A stretch of 43,326 nucleotides of DNA, from positions 1 to 43,326 of the forward strand of contig JAIPEX010000006.1 in NCBI GenBank assembly GCA_021736945.1, written 5' to 3'. Below the pieces are notes generated by a model, which worked only from the letters and a program-made list of their open reading frames with translations, ran no database searches and was not told the origin of the DNA. This stretch comes from Halanaerobiales bacterium. GTDB lineage: Bacteria > Bacillota > Halanaerobiia > Halanaerobiales > M55B127. Shown piece after piece: positions 1 to 43,326 of this stretch; the first letter of the stretch is position 1; every line of letters begins with the position of its first letter. The position numbers and the translations under genes are program-made.

Positions 1-40
1 ATTCATACTGGTCTACTGGTAGTTTGTAGGTTTTGTTCAA
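1..40 (-). CDS. N-terminal fragment of an unidentified protein, cut by the left edge
   Basis: A TTG codon at 40-38 begins a reading frame that is open to the window edge and gives LNKTYKLPVDQYE. The start is supported by an excellent ribosome binding site (GGGAGGTG) six bases upstream, and an in-frame stop sits just before it, so a longer start is excluded. Thirteen residues are too few to name a family. The gene is transcribed away from the rest of the window and has a hairpin 50 bases upstream. It could be a transposase or an ordinary gene; nothing visible decides this. Confidence 0.55.
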   Translation of the reverse strand, partial: MNKTYKLPVDQYE

Positions 41-90
41 GATTACACCTCCCTCATATTTTTAGAACCCAAAAATATACTAATTTGTAT

Positions 91-120
91 CCCCGTCCTT
101 TAATCAAGAACGGGGTTTTA
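91..120 (+). terminator. Hairpin with T-rich tail, possible plus-strand terminator
   Basis: A 10-bp stem with one mismatch (CCCCGTCCTT at 91-100, AAGAACGGGG at 106-115) is followed by TTTTA on the plus strand only. No plus-strand gene ends here inside the window, so it may block antisense transcription or act as an upstream structure for the gene at 40. Function is uncertain. Confidence 0.35.
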
Positions 121-189
121 AATTAGTAGTTTCTATAATTTCTATTCAATTGAAATGTTTTCTTTATTAATATGTTGTTTATAATACAG

Positions 190-219
190 AAAAATCCCTG
201 CTTTTTTCCAGCAGGGATT
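190..219 (-). terminator. Rho-independent terminator of operon A
   Basis: A perfect 10-bp stem (AATCCCTGCT at 193-202 with AGCAGGGATT at 210-219) is followed by TTTTTCTG on the minus strand. It lies 15 bases after the stop codon of the flavoprotein gene and would end the six-gene operon that starts near 4264. Confidence 0.85.
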
Positions 220-233
220 GAGCATATGTATTT

Positions 234-830
234 CTACTTATTTAATTTCTTTATAATAACCGCCATTCGATCCCCTAAGTTTTCAGCTATTTTGACTGCT
301 TTTTCATCATCTTTAACTCGCCTGAAACCATCATCTGTTTCTGAAGTACCTACTACCATGTTAGGCTCGGTTTGTGGGGTCCCTGCTGGACCAATTATTA
401 GCATTCCATGGGTAAGGCCAAATCTATTAATATCTTCTATGGTACTCTGACCTCCGCCTTGATTTAAACCGGAGGAAGAAACAACTCCCATTACTTTATT
501 TTTCAGTTTATGATTTTGCATTTTGAGATAACGACTGCGATCCATGAAATTTTTAATACGAGCAGTTGGAGAACCAAAATATGAGGGTGAAGCCATTACA
601 ATTCCATCTGCTTCTATAAGTTTTGCACCTAATTTTTCAATATCATCATCTATTACACATTTAGCTTCTCTTAAACATTTATTACATCCGCGGCAAAATT
701 TAATATCAAAGTCTTTTAGATGCAGTAATTCAGTTTCTATTCCTTTTTTAGTTAGAGAACTTAATGTTTTTTCAAGTAAATGGTTAGTACCCCTTTTAAC
801 TGGACTACCTAACATACCGATTACTTTCAT
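234..830 (-). CDS. Iron-sulfur flavoprotein / NAD(P)H-dependent FMN reductase family
   Basis: This 198-residue protein has a flavodoxin-like fold: an FMN phosphate loop GSPVKRGTN at residues 8-16 and the SPSYFGSPTA segment at 81-90 that contacts the flavin ring in this family. Between them lies C46-x2-C49-x2-C52-x5-C58, the compact cysteine motif known to bind a 4Fe-4S cluster in archaeal iron-sulfur flavoprotein (Isf). The likely role is electron transfer from reduced ferredoxin or NAD(P)H to oxygen species, quinones or other acceptors in an anaerobe. It is the last gene of operon A, 20 bases after the pyrophosphatase. The start has GAGGTG eight bases upstream. The physiological partner cannot be read from the sequence. 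Confidence 0.82.
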   Translation of the reverse strand: MKVIGMLGSPVKRGTNHLLEKTLSSLTKKGIETELLHLKDFDIKFCRGCNKCLREAKCVIDDDIEKLGAKLIEADGIVMASPSYFGSPTARIKNFMDRSRYLKMQNHKLKNKVMGVVSSSGLNQGGGQSTIEDINRFGLTHGMLIIGPAGTPQTEPNMVVGTSETDDGFRRVKDDEKAVKIAENLGDRMAVIIKKLNK

Positions 831-850
831 TAATTATCACCTCATTTTAA

Positions 851-1336
851 TTATTTTATATAATTTTCTTTTGCTTTTTTAATAACTTGAACTGCTTCTT
901 CAATGTTTGCCCAACCTTGAATACTTACCTTTTTTTCTTCTAAATCTTTATACACTTCAAAGAAATGTCTGAATTCTTTAAGGATATGAGACTCCAGATC
1001 CTCAATAGATTCTATGTTATCAAAGCGGGGATCTTTTGTTGGAACTCCTAATATTTTTTCATCTCTGCCCTTTTCATCTTCCATAATAAACATACCTATA
1101 ATTCTTGCCTTTATTACACATCCCGGAAAGGTAGGAAATGTTGTTAAAACCATAGCATCAAGCGCATCCCCATCATCAGCCAGTGTTTCTTGTATGTAAC
1201 CATAGTCAGCCGGATAATATACCGGAGAGTATAAAACACGGTCTAACCTAAATACTTCATTTTCTTTGTCATACTCATATTTATTATTACTGCCCTTTGG
1301 TATTTCAACAAAGACCTCCATGTACTCCGTACTCAT
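851..1336 (-). CDS. ppa: Inorganic pyrophosphatase (family I)
   Basis: The 161-residue product hydrolyses pyrophosphate to two phosphates in the cytosol, pulling biosynthetic reactions forward. The family I signature is at residues 55-61 (DGDALDA), and further conserved parts are EIPKGSNNKYEYD near the N-terminus, YYPADYGYI at 40-48 and RDEKILGVP at 91-99, which supply the metal- and phosphate-binding aspartates, lysines and tyrosines. Length is slightly short of the usual 170-180 residues. Two starts are possible: ATG at 1336 with GGGGTG upstream (used here) or ATG at 1321, which follows CGGAG closely. It is the fifth gene of operon A. Confidence 0.93.
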   Translation of the reverse strand: MSTEYMEVFVEIPKGSNNKYEYDKENEVFRLDRVLYSPVYYPADYGYIQETLADDGDALDAMVLTTFPTFPGCVIKARIIGMFIMEDEKGRDEKILGVPTKDPRFDNIESIEDLESHILKEFRHFFEVYKDLEEKKVSIQGWANIEEAVQVIKKAKENYIK

Positions 1337-1357
1337 TATCTAACACCCCATAATTTA

Positions 1358-1861
1358 TTAATTGTTTTCCCTAATCCAGTAATAACATTCACCTTCTTTT
1401 ATTTTTTCTAACTCACCACCATTAGCTTCAATCACGCGGCGAGAAGCCAGATTATCATCATCACAAGTCAAAAGCAGTTCATCAATTTTCTTTTCTTTTG
1501 CTTTTTTGAGTAGTTCTCTTAAAATGAGTTTTCCATAACCCTGCCTTCGCTTAGATTTTCTTATTGCATAAGCTGCATGTCCACCTTTTTCACGTAGGGA
1601 TTCATTTAAATAGTGTCTTAATTTAGCCAAACCAACCGGCTTCCCTTCTACAAAAAGCCAGTATAAGGTTTGAGGTACATAACCTTTGGGTAAGTCTTTT
1701 CCTTCTGACATCCTTTTATTTGTCTTTAGATATACTTCAAATTCTTTATATGTTAACCCCTGAGCTTCATTGTGGAAACCATTTTCTTCTTTATCTATAT
1801 CCTGGAGCATATTATATATTTCTTCTCCATCGTTAATACTAAGTTCTCTCAACTCAATCAT
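1358..1861 (-). CDS. GNAT family N-acetyltransferase
   Basis: A 167-residue GCN5-related acetyltransferase. The acetyl-CoA loop is RKSKRRQGYGKLIL in the second half (Q/R-x-x-G-x-G/A pattern), followed by the typical ASRRVIEANGG segment with asparagine-rich strand-helix turn. Overall it resembles the acetyltransferases that act on small amines or amino acids, but the substrate is not identifiable. The ribosome binding site GAGGTG lies eight bases before the ATG. It sits 21 bases upstream of ppa and 25 bases downstream of ribokinase, inside operon A. Confidence 0.85.
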   Translation of the reverse strand: MIELRELSINDGEEIYNMLQDIDKEENGFHNEAQGLTYKEFEVYLKTNKRMSEGKDLPKGYVPQTLYWLFVEGKPVGLAKLRHYLNESLREKGGHAAYAIRKSKRRQGYGKLILRELLKKAKEKKIDELLLTCDDDNLASRRVIEANGGELEKIKEGECYYWIRENN

Positions 1862-1886
1862 TTTTAATTCACCTCAAAATACTTAC

Positions 1887-2810
1887 TTAAAATGTTTGTT
1901 TGGACAGCATTTCTTTAATTTCCTGTTGGTCGGGGATTGAACTCTGAGCACCCTTTTTGGTTACTGATAAAGCGGCTGCTGCAGATGCATATCTACAAGC
2001 TTTTTGCAAATTATATCCGCGATATAATCCTACTGCCAAAGCTGCATTGAAAATATCTCCCGCTCCTGTAGTGTCAACAGCTTCTATATCAAAGGTTTGA
2101 ACTTTTCTTAATTTATTATCCTTGGTTACTATTATTATATCACTTGAACCTCTTTTTAATATTAAGTTCCTGATACCAGTCTCTTTTTTGAACATTAAAG
2201 CCTGGTTGGCTAAAGTGTCTTCTTTTATATTCAATTTTTCTTTAAGATAATTAAATTCCGTTTTATTAGGAGTTAAGTAGTCTATTCCCGCTAACCATTT
2301 AATTTTGGTTTTCTCTTTGGCTGCGGGATCATATATGATTTTTATTTCTTTTTCTTTTAAGCTTTCAAGGGCAAAACCTATAGTTTCTCTTGGAATCTCA
2401 TTTTGAATTAAACAATAGTCGATATCTTCTCCGTTTTCTTTTAAAAACTTTTCAACAAGTGCTTTACTATGAACACCATTTGCACCGGGATTAGATACAA
2501 TCTTATTCTCTCCCACACGATTTACCTCAATAAAAGCCTGGCCGGTATGAAAATTTCCATGGATGAAATATCCCTTTATATTAAATTTATCAAATCTATT
2601 CTTAATTTTTTTACCTTCACTGTCGTTCCCAATCGAAGTAGAAAAAAGTATATTCTGATTTGATAACTTGGCAGCTGCTACAGCCTGGTTTGCTCCTTTA
2701 CCTCCATAATAATGGTTTAAACTTAAAGCTGTTTGTGTTTCACCAGGTTCAGTGAAATGATCTACTTCATAAACTATATCTATATTTGAACTGCCTATAA
2801 CTGCAATCAT
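1887..2810 (-). CDS. rbsK: Ribokinase (PfkB family)
   Basis: This 307-residue sugar kinase phosphorylates D-ribose to ribose-5-phosphate with ATP. PfkB signature 1 is seen as GGKGANQAVAAAKL at residues 36-49, and signature 2 as DTTGAGDIF at 246-254, with D252 as the catalytic base and the anion hole formed by the TGAG turn. The N-terminal IGSSNID and the length match ribokinase rather than fructokinase or adenosine kinase. No ribose transporter, RbsD or LacI regulator is nearby; instead it is embedded among acetyltransferases and ppa in operon A, so it may serve nucleoside salvage. Substrate is inferred from family resemblance. Confidence 0.88.
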   Translation of the reverse strand: MIAVIGSSNIDIVYEVDHFTEPGETQTALSLNHYYGGKGANQAVAAAKLSNQNILFSTSIGNDSEGKKIKNRFDKFNIKGYFIHGNFHTGQAFIEVNRVGENKIVSNPGANGVHSKALVEKFLKENGEDIDYCLIQNEIPRETIGFALESLKEKEIKIIYDPAAKEKTKIKWLAGIDYLTPNKTEFNYLKEKLNIKEDTLANQALMFKKETGIRNLILKRGSSDIIIVTKDNKLRKVQTFDIEAVDTTGAGDIFNAALAVGLYRGYNLQKACRYASAAAALSVTKKGAQSSIPDQQEIKEMLSKQTF

Positions 2811-2828
2811 ATTTTCACTTCCCGACTC

Positions 2829-3539
2829 CTATTTTAATTTAACCCAGCTAATATTCCTGTCATATTTAAAACCAAGTCCTTCGGTTAATTTGATAGATTT
2901 TTTGTTATCGGGCTCTATATTTAAATAGATCATTTCATTCATTTCTCTTTTTTTATTTACCAGATATCTTCCAATATCTCTTGCATAACCATTATTCCTA
3001 TACTCTGTTAAGACATGAAGAAAACCTAATGATTTATCATCATGGGTTAAACCCCAGGCTACTAATTTACCATCAACTCTTATCGCAGCTGTGGGACCAT
3101 CTTTCATTCTTTTTAATAAGAGATTATGAGATAGATATTCAGCATAGTTAGAATGTTCTAAGATGACTTCTATATCATCCTCAACTAAACTTTCTACTTC
3201 ATTTACCGGTGCTTCTATTTTAGAATCTTCAGGAAAATAATATCTCTTGGTTTTTAACATCCACTCGTTTTCATTACTATCTGTAAGTAAGGGCAGCATC
3301 CAGTCTTCCACACTTGCAAAATATTTAGTACCAATTTCATTATTTAATATTAAGAATTTAAGTTCATTTCGGTCATTACTTACAATATATGCCCAGAGAT
3401 GGTCACTTTCCGCAATAATAATATATGAATTTTTTTTGTTTAAAACTTTTTCAATCTGATTGTTTTCAACAAAACCGATTGTACTCATATTTCTAATCGG
3501 ATCTTGTTTCAATTTTTTTAATAAATTTTCTTTATCCAT
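2829..3539 (-). CDS. Two-domain GNAT family N-acetyltransferase
   Basis: A 236-residue protein whose C-terminal half (about residues 110-236) is a GNAT domain: LGFLHVLTEYRNNGYARDIG carries the acetyl-CoA-binding R-x-x-G-x-A motif and IYLNIEPDNKKSIKLTEGLGF is the conserved last strand and helix. The first 110 residues look like a degenerate second GNAT-type fold without a CoA loop, as in FR47/double-GNAT proteins. The ATG follows AGGTG with good spacing. It is the second gene of operon A, nine bases after the PAQR gene. The acetyl acceptor is unknown. Confidence 0.8.
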   Translation of the reverse strand: MDKENLLKKLKQDPIRNMSTIGFVENNQIEKVLNKKNSYIIIAESDHLWAYIVSNDRNELKFLILNNEIGTKYFASVEDWMLPLLTDSNENEWMLKTKRYYFPEDSKIEAPVNEVESLVEDDIEVILEHSNYAEYLSHNLLLKRMKDGPTAAIRVDGKLVAWGLTHDDKSLGFLHVLTEYRNNGYARDIGRYLVNKKREMNEMIYLNIEPDNKKSIKLTEGLGFKYDRNISWVKLK

Positions 3540-3548
3540 TTATATCAC

Positions 3549-4190
3549 CTATTTTAATAAATATATCATAATAAAATGAAAAATACTGCCTGCTAAGACA
3601 AACAAGTGCCAGATTGAATGGCTGTATTTAAAACCTTTGCTCTGCAGAGCATAAAATAATACTCCCACTGTATAGAACAAACCACCAATAATCATATAGA
3701 CTAAACTTAAAGTACTTAATGCTAAAATCAAGGGTTTGATTATAAAAATAATTGTCCAACCCATCATTAAATACATTATTACACTTAATATCTTCAATTT
3801 ATTTATAAAAAAGACTTTAAAAATTATTCCAAGTAACGCAATTGTCCAAATGGCAATAAATATAGACCAGCCCAATCTTCCTTCAAGAGCAACTAATGCA
3901 ATTGGAGTATAAGTTCCTGCAATCAGTAAAAATATGGAGGCATGATCAAATTTACGCAAGTGTTTTTTTGCCTTTTTCATAGGAATCCCGTGGTATAATG
4001 TTGAAGAAATATATAGGATTATCAATGTAGATCCATAAATGATATAACTCAACATCTCATGAAATTGACTCGATTGATAATGGGTTAATATTAAAAATAC
4101 CAGGGCAAAAATACCAAAAAGAATTCCCACACCATGAGTAATCGCATTTGTGATTTCTTCTCTTTTGGAATATTTTATTTGATCACTCAT
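3549..4190 (-). CDS. Hemolysin III / PAQR family membrane protein (YqfA-like)
   Basis: A 213-residue polytopic membrane protein with about seven hydrophobic helices. It keeps the CREST-superfamily metal-site pattern: S63-x3-H67 in the second helix, D82-H83 just before the third and H191-x3-H195 in the last. Members of this family include bacterial hemolysin III, YqfA and eukaryotic adiponectin receptors; the bacterial role is thought to involve membrane lipid homeostasis, and hemolytic activity should not be assumed. It starts operon A, has GGAGG before its ATG and an extended -10 promoter about 75 bases upstream. Confidence 0.88.
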   Translation of the reverse strand: MSDQIKYSKREEITNAITHGVGILFGIFALVFLILTHYQSSQFHEMLSYIIYGSTLIILYISSTLYHGIPMKKAKKHLRKFDHASIFLLIAGTYTPIALVALEGRLGWSIFIAIWTIALLGIIFKVFFINKLKILSVIMYLMMGWTIIFIIKPLILALSTLSLVYMIIGGLFYTVGVLFYALQSKGFKYSHSIWHLFVLAGSIFHFIMIYLLK

Positions 4191-4263
4191 TTTTTGCCTC
4201 CTTAACTTTTCTTTTTAATGCTCAAAACTTCTAAGACTAATTTAATAATTCTTACTTAGTTTT

Positions 4264-4272
4264 ATTATAACA
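4264..4272 (-). promoter_or_regulatory. Extended -10 promoter for operon A
   Basis: The minus strand reads TGTTATAAT, an extended -10 element (TGn-TATAAT) with no good -35 box, which is typical of that promoter class. It lies 74 bases upstream of the PAQR start and overlaps the hairpin that follows tag. Confidence 0.4.
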
Positions 4273-4305
4273 GATAATAGGATAAACCTCATTAATTATC
4301 TGTTA
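4268..4305 (-). terminator. Inverted repeat after tag, weak terminator
   Basis: An 11-bp perfect stem (TAACAGATAAT at 4268-4278 and its complement at 4295-4305) lies 15 bases after the tag stop codon. The tract after it on the minus strand is only A/T-rich, not a T-run, so termination would be weak. The arm overlaps the predicted promoter of operon A, so it could also be an operator. Confidence 0.4.
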
Positions 4306-4319
4306 ATTATTTTTTTAAC

Positions 4320-4925
4320 TTATTGTTTATCTTTGAATTTATTACTAAATTTATCTTCATAATTGTTTATTATTTCTTGATATCTAAAACAATCTGTTAA
4401 ATGATCATTAATCACTCCCACCGCCTGTAAATAAGCATAAATGGTCACAGATCCCACAAATTTAAAACCCTTCTTTTTTAAATCAGCTGCAATAGTTTCT
4501 GAAAGCTTACTTTCAGCAGGTACCTCTGATATTTCTTTCCATTCATTTACTACAGGCTCAAAATCAGTGAAAGACCACAAGTAGTTAGCAAAACTACCGT
4601 ATTCAGACTGTATTTTCAAAAATTGCTTTGCATTGTTAATGGAAGCATCTATTTTCAGTTTATATCTTATAATCCCTTCATTATTTAACAACTTTTCTTT
4701 TTTATCTGTATCAAAAGAAGCTACTTTTTCAATATCATAATTTTCATAAGCTTTTCGGTAATTTTCTCTTCTTTTCAAAATGGTAGACCAACTTAAGCCC
4801 GCCTGAGCTGTTTCAAGGGTTAAAAATTCAAATAATTTTCGATCCTTAAAAACAGGTACTCCCCATTCATTGTCATGATATTCTATATACTGTTGACTGC
4901 TTTTACACCATGGACATCTTTTCAA
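4320..4925 (-). CDS. tag: DNA-3-methyladenine glycosylase I
   Basis: This 201-residue base-excision repair enzyme removes 3-methyladenine from alkylated DNA. I place the start at TTG 4925: GAGGTG lies six bases upstream, while the GTG at 4934 is itself part of that ribosome binding site. With this start the zinc ligands fall at C4, H17, H175 and C179 and the base-recognition residues at E38 and W46, the same numbering as in Escherichia coli Tag, which strongly confirms both identity and start. The gene stands alone between the terminator of operon B and the hairpin before operon A. A short charged C-terminal tail is the only divergence. Confidence 0.95.
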   Translation of the reverse strand: MKRCPWCKSSQQYIEYHDNEWGVPVFKDRKLFEFLTLETAQAGLSWSTILKRRENYRKAYENYDIEKVASFDTDKKEKLLNNEGIIRYKLKIDASINNAKQFLKIQSEYGSFANYLWSFTDFEPVVNEWKEISEVPAESKLSETIAADLKKKGFKFVGSVTIYAYLQAVGVINDHLTDCFRYQEIINNYEDKFSNKFKDKQ

Positions 4926-5000
4926 AAAATACACCTCATATATTTAAGTAATTTTGATTCTACTTAATAATTCTATAAGATTTTATTAAATCCTTTATTA

Positions 5001-5036
5001 AAAAAAGCCCATCCTTATAAAGGACAGGCCTTTTAT
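5001..5036 (-). terminator. Rho-independent terminator of operon B
   Basis: The stem pairs AAAAGCC...TCCTT with AAGGA...GGCCTTTT, with two internal mismatches, and the minus strand continues with a run of seven T. It begins six bases after the stop codon of the DUF4097-like gene. Confidence 0.85.
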
Positions 5037-5042
5037 CCATTA

Positions 5043-6179
5043 TTAATTTTCATAAATTATGCTAACATCAGCATGTCTTGCTTCAATGTTTAGCTCCTTA
5101 TTACCAGTACCAAGTGTACCTTTGATACTCTTTTTATTTCCATCTTGTGATCTCGATAAATCAAAATCAGTTTTAAGATTTCCGTATTCGGTAGTTACAT
5201 CAACGTTTAAGTCCTGTAAATCTTTAACCATCCAGATTTTTAGATCGGCATATCTAGAATTCATATTCAGACTATTACTTAAACTTTCAATATTAACTTC
5301 CCCATATTCAACTTCACCATCTATCTCACCCTTTATATCGTCTAGTGTAATGCCCATATATCTTACATCTATATCTAAGTTACCATTAAGTTTTTCTATA
5401 TCGGCTCCACCATATTTTCCTGTTAAAACTGTATCAGCATTTATATTCTCAAGAGTACTTTGAGCATATCCTGTTTTTAAATCTAGATTTCCTTGTATAT
5501 TCTTAAAATCATTTTTATTATAGGAGGTATTTATTGTAAGATTCCCTTCTAAATCGGATAAGGTCAAACTACCATAATCATTTCTAATATTCATCTTTCC
5601 TTCCACAAAGTTAACTGTGGTTTCACTGTATCTAGTATCAAGGTTAAGACCAGCATTAAAATTTTGGACATTCACTTCTCCGTATCTATTAGCTAAATCT
5701 AAATATATATCATTGGGAGCTTTTATATCAAACAGAACTTCTACTCCTTTAATATTATCGGGTTTGGGTTTAGGACGGTTCACATAAAGTTTAAACTCTC
5801 CCCCTGAGACATTATAGCCCACACTTATTTCCTTCAAATAATTTTCGGCTGCTTCCTTATTAGCTGAATATATTTTTACTTCATAAGTTACATCTATCTT
5901 ATTGCTGTCATGTCCCTCGATATCAATTGAACCAACTTCATTATCTAAAATCAGTTCTTCTATGCTTTCAGAACTATAACTCAAGTTAGATTTTCTAATT
6001 GCAGATGGTTCTTGTCGTTCTGTGTTTATTTCGGAAAACTGATTTATTTCACTCATTGAATCAGTTTCAAACTGAATGAAAAAGTCTGCAACTGTATTTT
6101 CATCGTTCATCCTAAAATCTATTACCATTATTACCACAAGGGCAATTAATATTAAGGCAACTACTCTTTTTCTTTTCAT
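5043..6179 (-). CDS. Membrane-anchored DUF4097-like beta-helix protein
   Basis: A 378-residue protein with one N-terminal hydrophobic segment (about residues 6-20) after a KRKR stretch, then an exported region made of many short beta strands. From about residue 150 the pattern of alternating hydrophobic residues around YG, such as RYGEVNVQNF, RYSETTVNF, DYGSLTLSDL and KYGGADIEKL, repeats every 18-20 residues, as in right-handed beta-helix proteins of the DUF4097 (putative adhesin) family. Such proteins are commonly found next to envelope-stress regulators and ABC transporters; adhesion is not established. It is the last gene of operon B, 12 bases after the permease. Confidence 0.75.
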   Translation of the reverse strand: MKRKRVVALILIALVVIMVIDFRMNDENTVADFFIQFETDSMSEINQFSEINTERQEPSAIRKSNLSYSSESIEELILDNEVGSIDIEGHDSNKIDVTYEVKIYSANKEAAENYLKEISVGYNVSGGEFKLYVNRPKPKPDNIKGVEVLFDIKAPNDIYLDLANRYGEVNVQNFNAGLNLDTRYSETTVNFVEGKMNIRNDYGSLTLSDLEGNLTINTSYNKNDFKNIQGNLDLKTGYAQSTLENINADTVLTGKYGGADIEKLNGNLDIDVRYMGITLDDIKGEIDGEVEYGEVNIESLSNSLNMNSRYADLKIWMVKDLQDLNVDVTTEYGNLKTDFDLSRSQDGNKKSIKGTLGTGNKELNIEARHADVSIIYEN

Positions 6180-6191
6180 TTTAAATCACTC

Positions 6192-6953
6192 CTAAACATC
6201 TAATTGTTTTTCTAATATCCAGGACCCTGTTAAAAAGAATCCTAACAATACTATAACTAGTGCAACTATGGGACCACTACCTAAATAGATTGTTGCTGTT
6301 TCTTGCCCATAAGGACCCGACCACATAACATCAAGCGGTAGATCAGGTAGCCAGTTAAATAGCCTAGCAATAAAACCGGAAACTCTCATTAAAAGATAAT
6401 GACTGAGTCCAAATACAACTATACTAACTAACCACCGAAACTTACTGAAATAGCAGCTTACTAAATAGGAGAATTGACTCATTATATATGGTATAATACC
6501 AATTGCTAGATAGATTAATACTGCTATAACTATCATTCGAGGTGAATAACTTTCTGCCAATGATTTTGGTACTTCACCCATTAGAGTACTAAAGTGTTGA
6601 CGATGGAAAAATAGGTGTAGTCCAACTGTATAAAGTGTTAAAATAATATAGACGAGTCCACTAGCAGCTAATTTTGAAGATACTAATTCATAACCTTTTC
6701 TGGGTAATGATTTTAGTAAATATATTGTATTACCTTTCCATTCTTGTCTAAAACTTTGATAACCCTGTACTAACATAATCAAAGGTAAAATACCAAGCGG
6801 GATAAACCCAAGTCCGAAGGTCATACCTAACGGCCATCTATTCATTTTAGTTATTAAGAAAATTTCCCAAGCTGTTACTAATAAACCAGATACCAAAATG
6901 GTAAATAACATACTACGCATTTCTTTTTTAAATAGTGAAATCCAGCCTCTCAT
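6192..6953 (-). CDS. ABC transporter permease (YtrC/ABC-2 like)
   Basis: A 253-residue integral membrane protein with about six hydrophobic helices and the short LPRKGYELVSSK cytoplasmic turn often seen in ABC-2 type permeases. It starts with an ATGA overlap on the stop codon of the ATPase gene, so the two are translationally coupled and form one exporter. The operon order GntR repressor, ATPase, permease matches the ytr arrangement of Bacillus, whose products respond to cell-wall-active compounds. The transported substrate is unknown. Confidence 0.8.
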   Translation of the reverse strand: MRGWISLFKKEMRSMLFTILVSGLLVTAWEIFLITKMNRWPLGMTFGLGFIPLGILPLIMLVQGYQSFRQEWKGNTIYLLKSLPRKGYELVSSKLAASGLVYIILTLYTVGLHLFFHRQHFSTLMGEVPKSLAESYSPRMIVIAVLIYLAIGIIPYIMSQFSYLVSCYFSKFRWLVSIVVFGLSHYLLMRVSGFIARLFNWLPDLPLDVMWSGPYGQETATIYLGSGPIVALVIVLLGFFLTGSWILEKQLDV

Positions 6954-7648
6954 TTGAATACCTCCCTTACAAGTTCTTGTACCGATTTATTTCGCTCAGC
7001 TCTTAGATCATCTGTATTACCTTCTAATAAAACCTTGCCTTCTTCTAAAAATACAACATGATCAAAAAATCTTTCAGCTTCAACTACTTCATGAGTTGAT
7101 ATTACAATTGATTGAAAATCTGATTCATATTCACTGATCAAACTTTCCAGTATTCTTGCTCTTGAATTAGGATCAATCCCTGATAGCGGCTCATCTAATA
7201 TCAATAATGGTGCTCTTCTGGCCAATACTAAGACCAATTTCAATCTGGCCACCATTCCCTTGGATAAAGCCTTAATTTTCTGTTCAAAGCTTAAATTCAT
7301 AAAATCTAAAAGTTCATTTGCTTTTTTTGTACTGAAATCGCTATATTGATTACTAAAGAAATTTATAGCTTCTTTTATTGTCATCCAATCATAAAGATGA
7401 TTTATTTCAGGTAAAAAAGCTATCTGGTCCATTAACCTTTTATCTTTTAAGTCATTGATTTTAACTTGCCCTGAATCTTCTACTACCAAACCTGTTATTA
7501 TTTTCAATAGAGTTGATTTCCCGCTCCCATTTGGTCCAACTAATCCTGTAATCTGTCCTTTAGGAAAATTCACACTTATTTCATCTAATGCAAGTGCACC
7601 AGGATACTTTTTACTTATATTTTTTATTTCAATTGCTGTTTCAGTCAT
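6950..7648 (-). CDS. ABC transporter ATP-binding protein (YtrB-like)
   Basis: This 232-residue ATPase has Walker A GPNGSGKST at residues 38-46, a variant signature LSKGM at 128-132 and Walker B LLILDEP at 148-154. The LSKGM form is usual in ABC-2 exporter ATPases with small permeases. I start it at ATG 7648, preceded by AGGAGG at ideal distance; the upstream TTG at 7666 lies before that site. The start overlaps the end of the GntR gene by eight bases, indicating coupled translation. It energises the permease encoded next. Confidence 0.9.
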   Translation of the reverse strand: MTETAIEIKNISKKYPGALALDEISVNFPKGQITGLVGPNGSGKSTLLKIITGLVVEDSGQVKINDLKDKRLMDQIAFLPEINHLYDWMTIKEAINFFSNQYSDFSTKKANELLDFMNLSFEQKIKALSKGMVARLKLVLVLARRAPLLILDEPLSGIDPNSRARILESLISEYESDFQSIVISTHEVVEAERFFDHVVFLEEGKVLLEGNTDDLRAERNKSVQELVREVFK

Positions 7649-8018
7649 TTTCCATCCTCCTCTCAAATTCTTCTTTCAATAAGTTAATAACTTCTTCTTT
7701 TTTAAAGCCAATAGAAATCATCTCATCAATAAATCTTTTCACGGCTGCATGGGCCATCTGTTCATTTATCTCTTTTATCACTTTATCATCATCCTTTATA
7801 AAAGTTCCTCGTCCTCTTTTAGTTTCTACCAAATCCAGAAGTTCCATTTCACGATATGCCCTCTGTACAGTATTGGGATTAACCTGGATTTCCTTTGCCA
7901 TTTCTCTTTGAGAGGGCAATTTATCTCCAGGATCTATTTCGCCCCGAGCAATTTGTTTTTTTATCCCATCTATTACTTGCTCATATATCGGTTTAGATGC
8001 ATCGAAATCTATCTTCAT
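7641..8018 (-). CDS. GntR family transcriptional regulator, YtrA subfamily
   Basis: A 125-residue repressor with a winged helix-turn-helix at about residues 10-75: the PIYEQVIDGIKKQI start, the PGDKLPSQREMAKE recognition region, VNPNTVQRAYREME and the wing RGRGTF are characteristic of GntR proteins. The C-terminal tail of about 45 residues is short and helical, as in the YtrA subfamily, with no ligand-binding FCD or UTRA domain. It heads operon B and lies just downstream of a near-consensus promoter overlapped by a 24-bp inverted repeat, so autoregulation of the exporter operon is likely. Confidence 0.92.
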   Translation of the reverse strand: MKIDFDASKPIYEQVIDGIKKQIARGEIDPGDKLPSQREMAKEIQVNPNTVQRAYREMELLDLVETKRGRGTFIKDDDKVIKEINEQMAHAAVKRFIDEMISIGFKKEEVINLLKEEFERRMEND

Positions 8019-8043
8019 TTGGTGCCTCCTTCCATATTGTTTT

Positions 8044-8067
8044 AGTGCACTACTTATCTAATGCACT
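8044..8067. promoter_or_regulatory. Candidate operator for the GntR regulator
   Basis: The inverted repeat has arms AGTGCA and TGCACT at its ends, extended inward by TA dyads (AGTGCACTACTTATCTAATGCACT spans 24 bases in two parts). It covers the predicted transcription start of operon B, the position expected for a repressor. Binding is inferred from position and symmetry. Confidence 0.6.
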
Positions 8068-8070
8068 ATT

Positions 8071-8099
8071 AATATACCACGATTTTTCTCCTTTGTCAA
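8071..8099 (-). promoter_or_regulatory. Sigma-A type promoter of operon B
   Basis: On the minus strand a perfect -35 box TTGACA (8099-8094) is separated by exactly 17 bases from a -10 box TATATT (8076-8071). The GntR start codon is 53 bases downstream of the -10 box. This is the best promoter match in the window. Confidence 0.82.
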
Positions 8100-8119
8100 G
8101 TATATTTTTTAATTTTTTT

Positions 8120-8156
8120 AAATAAAAATAACCACACAGTAATTAAACCGTGTGGT
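8120..8156 (-). terminator. Rho-independent terminator of the alpha/beta hydrolase gene
   Basis: A 7-bp stem ACCACAC (8131-8137) with GTGTGGT (8150-8156) is followed on the minus strand by TATTTTTATTT. It lies about 30 bases after the hydrolase stop codon and just upstream of the operon B promoter. Confidence 0.75.
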
Positions 8157-8187
8157 CAAGTATTTATAACTTGCTTTGATTATAATT

Positions 8188-9063
8188 TTAATGTTTGTTG
8201 ATAAAGGTCATGACTACTTTAGCAGCTTCCCTGGGCATTTTCATCCAACCGTAAGCATGGGGAAAACCCTTTAATACTTTTATTTCATAACTACCTGCCA
8301 TTTCTCCAAAAGCATTAACAGTCTCTTGAATTTTTTCATTATCCCATTCAGATTTACTAGGTAGAAAAAGAACGGAGCAATTAATATCTTTATAATATTT
8401 ATCAAATTCAAAGTAATAATAGTTTTTCATATACTGTTTAGATACATGGATTGGATAACAGGAAGTATATCTGCCCTCTTCATCTTTACATATATTATTT
8501 TCTATGTAATCTTCAAAATGTTTATTCCATAAACCAGCTTTTTGATAAAATCTCTTTTGTGTTTCTAAATATTCTTCTTTAGATTTATAGTATTCACCTT
8601 TTCTTTTATCAATTTCTGATATCTTCTTTTCTATTTTTTCTTCAATCTCCTCTTCAGTACTATCCAATAATCCATATTTACCAAATTCATTATATAATGC
8701 ACCTACACAAACCATCGCTTTCACTTTATTCGGGTTTTGAGCAGCTAAAACAGTCCCTACCTCAGCTCCAAGTGAACTACCTACAATATAATACTTATTT
8801 ACATCTAGTTCTTCTAATAAAAGTTTTATGTCCTCTGCCATATCTTCAATATGATAGCCTTCTTCTGGTTTTGATGATTTTCCATGACCTCTAAGATCTG
8901 GGGCAATTACGCGAAAGGCATTCTCAAAATATGGTAGGACTCCATTCCAAACCTCTTTATTACCAGATCCAAAATGTAAAAACAATACTACGGGTTCACG
9001 TAGATTATTATATTTCACATTTAAATCAATTCCATTCTCTAGATTAATAATCTGTTCTTCCAT
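8188..9063 (-). CDS. Alpha/beta hydrolase
   Basis: A 291-residue hydrolase of the alpha/beta fold. The oxyanion-hole strand LFLHFGSG is at residues 27-34, PDLRGHGKS at 55-63 and the nucleophile elbow G95-S-S97-L-G99 places S97 as the catalytic serine. The base is the histidine of GFPHAYGW near the C-terminus, and LPSKSEWDN is the region of the acid. An insertion rich in lysine and glutamate (about residues 130-170) forms a helical cap. The fold covers esterases, peptidases and dehalogenases, and the substrate cannot be told. The gene is monocistronic, divergent from the plus-strand gene, with AAGGAGG before its ATG. Confidence 0.85.
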   Translation of the reverse strand: MEEQIINLENGIDLNVKYNNLREPVVLFLHFGSGNKEVWNGVLPYFENAFRVIAPDLRGHGKSSKPEEGYHIEDMAEDIKLLLEELDVNKYYIVGSSLGAEVGTVLAAQNPNKVKAMVCVGALYNEFGKYGLLDSTEEEIEEKIEKKISEIDKRKGEYYKSKEEYLETQKRFYQKAGLWNKHFEDYIENNICKDEEGRYTSCYPIHVSKQYMKNYYYFEFDKYYKDINCSVLFLPSKSEWDNEKIQETVNAFGEMAGSYEIKVLKGFPHAYGWMKMPREAAKVVMTFINKH

Positions 9064-9101
9064 AACTCTTCCTCCTTATATCTTTATTCACTACCCTTTG
9101 A

Positions 9102-9130
9102 TTGTAAAGACATTGCTTTAAGTATATAAT
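9102..9130 (+). promoter_or_regulatory. Promoter of the plus-strand repeat-protein gene
   Basis: A perfect -10 box TATAAT (9125-9130) lies 17 bases after a partial -35 box TTGTAA (9102-9107, four of six matches to TTGACA). The start codon is 41 bases downstream. Confidence 0.6.
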
Positions 9131-9171
9131 AATACATATAGAAGGAAAAATAAACGATTGGGGTGAAATCG

Positions 9172-9933
9172 ATGAAAAAAACTAATCTTTTCATAATAAT
9201 TACTTTGACTATTTTTCTTTTAATCCCGGGCCCTATATCTGAATCTTTAACTTTAGATACGGATTTCTTTTCTCAATTATTCAATATTGAAAAAGATAAA
9301 TTAGATTATTTCATTCAATTTGATCTACCTGAGGAAGATTTAAGCACAATCTTTTATCTATATTCTAATGGTGACCGTACTCTTTCAAGAAATCAATTTG
9401 AATATCTTGCAAATAATCAATATAATTGGCGTGAACTAAGTATCTACTTCGGACTACCTCCGATAATGTTTGAAGATGAAATAATAAAGTTAAGAAGACC
9501 ACGTCGAGATAGAATGCAGGTTCCCTTTGATAAAAAGAAATATAAAAACAGTCGCAAAACAAAAAATATTGAAGAAAAGATTAATATGTCTCCAGGAAAA
9601 TATGAATATTATTATAGAAACAAAGCAAATGATATAGAAGAGAAAATAGAAGTTAAGCAAAATAAATATGAATATTATTATAAAAGCAATAATATGAAGG
9701 AAAAACTTACAGCACATATGAAAACAAATAAATATGAATACTATTATAAAAACATTAAAACCGGAAAAGAAATTAAAAAAGAGGGATATGGGAATTCAAT
9801 AGATCCTAAAATAATATATGAAAATTTAAGAAAAAAATATGAAGAAAAGGAAGATATGGAAGATAACGAACCAAAACAAGAAGATAATGGTAGTTTGTTC
9901 TCTTTTGATTTTAATATAAAAATAAATTTTTAA
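9172..9933 (+). CDS. Exported repeat protein of unknown function
   Basis: I recognise no family for this 253-residue protein. I start it at ATG 9172; the GTG at 9163 is part of the ribosome binding site GGGGTG. A hydrophobic stretch at residues 5-20 after KK looks like a signal peptide or anchor. Residues 30-110 form a mixed helical region containing YFGLPPIMF. Residues 131-196 are three tandem 22-residue repeats, each ending in KYEYYY followed by K or R (K143, K165, K187). A lysine/glutamate-rich stretch follows, and the protein ends in SLFSFDFNIKINF, an alternating pattern with terminal phenylalanine. It is the only plus-strand gene here, with its own promoter and terminator. Confidence 0.72.
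   Translation: MKKTNLFIIITLTIFLLIPGPISESLTLDTDFFSQLFNIEKDKLDYFIQFDLPEEDLSTIFYLYSNGDRTLSRNQFEYLANNQYNWRELSIYFGLPPIMFEDEIIKLRRPRRDRMQVPFDKKKYKNSRKTKNIEEKINMSPGKYEYYYRNKANDIEEKIEVKQNKYEYYYKSNNMKEKLTAHMKTNKYEYYYKNIKTGKEIKKEGYGNSIDPKIIYENLRKKYEEKEDMEDNEPKQEDNGSLFSFDFNIKINF
9562..9759 (+). repeat. Three tandem 66-base coding repeats
   Basis: Codons 131-152, 153-174 and 175-196 of the exported protein are three units of exactly 22 residues. The most conserved part is the codon block for KYEYYY near 9598, 9664 and 9730; the IEEKI half is kept in the first two units and drifts to MKEKL in the third. DNA identity is clear only around the tyrosine block, so the duplication is old and held at protein level. 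Confidence 0.8.
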
Positions 9934-9936
9934 TCT

Positions 9937-9976
9937 TAAAAGCCCCTATCACAAAAAAATGATAGGGGCTTTTTTA
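9937..9976. terminator. Bidirectional rho-independent terminator
   Basis: A long perfect stem (AAAAGCCCCTATCA ending at 9951 and its complement from 9960) is followed by six T on the plus strand and four T on the minus strand. It separates the convergent plus-strand repeat-protein gene and the DUF975 gene and can serve both. Confidence 0.88.
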
Positions 9977-9996
9977 ATATTACTTATTTTTAGTAT

Positions 9997-10710
9997 TTAA
10001 TTTCCTGTAAGCTTTAATTCTCCTGGAGTAGTTAAATTGTTCTTAATTGCATTTTCTCTTAACTTTAAATACAATTCCGCATTTGTGGAATCATAGTAAG
10101 GTTGTACAAAAAAGACACCAATTCCAAGAACCATTGCCCCTAGAATATACCAACCCAAAAACGATAAGTCCAATATGAATATATTCCATTTTTCTCCCTC
10201 TGTCATCTGTTGGCTTAATTGAAGGGCTCTTTTATGTCCAAGATCTGGATTATCGGCCAGTATATATGGAACCATCCTATAAGAATAAGCTTTAATAATT
10301 CCTGGAATTATCAATAATAAAGTCCACAAGAAAACATAGATACTTCTTATTAACATGGTCATGAAAACATTGAAATAACTTTTTTCTTGAAAAACGAATC
10401 CTAAAAGTCCAAGATTAGAATTTCCCTGAGATAATTCAATAAAATATTTTCTTCCTCCAACTTCAAGGATATAACCAATAAATATTCTTAAAACTATTAA
10501 AAGTAAAATTACTCCTCCAGCAAGGAAAAATAGCTCTGCATCTATATTAACAAAACTTCCCCCACCAGAACCTCCAGCTCCACTTCCTAATTCACTTCTG
10601 TTATGACTACCACCTGTTATTAAAATTATTAAACTAACTAAAAAAGCGGGCCAGTAATTTCCTTTTAAAATACTTTTTGCATTTGATTTTAACTGAGATC
10701 GCTTCCACAT
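9997..10710 (-). CDS. DUF975 family membrane protein
   Basis: A 237-residue polytopic membrane protein. The N-terminal KRSQLKSNAKSILKGNYWPAF is the hallmark of DUF975 proteins, followed by hydrophobic segments at roughly residues 20-35, 60-85, 125-150 and 180-205 and the conserved PGIIKAYSYRMVPYILADNP region. A glycine/serine-rich loop (about residues 40-55) links the first two helices. No function is established for the family. I use ATG 10710; the GTG at 10719 belongs to the AAGGTG ribosome binding site. The gene lies alone between two hairpins. Confidence 0.82.
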   Translation of the reverse strand: MWKRSQLKSNAKSILKGNYWPAFLVSLIILITGGSHNRSELGSGAGGSGGGSFVNIDAELFFLAGGVILLLIVLRIFIGYILEVGGRKYFIELSQGNSNLGLLGFVFQEKSYFNVFMTMLIRSIYVFLWTLLLIIPGIIKAYSYRMVPYILADNPDLGHKRALQLSQQMTEGEKWNIFILDLSFLGWYILGAMVLGIGVFFVQPYYDSTNAELYLKLRENAIKNNLTTPGELKLTGN

Positions 10711-10816
10711 TTTTATCACCTTCTTGATTTATTTTCATAGGTATACTTCTTCTAATCCCTTTAATTTCCTTTATAATTATTAAGTTCTTTTCACTTTTTT
10801 ACTATATAAATTACAT

Positions 10817-10841
10817 AAAGGCCGCCACAAGGGCGGCCCCA
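10817..10841 (-). terminator. GC-rich terminator of the efflux operon
   Basis: GGCCGCC (10820-10826) pairs with GGCGGCC (10832-10838), an unusually GC-rich stem for this genome, placed 20 bases after the histidine-kinase stop codon. The following minus-strand tract is TTTATG, so the T-run is short. Confidence 0.65.
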
Positions 10842-10858
10842 ATCACAATACATTATAT

Positions 10859-12226
10859 TTATTTCGGAGGGATCTTTATATAAAAACTAACTCCTTGGTC
10901 TTCATTTTCAACCCAGATTTCTCCCTCATGAAGTTCTATTATAAATTTGGAAATTGCTAAACCTAAACCATATTCTCCATCTTCACCTTTTTGAAACTTT
11001 TTAAATATTTTTTCTTTGATTTCCTCTTTAATCTTCGGTCCATCATTATAAACCTTAATTACTATATCTTCATCTTCTCTATATAATTTAACCTTTACCT
11101 TGTTTTCAGCATATTTTAATTGGTTGTCAAATATATTATCAAGTACTACCTCTATTTTTTCTCTATCACATTTTGTAGTAATCTCGGTTAAATCTAATTC
11201 CCAATCCAGTTCAACATTCCGCCACTCAAATCTATTTACTTTTTTCAAAATCAATTCGTTTAATTTTACATTCTCCAGTTGAAGAGATTGATTAGCTAAG
11301 TGGTCCATCTTTGTAATATTAAGAAGGGAATTAACCCTTTTTTCCATCTTAAATGTTTCATCTTCCATATTCTGTAAAGTTTCATCCATCTCTTCTTTTG
11401 GAATTATTCCATCCATAAGTGATTGAATATAGCTTCTAATTACCATAATTGGTGTTTTCATTTCATGCGAAGCTTCTTGTAAAAATTCCTGCTGTTTTTC
11501 ATTTCGTTCAATAAGTTGTTGGCGCATCCAATCTATCGTTTCACCTAACTTACCTATCTCATCACTTCTATTTAATTCTACAGGTACATCCCATTTTTTG
11601 TTAGCTATATTTTTAACTTTACCTTCTAATTTTTTAAGAGGTCTAGTTAAATATCTAGTTAATAGCAATGAAGCTAACCAACTAACACCTGTAATTATAA
11701 GTAGTAATTTTATTAACTGACTAAATATTATTTCTACTAAATTATCCCTGTAAGCACTTGATATATATGAAACTAAATAGAAAGGATTCCCCTCTATATT
11801 TACTTTTCTAATTAGATAAAACAACTCACTTTCCTCAAGCTTATGTTCATAATTTTTCACCTTTTTTGATTGTTTAAGAGCATCTTGCACAAATAATTCT
11901 CCATACTTAACAGGAGTATTGCTTCCAACCATCATCCCTTCAGGAGTTATTAAAGTGTGCCTGACTATTCGAAAAGGTGGTGTATTGAGTCTATTATTTT
12001 GATTGGGAATAGAAAAATAATTATCAAATAACTCTTCTTCGATATTACCATAATTGATTAAATATTCTTGGGCATCTTCTAGGCGAGCATATGTTTCACG
12101 TGTAAAAGAACTTCTTAAAACAATGGGTATAATAATAGATACAATAATAGCAGTTCCACCTAAAATAACACCCAATATTATCCAAATCTGAATTGAAAGG
12201 GGTTTATCTTTTAAATTAAACCTCAT
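10859..12226 (-). CDS. Sensor histidine kinase
   Basis: A 455-residue membrane kinase: transmembrane helix at about 14-37, extracytoplasmic sensor region 38-165, second helix 168-190, HAMP linker 190-240, then the H-box EASHEMKTP with phospho-accepting H254. The ATP-binding domain shows the N-box DNIFDNQLKYA at 363-373, G1 box YNDGP at 393-397 and G2 box GLGLAISKF near 420-428. Its start overlaps the end of the response regulator gene by four bases, so the two form a coupled pair. As the last gene of operon C it most likely senses envelope damage or a substrate of the adjacent pump. Confidence 0.93.
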   Translation of the reverse strand: MRFNLKDKPLSIQIWIILGVILGGTAIIVSIIIPIVLRSSFTRETYARLEDAQEYLINYGNIEEELFDNYFSIPNQNNRLNTPPFRIVRHTLITPEGMMVGSNTPVKYGELFVQDALKQSKKVKNYEHKLEESELFYLIRKVNIEGNPFYLVSYISSAYRDNLVEIIFSQLIKLLLIITGVSWLASLLLTRYLTRPLKKLEGKVKNIANKKWDVPVELNRSDEIGKLGETIDWMRQQLIERNEKQQEFLQEASHEMKTPIMVIRSYIQSLMDGIIPKEEMDETLQNMEDETFKMEKRVNSLLNITKMDHLANQSLQLENVKLNELILKKVNRFEWRNVELDWELDLTEITTKCDREKIEVVLDNIFDNQLKYAENKVKVKLYREDEDIVIKVYNDGPKIKEEIKEKIFKKFQKGEDGEYGLGLAISKFIIELHEGEIWVENEDQGVSFYIKIPPK

Positions 12227-12900
12227 TTTGCCACCAACCTGTAGCCATGGCCATAAATAGTTTCTATCTTTAATTTCGGCATTTTTTTCCTTAATCTTCT
12301 AATCAAATCATCTACTACCCGATCTGAACCAAAGTAGTCTCTACCCCATACGTTGTTTAAAATTTGTTCTCTTGTTAAAGCATGGGATTTATTATTAAGA
12401 AAATATTTAAGCAAATCAAATTCTCTTGAAGTTAGGTCTATATTTTCTTGTCCATTATCCTTTATCTTAACATTTCTCGCCTTTAGGTTAATTATATAAT
12501 CACCGTATTCAATAACCTTTTCTTCTTCTTTTTCACTATAAACCCTTTTAAAGAGATTTTTTATTCTAATAATCAGTTCTCGGGGTGAAAAAGGTTTCGC
12601 AATATAGTCGTCACTACCCTTTTCTAAACCAGTTATCCGATCTAAGTCTTCATCCCGGGCAGAAATAAATATTACAGGGACTTCAGGATCATCTTCTTTG
12701 ATTTTATCAATTAACTCAAAACCATCAATATCCGGTAACATTATATCTAATACCCATAAGTCTGGTTTCTCAGCTATAACTTTTTCTGCTGACAAACCAT
12801 TTTCGAAAGATTTTACAGTCCAACCTTCATTTTTAAGATAGGAAGTTAGAATTGAATTTAAGTTTTTATCATCTTCTACTAAATATACTTTATAGGACAT
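12223..12900 (-). CDS. Response regulator, OmpR/PhoB family
   Basis: A 225-residue two-component regulator. The receiver domain has the acidic pocket E9-D10, phosphorylation site D52 in VLDIMLP, S80 as the switch residue and K102 in AKPF. Residues about 130-225 form an OmpR-type winged helix, recognisable by DLTSREFDLLKYF, NVWGRDYFGSDRVVDDLIRRLRKK (read as separate blocks) and the terminal TIYGHGYRL. It lies 24 bases after the MacB-like permease gene in the same transcript and is expected to control operon C and probably other envelope genes. Confidence 0.95.
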   Translation of the reverse strand: MSYKVYLVEDDKNLNSILTSYLKNEGWTVKSFENGLSAEKVIAEKPDLWVLDIMLPDIDGFELIDKIKEDDPEVPVIFISARDEDLDRITGLEKGSDDYIAKPFSPRELIIRIKNLFKRVYSEKEEEKVIEYGDYIINLKARNVKIKDNGQENIDLTSREFDLLKYFLNNKSHALTREQILNNVWGRDYFGSDRVVDDLIRRLRKKMPKLKIETIYGHGYRLVAK

Positions 12901-12924
12901 GTTTTCACCTTCTAAATGTATTTA

Positions 12925-14136
12925 TTATTCATAACTCAATGCATCAACCGGATCTAATTTAGAAGCCCGATAAGCGGGATATATTCCAAAAAACATCCCG
13001 ACAACAAGAGAAAATGAAAAAGCCAAGGCTATTATTGAACCAGACATGATAAATGGCCATCCTCCAACTTGAGCTATGAAATAGGCAGCTAAACCACCTA
13101 CTATTATACCTATAATACCACCAATACTGCTTAATGTTAAGGATTCAATTAAAAATTGAAATAATATATCTTTCTTTTTAGCACCCAGTGCTTTTCTGAT
13201 TCCAATTTCTCTGGTTCTTTCAGTAACTGAAACTAACATGATATTCATTATACCAATTCCACCAACTAATAATGAAATCGCAGCAATACCACTAATCATC
13301 AATTTCATAGTGTTAGTAGTATCATTAATTGTGGTTAGTAATTGGTCTTGGCTGAATATATTATATTCCTCATTTTCCGCAATATAATTATCCAGTAAAT
13401 ATTTAATTTCTTCTAAAGCTTGATTAGCTGTTTCACTTGAATTTGCCTGGGCTACAAAGTTACTTACATAATTACTGTTACTAACCTTATTCATAAAAGT
13501 AGTAATCGGTATATAAGCTTGACCATTTAAATTTCCTGTAATTCCTCGCCCTTTATTTTCCATAACTCCTATAACTTTAAAAATATGAGTGCGTTCATTA
13601 ATATTATACTTTACTTTTTGACCTATTGGATCAGATTCTGGAAATAATTCTGGAATTAATTCTGATCCCAATACTATTACATTAGTACTATTATCTACAT
13701 CATAGTCCGAAAAAAATATTCCTTGTTCCGGATAATATTTATTAATTGATTGGTAGTCTTCCTCAGTCCCTAATACATTAGCTCTGAAATTATTATTTCC
13801 TTTGATAAATAAACCGCCGGCACTACCAGTAGGTACTACCCTTTTCACATGAGGACTGTTTTTTTCAATTTTTTCACCTAACTGTAGTGTGAATAAATCA
13901 GTAGAGGAACTACTTATACTTCCTCCCCATCCTCTGCTTACTCCTGGACTAATATTAATTAAATTTGATCCTAGATCAGATATTTGTGAAGTGATTTGTG
14001 ACTGGGAACCAGAAGCTATTGAAACAACTGCAATTACAGCACTAACTCCTATAATAATACCTAGCATCGATAAAAGAGTTCTTAATTTATTGGAATAAAG
14101 ACTTTGAAAAGCAATCTTTATTGTTTCTAAGATCAT
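12925..14136 (-). CDS. MacB-like ABC transporter permease (FtsX domain)
   Basis: A 403-residue permease with the MacB layout: one N-terminal helix (about 16-42) preceded by [20 protein letters not shown], a large extracytoplasmic domain (about 45-275), and three C-terminal helices (about 280-303, 325-355, 365-392). [20 protein letters not shown] after helix 2 is the coupling segment that contacts the ATPase. It overlaps the ATPase gene by ATGA. With the adaptor and TolC proteins of the same operon it should form a tripartite pump spanning both membranes. The exported compound (drug, peptide or lipid) is unknown. Confidence 0.92.
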
Positions 14137-14807
14137 GATGGTACATCCCTTTTAATCCGTCCATCCACAAGTTTTATCGTCCGTTCTGCATAAGCTGCTA
14201 TATTATCTTCATGTGTCACTAATATTATAGTATGCCCTTGATCGTTTAATTTTTGTAAAAGATCCATAATCTCTTCTCCGGTTTTTGTATCTAAGTTACC
14301 GGTCGGTTCATCTGCTAATATTAAGGAAGGATTATTAGCTAAAGCTCTTGCTACTGCGACACGCTGTTTTTGACCACCTGATATTTCATTTGGATAATGA
14401 TCCATTCTATGTCCAAGGCCAACCTTATTCAATAGATCTTTTGATCTCTCAATTCTTTCTTTTTTACTCATTCCACTATATATTAAAGGCATTTCTACAT
14501 TATGAAGCACGGTAGTTCTACCCAATAAATTAAACTGTTGGAAAACAAAACCTACATCTTTATTTCGTATTTGGGCAAGTTCCTTTTCACTTGCTTTAGA
14601 AATATCTTGGCTATTTAAACTATAGTAACCTGAAGTTGCTTTATCTAAACAACCAAGAATATGCATCAAGGTCGATTTTCCCGAACCGGAAGGACCCATT
14701 ATTGAAACCAATTCTCCTTCATCTATTTCAAAAGAAACATCTTTGACAGCCTCTACTTCTATTTTACCATTTTTATATATTTTTGATATATTATTAACTT
14801 TAATCAT
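14133..14807 (-). CDS. MacB-like ABC transporter ATP-binding protein
   Basis: A 224-residue ATPase of the LolD/MacB group: Walker [10 protein letters not shown] at residues 38-46, Q-loop [20 protein letters not shown], signature ISGGQ at 142-146, Walker B LILADEP at 162-168 and switch histidine H199. I place the start at ATG 14807, one base after the stop codon of the adaptor gene and behind GGGGAGG; the upstream ATG at 14894 lies inside the adaptor gene and lacks a ribosome binding site. It drives the adjacent FtsX-type permease. Confidence 0.94.
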
Positions 14808-14808
14808 T

Positions 14809-15831
14809 TTAGTTACCTCCCCGCGGAGGTCCTGAGAAATTATTTGATCTATTCTGAGCATTATTTGTATTACTATTACCTGCACTATTGACAACTATTT
14901 CTTCACCGGCTTTCAACCCGGACTGAATAACAATTCTTAATCCATCTGTTAAACCAGTTTCAACTTCAACTAATTTAGTTTTTTGATCGATAACTTTCTG
15001 TACCATCTTTTTTCCTTCTCTATTAACAATGGCAGTTACAGGTACTATAATTTTATCATTAACAAATTCAGTTATAATTTCCATGTCAGCTGATAACCCA
15101 GGTTTAAAGGAGTTATTAACTGAATCAACTAAAACTGTTATTGGAACTGTTACTACCCCACTGGTGCTTACAGCTTTTGAACTAATTTCAGTCAACTGAC
15201 CTGTCAGTTGTAACCCGGGTAAAGCCTCCATGCTGATCTCTACATCTTGACCAACTTTAAGATCAGCTAATTCACTTTCATCAATGTTAGCTTTAACTTC
15301 ATAATTGGAGTTGTCAATTAAAGTTGCCACTTTTTGACCGCTATTTATATAATCTCCTTTTTGCACTGACAATTCAGTAACAACACCAGAGAAGGGAGCT
15401 TTTAATTGTGTTTCTTCCAAATTTTCTTGAGCAATTTCATAATTTAATCTTGCTTCTTTTATAGCGTTTTGCGAACCATTAATTTGAGTGTTTTTATAAT
15501 TGTTTTCTGCTCTTATTAACTCAAGTTTTGTTTTGTTATTTTTCAATTCTATTAATATATCCCCTTTTGAAACAGTATCTCCTTCTTCTATATTCACTGA
15601 CGCAACTGTTCCCTGGGTAGAAAAAGATAAGGCTTGTTCTTTAATCGGATATATATTACCACTTACCGGAATGGTTTTTTTCATGCTTCCAGTAGTTACT
15701 TCCATAGTGTTTTTTTCATCTATTTGTTCCTTTTGATTAACCATATTTTTTTGGTAATATCTAGTATATCCAAAATATCCACCCGCAAATACTAAAATAA
15801 CAAGTATTGTTATAAGTATTTTCTTTTTCAT
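14809..15831 (-). CDS. Periplasmic adaptor protein of the MacA/HlyD family
   Basis: A 340-residue membrane fusion protein: one N-terminal anchor helix (residues 4-22), a lipoyl/barrel-sandwich hybrid half-motif [18 protein letters not shown], a short coiled-coil hairpin (about 100-140), the second half-motif [16 protein letters not shown], then beta-barrel and membrane-proximal domains. The tail is rich in asparagine, glycine and proline. It bridges the inner-membrane MacB pump to an outer-membrane TolC duct. Its ATG overlaps the TolC stop codon by one base (TAATG), which suggests coupled translation. Confidence 0.92.
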
Positions 15832-17219
15832 TAATTGTGAACCTCCTGAACCACACTAGTTGGTTCTGTCATAATTAACAATTCTAATTTATTTATAAAT
15901 AGATTATCATTAGCGCGTTTTAAATTAATTTGTGCAGTTTTTTTATTCAATCGCTTATTTGTTAAAACATCTTTTTCTATAGCTCCACTTTCATATTGAC
16001 GAGAAGTTATATCTACCTCATCAACTGCTTTATTATACAATATTTTATTTTTCTCTACATCCATTTGAGCTAATTCTACTTTATCAATTAATTTATCTAA
16101 ATTTTTTTCCGTTTCTAGATAAAGATTGGTTAAGGTAATTTCTTTATTTTCTATTTCCTGTTTTTTATTTTCTATTTTTAATTCATTGATCCCACTATCA
16201 AATATATTATAGTTTATATTCAAGATAGCAGAAAAATCAGTTTGATTGTCATAACTGCCCTCAATACTAACTTGTGGGGAATCTTCTTTTTTAAGCCAAT
16301 TAAGTTCCTTTTTAAGATAATTTTTCTGATTGATATTAGTTATAAATTGACTACTTGTTTTTACTATATTCTCTATAGTTTTTTCTTTATTTAACTTATC
16401 CAATTCTAAATTATTGGTTTTTTCTTTTAAATCATTTAATACTTTATTGTCAGTATTCAAATCCATTTCAACATTTTTTTCTAACTGAAGACTATTCATT
16501 AAAGAAGTCTTCAATTGAGAATACTGCTGTTCTACTTCCTTTAAATTATATTCTGCATCTTTAAGATCAGCTTCACTCTGCAATAATTCTTGCTGTCCTG
16601 CTTCATTGATTTTAGCCTTTTCTATTAATTCGTTATAATTGTTTTCAGCAAGTTCTAGTCTATCTTTTAAAATATTAATATTTTCTTCTAATCGTACTAA
16701 TTGTAAATATTTATTGAGCCATTCTTTAACTAATTCTGCTTTTAAAGTATTAAGTTCCTTTTTTTGTTGGTTCAATTGATTATTTAAACTTATTAAACCT
16801 TTTATATTCTCGGAAGGTAAATTAGGATAAATATCCATATTAATATTCATACCATAAATTATTTCTGATCCATCGAAGTCATATGAAACGGTAGGGTTAA
16901 TGTTTATATTATCATCAGATAATTTATTATTTAGTGAAATATTGACTTTATCATTAACTCTCTCAACACCAACAGAATCTTCTTCTACTAAAACTTTATT
17001 TAAACTCAAATCCGCTTGCCAATCACTACGGGATTTATATAATTCAATATTTCTTTTTGTGGTTTCAATATCATTTTCTAACTGTTTTATTTCTAAATTA
17101 TTATTTAAGCCCTTTTTAATCAATTCTCCTAAACTATATTCTGCAGCATGAATTCCAGTTGATAGGGTCATTAATATTACTAATGTGACTAATAATATAC
17201 TCAAATATTTATTTTTCAT
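15831..17219 (-). CDS. TolC family outer-membrane efflux protein (long paralogue)
   Basis: A 462-residue exported protein with a signal peptide ending near IHA at about residue 25. The rest is mostly long amphipathic helices in two repeats (about 45-240 and 265-455), the alpha-barrel pattern of TolC, with short beta segments such as KVNISLNNKL and PTVSYDFDGSE that may form the outer-membrane barrel. It would be the outer-membrane duct for the MacA/MacB proteins encoded downstream. Presence of TolC requires an outer membrane. It overlaps the other TolC gene by 11 bases. Sequence divergence is high, so identity rests on pattern and operon context. Confidence 0.82.
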   Translation of the reverse strand: MKNKYLSILLVTLVILMTLSTGIHAAEYSLGELIKKGLNNNLEIKQLENDIETTKRNIELYKSRSDWQADLSLNKVLVEEDSVGVERVNDKVNISLNNKLSDDNININPTVSYDFDGSEIIYGMNINMDIYPNLPSENIKGLISLNNQLNQQKKELNTLKAELVKEWLNKYLQLVRLEENINILKDRLELAENNYNELIEKAKINEAGQQELLQSEADLKDAEYNLKEVEQQYSQLKTSLMNSLQLEKNVEMDLNTDNKVLNDLKEKTNNLELDKLNKEKTIENIVKTSSQFITNINQKNYLKKELNWLKKEDSPQVSIEGSYDNQTDFSAILNINYNIFDSGINELKIENKKQEIENKEITLTNLYLETEKNLDKLIDKVELAQMDVEKNKILYNKAVDEVDITSRQYESGAIEKDVLTNKRLNKKTAQINLKRANDNLFINKLELLIMTEPTSVVQEVHN

Positions 17220-18273
17220 CTTCTAACACCCCAGCTCCTGGATTCATAAATTGTTTAATTTTTAGGGCTTGGGTATAGTACTGCATATAAGAATTATATA
17301 ATTGATATTCAGACTTTAATAAGGATATTTCTCCTTCAAAAAGTTCATTATCTGTTATTAATCCAGCTTTATTCTGTTCCTTTAAAATCTCATAGGTTTC
17401 ACGAGCACTCTTTATCTTATCTTTATGAAGGTTGATATTATTTCTTATATTACTTAGTTGATTAGATAATTCCCTGGCTTTATTTTCCAAATCCTTTTTT
17501 TGTTTATCTAACTCAAGTTTTGCAATTTTCACTTTATTATCTGTAATTTTTTTATCCATTTCTGATGAAGAAGTAACTTCTTTTCTCTTCTGATCAGTTT
17601 TTGTTAACTCAAAATTTAATTGGGTTAATTTTAAATCCCAACTATTATCCAAAGCCTTTTCATAGATTTCTTTTTCTTCTAGGTCAAGATATTCAGGTTC
17701 ATTTAGTTCAACCAATTTTAGGTCGCTATTTTTATCAATACCTAGTTTTATTTTGAATTCTGTTTTTAACTGATTATATTCATTTTTTAGTTGTTCACGT
17801 TCTTGGATAAGATCATTTAACTTTATCTGTTGTTCTAAAATATCTAGTTGGCTTTTCTCACCAACTTCATACTGTGCTTTAACTTCATCTAAACGATTTT
17901 CATTTAATTTTATTTGTTTATTTAATGTTTGAATATTTTTATCTTTTAATAGTATTTCGGTATACTGTTGTAATGTTTCTAGTAATAAATTATTTGCGGT
18001 ATCAATATAACTTTTTTTAGCAGCAGCTAAATTATATTCAGCCTGTAGTTCACTATAGTTTGACTGGTTTAATAAATTCTCTGCTTTTTTCTTTTGATAT
18101 TGGATTTCCTTATTATCAAGATCCTTTTGTGCAATCTTTAAAGATGTATTGTCTTCTAATGTCATCTGATACGCTTTTTCTAAATTTAGCTCAATACTTT
18201 GAGCAAAAAGTGTTGGTGAAAAAACTAATACTGTTATCAAAATTAATGGTATAATTTTAAATCTCTTTTTCAT
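17209..18273 (-). CDS. TolC family outer-membrane efflux protein (short paralogue)
   Basis: A 354-residue exported protein with signal peptide ending near LFA (about residue 24) and the TolC-type N-terminal LNLEKAYQMTLEDNTSLKIAQKDLD. The remainder is long heptad-rich helices, including EVGEKSQLDILEQQIKLNDL, which matches the conserved turn of TolC proteins. It is about 100 residues shorter than the usual family length and has little obvious beta-barrel sequence, so it may be a partner of the longer paralogue or a minimal duct. It is the first gene of operon C, with GGGAGG before the ATG. Confidence 0.8.
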   Translation of the reverse strand: MKKRFKIIPLILITVLVFSPTLFAQSIELNLEKAYQMTLEDNTSLKIAQKDLDNKEIQYQKKKAENLLNQSNYSELQAEYNLAAAKKSYIDTANNLLLETLQQYTEILLKDKNIQTLNKQIKLNENRLDEVKAQYEVGEKSQLDILEQQIKLNDLIQEREQLKNEYNQLKTEFKIKLGIDKNSDLKLVELNEPEYLDLEEKEIYEKALDNSWDLKLTQLNFELTKTDQKRKEVTSSSEMDKKITDNKVKIAKLELDKQKKDLENKARELSNQLSNIRNNINLHKDKIKSARETYEILKEQNKAGLITDNELFEGEISLLKSEYQLYNSYMQYYTQALKIKQFMNPGAGVLEDEK

Positions 18274-18332
18274 TTTCGTTACCTCCCGCTATCCTCTTAA
18301 ACAGATTTTATTTTATAAATTACTTAAAATTA

Positions 18333-18348
18333 TCACATAAATATGTGA
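18333..18348. promoter_or_regulatory. Perfect 16-bp palindrome upstream of the efflux operon
   Basis: TCACATA and TATGTGA flank a central AA, giving a perfect dyad 60 bases upstream of the first TolC gene in a very AT-rich 213-base intergenic region (18274-18486). It is a candidate operator for operon C. I could not define a convincing promoter; several TATAAT-like boxes lie upstream of it. Confidence 0.45.
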
Positions 18349-18443
18349 AATTATGAGAAGAATATATAATTTAATTATAAGGGATAAAAATTCATATTTT
18401 ATTATTATAATATTAATATTTTATTAACTAATAATATCTTGCA

Positions 18444-18480
18444 TTAAAAATCCCCAATCTATAGATGGTATGATTGGGGA
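18444..18480 (-). terminator. Rho-independent terminator of operon D
   Basis: A 9-bp perfect stem TCCCCAATC (18451-18459) with GATTGGGGA (18472-18480) is followed by five T on the minus strand, six bases after the corA stop codon. Confidence 0.88.
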
Positions 18481-18486
18481 TGATTT

Positions 18487-19560
18487 CTATAGCCATTTCT
18501 TTTTCTTGAAAAAATAAATCATATATAACCCTATTATTAACATCACAATCAAGATAATGAAATAACCGTTTCTTACAGTAAGTTCTGGCATATATTCAAA
18601 GTTCATCCCGTAAATACCAGCAATAAAGGTCAGTGGAATAAATATTGTTGCAATAATAGTTAATACTTTCATTACTTCATTCATCTTATTACTTATACTT
18701 GATAAATAGATATCAAGCATACTGCCCAACATATCACGCAAAGTTTCCACTGTCTCAATAACCTGAATAGTATGATCATAGACATCCCTCAAATATAATT
18801 TTACGGTCTGACCCATAAACTCGTTATCATCTTTTTCTAATCTATTTACGACCTCTCTTAACGGCCATACTGACTTTCTTAAAAAGATCATTTCATTTTT
18901 TAAATCATATAAAGAATGAAGAGTATCCTCTGACGGGTTTTTTACCAATTCTTCTTCAATATCTTCTATCCTATCACTAATCTTTTCAAGTATTATAAAA
19001 TAATTATCTACTAATACATCAATCAAAGCATAAGCTAGATAATCCGCTTTCATATTTCTGATCTTACCTTTTTCATTTTTTAAACGCTGCCTAATTGGAT
19101 CAAAAACATCTCCGGGTTTTTCCTGGAAAGTAATTACAAAACCATCTCCTAAAACTAGGCTAATCTGTTCAGATTCAATTTCTTCTTCTGCTTCATTGTA
19201 TTTTAACATCTTAGCTACTATATATAAAAAGTTTTCATGTTCCTCAACTTTGGGCCTCTGATGGGCATGAAAGATATCTTCTTGAACAAGGGGATGAATA
19301 TTATATTCGGAACTAAGTTTCGTTATAATATCAATATCTGATAATCCTTCTATATTTATCCAGGTTGTTGTATCAGTTTCTTTAAATTTAAAACTTTCCT
19401 CTATATCTTCTATTTCTTTTTCTGTATAATTATCTTTATCATAATCTATATAACTAATCTTTACTTCTTCTTTTGTTTTTTCATCAGAATATGAAAGATA
19501 ACCAGGTGGTTGACCTGCCCTTTGAGCTCTTCTTTTTGATAATTTCCCGATTCTTTTCAT
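18487..19560 (-). CDS. corA: Magnesium/cobalt transport protein CorA
   Basis: A 357-residue homopentameric channel subunit that imports Mg2+ (and Co2+/Ni2+). The large N-terminal cytosolic domain holds acidic and long-helix segments (ISDRIEDIEEELVKNPS region), followed by two transmembrane helices at the C-terminus. The selectivity-filter motif G318-M319-N320 (YGMNFEYMPEL) between them is intact, and the C-terminal KKKKW basic cluster is typical. It is the last gene of operon D, 17 bases after the DUF2007-like gene, and ends just before a strong terminator. Confidence 0.95.
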   Translation of the reverse strand: MKRIGKLSKRRAQRAGQPPGYLSYSDEKTKEEVKISYIDYDKDNYTEKEIEDIEESFKFKETDTTTWINIEGLSDIDIITKLSSEYNIHPLVQEDIFHAHQRPKVEEHENFLYIVAKMLKYNEAEEEIESEQISLVLGDGFVITFQEKPGDVFDPIRQRLKNEKGKIRNMKADYLAYALIDVLVDNYFIILEKISDRIEDIEEELVKNPSEDTLHSLYDLKNEMIFLRKSVWPLREVVNRLEKDDNEFMGQTVKLYLRDVYDHTIQVIETVETLRDMLGSMLDIYLSSISNKMNEVMKVLTIIATIFIPLTFIAGIYGMNFEYMPELTVRNGYFIILIVMLIIGLYMIYFFKKKKWL

Positions 19561-19577
19561 TTAGAAACCCCCTTTTT

Positions 19578-19853
19578 TTAACTATTTTTTTTATCTTTGT
19601 CCCCATCTTTTAAATCACTATTTTTTAATTCTGCTTCTTTTTTAATATCCTGATATATCTCTAAAATCTCTTCTCTATATTCTTCTTCTGATTCAATATG
19701 TCCCCAACCCATGTGGAATTGAAAAACTCCGTCATAGCCTGGTACATGATAAGATTGAATTAAGTGGGGAATATCCCTGTCTTTTAAAACATCTTCCATA
19801 ATGTTTGCCTCAATTTCATTATCAAGCACTACAATTTGTTTGAATTCTGACAT
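19578..19853 (-). CDS. DUF2007-like small protein
   Basis: A 91-residue soluble protein. Its first 35 residues (VVLDNEIEANIMEDVLKDRDIPHLI) resemble the DUF2007 putative signal-transducing domain, which has the pattern of a beta strand, a helix containing EA, and a strand after GIP. Residues 36-55 are rich in histidine, glycine and aromatic residues, and the C-terminal 25 are almost all charged. It lies between an amidohydrolase and corA and is co-transcribed with them. Function is unknown. Confidence 0.6.
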   Translation of the reverse strand: MSEFKQIVVLDNEIEANIMEDVLKDRDIPHLIQSYHVPGYDGVFQFHMGWGHIESEEEYREEILEIYQDIKKEAELKNSDLKDGDKDKKNS

Positions 19854-19879
19854 TAATTAACCCCCTTCATCTCAAGATA

Positions 19880-21169
19880 TTATTGGAGCCCGTCATATAT
19901 TCTATTTAATATCTTTTTATATTTTTCATCGATAATTTCTTCATCAAATACTAAGATTTCATTATTTTTTATAACCCAATTCCCATCTATCATAACATGC
20001 TTAACCATATCAGAACGGCTATGCAATAGAATATTATTAAGCATATTAGTATAATCATTAGTTTTAATTAATGGCCAAAGCCGGCTGTCATTTTTATCTA
20101 TAAATTGCAGGTCCGCCTTATAATCAATATCAATCAAACCAATTTTCATTTCTGGAGCAAGAATCTTATGGGCATTAATTGTAACCATCTTAAAAATATC
20201 TTCAGCTTTATATTTATCTAATCTTGAATTAATCTTAAGAGCATAGTAGGAATTTCTCATCACTTCCCTTAAATCACTCAATAAAAAATCAGTTCCTAAC
20301 ATTATATTAATACCAAACTCTATAAATTTTTCTATCGGAGCATTTCCACCCCCACTCCAGTAATTAGAAACAGGACAATATACAATAGAAGCATTCCTAT
20401 CAGCAATTATCTCGATATCTTTTTTATCAACCTGGGTACAGTGAAAGAGGAGGGTGTTTTTATCAAGTAAGTTGAATTCATCAAATAATTCAACGGTTGA
20501 TTTTAAATATTTATCATAAACGATATTCTTTCTATTATTAGTTTCTAAGCAATGTGTCATTCGAAGGGAAGGTATTCTATCTTTTCTCTTCTGGAATTGA
20601 GGGAGAATACTGTTAGTGATATTCTCTTCTTCAGGAAGGTGTGTACAGTATTTTACATACTCATCTGATTTTTGGTAGTATGATTCTATTTTATCATAGA
20701 CATCAATAACTCCTCTTAAATTTGAGGTTTTTAAGGCTTGAACGGTCCATGGTATGACATTTTCTATATCAGATTGTCCGGTTTCAACTAGGGTGGTTAT
20801 ACCCTGTTTTAAATATTCTGCATAGGCTTTTAACATTAATACTTTAAAATCTTTTTCATTAATCTTCTCATCTAAATATTTAAAACCTTTTTCTTGCAGC
20901 CTACCTTGGCTATCTTTAGCAAACCATTCTGAAAGGGCTTTGTCTTTAAATAGACCTCTAAAAAGCATGGAGGGATTATGGGTATGCCCATTTACAAAGC
21001 CGGATATAACGAGAAAATTACTACAGTCAATAATTTTATCAATTTCATATTTAGATTTATTAAGATCACTACTAATGTTTATTATAATCCCATCTTCTAT
21101 TAATAAATCACCAATTTTAAAATCATAATCTTTAGTTAAATATGTACAACTTTTTAGTAATTTAATCAT
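19880..21169 (-). CDS. Amidohydrolase family deaminase (SsnA / cytosine-deaminase-like)
   Basis: A 429-residue metal-dependent hydrolase of the TatD/urease-like superfamily. The full set of mononuclear-metal ligands is visible: H62 and H64 in GHTHNP, H206 in MTHCLET (E209 beside it), H243 in LFHCTQ and D294 in GTDFLLSD. The order and spacing resemble SsnA, chlorohydrolase and S-adenosylhomocysteine/guanine deaminases. It probably removes an amino group or chlorine from a heterocycle; the precise substrate cannot be assigned. It lies mid-operon D between GrpB and the DUF2007-like gene, with GGAGG before the ATG. Confidence 0.85.
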   Translation of the reverse strand: MIKLLKSCTYLTKDYDFKIGDLLIEDGIIINISSDLNKSKYEIDKIIDCSNFLVISGFVNGHTHNPSMLFRGLFKDKALSEWFAKDSQGRLQEKGFKYLDEKINEKDFKVLMLKAYAEYLKQGITTLVETGQSDIENVIPWTVQALKTSNLRGVIDVYDKIESYYQKSDEYVKYCTHLPEEENITNSILPQFQKRKDRIPSLRMTHCLETNNRKNIVYDKYLKSTVELFDEFNLLDKNTLLFHCTQVDKKDIEIIADRNASIVYCPVSNYWSGGGNAPIEKFIEFGINIMLGTDFLLSDLREVMRNSYYALKINSRLDKYKAEDIFKMVTINAHKILAPEMKIGLIDIDYKADLQFIDKNDSRLWPLIKTNDYTNMLNNILLHSRSDMVKHVMIDGNWVIKNNEILVFDEEIIDEKYKKILNRIYDGLQ

Positions 21170-21194
21170 CTCAACCTCCGCTATATTCTATTTT

Positions 21195-21719
21195 TTATTG
21201 ATTTTTATTACTCCATTTCACTGCCTTATTATCTATTTCGGCAATGAAGTCATTTTTTCCTTCAATATATTTGTTAATATCATGATAATATTTATCGGCA
21301 AGAGTTTCTTTTAATTGAGAATATTTACGGGCTTCTTTGGGGTGAGCTCTCATATAATCGCGGAAGTTTAAATGTCTTTTGATTTCCTTATCGCCTTTTT
21401 GGAAGATATGGACATGGTGTGTTCTATTATTTCCACCTTTCTGAAAAAAACGGCGATTTTCAATACCAAACTCACCCTTTGGTTCATAGCCAAGGGCTTG
21501 CATTGAGTCATTATATCTATCTACCTTATTAATATCTTCAACCACAACCAAAATATCAATAATCGGTTTGGCTTTAATATTGGGAATTGCTGTGCTACCT
21601 ATATGATAAATTTTTACAATAATATCATTTAATTTTTTTTCTAGTTTATATTTTTCTTTATTATATTTGACTTTCCAATTTTCGTTATAGGGTTTTACAC
21701 TAATTTTCCTTTTATCCAT
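21195..21719 (-). CDS. GrpB family protein (UPF0157, nucleotidyltransferase fold)
   Basis: A 174-residue protein with the GrpB hallmark: YNENWKVKYNKEK, then HIGSTAIPNIKAKPIIDILV, where GST and the aspartate of DIL form the nucleotidyltransferase-like active-site core, then RRFFQKGG and HHVHIF, and HLNFRDYMRAHP near the C-terminus. Some members are fused to CoaE. Biochemical role is unproven, although the fold predicts nucleotide transfer. It lies 19 bases after the DUF2785 gene in operon D. Confidence 0.9.
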   Translation of the reverse strand: MDKRKISVKPYNENWKVKYNKEKYKLEKKLNDIIVKIYHIGSTAIPNIKAKPIIDILVVVEDINKVDRYNDSMQALGYEPKGEFGIENRRFFQKGGNNRTHHVHIFQKGDKEIKRHLNFRDYMRAHPKEARKYSQLKETLADKYYHDINKYIEGKNDFIAEIDNKAVKWSNKNQ

Positions 21720-21738
21720 CTAAATTACCCCTCAATAT

Positions 21739-22575
21739 CTAAAATCTTTTTTGATCTAAATCTTTTAAAGAATCAGTTATCAATAATAAATACCTATCAT
21801 TTAGATCTTGATCGAACATTATTTCAAAATAGAGGCTTTTTAATATGTTTTTAATATTAAAAATAAGTGTATCATATTTATTGCGATCTTGGATCTTTTC
21901 AAAATTAGTTAGTTCCCTAAACCATTTATTTATTGATTCATTATCTAAATCAGGGTTTTTTATTGCATTCTTAACTGCACTAGCAATTCTTTCATCTTCT
22001 TCGTTGAAATAAATATAGTTTTTAATATGTATTTTACTAATCACAGCTTTTAATAGTTTCTGTAATAAATTTTTATTCGCTTTTTTACTATTAGCTATTT
22101 CTGCTAAAATATCTGCACCATGAGCAGCAGCATGAGCCCAACCTTTTTCTTTTACATATCCCCTCAAGTCTTTTTCCTCTCTAAAGTATTTAAATACTTC
22201 AGAAGCTGTGGTCTGAAACTCAAGCTTTTCAAGATAATCTTTTTCATTATCTTTATGAAATAATACAGCTAAAACTAAAGCTGAAAAGGTTCTTGTAAAG
22301 ACAGAATCATCATTACTTTTTCCTATTTTATAATAAAGGTGTTTATCATCAATGCAAATATTTAAAATCTGTTTTAACTCCTGGTTATCATACACATCAT
22401 CCATAATCCAATTCGCTAAAATCATATATATGAGATCATCTCTTAATTCAGGGTCTAAAGCTCCAATATTATCTAACATCTTATTTGTTAGATATTCATA
22501 ATCAATATTATCTGTTATCTTATATTCGTTTTCTACCACTTTTTTTAATTTTTGCTTGAGAACTGTTTTTTCCAT
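21739..22575 (-). CDS. DUF2785 domain protein
   Basis: A 278-residue cytosolic, all-helical protein. The conserved DUF2785 blocks are present: ALDPELRDDLIYMILANWI, DSVFTRTFSALVLAVLF and DLRGYVKEKGWAHAAAHGAD. The closely spaced histidines in WAHAAAHGAD could bind a metal or nucleotide, but nothing is established for the family. It sits between the broken methyltransferase and GrpB. GGAGG lies ten bases before the ATG. Confidence 0.82.
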   Translation of the reverse strand: MEKTVLKQKLKKVVENEYKITDNIDYEYLTNKMLDNIGALDPELRDDLIYMILANWIMDDVYDNQELKQILNICIDDKHLYYKIGKSNDDSVFTRTFSALVLAVLFHKDNEKDYLEKLEFQTTASEVFKYFREEKDLRGYVKEKGWAHAAAHGADILAEIANSKKANKNLLQKLLKAVISKIHIKNYIYFNEEDERIASAVKNAIKNPDLDNESINKWFRELTNFEKIQDRNKYDTLIFNIKNILKSLYFEIMFDQDLNDRYLLLITDSLKDLDQKRF

Positions 22576-22600
22576 TTATATATACCTCCAGCTGATTTAC

Positions 22601-23213
22601 TCATTTGCATACAGAATAAACTGCTGCTTCATCTCTTTTGTAAATCAGATTAAAGTTTCTAAATCCACTTTCGGCTAATATCTGCTTCTGGGTTCTAATA
22701 GAAAAAGGTAAATCTATATGGTATTCTCCATTTGTTTTATCAGCAGTGTTTTTTTCTACATTTTTTAATATCTTTTGTTCTTTGGTTTCTTCAACAATAT
22801 AATCTCCTTCTATATATTTACCAGATTCCTTTAAGGCTTTATAGATATTTTTATATAGTTGAAGTTTTTTAGTATATTTCAAATGATGGAGGGTCATCAC
22901 TGAGACAATATAGTCATACCTATTTTTTTCTAATGAAATTTCCAGATAGGACCCAGCTCGGGTTTCAATTTGATCTATTTTAGATCTATATTTTTCTTTT
23001 AATTTATTAAGCATCTTTTCAGACAAATCAAGACAGAATAATTTTGCATGGGGAGCTTTTTGGAAAATATATTCCAGTTCGAGGCCAGTACCACAACCGA
23101 TATCCAATATATTTATGATTTGACCAGTCTTTAATATTGGATTTCATGTGAGAATCATACTTAGCAGCTCTTTTATTAAAAAAATCTTTCATCTTTTCAA
23201 TTTTCTTTGCCAC
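22601..23213 (-). pseudogene. Frameshifted class I SAM-dependent methyltransferase
   Basis: Two overlapping frames hold one methyltransferase. The N-terminal part starts at GTG 23213 behind AAGGTGG and reads MAKKIEKMKDFFNKRAAKYD and onward; the C-terminal part, open from 23143, carries the SAM-binding motif LDIGCGTGLE at 23107 and runs to 22601 with a normal end. The two frames differ by one base, and the shift must lie between 23143 and 23107. Compared with the usual family layout, about 15-20 residues between YDSHM and LDIGCGTG are also missing, so a small deletion, not only a single-base error, is likely. It resembles ToxA/UbiE-like methyltransferases common in Firmicutes. It is flanked by intact operon D genes. 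Confidence 0.75.
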
Positions 23214-23243
23214 TTATTTTCCACCTTGGTTATAATAAGACTA

Positions 23244-24296
23244 TTAATATACTTCATCAATAACAATATTAAGATTATTTAATAAGTCCATTGTTTCTAC
23301 CATTTCATTACCTTCTGCATCTTCGACTATTCTCAAAATAGGACGGGTGGGATAATTAGAGTTTTGTTCTTTAACTATTGCCTTCTGTCCATTACTTAGC
23401 CTTACCATGGTTCCATTAGGATAGATTGCTAAATTTCTGACAAATTTGTCTACAAAATAATTATCAAACTTTTGGTCAGAGTTACTCATTATATAACTAA
23501 TAGCTTCATGAACCGGCCATCTTTTACGATACGTACGATCACTTGTTAAAGCATCATATACATCAGTGATTGCTACTATTTTGGCAAAATCATGTAATTC
23601 ATCCCCACTTTTTCTCCGGGGATAGCCAGAGCCATCAAGCCTTTCGTGATGAGATAAAATCGCAGCTTTAGATACTGGACTTATTTCGCGAGCATCTTTA
23701 ATATAATCATAGCCAAGCTCAGAGTGATCTTTTACTATCTGGTATTCCTCATCGTTAAGTTTACCTTCTTTAAAAAGAATCTCGGGTGGAATCAAAATTT
23801 TACCAATGTCATGTAAAATAGCTCCTACCCCTAATTTATTTAAATCTCTCACATTATAATTTAAAGATTTACCCAGTATGATTGAATAAACAGCAACATT
23901 TACTGAGTGTTCATAAGTATAGTCATCAAAATTCTTTATATCAAGCATATTTACTATTATATTATCTGAATTATTTAGTATATCATCTACGATATCAGAA
24001 ACTGTATCTTTTATTTGACTAACATTAATTGATTTATTAAATCTTATATCTTCCATGAAACTACGGATTTTTTTCTGTCCCTTTTCTCTTAACTCACTTT
24101 TTATAACATAATCAACCTTAATGTCAGTTGAATATTTATCTTCCACATATACATAATTTATCCCAATATTTTTTAAGCGGTCCTTATATCTATGAAGATT
24201 TTTAACTCCTGTATTTAAAAGTATATTATTATTATGGTATATTGATTTGGCAAGCTTCATCTCCGGTTTAATATCCTCGACAGGTACCAACCTCAT
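23244..24296 (-). CDS. HD-GYP domain phosphodiesterase
   Basis: A 350-residue cytosolic protein. Residues 1-110 are an N-terminal region of the kind often found before HD-GYP domains. The catalytic domain contains H130 (YEHSVNVA), H162-D163 in ILHDIGK, H191 (KDHSELGYD), and HHERLDGSGYP at 216-226, the complete HD-GYP signature. The predicted reaction is hydrolysis of cyclic di-GMP (or another cyclic dinucleotide). The C-terminal 60 residues form a small beta domain with GTMVRLSNGQKAIV. It starts operon D, behind GAAGGGTGATAAGTA. No GGDEF protein is in the window. Confidence 0.92.
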   Translation of the reverse strand: MRLVPVEDIKPEMKLAKSIYHNNNILLNTGVKNLHRYKDRLKNIGINYVYVEDKYSTDIKVDYVIKSELREKGQKKIRSFMEDIRFNKSINVSQIKDTVSDIVDDILNNSDNIIVNMLDIKNFDDYTYEHSVNVAVYSIILGKSLNYNVRDLNKLGVGAILHDIGKILIPPEILFKEGKLNDEEYQIVKDHSELGYDYIKDAREISPVSKAAILSHHERLDGSGYPRRKSGDELHDFAKIVAITDVYDALTSDRTYRKRWPVHEAISYIMSNSDQKFDNYFVDKFVRNLAIYPNGTMVRLSNGQKAIVKEQNSNYPTRPILRIVEDAEGNEMVETMDLLNNLNIVIDEVY

Positions 24297-24483
24297 TACT
24301 TATCACCCTTCATGTTTTCCAGTTATTTGGCTATTAATTAGTTCGTATTATTATTTAAAAATCTTTTTTTATTTTAATTCTTACTTCAGTTATATTATCG
24401 TAAAAAATAAAAAAAACTTAAATTGTTTAGAGCTATGTATAGTAAAAATACTATTTAACATTATATAATATCTAAAGAAATAT

Positions 24484-24517
24484 TAAAAGAGCATAATTAA
24501 AATTTTAATTATGCTCT
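24484..24517 (-). terminator. Perfect 30-bp palindromic terminator of operon E
   Basis: Positions 24488-24517 are a perfect 15+15 palindrome (AGAGCATAATTAAAA and its complement) followed by TTTT on the minus strand. The stop codon of the MogA/MoaB gene lies inside the 5' arm, so termination structure and coding end overlap. The remaining 24297-24483 is AT-rich spacer upstream of operon D where I could not fix a promoter. Confidence 0.82.
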
Positions 24518-24990
24518 GTAACATTACCTTTTAAAATGTCTATTCCATGTGGTATTACATTTGTAATTGCCTCTAAACATTCTTTAACTGCTTTAGGGCT
24601 ACCTGGTAAATTTACAATTAAAGTATCATTTCTAATTACTGATTTCGCTCTTGATAAAGCAGCTTTTTCAGTGATTTTAATAGTTTCCAATCTCATTAAT
24701 TCTGCTATACCAGGGGCATCTTTTTCCATCACTGCCGAGGTGGCTTCCGGAGTTACATCTCGAGGCGCAAATCCTGTCCCCCCAGTAGTTAATATTAAAT
24801 CAATGTCATCTCGATCAGATAATTTAATTAATTCATTTTTGATCTCTACAATTTCATCGGGAATAATATTATAATATTTCTTCTCAGCTCTCAACTCTGA
24901 AAGCATTTCTATAATCACGGGACCGCTTTTATCTTTCCGTTTACCTTTAGAACCTTTATCACTGATCGTTAATACTGCTGTTTTAATCAT
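24505..24990 (-). CDS. mogA: Molybdopterin adenylyltransferase family protein (MogA/MoaB)
   Basis: A 161-residue protein that adenylylates molybdopterin before metal insertion. The family signature TGGTG is at residues 69-73 with GFAPRDVTPEAT following, and the start SDKGSKGKRKDKSGP matches the substrate-binding N-terminus. Sequence length fits MoaB/MogA. It is the last gene of the tungstate/cofactor operon, directly after a MoeA-like gene, which supports action together with MoeA. MogA and MoaB homologues cannot be separated with certainty here. Confidence 0.9.
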   Translation of the reverse strand: MIKTAVLTISDKGSKGKRKDKSGPVIIEMLSELRAEKKYYNIIPDEIVEIKNELIKLSDRDDIDLILTTGGTGFAPRDVTPEATSAVMEKDAPGIAELMRLETIKITEKAALSRAKSVIRNDTLIVNLPGSPKAVKECLEAITNVIPHGIDILKGNVTEHN

Positions 24991-25009
24991 CTAAATCTCT
25001 CCTTATAAC

Positions 25010-26920
25010 TTATTCTATTATATTTATCTCACCACTGTTTTTTAAATCATAGCCCTTTAATTCTTTTACTACCTTTTGGAAAGGGGATGATTTTATAATA
25101 TTAATCAATCGTTTTATCCTTGGGTCGTTAAGACTTTTCTTTTTTAATATTATATCATATTTCTCTTTTTTTATCGGGATGAAATCAAGATCAACGGCTG
25201 ACGCGGCCGCTCTGATTCCTAACGCCGCATCTGCTGTTCCTTCTGCTACTTGCACAGCTGCTCCCATGTGAGTTAATTCTTCTTTCTCATAACCTTTAAT
25301 ATTAGTTTTATCAATATTATTGGTTTTTAGCAAGTAATCAAGTAACACTCTTGTACCTGAACCACGCTGTCTATTGATAAATTTTATATTTTTTTCTTTT
25401 AGACTATTTATATCTTCTAGATTTTTAGGGTTATTCTTTTTTACCATTAAACCCTGTTCGCGATGAACTAGATTTATTACAGCCATCTTTTCATTTTTGA
25501 ATAAATCATTTATATAGGAAATATTATATTCCCCAGTTTCCGGTTCTAATAAGTGAGCACCTGCAAGTTGGCACTCCCCTCGTTTTAAAGAAACCAAACC
25601 AGACATACTTCCGACAGACTGAATATTTAATTCGAAGTTTTCTTTATTTTTCTTAATTTGGTTGATTAGTTTATCAACTGCAAGATCATGACTCCCGATC
25701 ATCATTAAGTTATTTTTAATCTTACTTTTTGATTTTAAAATATATACATCTGTGAAATCTCCGGAAAATATACCTTCTTTGCTTTCTTTAATCGGCATAA
25801 CTCCATCAGCATTTATTAGAGAATGCATTGAAGCCGATCCTCTTTTTTGAGGGACTGCTACCAGTTCATTCTCAATTTCTGTTAGATTAACTCTAACAAA
25901 TTCTTTTAAGCCGGCTGTTGAAGGAATTTTTTTCTTAACTTTGGCTTTTAATTTAATTGGAAGTCCATATTCCAGTCCATACATACTTTTAATTAAGGGT
26001 TTTACAAAAAGGTTGAAATCCAATAATGCTGATAAAGGATAACCAGGAATACCTATTACAGGTTTATTATTAACTTCAGCAATAATAAGTGGTTTACCAG
26101 GCATTATCTCTATACCATGAACAAGCACTTCTCCCAGTTTTTGGAGAATACTTAATGTGAAATCTTCACGGCCTGCCGAGGAACCAGCAATTATAATAGT
26201 CAAGTCATTTTTTCCGTTTGCTTTAATAATATTTTTCTTTATTTTATCATAATCATCTTTAACAATACCGTAATTTGTGGCCTGGCTGCCCCAGTTTTCA
26301 GCTGATAATTTTAACATCGTAGAATTAAAATCAACAAGCTGACCTTTTTTGATATCACTCTCTGGACTAACTAATTCACTTCCGGTCGGTATTATCCCAA
26401 CCTTAGGTTTTTGATAAACCTCTACTTCAGTAACTCCAGCTTCAAGCATTGCTCCTATATCAAATACTTCAATTTCAGTATTAGCTGGAAGAATCAATTG
26501 TTGTTTGATTACACTTTCACCAATGCTTCTGATATTATGCCAAACTGGTACACTTTTTATTACTTCAATTTCTTCTTCTGAAATTATTTCTATTTCTTCA
26601 ATTTTAATAACTGCATTAAATTTTTGAGGGATAGAGTCTCCAGTGTCTACATATGTAAAATCTTTCCCTTTTTCCAAGATTACAGGTTTACGCTCACTTG
26701 CATAATTTGTTTGGTCCGCCTTTACAGCTATTCCATCCATTGCAGAGGCATAAAAATCTGGTGCAGATTTTTCGGCATAAACTGCTTGAGCAGTTACTCT
26801 ATTTTGAGAATTTTTGGTTTTAACTTTTTCAGTTTTTAACTCATAATCTTTAAAATGTTCTAGTAATAGTTTTTGAGCTTTCTCTAAAGAAGCTTTTTTT
26901 AAATAAATATTACGTTCCAT
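25010..26920 (-). CDS. moeA: MoeA fused to a molybdate/LysR-type substrate-binding domain
   Basis: A 636-residue fusion. Residues 1 to about 405 are MoeA (molybdopterin molybdenumtransferase): YASAMDGIAVK, DTGDSIPQKFNAVIKIEE, PTGSELV, AGSSAGREDFT and MPGKPLIIAEV are its conserved blocks. Residues about 410-630 form a second domain of the periplasmic-molybdate-binding-like type (COG1910), with IGSHDLAVD, NRQRGSGTRVLLDY and VAEGTADAALGIRAAA, but without a signal peptide, so it is cytosolic. It may deliver or sense tungstate/molybdate for insertion into the cofactor. It lies between the second MoeA gene and mogA in operon E. Confidence 0.92.
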   Translation of the reverse strand: MERNIYLKKASLEKAQKLLLEHFKDYELKTEKVKTKNSQNRVTAQAVYAEKSAPDFYASAMDGIAVKADQTNYASERKPVILEKGKDFTYVDTGDSIPQKFNAVIKIEEIEIISEEEIEVIKSVPVWHNIRSIGESVIKQQLILPANTEIEVFDIGAMLEAGVTEVEVYQKPKVGIIPTGSELVSPESDIKKGQLVDFNSTMLKLSAENWGSQATNYGIVKDDYDKIKKNIIKANGKNDLTIIIAGSSAGREDFTLSILQKLGEVLVHGIEIMPGKPLIIAEVNNKPVIGIPGYPLSALLDFNLFVKPLIKSMYGLEYGLPIKLKAKVKKKIPSTAGLKEFVRVNLTEIENELVAVPQKRGSASMHSLINADGVMPIKESKEGIFSGDFTDVYILKSKSKIKNNLMMIGSHDLAVDKLINQIKKNKENFELNIQSVGSMSGLVSLKRGECQLAGAHLLEPETGEYNISYINDLFKNEKMAVINLVHREQGLMVKKNNPKNLEDINSLKEKNIKFINRQRGSGTRVLLDYLLKTNNIDKTNIKGYEKEELTHMGAAVQVAEGTADAALGIRAAASAVDLDFIPIKKEKYDIILKKKSLNDPRIKRLINIIKSSPFQKVVKELKGYDLKNSGEINIIE

Positions 26921-26935
26921 TAATATAACCTCTTT

Positions 26936-28195
26936 CTAATTAAAATATATTATTTCAACATTAGAACCTTTTTTAAGACCCTCATTTTCACTCTCTATTT
27001 CTATATACCCATCAGATTCAATAAAGATTCTCATAAAACTAGACTTGCCTAAAATAGGATCGGCATAAACTTTACCGTCTTTATGTATCTTTTTAACCGG
27101 TACTGCTTCTTCCCGCCCCCGATCTGAAGATAGATTTCTATTTAAAACTGCTGACTGTCTAATTAAGTCTTTTTCAATCTCACTTTCTATAATTCCTACC
27201 TCATATTCTCCACAAATTGTTTTAACTAAAGGTTTTACAAACTTATTTGTTATCATCCAGGCTGAACCAGGATGTCCGGGTAAACCCATAATAGGAGTTT
27301 GATTAATCTGCCCCAAAATTGTTGGTTTACCTGGTTTAACTTTTAATCCGTGGATTAATACTCCCGGCTCTCCTAATTCATTAATTACATCTACTGTAAT
27401 ATCTTTTATACCAGCTGAACTTCCCCCGGATACAAGGATTAAATCAGCCTCTAAATGTTTTTCAATACTTCTTTTTAGTTCCTGATAGGTATCTTCGATG
27501 ATACCTTCTTTTATAACATCAGCTCCCACTTCTTTAAGGAGGGAACTAATTGTATATGTATTTATATCTCTAATCTGCCCGAAATTCATCTCCTCTTCCG
27601 GAGAAATTAACTCATCACCTGTAGATATGATGGCAATTTTTGGTTTTTTATACACCGCTACATCAATAAGACCTAAACCAGCAAATGCTCCCATATCTCT
27701 AGTTTTTATTCTCTTTCCTTTTTTAAAAATTGTCTCCCCTTTTTCAATTTCTTCCCCCTTTTTGATAATGTTTTCTCCTACTCCGGCTGACCTATAAGAT
27801 TCGATCATTTCATCTGAAATTTGTTCTGTATGTTCAACCATAACCACACAGTCTGCACCCTCTGGAAGCATACCACCAGTAGGTATATAGGCAGCTTCTC
27901 CTTCTTTAACTGTTAATTTAGTTTCTTCTCCCATTTCTACTTCTCCAATCAAATCTAGATAAGCAGGCAGTGATTCAGAAACCCCTTGAATATCTTTTGA
28001 TCTGACTGCATAACCATCTACTGTTGAACGGGGAAAGGAAGGTAAATTTTCTAACGCATTTATTTCTTCTGCTAGAACTCGATTTATGCTATTTTCGAAA
28101 TTAACCTTTTCTTTTTCAAGCTCTTTTATATTTATATTTTCTCTGATTGCTTCCCAAAATTCGGATGGTTTTTTTAAGTCTAAAAAATTCTGCAA
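26936..28195 (-). CDS. moeA: Molybdopterin molybdenumtransferase MoeA
   Basis: A 419-residue single MoeA. Conserved parts are FPRSTVDGYAVRS, PEGADCVVMVEHTE, ISTGDELISPEEEM, VSGGSSAGIKDITVD and GLKVKPGKPTILG. It inserts metal into adenylylated molybdopterin. The start is TTG 28195, behind GGGAGG eleven bases upstream; there is no better start nearby. The gene follows tupC by 18 bases. Two MoeA paralogues in one tungstate operon suggest separate handling of tungsten and molybdenum, as is known in some anaerobes, but which protein uses which metal cannot be read from the sequence. Confidence 0.93.
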   Translation of the reverse strand: MQNFLDLKKPSEFWEAIRENINIKELEKEKVNFENSINRVLAEEINALENLPSFPRSTVDGYAVRSKDIQGVSESLPAYLDLIGEVEMGEETKLTVKEGEAAYIPTGGMLPEGADCVVMVEHTEQISDEMIESYRSAGVGENIIKKGEEIEKGETIFKKGKRIKTRDMGAFAGLGLIDVAVYKKPKIAIISTGDELISPEEEMNFGQIRDINTYTISSLLKEVGADVIKEGIIEDTYQELKRSIEKHLEADLILVSGGSSAGIKDITVDVINELGEPGVLIHGLKVKPGKPTILGQINQTPIMGLPGHPGSAWMITNKFVKPLVKTICGEYEVGIIESEIEKDLIRQSAVLNRNLSSDRGREEAVPVKKIHKDGKVYADPILGKSSFMRIFIESDGYIEIESENEGLKKGSNVEIIYFN

Positions 28196-28213
28196 TTTTT
28201 TGGAAACCTCCCT

Positions 28214-28897
28214 TTAAATTTCCATATTTTCATATAGGCCGCTTTTAATGACTCTGCCGTCTTCTAAAAGTGTTATATAATCTGCATAGTTTTCAATCTG
28301 ATATAAGTCATGGGTTATAAGTAAGATTGTTATTCCTTCATCAATTAATTTTGAGAATAAGTTATTAAAGTATCTACTGCTCTCATAATCTAAACTATTA
28401 TTCGGTTCATCGATAAACAGTATTTCAGGATCTGTTATTAATGCCCGTGCAATAGATGCTTTTTGTCTTTCCCCACCTGATAATTCATTATGAGATTTAT
28501 CTAATAGATGAGTTATTTCAAGTTCTTCAGATATTTCTCTAACCTTTTTTTCTACTTTTCTATCTTTCATTTGTCTTAATTTTAAAGGCAGTCCAATATT
28601 ATAAGCTATTGTTCCTTTAAATAAATATGGGTTCTGCCAAATTACAGAAAATCTTCTTCTTAATTCTAATGCCTCTTTTTTATCCTTTTTCACTTTATCT
28701 CCTCTATAAAAAATACTTCCTTTAAAATCAGTATCTATCATACTTAATATGTTTAACAAAGTAGTTTTACCACTGCCATTTGGTCCTATTAGAAAATTAA
28801 AAGAACCTTCATAGATTTTAATATTTTCTAAATCCAAAACATATTCTTTGTCATAACATTTTTTTATATTATTTGCTTCTAAAATTATATTTCTCAT
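28214..28897 (-). CDS. tupC: Tungstate ABC transporter ATP-binding protein
   Basis: A 227-residue ATPase: Walker A GPNGSGKTT at residues 38-46, signature LSGGE at 139-143, Walker B EILFIDEP around 160-167 and the switch histidine in ITHDLYQIE. It overlaps the permease gene by ATGA and belongs with the TupA and TupB genes upstream. It hydrolyses ATP to import tungstate. The substrate assignment rests on the operon, since ATPases of the tungstate, molybdate and phosphate systems look alike. Confidence 0.9.
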   Translation of the reverse strand: MRNIILEANNIKKCYDKEYVLDLENIKIYEGSFNFLIGPNGSGKTTLLNILSMIDTDFKGSIFYRGDKVKKDKKEALELRRRFSVIWQNPYLFKGTIAYNIGLPLKLRQMKDRKVEKKVREISEELEITHLLDKSHNELSGGERQKASIARALITDPEILFIDEPNNSLDYESSRYFNNLFSKLIDEGITILLITHDLYQIENYADYITLLEDGRVIKSGLYENMEI

Positions 28898-29589
28898 TTT
28901 GACTCACCTGACTGGAAAAAATATAGTATAAAATTAATAATAAAAGACAGTGATAAAAGTATTATACCTAATGCTAGGGCAAAACCAAATCTCCCTTTAT
29001 TGGTTTCCATTGCTATTGCGGTTGTGATTGTTCTTGTAAAGCCTTTAATATTACCACCAAGCATCATAGATACTCCAACTTCACCAATTACTCTTCCAAA
29101 GCTTGTTATCAAAGCTCCAATTATCCCATATCTAGCTTCAGAAATGAGCAACCGGAACTTCTGAGACCCGGTTGCTCCTAATGACAAAGCTGTTTTATAC
29201 ATTTTTTCATCAATATCATGAATAGCATTTCTTACTAATGCTACAACTATTGGTAAAATCAGCAAAACTTGACCAATTATAATACCTTTAATAGTAAATA
29301 GTAATCCCCACTCTCCCAATACACCTTTTCGGGAGATCATTGAATAAACAAATAAACCTAAAACTACAGTGGGTAAACTTAGTAATGTATTTAATACAGT
29401 ATTTAAAAAGTATTTTCCTTTAAAATCAATCTTACTAATTAAAATACCTAACGGAATACCAAATAGTGCAGCTAGAAATGTTGAAGTTAGTGATAATTTT
29501 AAAGAAGTTCCTACAACATTAGTAACTTCAGAATCTAAACTAAGTATTAAATTAATTGCCTCTTTTAACGCAGAAAAAATGTAGTCCAT
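28894..29589 (-). CDS. tupB: Tungstate ABC transporter permease
   Basis: A 231-residue inner-membrane permease with about five to six helices of the binding-protein-dependent type. The EAA-like coupling loop is ALSLGATGSQKFRLLISEARYG. The segment EVGVSMMLGGNIKGFTRT followed by TTAIAMETNKG is characteristic of TupB and related tungstate permeases. It forms the transmembrane path of the uptake system between TupA and TupC. It follows tupA by 19 bases. Confidence 0.92.
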   Translation of the reverse strand: MDYIFSALKEAINLILSLDSEVTNVVGTSLKLSLTSTFLAALFGIPLGILISKIDFKGKYFLNTVLNTLLSLPTVVLGLFVYSMISRKGVLGEWGLLFTIKGIIIGQVLLILPIVVALVRNAIHDIDEKMYKTALSLGATGSQKFRLLISEARYGIIGALITSFGRVIGEVGVSMMLGGNIKGFTRTITTAIAMETNKGRFGFALALGIILLSLSFIINFILYFFQSGESK

Positions 29590-29608
29590 TTATTATTCAT
29601 TCCTTAAT

Positions 29609-30451
29609 TTATTTTAAATTTTCAGATGTAATTGCTGATGGATGGAATAAAACTTTGCCGTATGCAGTATACTCATTAATGATTTTTTGTCCTTGCTGAG
29701 AAGTAATATATCCGACAAAGGCCATAGCCATCTGATAGTTTACATGTGAATGATAAGCAGGATTAACTGGTATTATACCATAAGGATTAAATAATTCCGG
29801 ATCTCCTTCTACTAATATTTCTATATCCAAGTCGGAACTATATGCTAAATATGTTCCACGATCAGCTAAAATATATGCCTCTTTTTCATTTGCAACATTA
29901 AGACTAGCTCCCATACCTTGACCGGTTTCTATATACCATTTACCTGCAGGTTCTACATTTGCACTACTCCAAATAGATAATTCCTTTTTATTAGTACCAG
30001 AATCATCTCCTCTAGAAACAAAGGTGCTTTCTGTGTCAGCAATCTCTTGAAAAGCTTTCTTTGCTTTTTTCATACCTTTAATATTAGCAGGATCTGCTGG
30101 TGGACCTAAAATTACAAAATCATTGTACATTACATCTCTTCTGTTTACTCCATAACCTTCTTCCACGAATTGTTTTTCCGCATCTTTGGCATGTACTAAT
30201 ATTATATCTGCATCTCCATTTTCTGCTAAACTAATTGCCTTACCTGTCCCAACTGAGACGACATCCACTCTGATATCAAACTTCTCTTCAAAAGGTGGAA
30301 TTAATTCATCTAACAAACCCGAATTTTCCGTGCTGGTAGTTGTTGCTAATACTAATTTTTCTTGTCCCTTTACTGTATTGTCTACAAAAACAAAACTCGC
30401 TACTAAGACTAAAAGCGACATTCCAATTATTAAAGATTTATTTTTAAACAT
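29609..30451 (-). CDS. tupA: Tungstate-binding protein
   Basis: A 280-residue exported solute-binding protein. The N-terminal signal peptide (about residues 1-30, KNKSLIIGMSLLVLVASFVF) has no lipobox cysteine, so the protein is free in the periplasm or anchored by the signal. The mature start LATTTSTENSGLL (T37-T38-T39-S40) is the oxyanion-binding loop typical of TupA; VGTGKAISLAENGDADI and SRGDDSGTNKKE are the other ligand-binding segments. It captures tungstate with high affinity for TupBC. It is the first gene of operon E and is preceded by a structured leader. The ATG has AGGAGG ten bases upstream. Confidence 0.93.
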   Translation of the reverse strand: MFKNKSLIIGMSLLVLVASFVFVDNTVKGQEKLVLATTTSTENSGLLDELIPPFEEKFDIRVDVVSVGTGKAISLAENGDADIILVHAKDAEKQFVEEGYGVNRRDVMYNDFVILGPPADPANIKGMKKAKKAFQEIADTESTFVSRGDDSGTNKKELSIWSSANVEPAGKWYIETGQGMGASLNVANEKEAYILADRGTYLAYSSDLDIEILVEGDPELFNPYGIIPVNPAYHSHVNYQMAMAFVGYITSQQGQKIINEYTAYGKVLFHPSAITSENLK

Positions 30452-30533
30452 TTACTAATACCCTCCTAAATTTTTTGTTACATTGTAATTTATTAAATAT
30501 CATTTTTGTGTGTATTAATTTAGTAAGCTACCC

Positions 30534-30600
30534 TCCTTTCCAATAACCTATAATTTATTAATTCCATTTGGAATTAATATCAAGAATATACTGGAAAGGC
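30534..30600 (-). promoter_or_regulatory. 3' part of the operon E leader: competing complementary segments
   Basis: CCTTTCCAG on the transcript (30599-30591) is exactly complementary to CTGGAAAGG in the upstream aptamer region (30665-30657), enclosing the terminator. A second copy, TGGAAAGG (30542-30535), could pair with the same segment. Between them is a hairpin, ATTAATTCC with its complement around 30558-30580. The downstream copy resembles a ribosome binding site but has no start codon close by. Confidence 0.5.
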
Positions 30601-30610
30601 CTCATCTCAA

Positions 30611-30641
30611 AATAAAAAATCCGATACCAACAAGGCACCGG
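30611..30641 (-). terminator. Attenuator in the leader of the tungstate operon
   Basis: CCGGTGCC (30641-30634) pairs with GGTATCGG (30628-30621), allowing G-U pairs, and is followed by a TTTTTTATTTT run. It lies 160 bases upstream of tupA, downstream of the folded leader and inside the same transcript, so premature termination is the likely control mechanism. CTTTCC just before the stem can pair with GGAAAG of the aptamer region and would compete with it. Confidence 0.78.
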
Positions 30642-30656
30642 AAAGAAAAAATATCT

Positions 30657-30743
30657 CCTTTCCAGAATGGGAGGTTTAAAAGTTTCCTTTTTAAACCCTG
30701 TCGGCTATATGACCATAGTGTTTCAACCTTAGGTCAATATAGC
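30657..30743 (-). ncRNA. Candidate riboswitch aptamer (Moco/Tuco-like) upstream of tupA
   Basis: Read on the minus strand, the leader folds into two hairpins. The first (30743-30704) has arms GCTATATTGACC and GGTCATATAGC and contains CCTAAG (30733-30728) facing TATGG (30717-30713), the sequence of the 11-nucleotide GAAA-tetraloop receptor. The second (30697-30673) is a ten-pair stem capped by a GAAA loop (30686-30683). They are joined by CGACAGG, and a short CTCC/GGAG stem follows. A tetraloop with its receptor means a compact tertiary fold. Position before tungstate transport and MoeA genes suggests sensing of molybdenum or tungsten cofactor. Family assignment is inferred; I could not align it to a covariance model. 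Confidence 0.65.
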
Positions 30744-30819
30744 TCGAAGATAAAATATTTTTATTTTATTCTCTTAATACATTTCTTCAATATAATACTT
30801 TAAAATCCTTGTTAAAAAT

Positions 30820-31062
30820 TTAATTATCTTTTATTAGCTTTAATTTATTTTTTCTCTTTAACTGTTTGATTTCATATTCTCTTTTCATTGCTTTACTCTT
30901 AGAATCGAATTCTTTTGAGTAAACCAGTTCAACTGGCCTACGACCTTTGGTATACTTAGCGCCTTCACCCTGATTATGTTGTTCAATCCTTCTTTCTAAA
31001 TCATTGGTATATCCTGTATAATAGGTTCCGTCTGCACATTTTACTATATATACATAATGCAT
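30820..31062 (-). CDS. GIY-YIG domain protein (UPF0213/YhbQ-like)
   Basis: An 80-residue single-domain GIY-YIG protein. The motif halves are YVYIV at residues 3-7 and YYTGYT at 14-19, followed by the catalytic-site arginine in LERRIEQHN and by the conserved KYTKGRRPVELVYSKEF. Small proteins of this type are structure-specific or DNA-repair-related nucleases; many are uncharacterised. It follows the HAD gene by 20 bases and ends just upstream of the operon E leader. The operon E promoter must therefore lie in or just after its 3' end; a weak TTAACA/TATATT pair with 15-base spacing is present at 30815-30789. Confidence 0.9.
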   Translation of the reverse strand: MHYVYIVKCADGTYYTGYTNDLERRIEQHNQGEGAKYTKGRRPVELVYSKEFDSKSKAMKREYEIKQLKRKNKLKLIKDN

Positions 31063-31082
31063 CTTTTAGAACAACTCCCTAT

Positions 31083-31748
31083 TTAATTAATTATTGCCCA
31101 GCCTCTATTTTGAGCATGTTCTAATAGTTTTTGATCCGGTTTTACTGCTACAGGATTGCCCACTTCTTCTAACAGCTCAAGATCATCGATACTATCTGCA
31201 TAGGCGTATGAGTTTTCCCAGTCCACATCTTTAGATTTGTAGTTTTCTTTTAGTACTTTTAATTTTTGAGAACCGCTTAGAACTGAAGGGTTTTTATTTC
31301 CCTGTTTTGAATCGTTAAGAATTGTACTTCCAACTACTTTATCAAATTCTAAACGATTTCCTACGACCTCTAATAATTGGATAAAAGCACCTGATAATAA
31401 TACTGTTTCATACTCACTATCTTTAAAATCTTCTAAAGAAGAGATCACTTCAAGATTGAAGTACTGTCGGGCTTCTTTTTCAACCTTGAGAAAATATCTT
31501 TCTATTTCACTTTGGGACATCCCTGCAAACATTGTCGCAAATCTTTCCATAAACTTAATTTTCATCTCTTCTTTACTCATGGTGGTTAAAGAAGGTGACC
31601 TGTATTTGATTAATAACGGCAAAAGTATAACATATAATTTATATAATCTATATTTAGAATAGTTAAACTCTTTCCAGCACTTTATCAAAAAAGGTATTGT
31701 TTCTTTTGGAAAGATAGTACCATTAAAATCAAACACTGCTAATTTCAA
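31083..31748 (-). CDS. HAD-IB family phosphatase with DxN catalytic motif
   Basis: A roughly 221-residue haloacid-dehalogenase-type hydrolase of the SerB/IB group. Motif I is FDFNGT near the N-terminus, so the second catalytic aspartate of DxDGT is asparagine. Motif II is the serine of VLLSGAF, and motif III/IV include the lysine of GSQKLKVLKE and YADSIDDLELLEEVG. The C-terminal VGNPVAVKPD matches IB phosphatases. I prefer the TTG start at 31748; the GTG at 31757 is only two bases from GAGG. It lies 18 bases after CobO. Substrate is unknown. Confidence 0.8.
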   Translation of the reverse strand: MKLAVFDFNGTIFPKETIPFLIKCWKEFNYSKYRLYKLYVILLPLLIKYRSPSLTTMSKEEMKIKFMERFATMFAGMSQSEIERYFLKVEKEARQYFNLEVISSLEDFKDSEYETVLLSGAFIQLLEVVGNRLEFDKVVGSTILNDSKQGNKNPSVLSGSQKLKVLKENYKSKDVDWENSYAYADSIDDLELLEEVGNPVAVKPDQKLLEHAQNRGWAIIN

Positions 31749-31775
31749 AAAAATCACAACCTCAATTTATTTTAC

Positions 31776-32291
31776 TTATCTTTCGATACCGTTTCTCGCT
31801 TTTACACCATTTTCATAATAATGTTTAATTTCTTTCATTTCTGTAACAAGGTCTGCATGTTTTATAATTATCTCAGAAGCATACCTTCCTGTTAATATTA
31901 CTTCTATCTCTGGCTTTCTCTTTTCGATTACTTCTATAACTTTTGTAGGAGAAAGCAAGTTGTAATATACGGCTATATTTATTTCATCTAAGATAACTAT
32001 ATCATACTTACCCTCTTTTAAGATACCTTCAATTTTAGCTAATCCTTTTTCAGCTGCATCAATATCTTTTTTATTAGGATCTCTATCAAAAAAACAACCC
32101 TGACCGAACTGTTCAATTTTAAAACCTGGTAAATACTGCCCGGCTTTTGCTTCACTATATCTTATATCTTTTACAAACTGCCCCATATATACTTTTTTCC
32201 CAGCACAGACTGCTCTTAAAGCAAGCCCTAGTGAGGCTGTAGTTTTACCTTTACCATTTCCTGTATAAACTTGTACATATCCTTTATCCAT
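31776..32291 (-). CDS. cobO: Cob(I)yrinic acid a,c-diamide adenosyltransferase (CobO/CobA type)
   Basis: A 171-residue ATP:corrinoid adenosyltransferase that attaches the 5'-deoxyadenosyl ligand to cob(I)alamin. The N-terminal GYVQVYTGNGKGKTTASL contains the family's P-loop (G11-T18), followed by VYMGQFVKDIRYSEA, the cobalamin-binding EQFGQGCF segment and the Walker-B-like YDIVILDEIN. No other cobalamin gene is nearby, so it may serve salvage. The Dph6-like gene at 35336 belongs to a family that is sometimes found near corrinoid genes. Confidence 0.92.
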   Translation of the reverse strand: MDKGYVQVYTGNGKGKTTASLGLALRAVCAGKKVYMGQFVKDIRYSEAKAGQYLPGFKIEQFGQGCFFDRDPNKKDIDAAEKGLAKIEGILKEGKYDIVILDEINIAVYYNLLSPTKVIEVIEKRKPEIEVILTGRYASEIIIKHADLVTEMKEIKHYYENGVKARNGIER

Positions 32292-32323
32292 TATATCACC
32301 TTCATTTTTTTCTTTTAATTTTT

Positions 32324-32986
32324 TTAGTTGTTGTAGTCTCTTTCTGCGCGCTTTTTAATACCCTTTAACATTTCCCACTGCTGTATACCTGCTCCTCCTG
32401 GTTCTGTAATCATATAATTCATTAGATCAAAGAAAAAGCCATCTGCAATATCACTCTGCCAGCGTACAATTAATCTGGTTTGATCCTCCTGGAGCTTTTT
32501 AAGCTTATATACCCAGGTTATTATATGTTCTCCATCTTCAACACCAGTTAATAAAAAATAGTCTTTTTCTTTCAATTCCTCGACATCAAATGCTATATCA
32601 GGTAAAATACTTATTTTATCTCCCTGTTCTAAATCCTGTAATTCCGGTATAATCCTATCAGCAGACCTATTATTTTCATAAAAGTAATTATCTGCTGCCC
32701 AACGGTTAATAAAATCCCAATTGTACCATCCAGCCCTTTGATATCCTACCTGGATAAGATATGACCAAACGATATCAGCCGGTGCTTCAATGGTAATTGC
32801 CTGCTCGTAAACTGTATCAGGATTTTTAACTAATCCATCCCCCGGCAATGTTTGTCTTCTTTCTGACTTTGTTATTCCTTTGTTAACCCAGATATCCCTT
32901 AAAAATAGGGAGTACAGGCTGACAAAAATAATTAATAGTAATAAACCATATACAACAATTTTTTTAAATAATATCATTTTATTCAT
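32324..32986 (-). CDS. Membrane-anchored SRPBCC (START/Bet v1-like) family protein
   Basis: A 220-residue protein with an N-terminal transmembrane helix (about residues 6-27, IVVYGLLLLIIFVSLYSLF) followed by a SRPBCC-type domain: ITIEAPADIVWSYLIQVGYQRAGWYNWDF (read as the first strand and helices), DYFLLTGVEDGEHIITWVYK and TRLIVRWQSDI are the typical strands lining a hydrophobic cavity. It probably binds a lipid-like ligand at the membrane; no function is known. I start it at ATG 32986 behind AGAGGA, which removes an overlap with the CPBP gene. Confidence 0.72.
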   Translation of the reverse strand: MNKMILFKKIVVYGLLLLIIFVSLYSLFLRDIWVNKGITKSERRQTLPGDGLVKNPDTVYEQAITIEAPADIVWSYLIQVGYQRAGWYNWDFINRWAADNYFYENNRSADRIIPELQDLEQGDKISILPDIAFDVEELKEKDYFLLTGVEDGEHIITWVYKLKKLQEDQTRLIVRWQSDIADGFFFDLMNYMITEPGGAGIQQWEMLKGIKKRAERDYNN

Positions 32987-33000
32987 CTTTCTTCCTCTCT

Positions 33001-33660
33001 TTAAATATAGATTAATACCAGTATCAAATTCATTGTACTGGCAGATATAAGCCCCGGCCAAATTGTACCAGACTTATAAGCAGTATAGCCTCCTACACAG
33101 CCTATCGCTAAAAACGCATATCCAAATATGAATATAATACTTTGCAAAGGAGGCATCATTAAGCCAATTATCAAGTTTGGTACTGCAAACAAACCAGCCT
33201 GAATAATAATAGCCCCTAAAGGACTTATTTTCTTTTTGAAATAATGGTATAAGAATCCTCTAAAAAATAATTCCTCACCAAATATTGTTACAAATAGAGT
33301 TATTAAAAACATTATGGAATATGATAGTAAACCATTATATCTTGTTAACCAGATAAATGTAGGATCCGGGTTGTCCATGTTTACAGCAATCTCAAGCAAT
33401 AATTTATAACTACCAGACCATGGTTCAAATATTAGATATATTATTGTTAATATAGCAAAATGAAGAAGAGTATATTTTATGAGCTCATTTTTTAATATCT
33501 TTTCTATTCCCAAAACTTGCTTTTTATTTTTGATCAAAATTATTAAGGGAACAACTAACCAGATGAATGTAAAGATGGGCAGTGATGTTTTCATTATTAA
33601 AATTATAGTTGTTAAAACTATCAATGCTGCTAAAATCCAAAAGGATACAATCTTTTTCAT
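33001..33660 (-). CDS. CPBP family intramembrane protease homologue
   Basis: A 219-residue integral membrane protein with about seven helices. The Abi/CaaX motif 1 E129-E130-x3-R134 (GEELFFRGF) is intact. Motif 2, normally F-x3-H, reads F158-AVP-N162, so the metal-binding histidine is replaced by asparagine. It may be a non-proteolytic member or use an alternative ligand. It starts with a four-base overlap on the methyltransferase gene, so the two are coupled. Members act in prenyl-protein processing, bacteriocin self-immunity or unknown membrane functions. Confidence 0.8.
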   Translation of the reverse strand: MKKIVSFWILAALIVLTTIILIMKTSLPIFTFIWLVVPLIILIKNKKQVLGIEKILKNELIKYTLLHFAILTIIYLIFEPWSGSYKLLLEIAVNMDNPDPTFIWLTRYNGLLSYSIMFLITLFVTIFGEELFFRGFLYHYFKKKISPLGAIIIQAGLFAVPNLIIGLMMPPLQSIIFIFGYAFLAIGCVGGYTAYKSGTIWPGLISASTMNLILVLIYI

Positions 33661-34430
33661 TTGTACTTCGCTTCATTCCCTTCAACACAATTTTTCACAA
33701 TCCAAAATTGACATTCACCTGAAAAATCTTTTACAGCTTTTGGTTCTTCAAATTTATCACCTCTAAAAAAATCTTCTATTAGAGTAAAACCAGATTTTTT
33801 GAGGGTATTCACCACTTCTTTACAAGTGGGTAAATGAATAAACAATTCACTATTATTATTTTTAGTACTTGTGATTCTGTCCCCATATTCAAATAATCTT
33901 TTGTCTTGAATACCTTTCTCCCACTTCTTTTTTTCCTTTTGCCAGAATTCTTTAAATTCTTCACCTCTATTTCTATCATGAGTGGTAAAAAAGAAGATAC
34001 CACCTGGTTTTAAGACCCTTTTTATTTCTTTTAATGCCTTCACCCTATTAGTTCTTTCAGGAATTTGCATTAAGCCGTTAAAAGAAAAAAGGGCATTGTC
34101 AAATTGGTTGTCCGAAAATGGTAGTTCTAAGACATTCCCTTGAATGAAATCTATCTCTAACTTCATTTTATCTCTGATTTTACGCGCTACATCTAGCATT
34201 TCTTCAGAAAGATCAAGACCTGTGATTTTAGTATAGCCTCTTTTATAAAGAGCAAAAGTAGTTCGACCAGTTCCACAGCCGAGGTCTAAAATACTTTCTT
34301 CCTTTTTAAAATATTTATCAATCACATATACTTCTGATTTCCATAATCCAATATGATGAGTGGCATTTTTATAATTATGAATTGCACTTTTGTATGTATT
34401 TTTTATATATTTTTCAATACCTTTTTCCAT
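33657..34430 (-). CDS. Class I SAM-dependent methyltransferase
   Basis: A 257-residue methyltransferase. SAM motif I ILDLGCGTG is at residues 47-55, motif II LDLSEEMLDVARK follows, then DFIQGNVLELPFSDNQFDNAL and LKEIKRVLKPGGIFFFTTHD as motifs III and IV. It fits the UbiE/small-molecule group; the C-terminal region after residue 190 (HLPTCKEVVNTLKKSGF) is typical of those acting on soluble substrates. I start it at ATG 34430 behind GGTGG; the GTG at 34442 lies in that site. The substrate is unknown. It lies between an alpha/beta hydrolase and a CPBP gene. Confidence 0.87.
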   Translation of the reverse strand: MEKGIEKYIKNTYKSAIHNYKNATHHIGLWKSEVYVIDKYFKKEESILDLGCGTGRTTFALYKRGYTKITGLDLSEEMLDVARKIRDKMKLEIDFIQGNVLELPFSDNQFDNALFSFNGLMQIPERTNRVKALKEIKRVLKPGGIFFFTTHDRNRGEEFKEFWQKEKKKWEKGIQDKRLFEYGDRITSTKNNNSELFIHLPTCKEVVNTLKKSGFTLIEDFFRGDKFEEPKAVKDFSGECQFWIVKNCVEGNEAKYK

Positions 34431-34448
34431 ATCAAACACCACCGATCA

Positions 34449-35240
34449 TCATTTTAAATTAGATTGTAAAAAATTAAAAAGAGTATCGTAAAAATCACTT
34501 GCAGCCTTTTTTTCTTTCCACGGAGTATGTCCACAGTTTTTTATTAATTCAAACTGGTAATCTTTGTCTAGTTTATCAAGAGGCTCTTTAACTCCTTGAA
34601 AAGGGTGTGGATCATAATCTCCATGGATTACCTTAATCGGACAATCGATTTTTGAAAGTGACTTCATTAATTTGTTATTTTTACGCAGTTGAGCTGCTTC
34701 ACTCCAGATCTTTTTATATAAATCAATTTGAAAATTGGTCGCATTATTGTTAATCTCTTTGTACTGATATGCATCTACCTTATGCATCAGATCAACAAAA
34801 CTATTTAACTGTTTTAATTTAACATTTTTACCTTCACTAAATTTTTGTTCTACTTCCTTAAAAAGGTTTTTTTCCTTTTCATCCATCCTATCAAACCGAT
34901 TCTTTTGTATATTTTTACTGTATTTTTCTTCAAAAGGACCACTACTAATTAAGATTAGACTTTTGACTAATTCAGGATATTGCTCCGTAAAAAATACTGC
35001 TAGCCAGGCTCCCCAAGAAAAGCCCACAACTTTTACAGGCACCCGGGCATTTTCTGTTATTATTTTATTAATATCTTTTAATAAAAGTTCAATACTATCT
35101 TTTGTTTGCAAATATTCTATAACTCCATACTTCTTGCCTATTTTTTGAGAGAGATATTTCAATTCACCTAAAGCACCTGGTCCACCGTGGAGGGTTATGA
35201 TTTCATATGGTTGTTTACCGTGTTTTCTATAATTTACCAC
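34449..35240 (-). CDS. Alpha/beta hydrolase, prolyl-iminopeptidase-like
   Basis: A 263-residue hydrolase. HGGPG at residues 18-22 is the oxyanion-hole motif of proline iminopeptidases and related enzymes; the nucleophile elbow is G73-F-S75-W-G77. HGDYDPHP provides the acid and CGHTPWKEK the catalytic histidine. A small helical cap rich in lysine lies at about 105-185. It could be a peptidase or an esterase. GTG at 35240 is the start; GGTGG lies eleven bases upstream. The same GGTGGTG ribosome binding site precedes the following methyltransferase. Confidence 0.85.
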   Translation of the reverse strand: MVNYRKHGKQPYEIITLHGGPGALGELKYLSQKIGKKYGVIEYLQTKDSIELLLKDINKIITENARVPVKVVGFSWGAWLAVFFTEQYPELVKSLILISSGPFEEKYSKNIQKNRFDRMDEKEKNLFKEVEQKFSEGKNVKLKQLNSFVDLMHKVDAYQYKEINNNATNFQIDLYKKIWSEAAQLRKNNKLMKSLSKIDCPIKVIHGDYDPHPFQGVKEPLDKLDKDYQFELIKNCGHTPWKEKKAASDFYDTLFNFLQSNLK

Positions 35241-35263
35241 TATTATCTACACCACCGTCATCT

Positions 35264-35307
35264 GTTAAATCACTTTTAAATGATTTAACAATTTTTATCT
35301 TATTATA
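35264..35307 (-). promoter_or_regulatory. Probable promoter -10 box with adjacent inverted repeat
   Basis: On the minus strand TATAAT (35307-35302) is followed by a 9-bp inverted repeat, GTTAAATCA (35289-35281) with its complement at 35272-35264. There is no good -35 box. The repeat begins about six bases after the expected transcription start and could be an operator for the hydrolase operon. It has no T-run on the minus strand, so it does not look like a terminator for the gene upstream. Confidence 0.4.
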
Positions 35308-35335
35308 TAGATATTAATTAAGAATTATCTGTTTA

Positions 35336-35995
35336 TTAAAAATTTATTAATTCGAATTCTTGGAACCAATAGCCATCATTATATAGATGGTCCAGTTTGT
35401 TTACTTCTAACTTTTTATTAAAGATAGGACCGTCTAATACCACTGTATGATATTCTCCGTTTTCCCCTGAAGGATCGATACCAATTTCATTAAATTCTTT
35501 GATTAATTCTTTATCAATAATTTTACCTAGATATTTTTCATCAAGATATTCTTCATTAACCACAATAATCATGGTCTTAAAGCCTTCTTCTATAAATTCA
35601 TTTAAAAGTTCTTCTCGCTTTATCTGCCAAAGAGGTAAATATGCTTCCATATTTGCTGCCTTACAGACCTTTTCTTCCCATTCACGATGACCTTCTAGGT
35701 CTATATCACCGAAAACTCCGGTTCCAATTCCTTCTTTATGTAAGTCCTTTAAAGCCCCTATAAATGTTTCTTCATAATTATCCCAGCTGGTTCTTCTGGT
35801 TTCTAAAGAAATATTTAAAGCCTCTGCTTGAGCTTCTAAGACAGGTAAAGATAAGTTGTGAGAGCGTGATTTTTTACCTTCTTCACTTAACATATTTAAT
35901 AGTTTCTTTGGTTTATACTCTGCTTGAATAGCTTTATATAGAGCTAGTGCAGAATCTTTACCACCACTCCAAGAACAAAAAAAGTTTTTCTTCAT
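35336..35995 (-). CDS. Dph6-like ATP pyrophosphatase (adenine nucleotide alpha hydrolase)
   Basis: A 219-residue protein. The PP-loop SGGKDS at residues 10-15 binds ATP pyrophosphate, and the C-terminal GENGEYHTVVLDGPIF is diagnostic of the diphthine-ammonia-ligase (Dph6) family. In eukaryotes and archaea this enzyme amidates diphthine on elongation factor 2, a modification absent from bacteria, so the bacterial role must differ and is unknown. An adenylation-dependent amide or thiol transfer is predicted. It lies nine bases after a GNAT gene. Confidence 0.86.
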   Translation of the reverse strand: MKKNFFCSWSGGKDSALALYKAIQAEYKPKKLLNMLSEEGKKSRSHNLSLPVLEAQAEALNISLETRRTSWDNYEETFIGALKDLHKEGIGTGVFGDIDLEGHREWEEKVCKAANMEAYLPLWQIKREELLNEFIEEGFKTMIIVVNEEYLDEKYLGKIIDKELIKEFNEIGIDPSGENGEYHTVVLDGPIFNKKLEVNKLDHLYNDGYWFQEFELINF

Positions 35996-36004
35996 TATTA
36001 GCTG

Positions 36005-36472
36005 TCACTCCTCTTTAAGAATCTCTTCAGTATATACTTTCATATCATAACTGTCATTATTTTCATTATATATTTCAAAGCCTGCTTTTTTATATAGTTT
36101 AACAGCAGGGGTATTATCCTTGTCTACATTTAATTTTATAAATTCTTTATTATAATTGTAATTTTCAATTCCAAACTTCAAACCTGCTAACAAAAATTCT
36201 AATCCTAAGCCTTTTCCTACATATTTAGGATTTAAAGCTAATCCAATTTCCATTATATTATCAGTAGTATAATATTCGAAAAGCCCAATTATTTCATCTT
36301 GATAGTAAACAGCAAAACCTTCACAGCCCCCAGGACCTTTTAGTACAATATCACCATTTTCAAAGCTATCAAAATAGGGATCCATATAGATTTCTTTAAC
36401 CACACCAGTATACTTCCATTTATCAATTACTCTAGCCTGGTCTATTTTCATGGGTTCAAATTTATAGTTCAT
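36005..36472 (-). CDS. GNAT family N-acetyltransferase
   Basis: A 155-residue acetyltransferase with ALNPKYVGKGLGLEFLLAGL as the acetyl-CoA loop (the R/Q-x-x-G-x-G pattern becomes V-G-K-G-L-G) and FIKLNVDKDNTPAVKLYKKAGFE as the terminal strand and helix. The N-terminal FEPMKIDQARVIDKWKY resembles the group that acetylates small amines or ribosomal proteins. Its position next to the Dph6-like gene and several similar enzymes gives no substrate. The start has AAGGAAGG upstream. Confidence 0.85.
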   Translation of the reverse strand: MNYKFEPMKIDQARVIDKWKYTGVVKEIYMDPYFDSFENGDIVLKGPGGCEGFAVYYQDEIIGLFEYYTTDNIMEIGLALNPKYVGKGLGLEFLLAGLKFGIENYNYNKEFIKLNVDKDNTPAVKLYKKAGFEIYNENNDSYDMKVYTEEILKEE

Positions 36473-36497
36473 TATTTTGTTCCTTCCTTAGTTTAAC

Positions 36498-36977
36498 TTA
36501 GAATCTTTCAAAGGTATATTTTGTTATTTTATGAGCTTTCCAAAAGAGATATAACCCTATAGCCAATTCAATTATTTTAGCAAGAAAAGTAGGTAATTCC
36601 CTAACTATAGTGAAATTTCGAGCCGAAGAACTTTCTAATATATATTCTATGAAGTCAGGAGCAGCAGTTGCTAAAATTATTATACCGCTCAAAGCAATTA
36701 TAATTTGAAATAGATTTTTATAATCTATTTCTTTCTCTAGGAGATTTTCGATATGTAAACTCCTATTTATTACTTTTGAAATTTGGGCTGCCTTAAACCA
36801 GAGAAAATATAGTATGGTAAAAAATAATATCTTAGATAAGATATAACCAAATTTTGTAACCAGGGCAATTTGATCACTCATCACCATATATGTACCTGAA
36901 AATAAATCGGTTCTTATAAACTCTACAAAAAAATAGATTGCCATTAATTTAAGAACAATTAGAGTGATCTTTTTCAA
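36498..36977 (-). CDS. Small four-helix membrane protein of unknown function
   Basis: I do not recognise a family. The 159-residue product has four hydrophobic segments (about residues 4-22, 42-65, 90-110 and 130-150) with basic loops, and ends in WKAHKITKYTFERF. The start is TTG 36977, supported by AAAGGAG nine bases upstream. It precedes a GNAT gene and follows an ICMT-like methyltransferase, both close enough for one transcript. The hydrophobic pattern indicates a plasma-membrane protein with both ends inside. Confidence 0.7.
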   Translation of the reverse strand: MKKITLIVLKLMAIYFFVEFIRTDLFSGTYMVMSDQIALVTKFGYILSKILFFTILYFLWFKAAQISKVINRSLHIENLLEKEIDYKNLFQIIIALSGIIILATAAPDFIEYILESSSARNFTIVRELPTFLAKIIELAIGLYLFWKAHKITKYTFERF

Positions 36978-36999
36978 TCACATCATCTCCTTTATCAAG

Positions 37000-37635
37000 C
37001 TACCAGACAAATGGTATTAATCGATAGGTTTTTTCCTTATACTGACTGTAACCTTTTAAGTTCTCTTCCAAAAAGTCCTCTTCTAATTCGATTCTTTTTA
37101 AAAAACAAAAAATTACTAACACAGAAAGTATTAGAGAATAGTATGCATTTAAAATTAAGGGGAATCCTAGTATTTGGATAATGTTTCCTAAATAAGCAGG
37201 ATGTCTGATATATCTATAGAAACCACTATCTACAACATTATGTTTAGACCAGGTTTCTATATCCCTTGAAAAATACTGACCCAAATATTTAATACTTAAG
37301 CCTCGGATAATGATCCCAACAAATACCGTTGTTATTCCTAAAATAGTTAAATATTTATTACTTCTTAAAAAATAGGAATATTCTATTAAAGGAACAATAA
37401 GTGCACTGAACCAGGTTATTGAAATAATTGTACTTAAAGTTTGGTGTGTTTTTTTATTCTCAGTTTTTTTGCCTTTGAAGAAAAATTTATCAATAAGTAA
37501 GCTGAGAATAACCATGATAAGATAGAAATATATTAGATTTTGATTTATATTACTAACTCTTTCAATGTTTTGCCAGGCATAATAAAATAAGATTATTATT
37601 CCAACTTTTGATAAAATATTTATTAAATAGTTCAA
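37000..37635 (-). CDS. Isoprenylcysteine carboxyl methyltransferase (ICMT) family protein
   Basis: A 211-residue membrane methyltransferase with about five helices. The C-terminal signature is complete: GFYRYIRHPAYLGNI (residues about 142-156) and the RIELEEDFLEENLKGYSQYKE segment with ERxx-type SAM-binding residues. In eukaryotes ICMT methylates prenylated CaaX proteins; in bacteria, members modify lipid or small-molecule substrates that are mostly unknown. The TTG start at 37635 follows GGGAG at seven bases. It is interesting that a CPBP (CaaX-protease-type) gene also lies in this region, but the two are not adjacent. Confidence 0.85.
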   Translation of the reverse strand: MNYLINILSKVGIIILFYYAWQNIERVSNINQNLIYFYLIMVILSLLIDKFFFKGKKTENKKTHQTLSTIISITWFSALIVPLIEYSYFLRSNKYLTILGITTVFVGIIIRGLSIKYLGQYFSRDIETWSKHNVVDSGFYRYIRHPAYLGNIIQILGFPLILNAYYSLILSVLVIFCFLKRIELEEDFLEENLKGYSQYKEKTYRLIPFVW

Positions 37636-37653
37636 AATATCTCTCCCTTAATT

Positions 37654-38154
37654 CTATAAAATTTTCTCAAAACAATAATATATACGATTATTAACCGGTT
37701 TAAATTCGAAATATAGCTTACCTACTTTTTTATAGCCTCTATTTTTATATAAGTTCAAGGCAGCTGGATTCTTTGAAAAAACATCGAGGTGTAAACTCTC
37801 ATAACCTTCATCTTTAGCTTTCTGTTCAGAAAAATCAAGAACTTTTTTGCCAAGACCTTTTCCTTGATATTTCGGTTTAATTGCTAATAAATGCAAACCT
37901 AAAAAGTTGTTGTTTTGCCAATCTATTTCGGACCAAAATTCATCCACTTTGGTATTTAATACAAAAGTTCCTACGAGTTCATTATTTTTTTCAATTTTAT
38001 ACAAATTTCCCTTTTTAATATTTTCTTTTAACAATTCTTGGGTAGGATAATTATCATCCCATTGAAATATTCCTTTGTTTTCTAGATCTTTTCTGCACGT
38101 TTTATATAATTCGAATATTTTATCTAATTCATTTTCACTGACTTTTTTATACAC
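37654..38154 (-). CDS. GNAT family N-acetyltransferase
   Basis: A 166-residue acetyltransferase. LLAIKPKYQGKGLGKKVLDFSEQKAKDEG contains the CoA loop Q-G-K-G-L-G and LDVFSKNPAALNLYKNRGYKKV the final strand and helix. I use GTG 38154, eight bases after AAAGG; the GTG at 38163 overlaps the adenylyltransferase stop region without good spacing. Coding overlaps or abuts that gene, so the pair is probably translated together. Substrate unknown; such enzymes are often involved in amine or aminoglycoside modification. Confidence 0.82.
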   Translation of the reverse strand: MYKKVSENELDKIFELYKTCRKDLENKGIFQWDDNYPTQELLKENIKKGNLYKIEKNNELVGTFVLNTKVDEFWSEIDWQNNNFLGLHLLAIKPKYQGKGLGKKVLDFSEQKAKDEGYESLHLDVFSKNPAALNLYKNRGYKKVGKLYFEFKPVNNRIYYCFEKIL

Positions 38155-38155
38155 T

Positions 38156-39046
38156 CTACTCACCTTTTTCCATTTTATTAAAAGGAACTTCTCTATGATA
38201 GATTTTATTCACATATTCTGTTACATCATCATCTAACTGTTGCGGATATTCATAACCTAAGCTCTTACCAACTTTTTTGGCAGTCTTCTGGAAAAACTCC
38301 ATCATTTTAAACAAAGCCTGCCAGTTTTCTTCTCTATCATAGCCGGAAAAAGTAGTTTCAAGTTGCTTCCAATCTTCTTCTGAAAGGTATTCCTGAAATT
38401 TACTCCCGCATTTGCCGGGGTTAACGGCCCAATTATTTTCTACCCCAATTAACCATTCTACCATTGGCTGTATGAGATTGAATTTAATAAAATAATCCAT
38501 GTACTTCATGAAATAGAACTGATCTCTCCACAGATATTTCGGTATGTATGTTATATTCCACCAAAAATCATTTACAGTTTTTCTATACTGTTCTTCTGAT
38601 GGTATTTTAGTCTTAAATGCTTGATAAGTAGGTCGTTTTAATTTATCAGTTATATTATCTTTATCATAAAGTACTTCATAACCTATATCTAGATAATCAG
38701 GTAGTTTATCATAGGTAGTTAATTTTTTGATTAATTTCACTGGCCAGATACTGAAATCTATTCTGATATGATCTTGATATAAGACGAGTCTAGTATATGT
38801 TTTAATTTCTTCCAACTTAAAGTTGTCATTAAAAGAAACCAAAATATCTCCGAATTCTTTTCTCCATTCCTTTTTATTAATAAATTTTTGAGGATTATCA
38901 GTAACAATAACCAAATCAAGGTCAGAAAAAATATCAGTTTTGGCATGAGGGTTGACTTTGGAACTTGTTATTAATAGGGCTTTTATATCATTGTTATTTT
39001 TAGCATACTCTATAACATCTTGTAAAACCTCTTTCTTATCTCTCAC
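38156..39046 (-). CDS. Aminoglycoside 6-adenylyltransferase (AadE/ANT6)-like nucleotidyltransferase
   Basis: A 296-residue protein with the AAD6 layout. The nucleotidyltransferase core is TSSKVNPHAKTDIFSDLDLVIV, with D42 and D44 as metal ligands and D97 in IRIDFSIWP as the third. The usual glycine-serine of the N-GSRANP motif is S28-S29 here, a change at the phosphate-binding turn. The helical C-terminal half includes NDFWWNITYIPKYLWRDQ and the MEFFQKTAKKVG end typical of the family. It may adenylate streptomycin-like compounds or another substrate. It overlaps the GNAT gene and has no mobile element beside it, so it is probably a chromosomal house gene. Confidence 0.83.
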   Translation of the reverse strand: MRDKKEVLQDVIEYAKNNNDIKALLITSSKVNPHAKTDIFSDLDLVIVTDNPQKFINKKEWRKEFGDILVSFNDNFKLEEIKTYTRLVLYQDHIRIDFSIWPVKLIKKLTTYDKLPDYLDIGYEVLYDKDNITDKLKRPTYQAFKTKIPSEEQYRKTVNDFWWNITYIPKYLWRDQFYFMKYMDYFIKFNLIQPMVEWLIGVENNWAVNPGKCGSKFQEYLSEEDWKQLETTFSGYDREENWQALFKMMEFFQKTAKKVGKSLGYEYPQQLDDDVTEYVNKIYHREVPFNKMEKGE

Positions 39047-39077
39047 TGTAGTTAATCTCCCTTATAGTTAAGTTTTT

Positions 39078-39542
39078 CTATTCATTTTTCTTACCTTTTA
39101 GATCTTCTATAAAAATTTCAATAATTGTTGTTTTCTCAATACCCTTATCTATGTATTTAAATCCTTTTTTCTTAAAGCCGGGAGAAAATTTTAAAATGAA
39201 TTCCTGCAGCACTTCCTTTTTTTCTTCTCCTTCTACAAAATTAGCCTTACCAATTGCGATGATGCTCTTATATGAAGAAGTAAAGGCAGCAGGTTTTAAT
39301 TGATAATCTCCTACTACTGTAAAAGAAACTCTGTTGTTATATCTTATGTTCTCTAATTTTTTACCTTCTTGGGCACAATGAAGATAAATTCTATTATTCA
39401 TATATATGTAATTCATCGGTACCCCATAAGGATAGCCATTTTCACCAATAGTTGATAATATTCCGTACTCTCCTTCACTTAAAATTTTCTGGGCCTTCTC
39501 ATCTGGTAACTGTTTTTTTTGTCTTCTCATTTTTTTAAACAT
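39078..39542 (-). CDS. Nim-like pyridoxamine 5'-phosphate oxidase family flavoprotein
   Basis: A 154-residue split-barrel flavin-binding protein. Conserved parts are FKKMRRQKKQLPDEKA, EYGILSTIGENGYPYGVPMNYIY and NRIYLHCAQEGKKLENIRYN with RVSFTVV, as in nitroimidazole-reductase (NimA) homologues. I start it at ATG 39542, directly after GAGGG with five-base spacing and matching the usual MFxxMRR N-terminus; the ATG at 39554 overlaps the upstream stop codon and lacks its own site. It probably binds FMN and reduces small molecules. Confidence 0.88.
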   Translation of the reverse strand: MFKKMRRQKKQLPDEKAQKILSEGEYGILSTIGENGYPYGVPMNYIYMNNRIYLHCAQEGKKLENIRYNNRVSFTVVGDYQLKPAAFTSSYKSIIAIGKANFVEGEEKKEVLQEFILKFSPGFKKKGFKYIDKGIEKTTIIEIFIEDLKGKKNE

Positions 39543-39553
39543 ATTATCCCTCA

Positions 39554-39970
39554 TTAAATGTTATTATTTATTGGATTTTTAACAAGCGCTTCCTTTTCCT
39601 TGAAACCATATTTTTTATATAACCCTTGAGCATCTTTAGTGGTTAAATATATTTTTGTGTTTATTAAAACTTTGTGTTTTATAATATTTTTAAAAAACCA
39701 CTTACCCAAACCTTCGTGCCTGTAGTCTTTATCAATTATAAAATCATATATCCAGCTGGAAACTGTTCGGTCGGAAAGGGCGCGTGCAAAACCAATCATC
39801 TTATTATTTTTATAAAGACCAAAACAAATCGAATGTTTTATACTTGTGTTAATCTCTTCTTTGCTTCTTTTAGAAGCCCAATAGGAATTTAGTAGCATTT
39901 CATGTATCTTATCATTGTCCAATTTTGTCTTATCATCTGAAATTAATAGATTATCATTTTTAATTTTCAT
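39554..39970 (-). CDS. GNAT family N-acetyltransferase
   Basis: A 138-residue short GNAT domain. The CoA loop is DKDYRHEGLGKWFFKNI and the C-terminal LTTKDAQGLYKKYGFKE is the final part of the fold. MIGFARALSDRTVSSWIYDFII is typical of the YjcF/acetyltransferase group. I start it at ATG 39970 behind AAGGA with nine-base spacing; the ATG at 39979 is too close to that site. It lies 12 bases upstream of the Nim-like gene and follows a methyltransferase gene. Confidence 0.83.
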   Translation of the reverse strand: MKIKNDNLLISDDKTKLDNDKIHEMLLNSYWASKRSKEEINTSIKHSICFGLYKNNKMIGFARALSDRTVSSWIYDFIIDKDYRHEGLGKWFFKNIIKHKVLINTKIYLTTKDAQGLYKKYGFKEKEALVKNPINNNI

Positions 39971-40015
39971 AAAGCTCATTCCTTATTTTATTTTCAAGTA
40001 CCTCTTTGAATCATC

Positions 40016-40600
40016 TCATTTTTTCTTTTTGACATGGAAAAGAAAATAATCATCATCTTTAATTTCAAGATCATCAAAACCATAAGTCCAAGTCATCAAT
40101 CTTAATACCTCATCAGTCGGTATTGGATCTTCCTGTTTATTTTCTTTATCATCATGGTGTTTTTTAATTTCTTCTCTTGTTTTAGAATGTACTATTAAAA
40201 ATTCTCCACCAATTTTTAAATTTTGATAAGCATTTTTAAAAACCATATCTATTTTTTCAAGATGAGGAATCGTATCGAAAACAACAACAAAATCAAATTT
40301 CTTATCCAGCTCCACACTTTTTTCAAAATCAATTCTTCTAATATCTGCTTCAGGATGTATATTTGAAAATTTATCAATCATCTTAGGAGAAATATCTAAA
40401 CCAACATAATCTTTAAAATGTTTGTCTTTTAAAATCGAATAAAAGATTCCAATACCGGCTCCAATATCTAATACAGATTTGTTTTTGCCTATTTTATATT
40501 CTTTAATAACCTCTTTTGCTACTTTAATACTCTTTTCAGATATTTCTTCACCAACATTTTTTGCTTTTTGAACAAAGGTTTTCCCTTCATTTTTATCCAT
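40016..40600 (-). CDS. Class I SAM-dependent methyltransferase
   Basis: A 194-residue methyltransferase: motif I VLDIGAGIG at residues 43-51, GLDISPKMIDKF as motif II, DKKFDFVVVFDTIPHL as motif III and IGGEFLIVHSKTREE as motif IV. The N-terminal helix KAKNVGEEISEKSIKVAKEV resembles small methyltransferases of unknown substrate. ATG 40600 is used; the TTG at 40603 is equally possible, since GGAGG lies eight bases from it. It follows the carbamoyltransferase by about 46 bases and may be co-transcribed with it. Confidence 0.85.
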   Translation of the reverse strand: MDKNEGKTFVQKAKNVGEEISEKSIKVAKEVIKEYKIGKNKSVLDIGAGIGIFYSILKDKHFKDYVGLDISPKMIDKFSNIHPEADIRRIDFEKSVELDKKFDFVVVFDTIPHLEKIDMVFKNAYQNLKIGGEFLIVHSKTREEIKKHHDDKENKQEDPIPTDEVLRLMTWTYGFDDLEIKDDDYFLFHVKKKK

Positions 40601-40649
40601 CAATAAGTTTACCTCCTTTTTTTAGAAACCAGTTATATATATTATTAAT

Positions 40650-41546
40650 CTATTCCTGTTTTTCAATGTTTTCTAAATTCATAATTATAGCTTTCTGCAT
40701 ATGAAGCAAATCTTTTTTAGCTTCATATCCGATAAAATAATCTGAGTTTATAATCTCAGTACTGATTTCTTGATCTCTGGTAAAAGGTGGACAGGGATTC
40801 ACTACACAATCCCCATTCGCATATTTTATATTATCCATATTAATCTGATAATCAATGAATTTATCATATATATCCTCACCAGGTGGCCAACTATCTGTCA
40901 ATATGATATCTGCTCCTTCCATTCCTTTATCCATTTCTTTTACAATTTTGATTTCCCCGTCCGAATTATCTTTAGCATAGTTATAGATTTCTCCATCTAC
41001 TTCATAACCTTGTGGGCAAATTTGAGTTAAATTCAAATCTAAAACAGCAGCTGCATTAAACCATGAATTAGATATATTTGCTCCTTCTCCTACAAATACA
41101 AATTTTAGTTGATTTAAATTACCTCTTGTTTCATAAAGAGTAAAAAGATCACTCAATACTTCACAGGGATGATATTTAACAGACATCGCATTAACAACTG
41201 AAAATTCAGCTATTTCAGCAATTTTTTCTATATTTTTCTGACTGGGAGTCCGAATTATTAAATAGTCCAACCAGTTGTTTAAATACTTAATCTTATCTTC
41301 CAAAAGTTCCTCATCATCAAAATTAATTGGGATATTGAGCACATTCGCTCCCAGTTGCTTTAGACCACTTTCAAATGAAATTCTAGTTCTTAAACTAGTC
41401 GCTGGAAAAGACGTCACAACAGTCTTGTTTAATAAGGGAGCAAGGTCATTCCCGTTATGATTTTTTATCTTTATTCTTTTAGCATCTGCAAACATCTCAT
41501 ATATATCATTTTTATCTAAATCTCTAATTGTAATTAGATCTTTCAT
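40650..41546 (-). CDS. Divergent aspartate/ornithine carbamoyltransferase family protein
   Basis: A 298-residue transcarbamylase. The carbamoyl-phosphate site is present as S51-L52-R53-T54-R55 (canonical STRTR) with ISFESGLKQLGANV, and H126-P127-C128-E129 (canonical HPCQ) in HPCEVLSDLFTLYE. The second-substrate region differs: the DxWxSMG loop reads D218-S-W-P-P-G, and the HCLPR-type motif reads N250-P-C-P-P-F. These changes make standard ornithine carbamoyltransferase activity doubtful; a different amine acceptor is likely. No arginine or pyrimidine gene is nearby. The start has GGTGGGG eight bases upstream. Confidence 0.78.
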   Translation of the reverse strand: MKDLITIRDLDKNDIYEMFADAKRIKIKNHNGNDLAPLLNKTVVTSFPATSLRTRISFESGLKQLGANVLNIPINFDDEELLEDKIKYLNNWLDYLIIRTPSQKNIEKIAEIAEFSVVNAMSVKYHPCEVLSDLFTLYETRGNLNQLKFVFVGEGANISNSWFNAAAVLDLNLTQICPQGYEVDGEIYNYAKDNSDGEIKIVKEMDKGMEGADIILTDSWPPGEDIYDKFIDYQINMDNIKYANGDCVVNPCPPFTRDQEISTEIINSDYFIGYEAKKDLLHMQKAIIMNLENIEKQE

Positions 41547-41629
41547 GTTATAAACCCCACCTTGATTTAAAAAATTTGTTAAACTTAAAAATTATATTTA
41601 TTACCTCTAGTTAAAACAATTCAAAACTA

Positions 41630-41905
41630 TTATCCCTGGTGGTGGCTTAATTCTTCTTGATAATATTCTTCGGAATCAAAATCCCAAATTCTGATATTGC
41701 CTGAATCAAGTACTGCTATCCTATATTCTAAATCATCAGCATATACTTTAGTTACATAAATTCTTTTCTCTTCATTTACAAATTTATAGCCTGCTAATCT
41801 TAGTTTTTCAACTATCTCCTTATCAGAAGAATAATTACCTTCATACATTTCATAAACAGAACCTTCTTCTATCTTTTCTAAATTAAATTCATCAACTATT
41901 GACAT
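41630..41905 (-). CDS. Small protein of unknown function
   Basis: I do not recognise a family. The 91-residue protein is acidic and appears to fold as alternating strands and one helix (SDKEIVEKLRLAGYKFV), ending in SGNIRIWDFDSEEYYQEELSHH. There is no signal peptide or membrane segment. The start is clear: AGGAGG lies eight bases before the ATG. It follows the M28 peptidase gene by 17 bases, so both are probably on one transcript. The 83-base gap to the carbamoyltransferase holds no hairpin. Confidence 0.65.
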   Translation of the reverse strand: MSIVDEFNLEKIEEGSVYEMYEGNYSSDKEIVEKLRLAGYKFVNEEKRIYVTKVYADDLEYRIAVLDSGNIRIWDFDSEEYYQEELSHHQG

Positions 41906-41922
41906 TTTAAAACCTCCTAGTT

Positions 41923-43137
41923 TTAATTTATAATTTTTATTTCTAGCAAAAATTGCTGTAAGGCCTGAGCATTTTTAACAATCTTCATCGTATCTACTAA
42001 CTTTAAATTATCTTTTCCAGTATGGACTTTGTCCAATATTTCATCCAATAATTCTGCAGTAAAAGCTAAAGCAGGGATACCTTGTTGTGCTAAAATAGCA
42101 TGTTCTCCCTGATACCATTGCTTACCTGCTTTCATATTGTATTTTTTACTAAAAATATTGTGAGCAGTATCATTAACTGATTGCTCTGTGTTATATAGGG
42201 AAAAAGCTGTTTTACCTTTGAAATAGCCAATCCCGTCTATATTAACCCCTAATTTGATATTTCCTAATTTCTCTTTTTCTTTGATAAAATATATCTGCTG
42301 GCCGGGGTTTGAATAATAATCTTCCCCATTCAACAAAGCAATTTCAATCGTCTTGTTAAGTTCATTATCTTTTAAAAGGTCAGCTAATAATAAAAGGATA
42401 GTTACTCCAGTAGCATTATCAATTGCTCCCGGAGAGTTCTCTTTGCTATCAAAATGAGCAAACAAGGAAATTTTATTTTTATGATGTTTTTCTTTAGTAC
42501 AAATAATATTTTTACCGTTAGAATCAATTCTTTCTGTATCCAGATGTAGATAAACTTGACTACCAATTTTTTTCTTTAATTTTTCTCCCACAGTATCTTT
42601 AATGTAGATATTTGGAACTTGAAAATCTCCATCTTCTATTAATGGAAAAGGGTAAAGTCCTCCGGCAGTATCTTTAGACTGCCCAGTTGCAGCTACAACC
42701 GCTTTAAAATCTTTTTCTTCCAGTAATCTTATGATCTCCTGATGTTTTTCAATATTATAGAACGGAAAATTTTTAGGAACCAACTGTTCTTCAGTGAGTT
42801 CTCCTGTTAATAATACTACTTTGCTGTTTCCTTTAAGCTTTTTTAATTCTTCTAAAGTAGAAGCATGACTTAAAGGAGCTTTTAGATCAACAGAATGAGA
42901 ATAAGGACCTATATTTGCTTGGTACTGAACCCCTGCAACTTTAAATATAACATTTTTTCCCTGCCAATCAAAACAGTTAAAATGTTGTTCTTTAATTTCA
43001 AAATCTGCTTTTTTCATCACATTCTTTAAATAATCAGCAGTTATCTGATTACCCTGACTCCCCACATATCTTTCCTTGACCTCATTACATAAAAAATCAA
43101 GATGATTTTCAACTGTTTTTTTAATATTTTTCGACAA
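41923..43137 (-). CDS. M28 family metallopeptidase (aminopeptidase-like)
   Basis: A 404-residue di-zinc peptidase. All five metal or catalytic positions are visible: H228 in FAHFDS, D240 in IDNATG, E272 in NGEDYY, D301 in NIDGIG and H372 in VHTGKD. A PA-like insert (about residues 85-210) separates the N-terminal strand from the catalytic core. No signal peptide is seen, so it acts in the cytosol. It probably trims dipeptides or oligopeptides. I start at TTG 43137, eight bases after GAGG; the GTG at 43146 overlaps that site. The gene is next to the mobile-element end at 43190. Confidence 0.9.
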   Translation of the reverse strand: MSKNIKKTVENHLDFLCNEVKERYVGSQGNQITADYLKNVMKKADFEIKEQHFNCFDWQGKNVIFKVAGVQYQANIGPYSHSVDLKAPLSHASTLEELKKLKGNSKVVLLTGELTEEQLVPKNFPFYNIEKHQEIIRLLEEKDFKAVVAATGQSKDTAGGLYPFPLIEDGDFQVPNIYIKDTVGEKLKKKIGSQVYLHLDTERIDSNGKNIICTKEKHHKNKISLFAHFDSKENSPGAIDNATGVTILLLLADLLKDNELNKTIEIALLNGEDYYSNPGQQIYFIKEKEKLGNIKLGVNIDGIGYFKGKTAFSLYNTEQSVNDTAHNIFSKKYNMKAGKQWYQGEHAILAQQGIPALAFTAELLDEILDKVHTGKDNLKLVDTMKIVKNAQALQQFLLEIKIIN

Positions 43138-43189
43138 ACTGTTCACCTCTTCTTTAATTTGATGAGATCATTTTATTAAAGGGAGATTA

Positions 43190-43326
43190 TTGACACTCCC
43201 CGCCCGTTCGTAAATACCACTCACGAACGAGGATTCTTAACTGCTTTAAGCAGTTTCCATGACTGATGTATCGCTGGAATACCCCGCATCATTAAAAATA
43301 CTAGTATTCCAATCAGCCAAGTAACA
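43190..43326 (-). mobile_element. Terminal part of an IS200/IS605-type (TnpB) element, running off the right edge
   Basis: The sequence from 43190, TTGACACTCCCCGCCCGTTCG then CGAACGAGGATTCTT, matches the conserved end seen next to many tnpB genes: a hairpin with arms CGTTCGT (43205-43211) and ACGAACG (43223-43229), then a small hairpin CTGC/GCAG and a third one with 8-bp arms at 43275-43282 and 43304-43311. In known elements this region forms the 3' end of the omegaRNA. On the minus strand a frame open from the edge ends at TAA 43246-43248 (ending SSDTSVMETA) and could be the end of TnpB, but the fragment is too short to be sure. The boundary with host DNA would be near 43190. Confidence 0.55.

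Follow-up and report, generated by a model that had tools for sequence, protein, structure and literature searches.

A P3-less Moco riboswitch with a terminator, probably an OFF switch for a tungstate-uptake operon, in a Halanaerobiales bacterium

The minus strand upstream of a tupA-like gene in this Halanaerobiales bacterium encodes a folded leader, and the locus raises three questions: to which class of RNA the leader belongs, what it senses, and in which direction it would control the genes behind it. In the window (the whole stretch of 43,326 nucleotides that was analyzed), the leader precedes genes for a TupABC-like transporter, two MoeA proteins and a MogA-like protein:

29609-30451, minus strand: tupA-like gene for a tungstate-binding protein, the first of the operon (PF12849, 5e-46; NF041772 TupA, 3.5e-71)
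28894-29589, minus strand: ABC permease, TupB-like (PF00528)
28214-28897, minus strand: ABC ATPase, TupC-like (PF00005)
26936-28195, minus strand: moeA (MoeA_N, MoCF_biosynth, MoeA_C)
25010-26920, minus strand: moeA fused to a periplasmic-binding-protein-like domain (NF011068, above cut-off)
24505-24990, minus strand: mogA/moaB-like molybdopterin adenylyltransferase (PF00994; NF006932, just below cut-off)

The first gene scores 239.7 bits against NF041772, below the curated cut-off of 400, so we call it TupA-like.

A preliminary description of positions 30534-30743 had proposed a receptor hairpin, a GAAA-capped hairpin, a CGACAGG linker and an intrinsic terminator, and had taken the tetraloop and its receptor to imply tertiary docking, as in large riboswitch aptamers, with a suggested link to tungsten or molybdenum cofactor. 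All four elements were located on the minus strand, where the leader folds at -75.3 kcal/mol, 5.7 standard deviations below dinucleotide shuffles. The covariance-model search that it had suggested gave a clear answer. When the whole window was scanned against Rfam 15, the single above-threshold match was RF01055 (Moco/Tuco riboswitch; Molybdenum/Tungsten riboswitch aptamer), at 30761-30639 on the minus strand, with 79.3 bits (cut-off 36 bits) and an E value of 9.8e-18, spanning the full model (1-135 of 135). By this match, the leader is a standard P3-less (Tuco-type) member of the described Moco riboswitch family and no new class; the aptamer with its tetraloop/receptor pair and the link to tungsten or molybdenum cofactor are likewise supported. 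The extent of the element needed correction: the interval 30534-30743 does hold the named elements, but it leaves out the P1 5' strand (30751-30746), and its portion at 30600-30534 lies outside both aptamer and terminator. The parts of the aptamer are as follows:

30639-30761, minus strand: Moco/Tuco riboswitch aptamer (RF01055), full length, without P3 (79.3 bits)
30746-30751, minus strand: P1 5' strand AUCUUC, pairing with GGAGAU at 30658-30653 (RF01055 alignment, fold, covariation)
30653-30658, minus strand: P1 3' strand GGAGAU (RF01055 alignment, fold)
30704-30743, minus strand: P2 hairpin with the tetraloop receptor CCUAAG (30733-30728) / UAUGG (30717-30713) (RF01055 alignment, fold)
30697-30703, minus strand: conserved core CGACAGG, at the site of the missing P3 (alignment gap over P3)
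30672-30698, minus strand: P4 hairpin, capped by the GAAA tetraloop at 30686-30683 (RF01055 alignment, fold)

The P3 columns are deleted in the RF01055 alignment, and a few bases link GCC to the AGGG core (GCCGACAGGG). What had been described as a linker is the conserved core of the Moco family at the place where the optional stem P3 is missing; its consensus in relatives is CCGATAGGG. The order of the elements, receptor before tetraloop, had been taken as an argument against the c-di-GMP-I class and as room for a new metal-cofactor sensor. The exclusion of c-di-GMP-I stands: RF01051 had no match at the gathering threshold in the window, and this candidate was rejected. The core and the element order of c-di-GMP-I aptamers (the order as given in the preliminary description) differ from those of the tupA leader. 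The other half of the argument does not hold. In Regulski et al. (2008; PMC2408646), who also note the GNRA tetraloop and receptor as a likeness to c-di-GMP-I (GEMM) RNAs, the Moco RNA has a GNRA loop ending P4 and its receptor in a bulge of P2; this is the order seen here, which argues for a Moco RNA. The tupA leader further shares P1, P5 and the conserved core nucleotides with that RNA, and the position upstream of transporter and cofactor-synthesis genes. It differs from the E. coli moaA RNA, which has P3 and a ribosome-binding site in P1 (PMC2408646), in being P3-less and having a terminator. Nothing defining separates it from the P3-less "Tuco" subgroup of the same source, whose members lie near tungsten-related genes and in some cases carry a terminator, as in Syntrophomonas wolfei; the present locus adds one more host and the particular antiterminator that we propose below.

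The preliminary description had staked its reading on covariation of the hairpins in relatives, and this was found. An RF01055 search of 61 genomes (that of the window and those of relatives) gave matches in 44; 83 aptamers were parsed, including that of the window, and 73 P3-less leaders were aligned for pair counting. Paired cells made up 86.5% of the total, compared with 67.4% in shuffles and 37-53% in slid controls, and 25 of 30 pairs show changes on both sides (11 of the 11 counted in P2, nine of 11 in P4; P5 is nearly invariant). The covariation score was 0.524, compared with 0.193 for shuffles, none of 500 of which reached it, and 0.06-0.14 for slid controls; the shuffle control is inflated by relatedness, whereas the slid control retains relatedness and yet collapses. 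P3 is clearly present in one of the 83 aptamers (contig C41 of genome G060), upstream of a moaA-like gene; by eye, the others are without P3 or too divergent to call.

These results bear on two readings of the leader that would set the Moco family aside. A new class of metal-cofactor sensor had one support, the element-order comparison; against the full-length, high-scoring RF01055 match, the conserved core and the shared order of receptor and tetraloop, it is practically inconceivable and was rejected. An ordinary leader that forms a hairpin and attenuates constitutively, with no response to a ligand, could draw on the promoter-like sites, since a promoter scan returned matches at chance level only. 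(One of them, TTGAAG-16-TAAAAT at 30790-30763, would start the RNA just before P1, as a chance-level match that is no evidence for a promoter.) The covariation across 73 leaders, the invariant core and the consistent gene context make such a leader extremely improbable, and folding energy, RF01055 score and covariation alike place the structure beyond chance.

How a Moco riboswitch could control this operon can be read from the 3' part of the aptamer and the sequence behind it, where two further hairpins overlap:

30620-30642, minus strand: hairpin of an intrinsic terminator, with a U run behind it (terminator scan; -13.7 kcal/mol)
30654-30665, minus strand: antiterminator 5' arm CUGGAAAGGAGA, overlapping the 3' strands of aptamer P5 and P1 (fold, complementarity)
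30638-30649, minus strand: antiterminator 3' arm UUUUCUUUCCGG, which shares 30642-30638 with the terminator 5' arm (complementarity, fold)

The terminator has 9 bp, and one such hairpin was found where shuffles would give 0.1. The antiterminator is a predicted 12-bp hairpin capped by a UAUU loop, at -13.4 kcal/mol; when the downstream sequence was shuffled 200 times, no shuffle gave complementarity this strong (p=0.005). Its first arm holds the P5 3' strand and most of the P1 3' strand, and its second arm the first five bases of the terminator 5' arm. Because of these overlaps, aptamer and terminator can coexist and the antiterminator excludes both. It is kept in the ligand-free minimum-energy folds of growing transcripts, with energies that exclude ligand, tertiary docking and kinetics. 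Family membership, covariation and two mutually exclusive hairpins are thus what the computation establishes. From these we infer that the tupA leader directly binds Tuco (the tungsten cofactor), and which way it controls the operon. With little tungsten cofactor in the cell, CUGGAAAGGAGA in the 3' part of the aptamer would pair with UUUUCUUUCCGG; the antiterminator so formed would block the terminator, and the tungstate transporter and MoeA/MogA genes would be transcribed. Bound cofactor would hold P1 and P5 in the aptamer and leave the CUUUCCGG strand free, so that the terminator could form and transcription stop. Feedback on uptake and on the assembly of the cofactor would likewise call for an OFF switch. 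We regard it as quite probable that the leader is a P3-less, Tuco-type Moco riboswitch with a terminator platform, acting as an OFF switch for tungstate uptake and the MoeA/MogA genes.

The antiterminator varies among relatives. In 26 of 47 relatives' leaders with other first genes the complementarity is significant, and in 22 of the 47 it falls in the terminator 5' arm or loop. Among the other tupA leaders it is mostly weak or lies elsewhere, with p<=0.05 in two of 17. Many tupA leaders of one family gave no signal when only the 3' core was scanned; with the P5 loop included, CCGGAA/UUCCGG emerged in the tupA leaders of that family, mostly not significant.

The choice of Tuco over its relatives depends on context, here as for the whole family (PMC2408646). 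In that paper, P3 is missing in 58 of 176 examples; P3-less RNAs occurred in 19 organisms, 17 of which carried genes that point to tungsten-cofactor metabolism. Deletion of P3 from the E. coli RNA left its specificity unconverted (PMC2408646), and for this reason the absence of P3 alone is a correlate. In our case the P3 stem is absent and the host carries, with its TupA-like gene, six AFOR_C (AOR-family) genes and one PF00384 gene (molybdopterin oxidoreductase). Two further RF01055 copies in the same genome are P3-less, and both precede AOR-family (tungsten-enzyme) genes. The copy on contig C12 is followed by an AOR gene, a MoaD/ThiS-like gene and an apparent ThiF/MoeB-like gene; behind the copy on C47 come a ferredoxin-like gene and an AOR-family gene of 697 aa. 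From its gene content, the source organism is very likely a tungsten user.

The same family and OFF platform could nevertheless serve the molybdenum cofactor, both cofactors or a shared molybdopterin precursor, and not Tuco specifically. We consider this possible, if on the unlikely side: the unconverted specificity of the E. coli deletion (PMC2408646), the use of MoeA and MogA for Mo and W alike, and the PF00384 gene of this genome speak for it, whereas the P3-less form, the tungstate-type transporter and the six AOR genes to one PF00384 gene point to Tuco, as do, on our reading, the near absence of P3 from the 83 copies and the moaA-like gene behind the one clear exception. An ON switch, in which bound cofactor would prevent termination before the tup operon, gains some ground from the AOR-gene leaders, which have the same aptamer and appear built for ON, so that the aptamer does not itself fix the direction. 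In the tupA leader the aptamer itself supplies, with its 3' strand, the sequence that competes with the terminator, and folding of the aptamer frees the terminator; together with the logic of uptake feedback, this makes an ON switch improbable. For the preferred reading, a Tuco-responsive OFF switch, the terminator platform would offer a simple read-out of whether Tuco itself is the ligand. As a clean example of a described family, the leader mainly serves to annotate its operon and to support the association of P3-less RNAs with tungsten.

Comparison with the sister leaders suggests OFF wiring for uptake and ON wiring for tungsten enzymes. The AOR-first set comprises the C12 copy (L034) and 17 leaders of relatives. 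A terminator was found in none of these 18 leaders, from 18 genomes, versus 47 of 64 other leaders (Fisher p 8e-9, a value that ignores relatedness); close relatives are numerous among the 18. The Shine-Dalgarno sequence of these leaders begins 9-15 nt past the core of the aptamer and finds its complement in the P1 5' strand and the adjoining flank, as in UAUACCUUC/GGAGGUAUA, CGCCUCC/GGAGGUG and UAAUAUACCUUC/GGGGGUAUAUUA. Measured against a null in which the Shine-Dalgarno and the P1 core were kept and the flanks shuffled, the fit is better (p<=0.05) in 11 of 18 AOR-first leaders, none of 16 tupA leaders and two of 43 others. Complementarity of this kind with no terminator predicts cofactor-ON translational switches for tungsten enzymes. 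At C12, bound cofactor would let the P1 5' strand AUACCUUC pair with the P1 3' strand and leave the Shine-Dalgarno free; with no cofactor, AUACCUUC would pair with the Shine-Dalgarno region GGAGGUAU and hide it. An enzyme gene does not by itself mean ON: the ferredoxin-first AOR leaders, that of C47 included, mostly have terminators. We see an even chance that the P3-less aptamer works in opposite directions within one genome, terminator-based OFF for tungstate uptake and Shine-Dalgarno-based ON for the C12 AOR operon. If so, tungsten enzymes would be made only when there is cofactor to fill them. No report of ON wiring for AOR genes was found in the open-access literature searched. The accessible text of PMC2408646 mentions both platform types in one organism, without proposing OFF for uptake and ON for AOR.

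The stretch between the terminator and tupA has features of its own:

30535-30599, minus strand: second strong hairpin (folding)

This hairpin matched no Rfam family. Its 5' arm CCUUUCCAG is complementary to the aptamer's CUGGAAAGG over 9 nt without a mismatch, and its 3' arm GGAAAGGAGGG is Shine-Dalgarno-like, with no start codon; a comparable CCUCCUUUC/GAAAGGGGG hairpin occurs in a tupA leader of the same genus (L083). The repeated TTGGAAAGGAGG hinted at a second, degenerate aptamer in 30440-30640, which was rejected, as RF01055 gave no match there even at E<=5 and weak matches were at chance level. A 19-codon frame at 30503-30444 on the minus strand (ATG ATA TTT AAT AAA ... AAT GTT TAA) runs across the start codon of tupA, in a different frame, and is probably due to chance.

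Among the relatives, eight P3-less Moco RNAs (L063, L077, L078, L079, L081, L087, L091 and L095), mostly followed by a terminator, lie before an ECF-type importer operon with an S component (PF09819-like), two ATPases and a CbiQ-like T component. The operon also encodes MobB, an FMN-binding protein, a phosphodiesterase/nucleotide pyrophosphatase and secreted proteins of the Oxidored_molyb fold in which a conserved cysteine is missing, and the importer could serve metal oxyanion import or pterin cofactor salvage. Such loci may be of the kind filed under sulphite oxidases for S. wolfei in PMC2408646. Variant Moco RNAs occur in only three of 59 genomes of the class (L104, G028 C115:1569; L105, G048 C1:1059708; L106, G006 C15:442). 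In these, P5 changes from CC/GG to GC/GC (CCUGCC...GCAAAGG), the P4 loop is of GUAA type, P2 has no clear receptor and a Shine-Dalgarno follows closely. Behind them lies either a ferredoxin-like gene, accompanied by AOR in G028, or a sigma-54 activator together with an alcohol dehydrogenase; their ligand specificity is possibly altered. At one further locus (L042, G046 C27), a stretch of about 8 kb contains three Moco RNAs: one precedes a ModA-like transporter, one a sigma-54 activator and alcohol dehydrogenase, and one an AOR gene.
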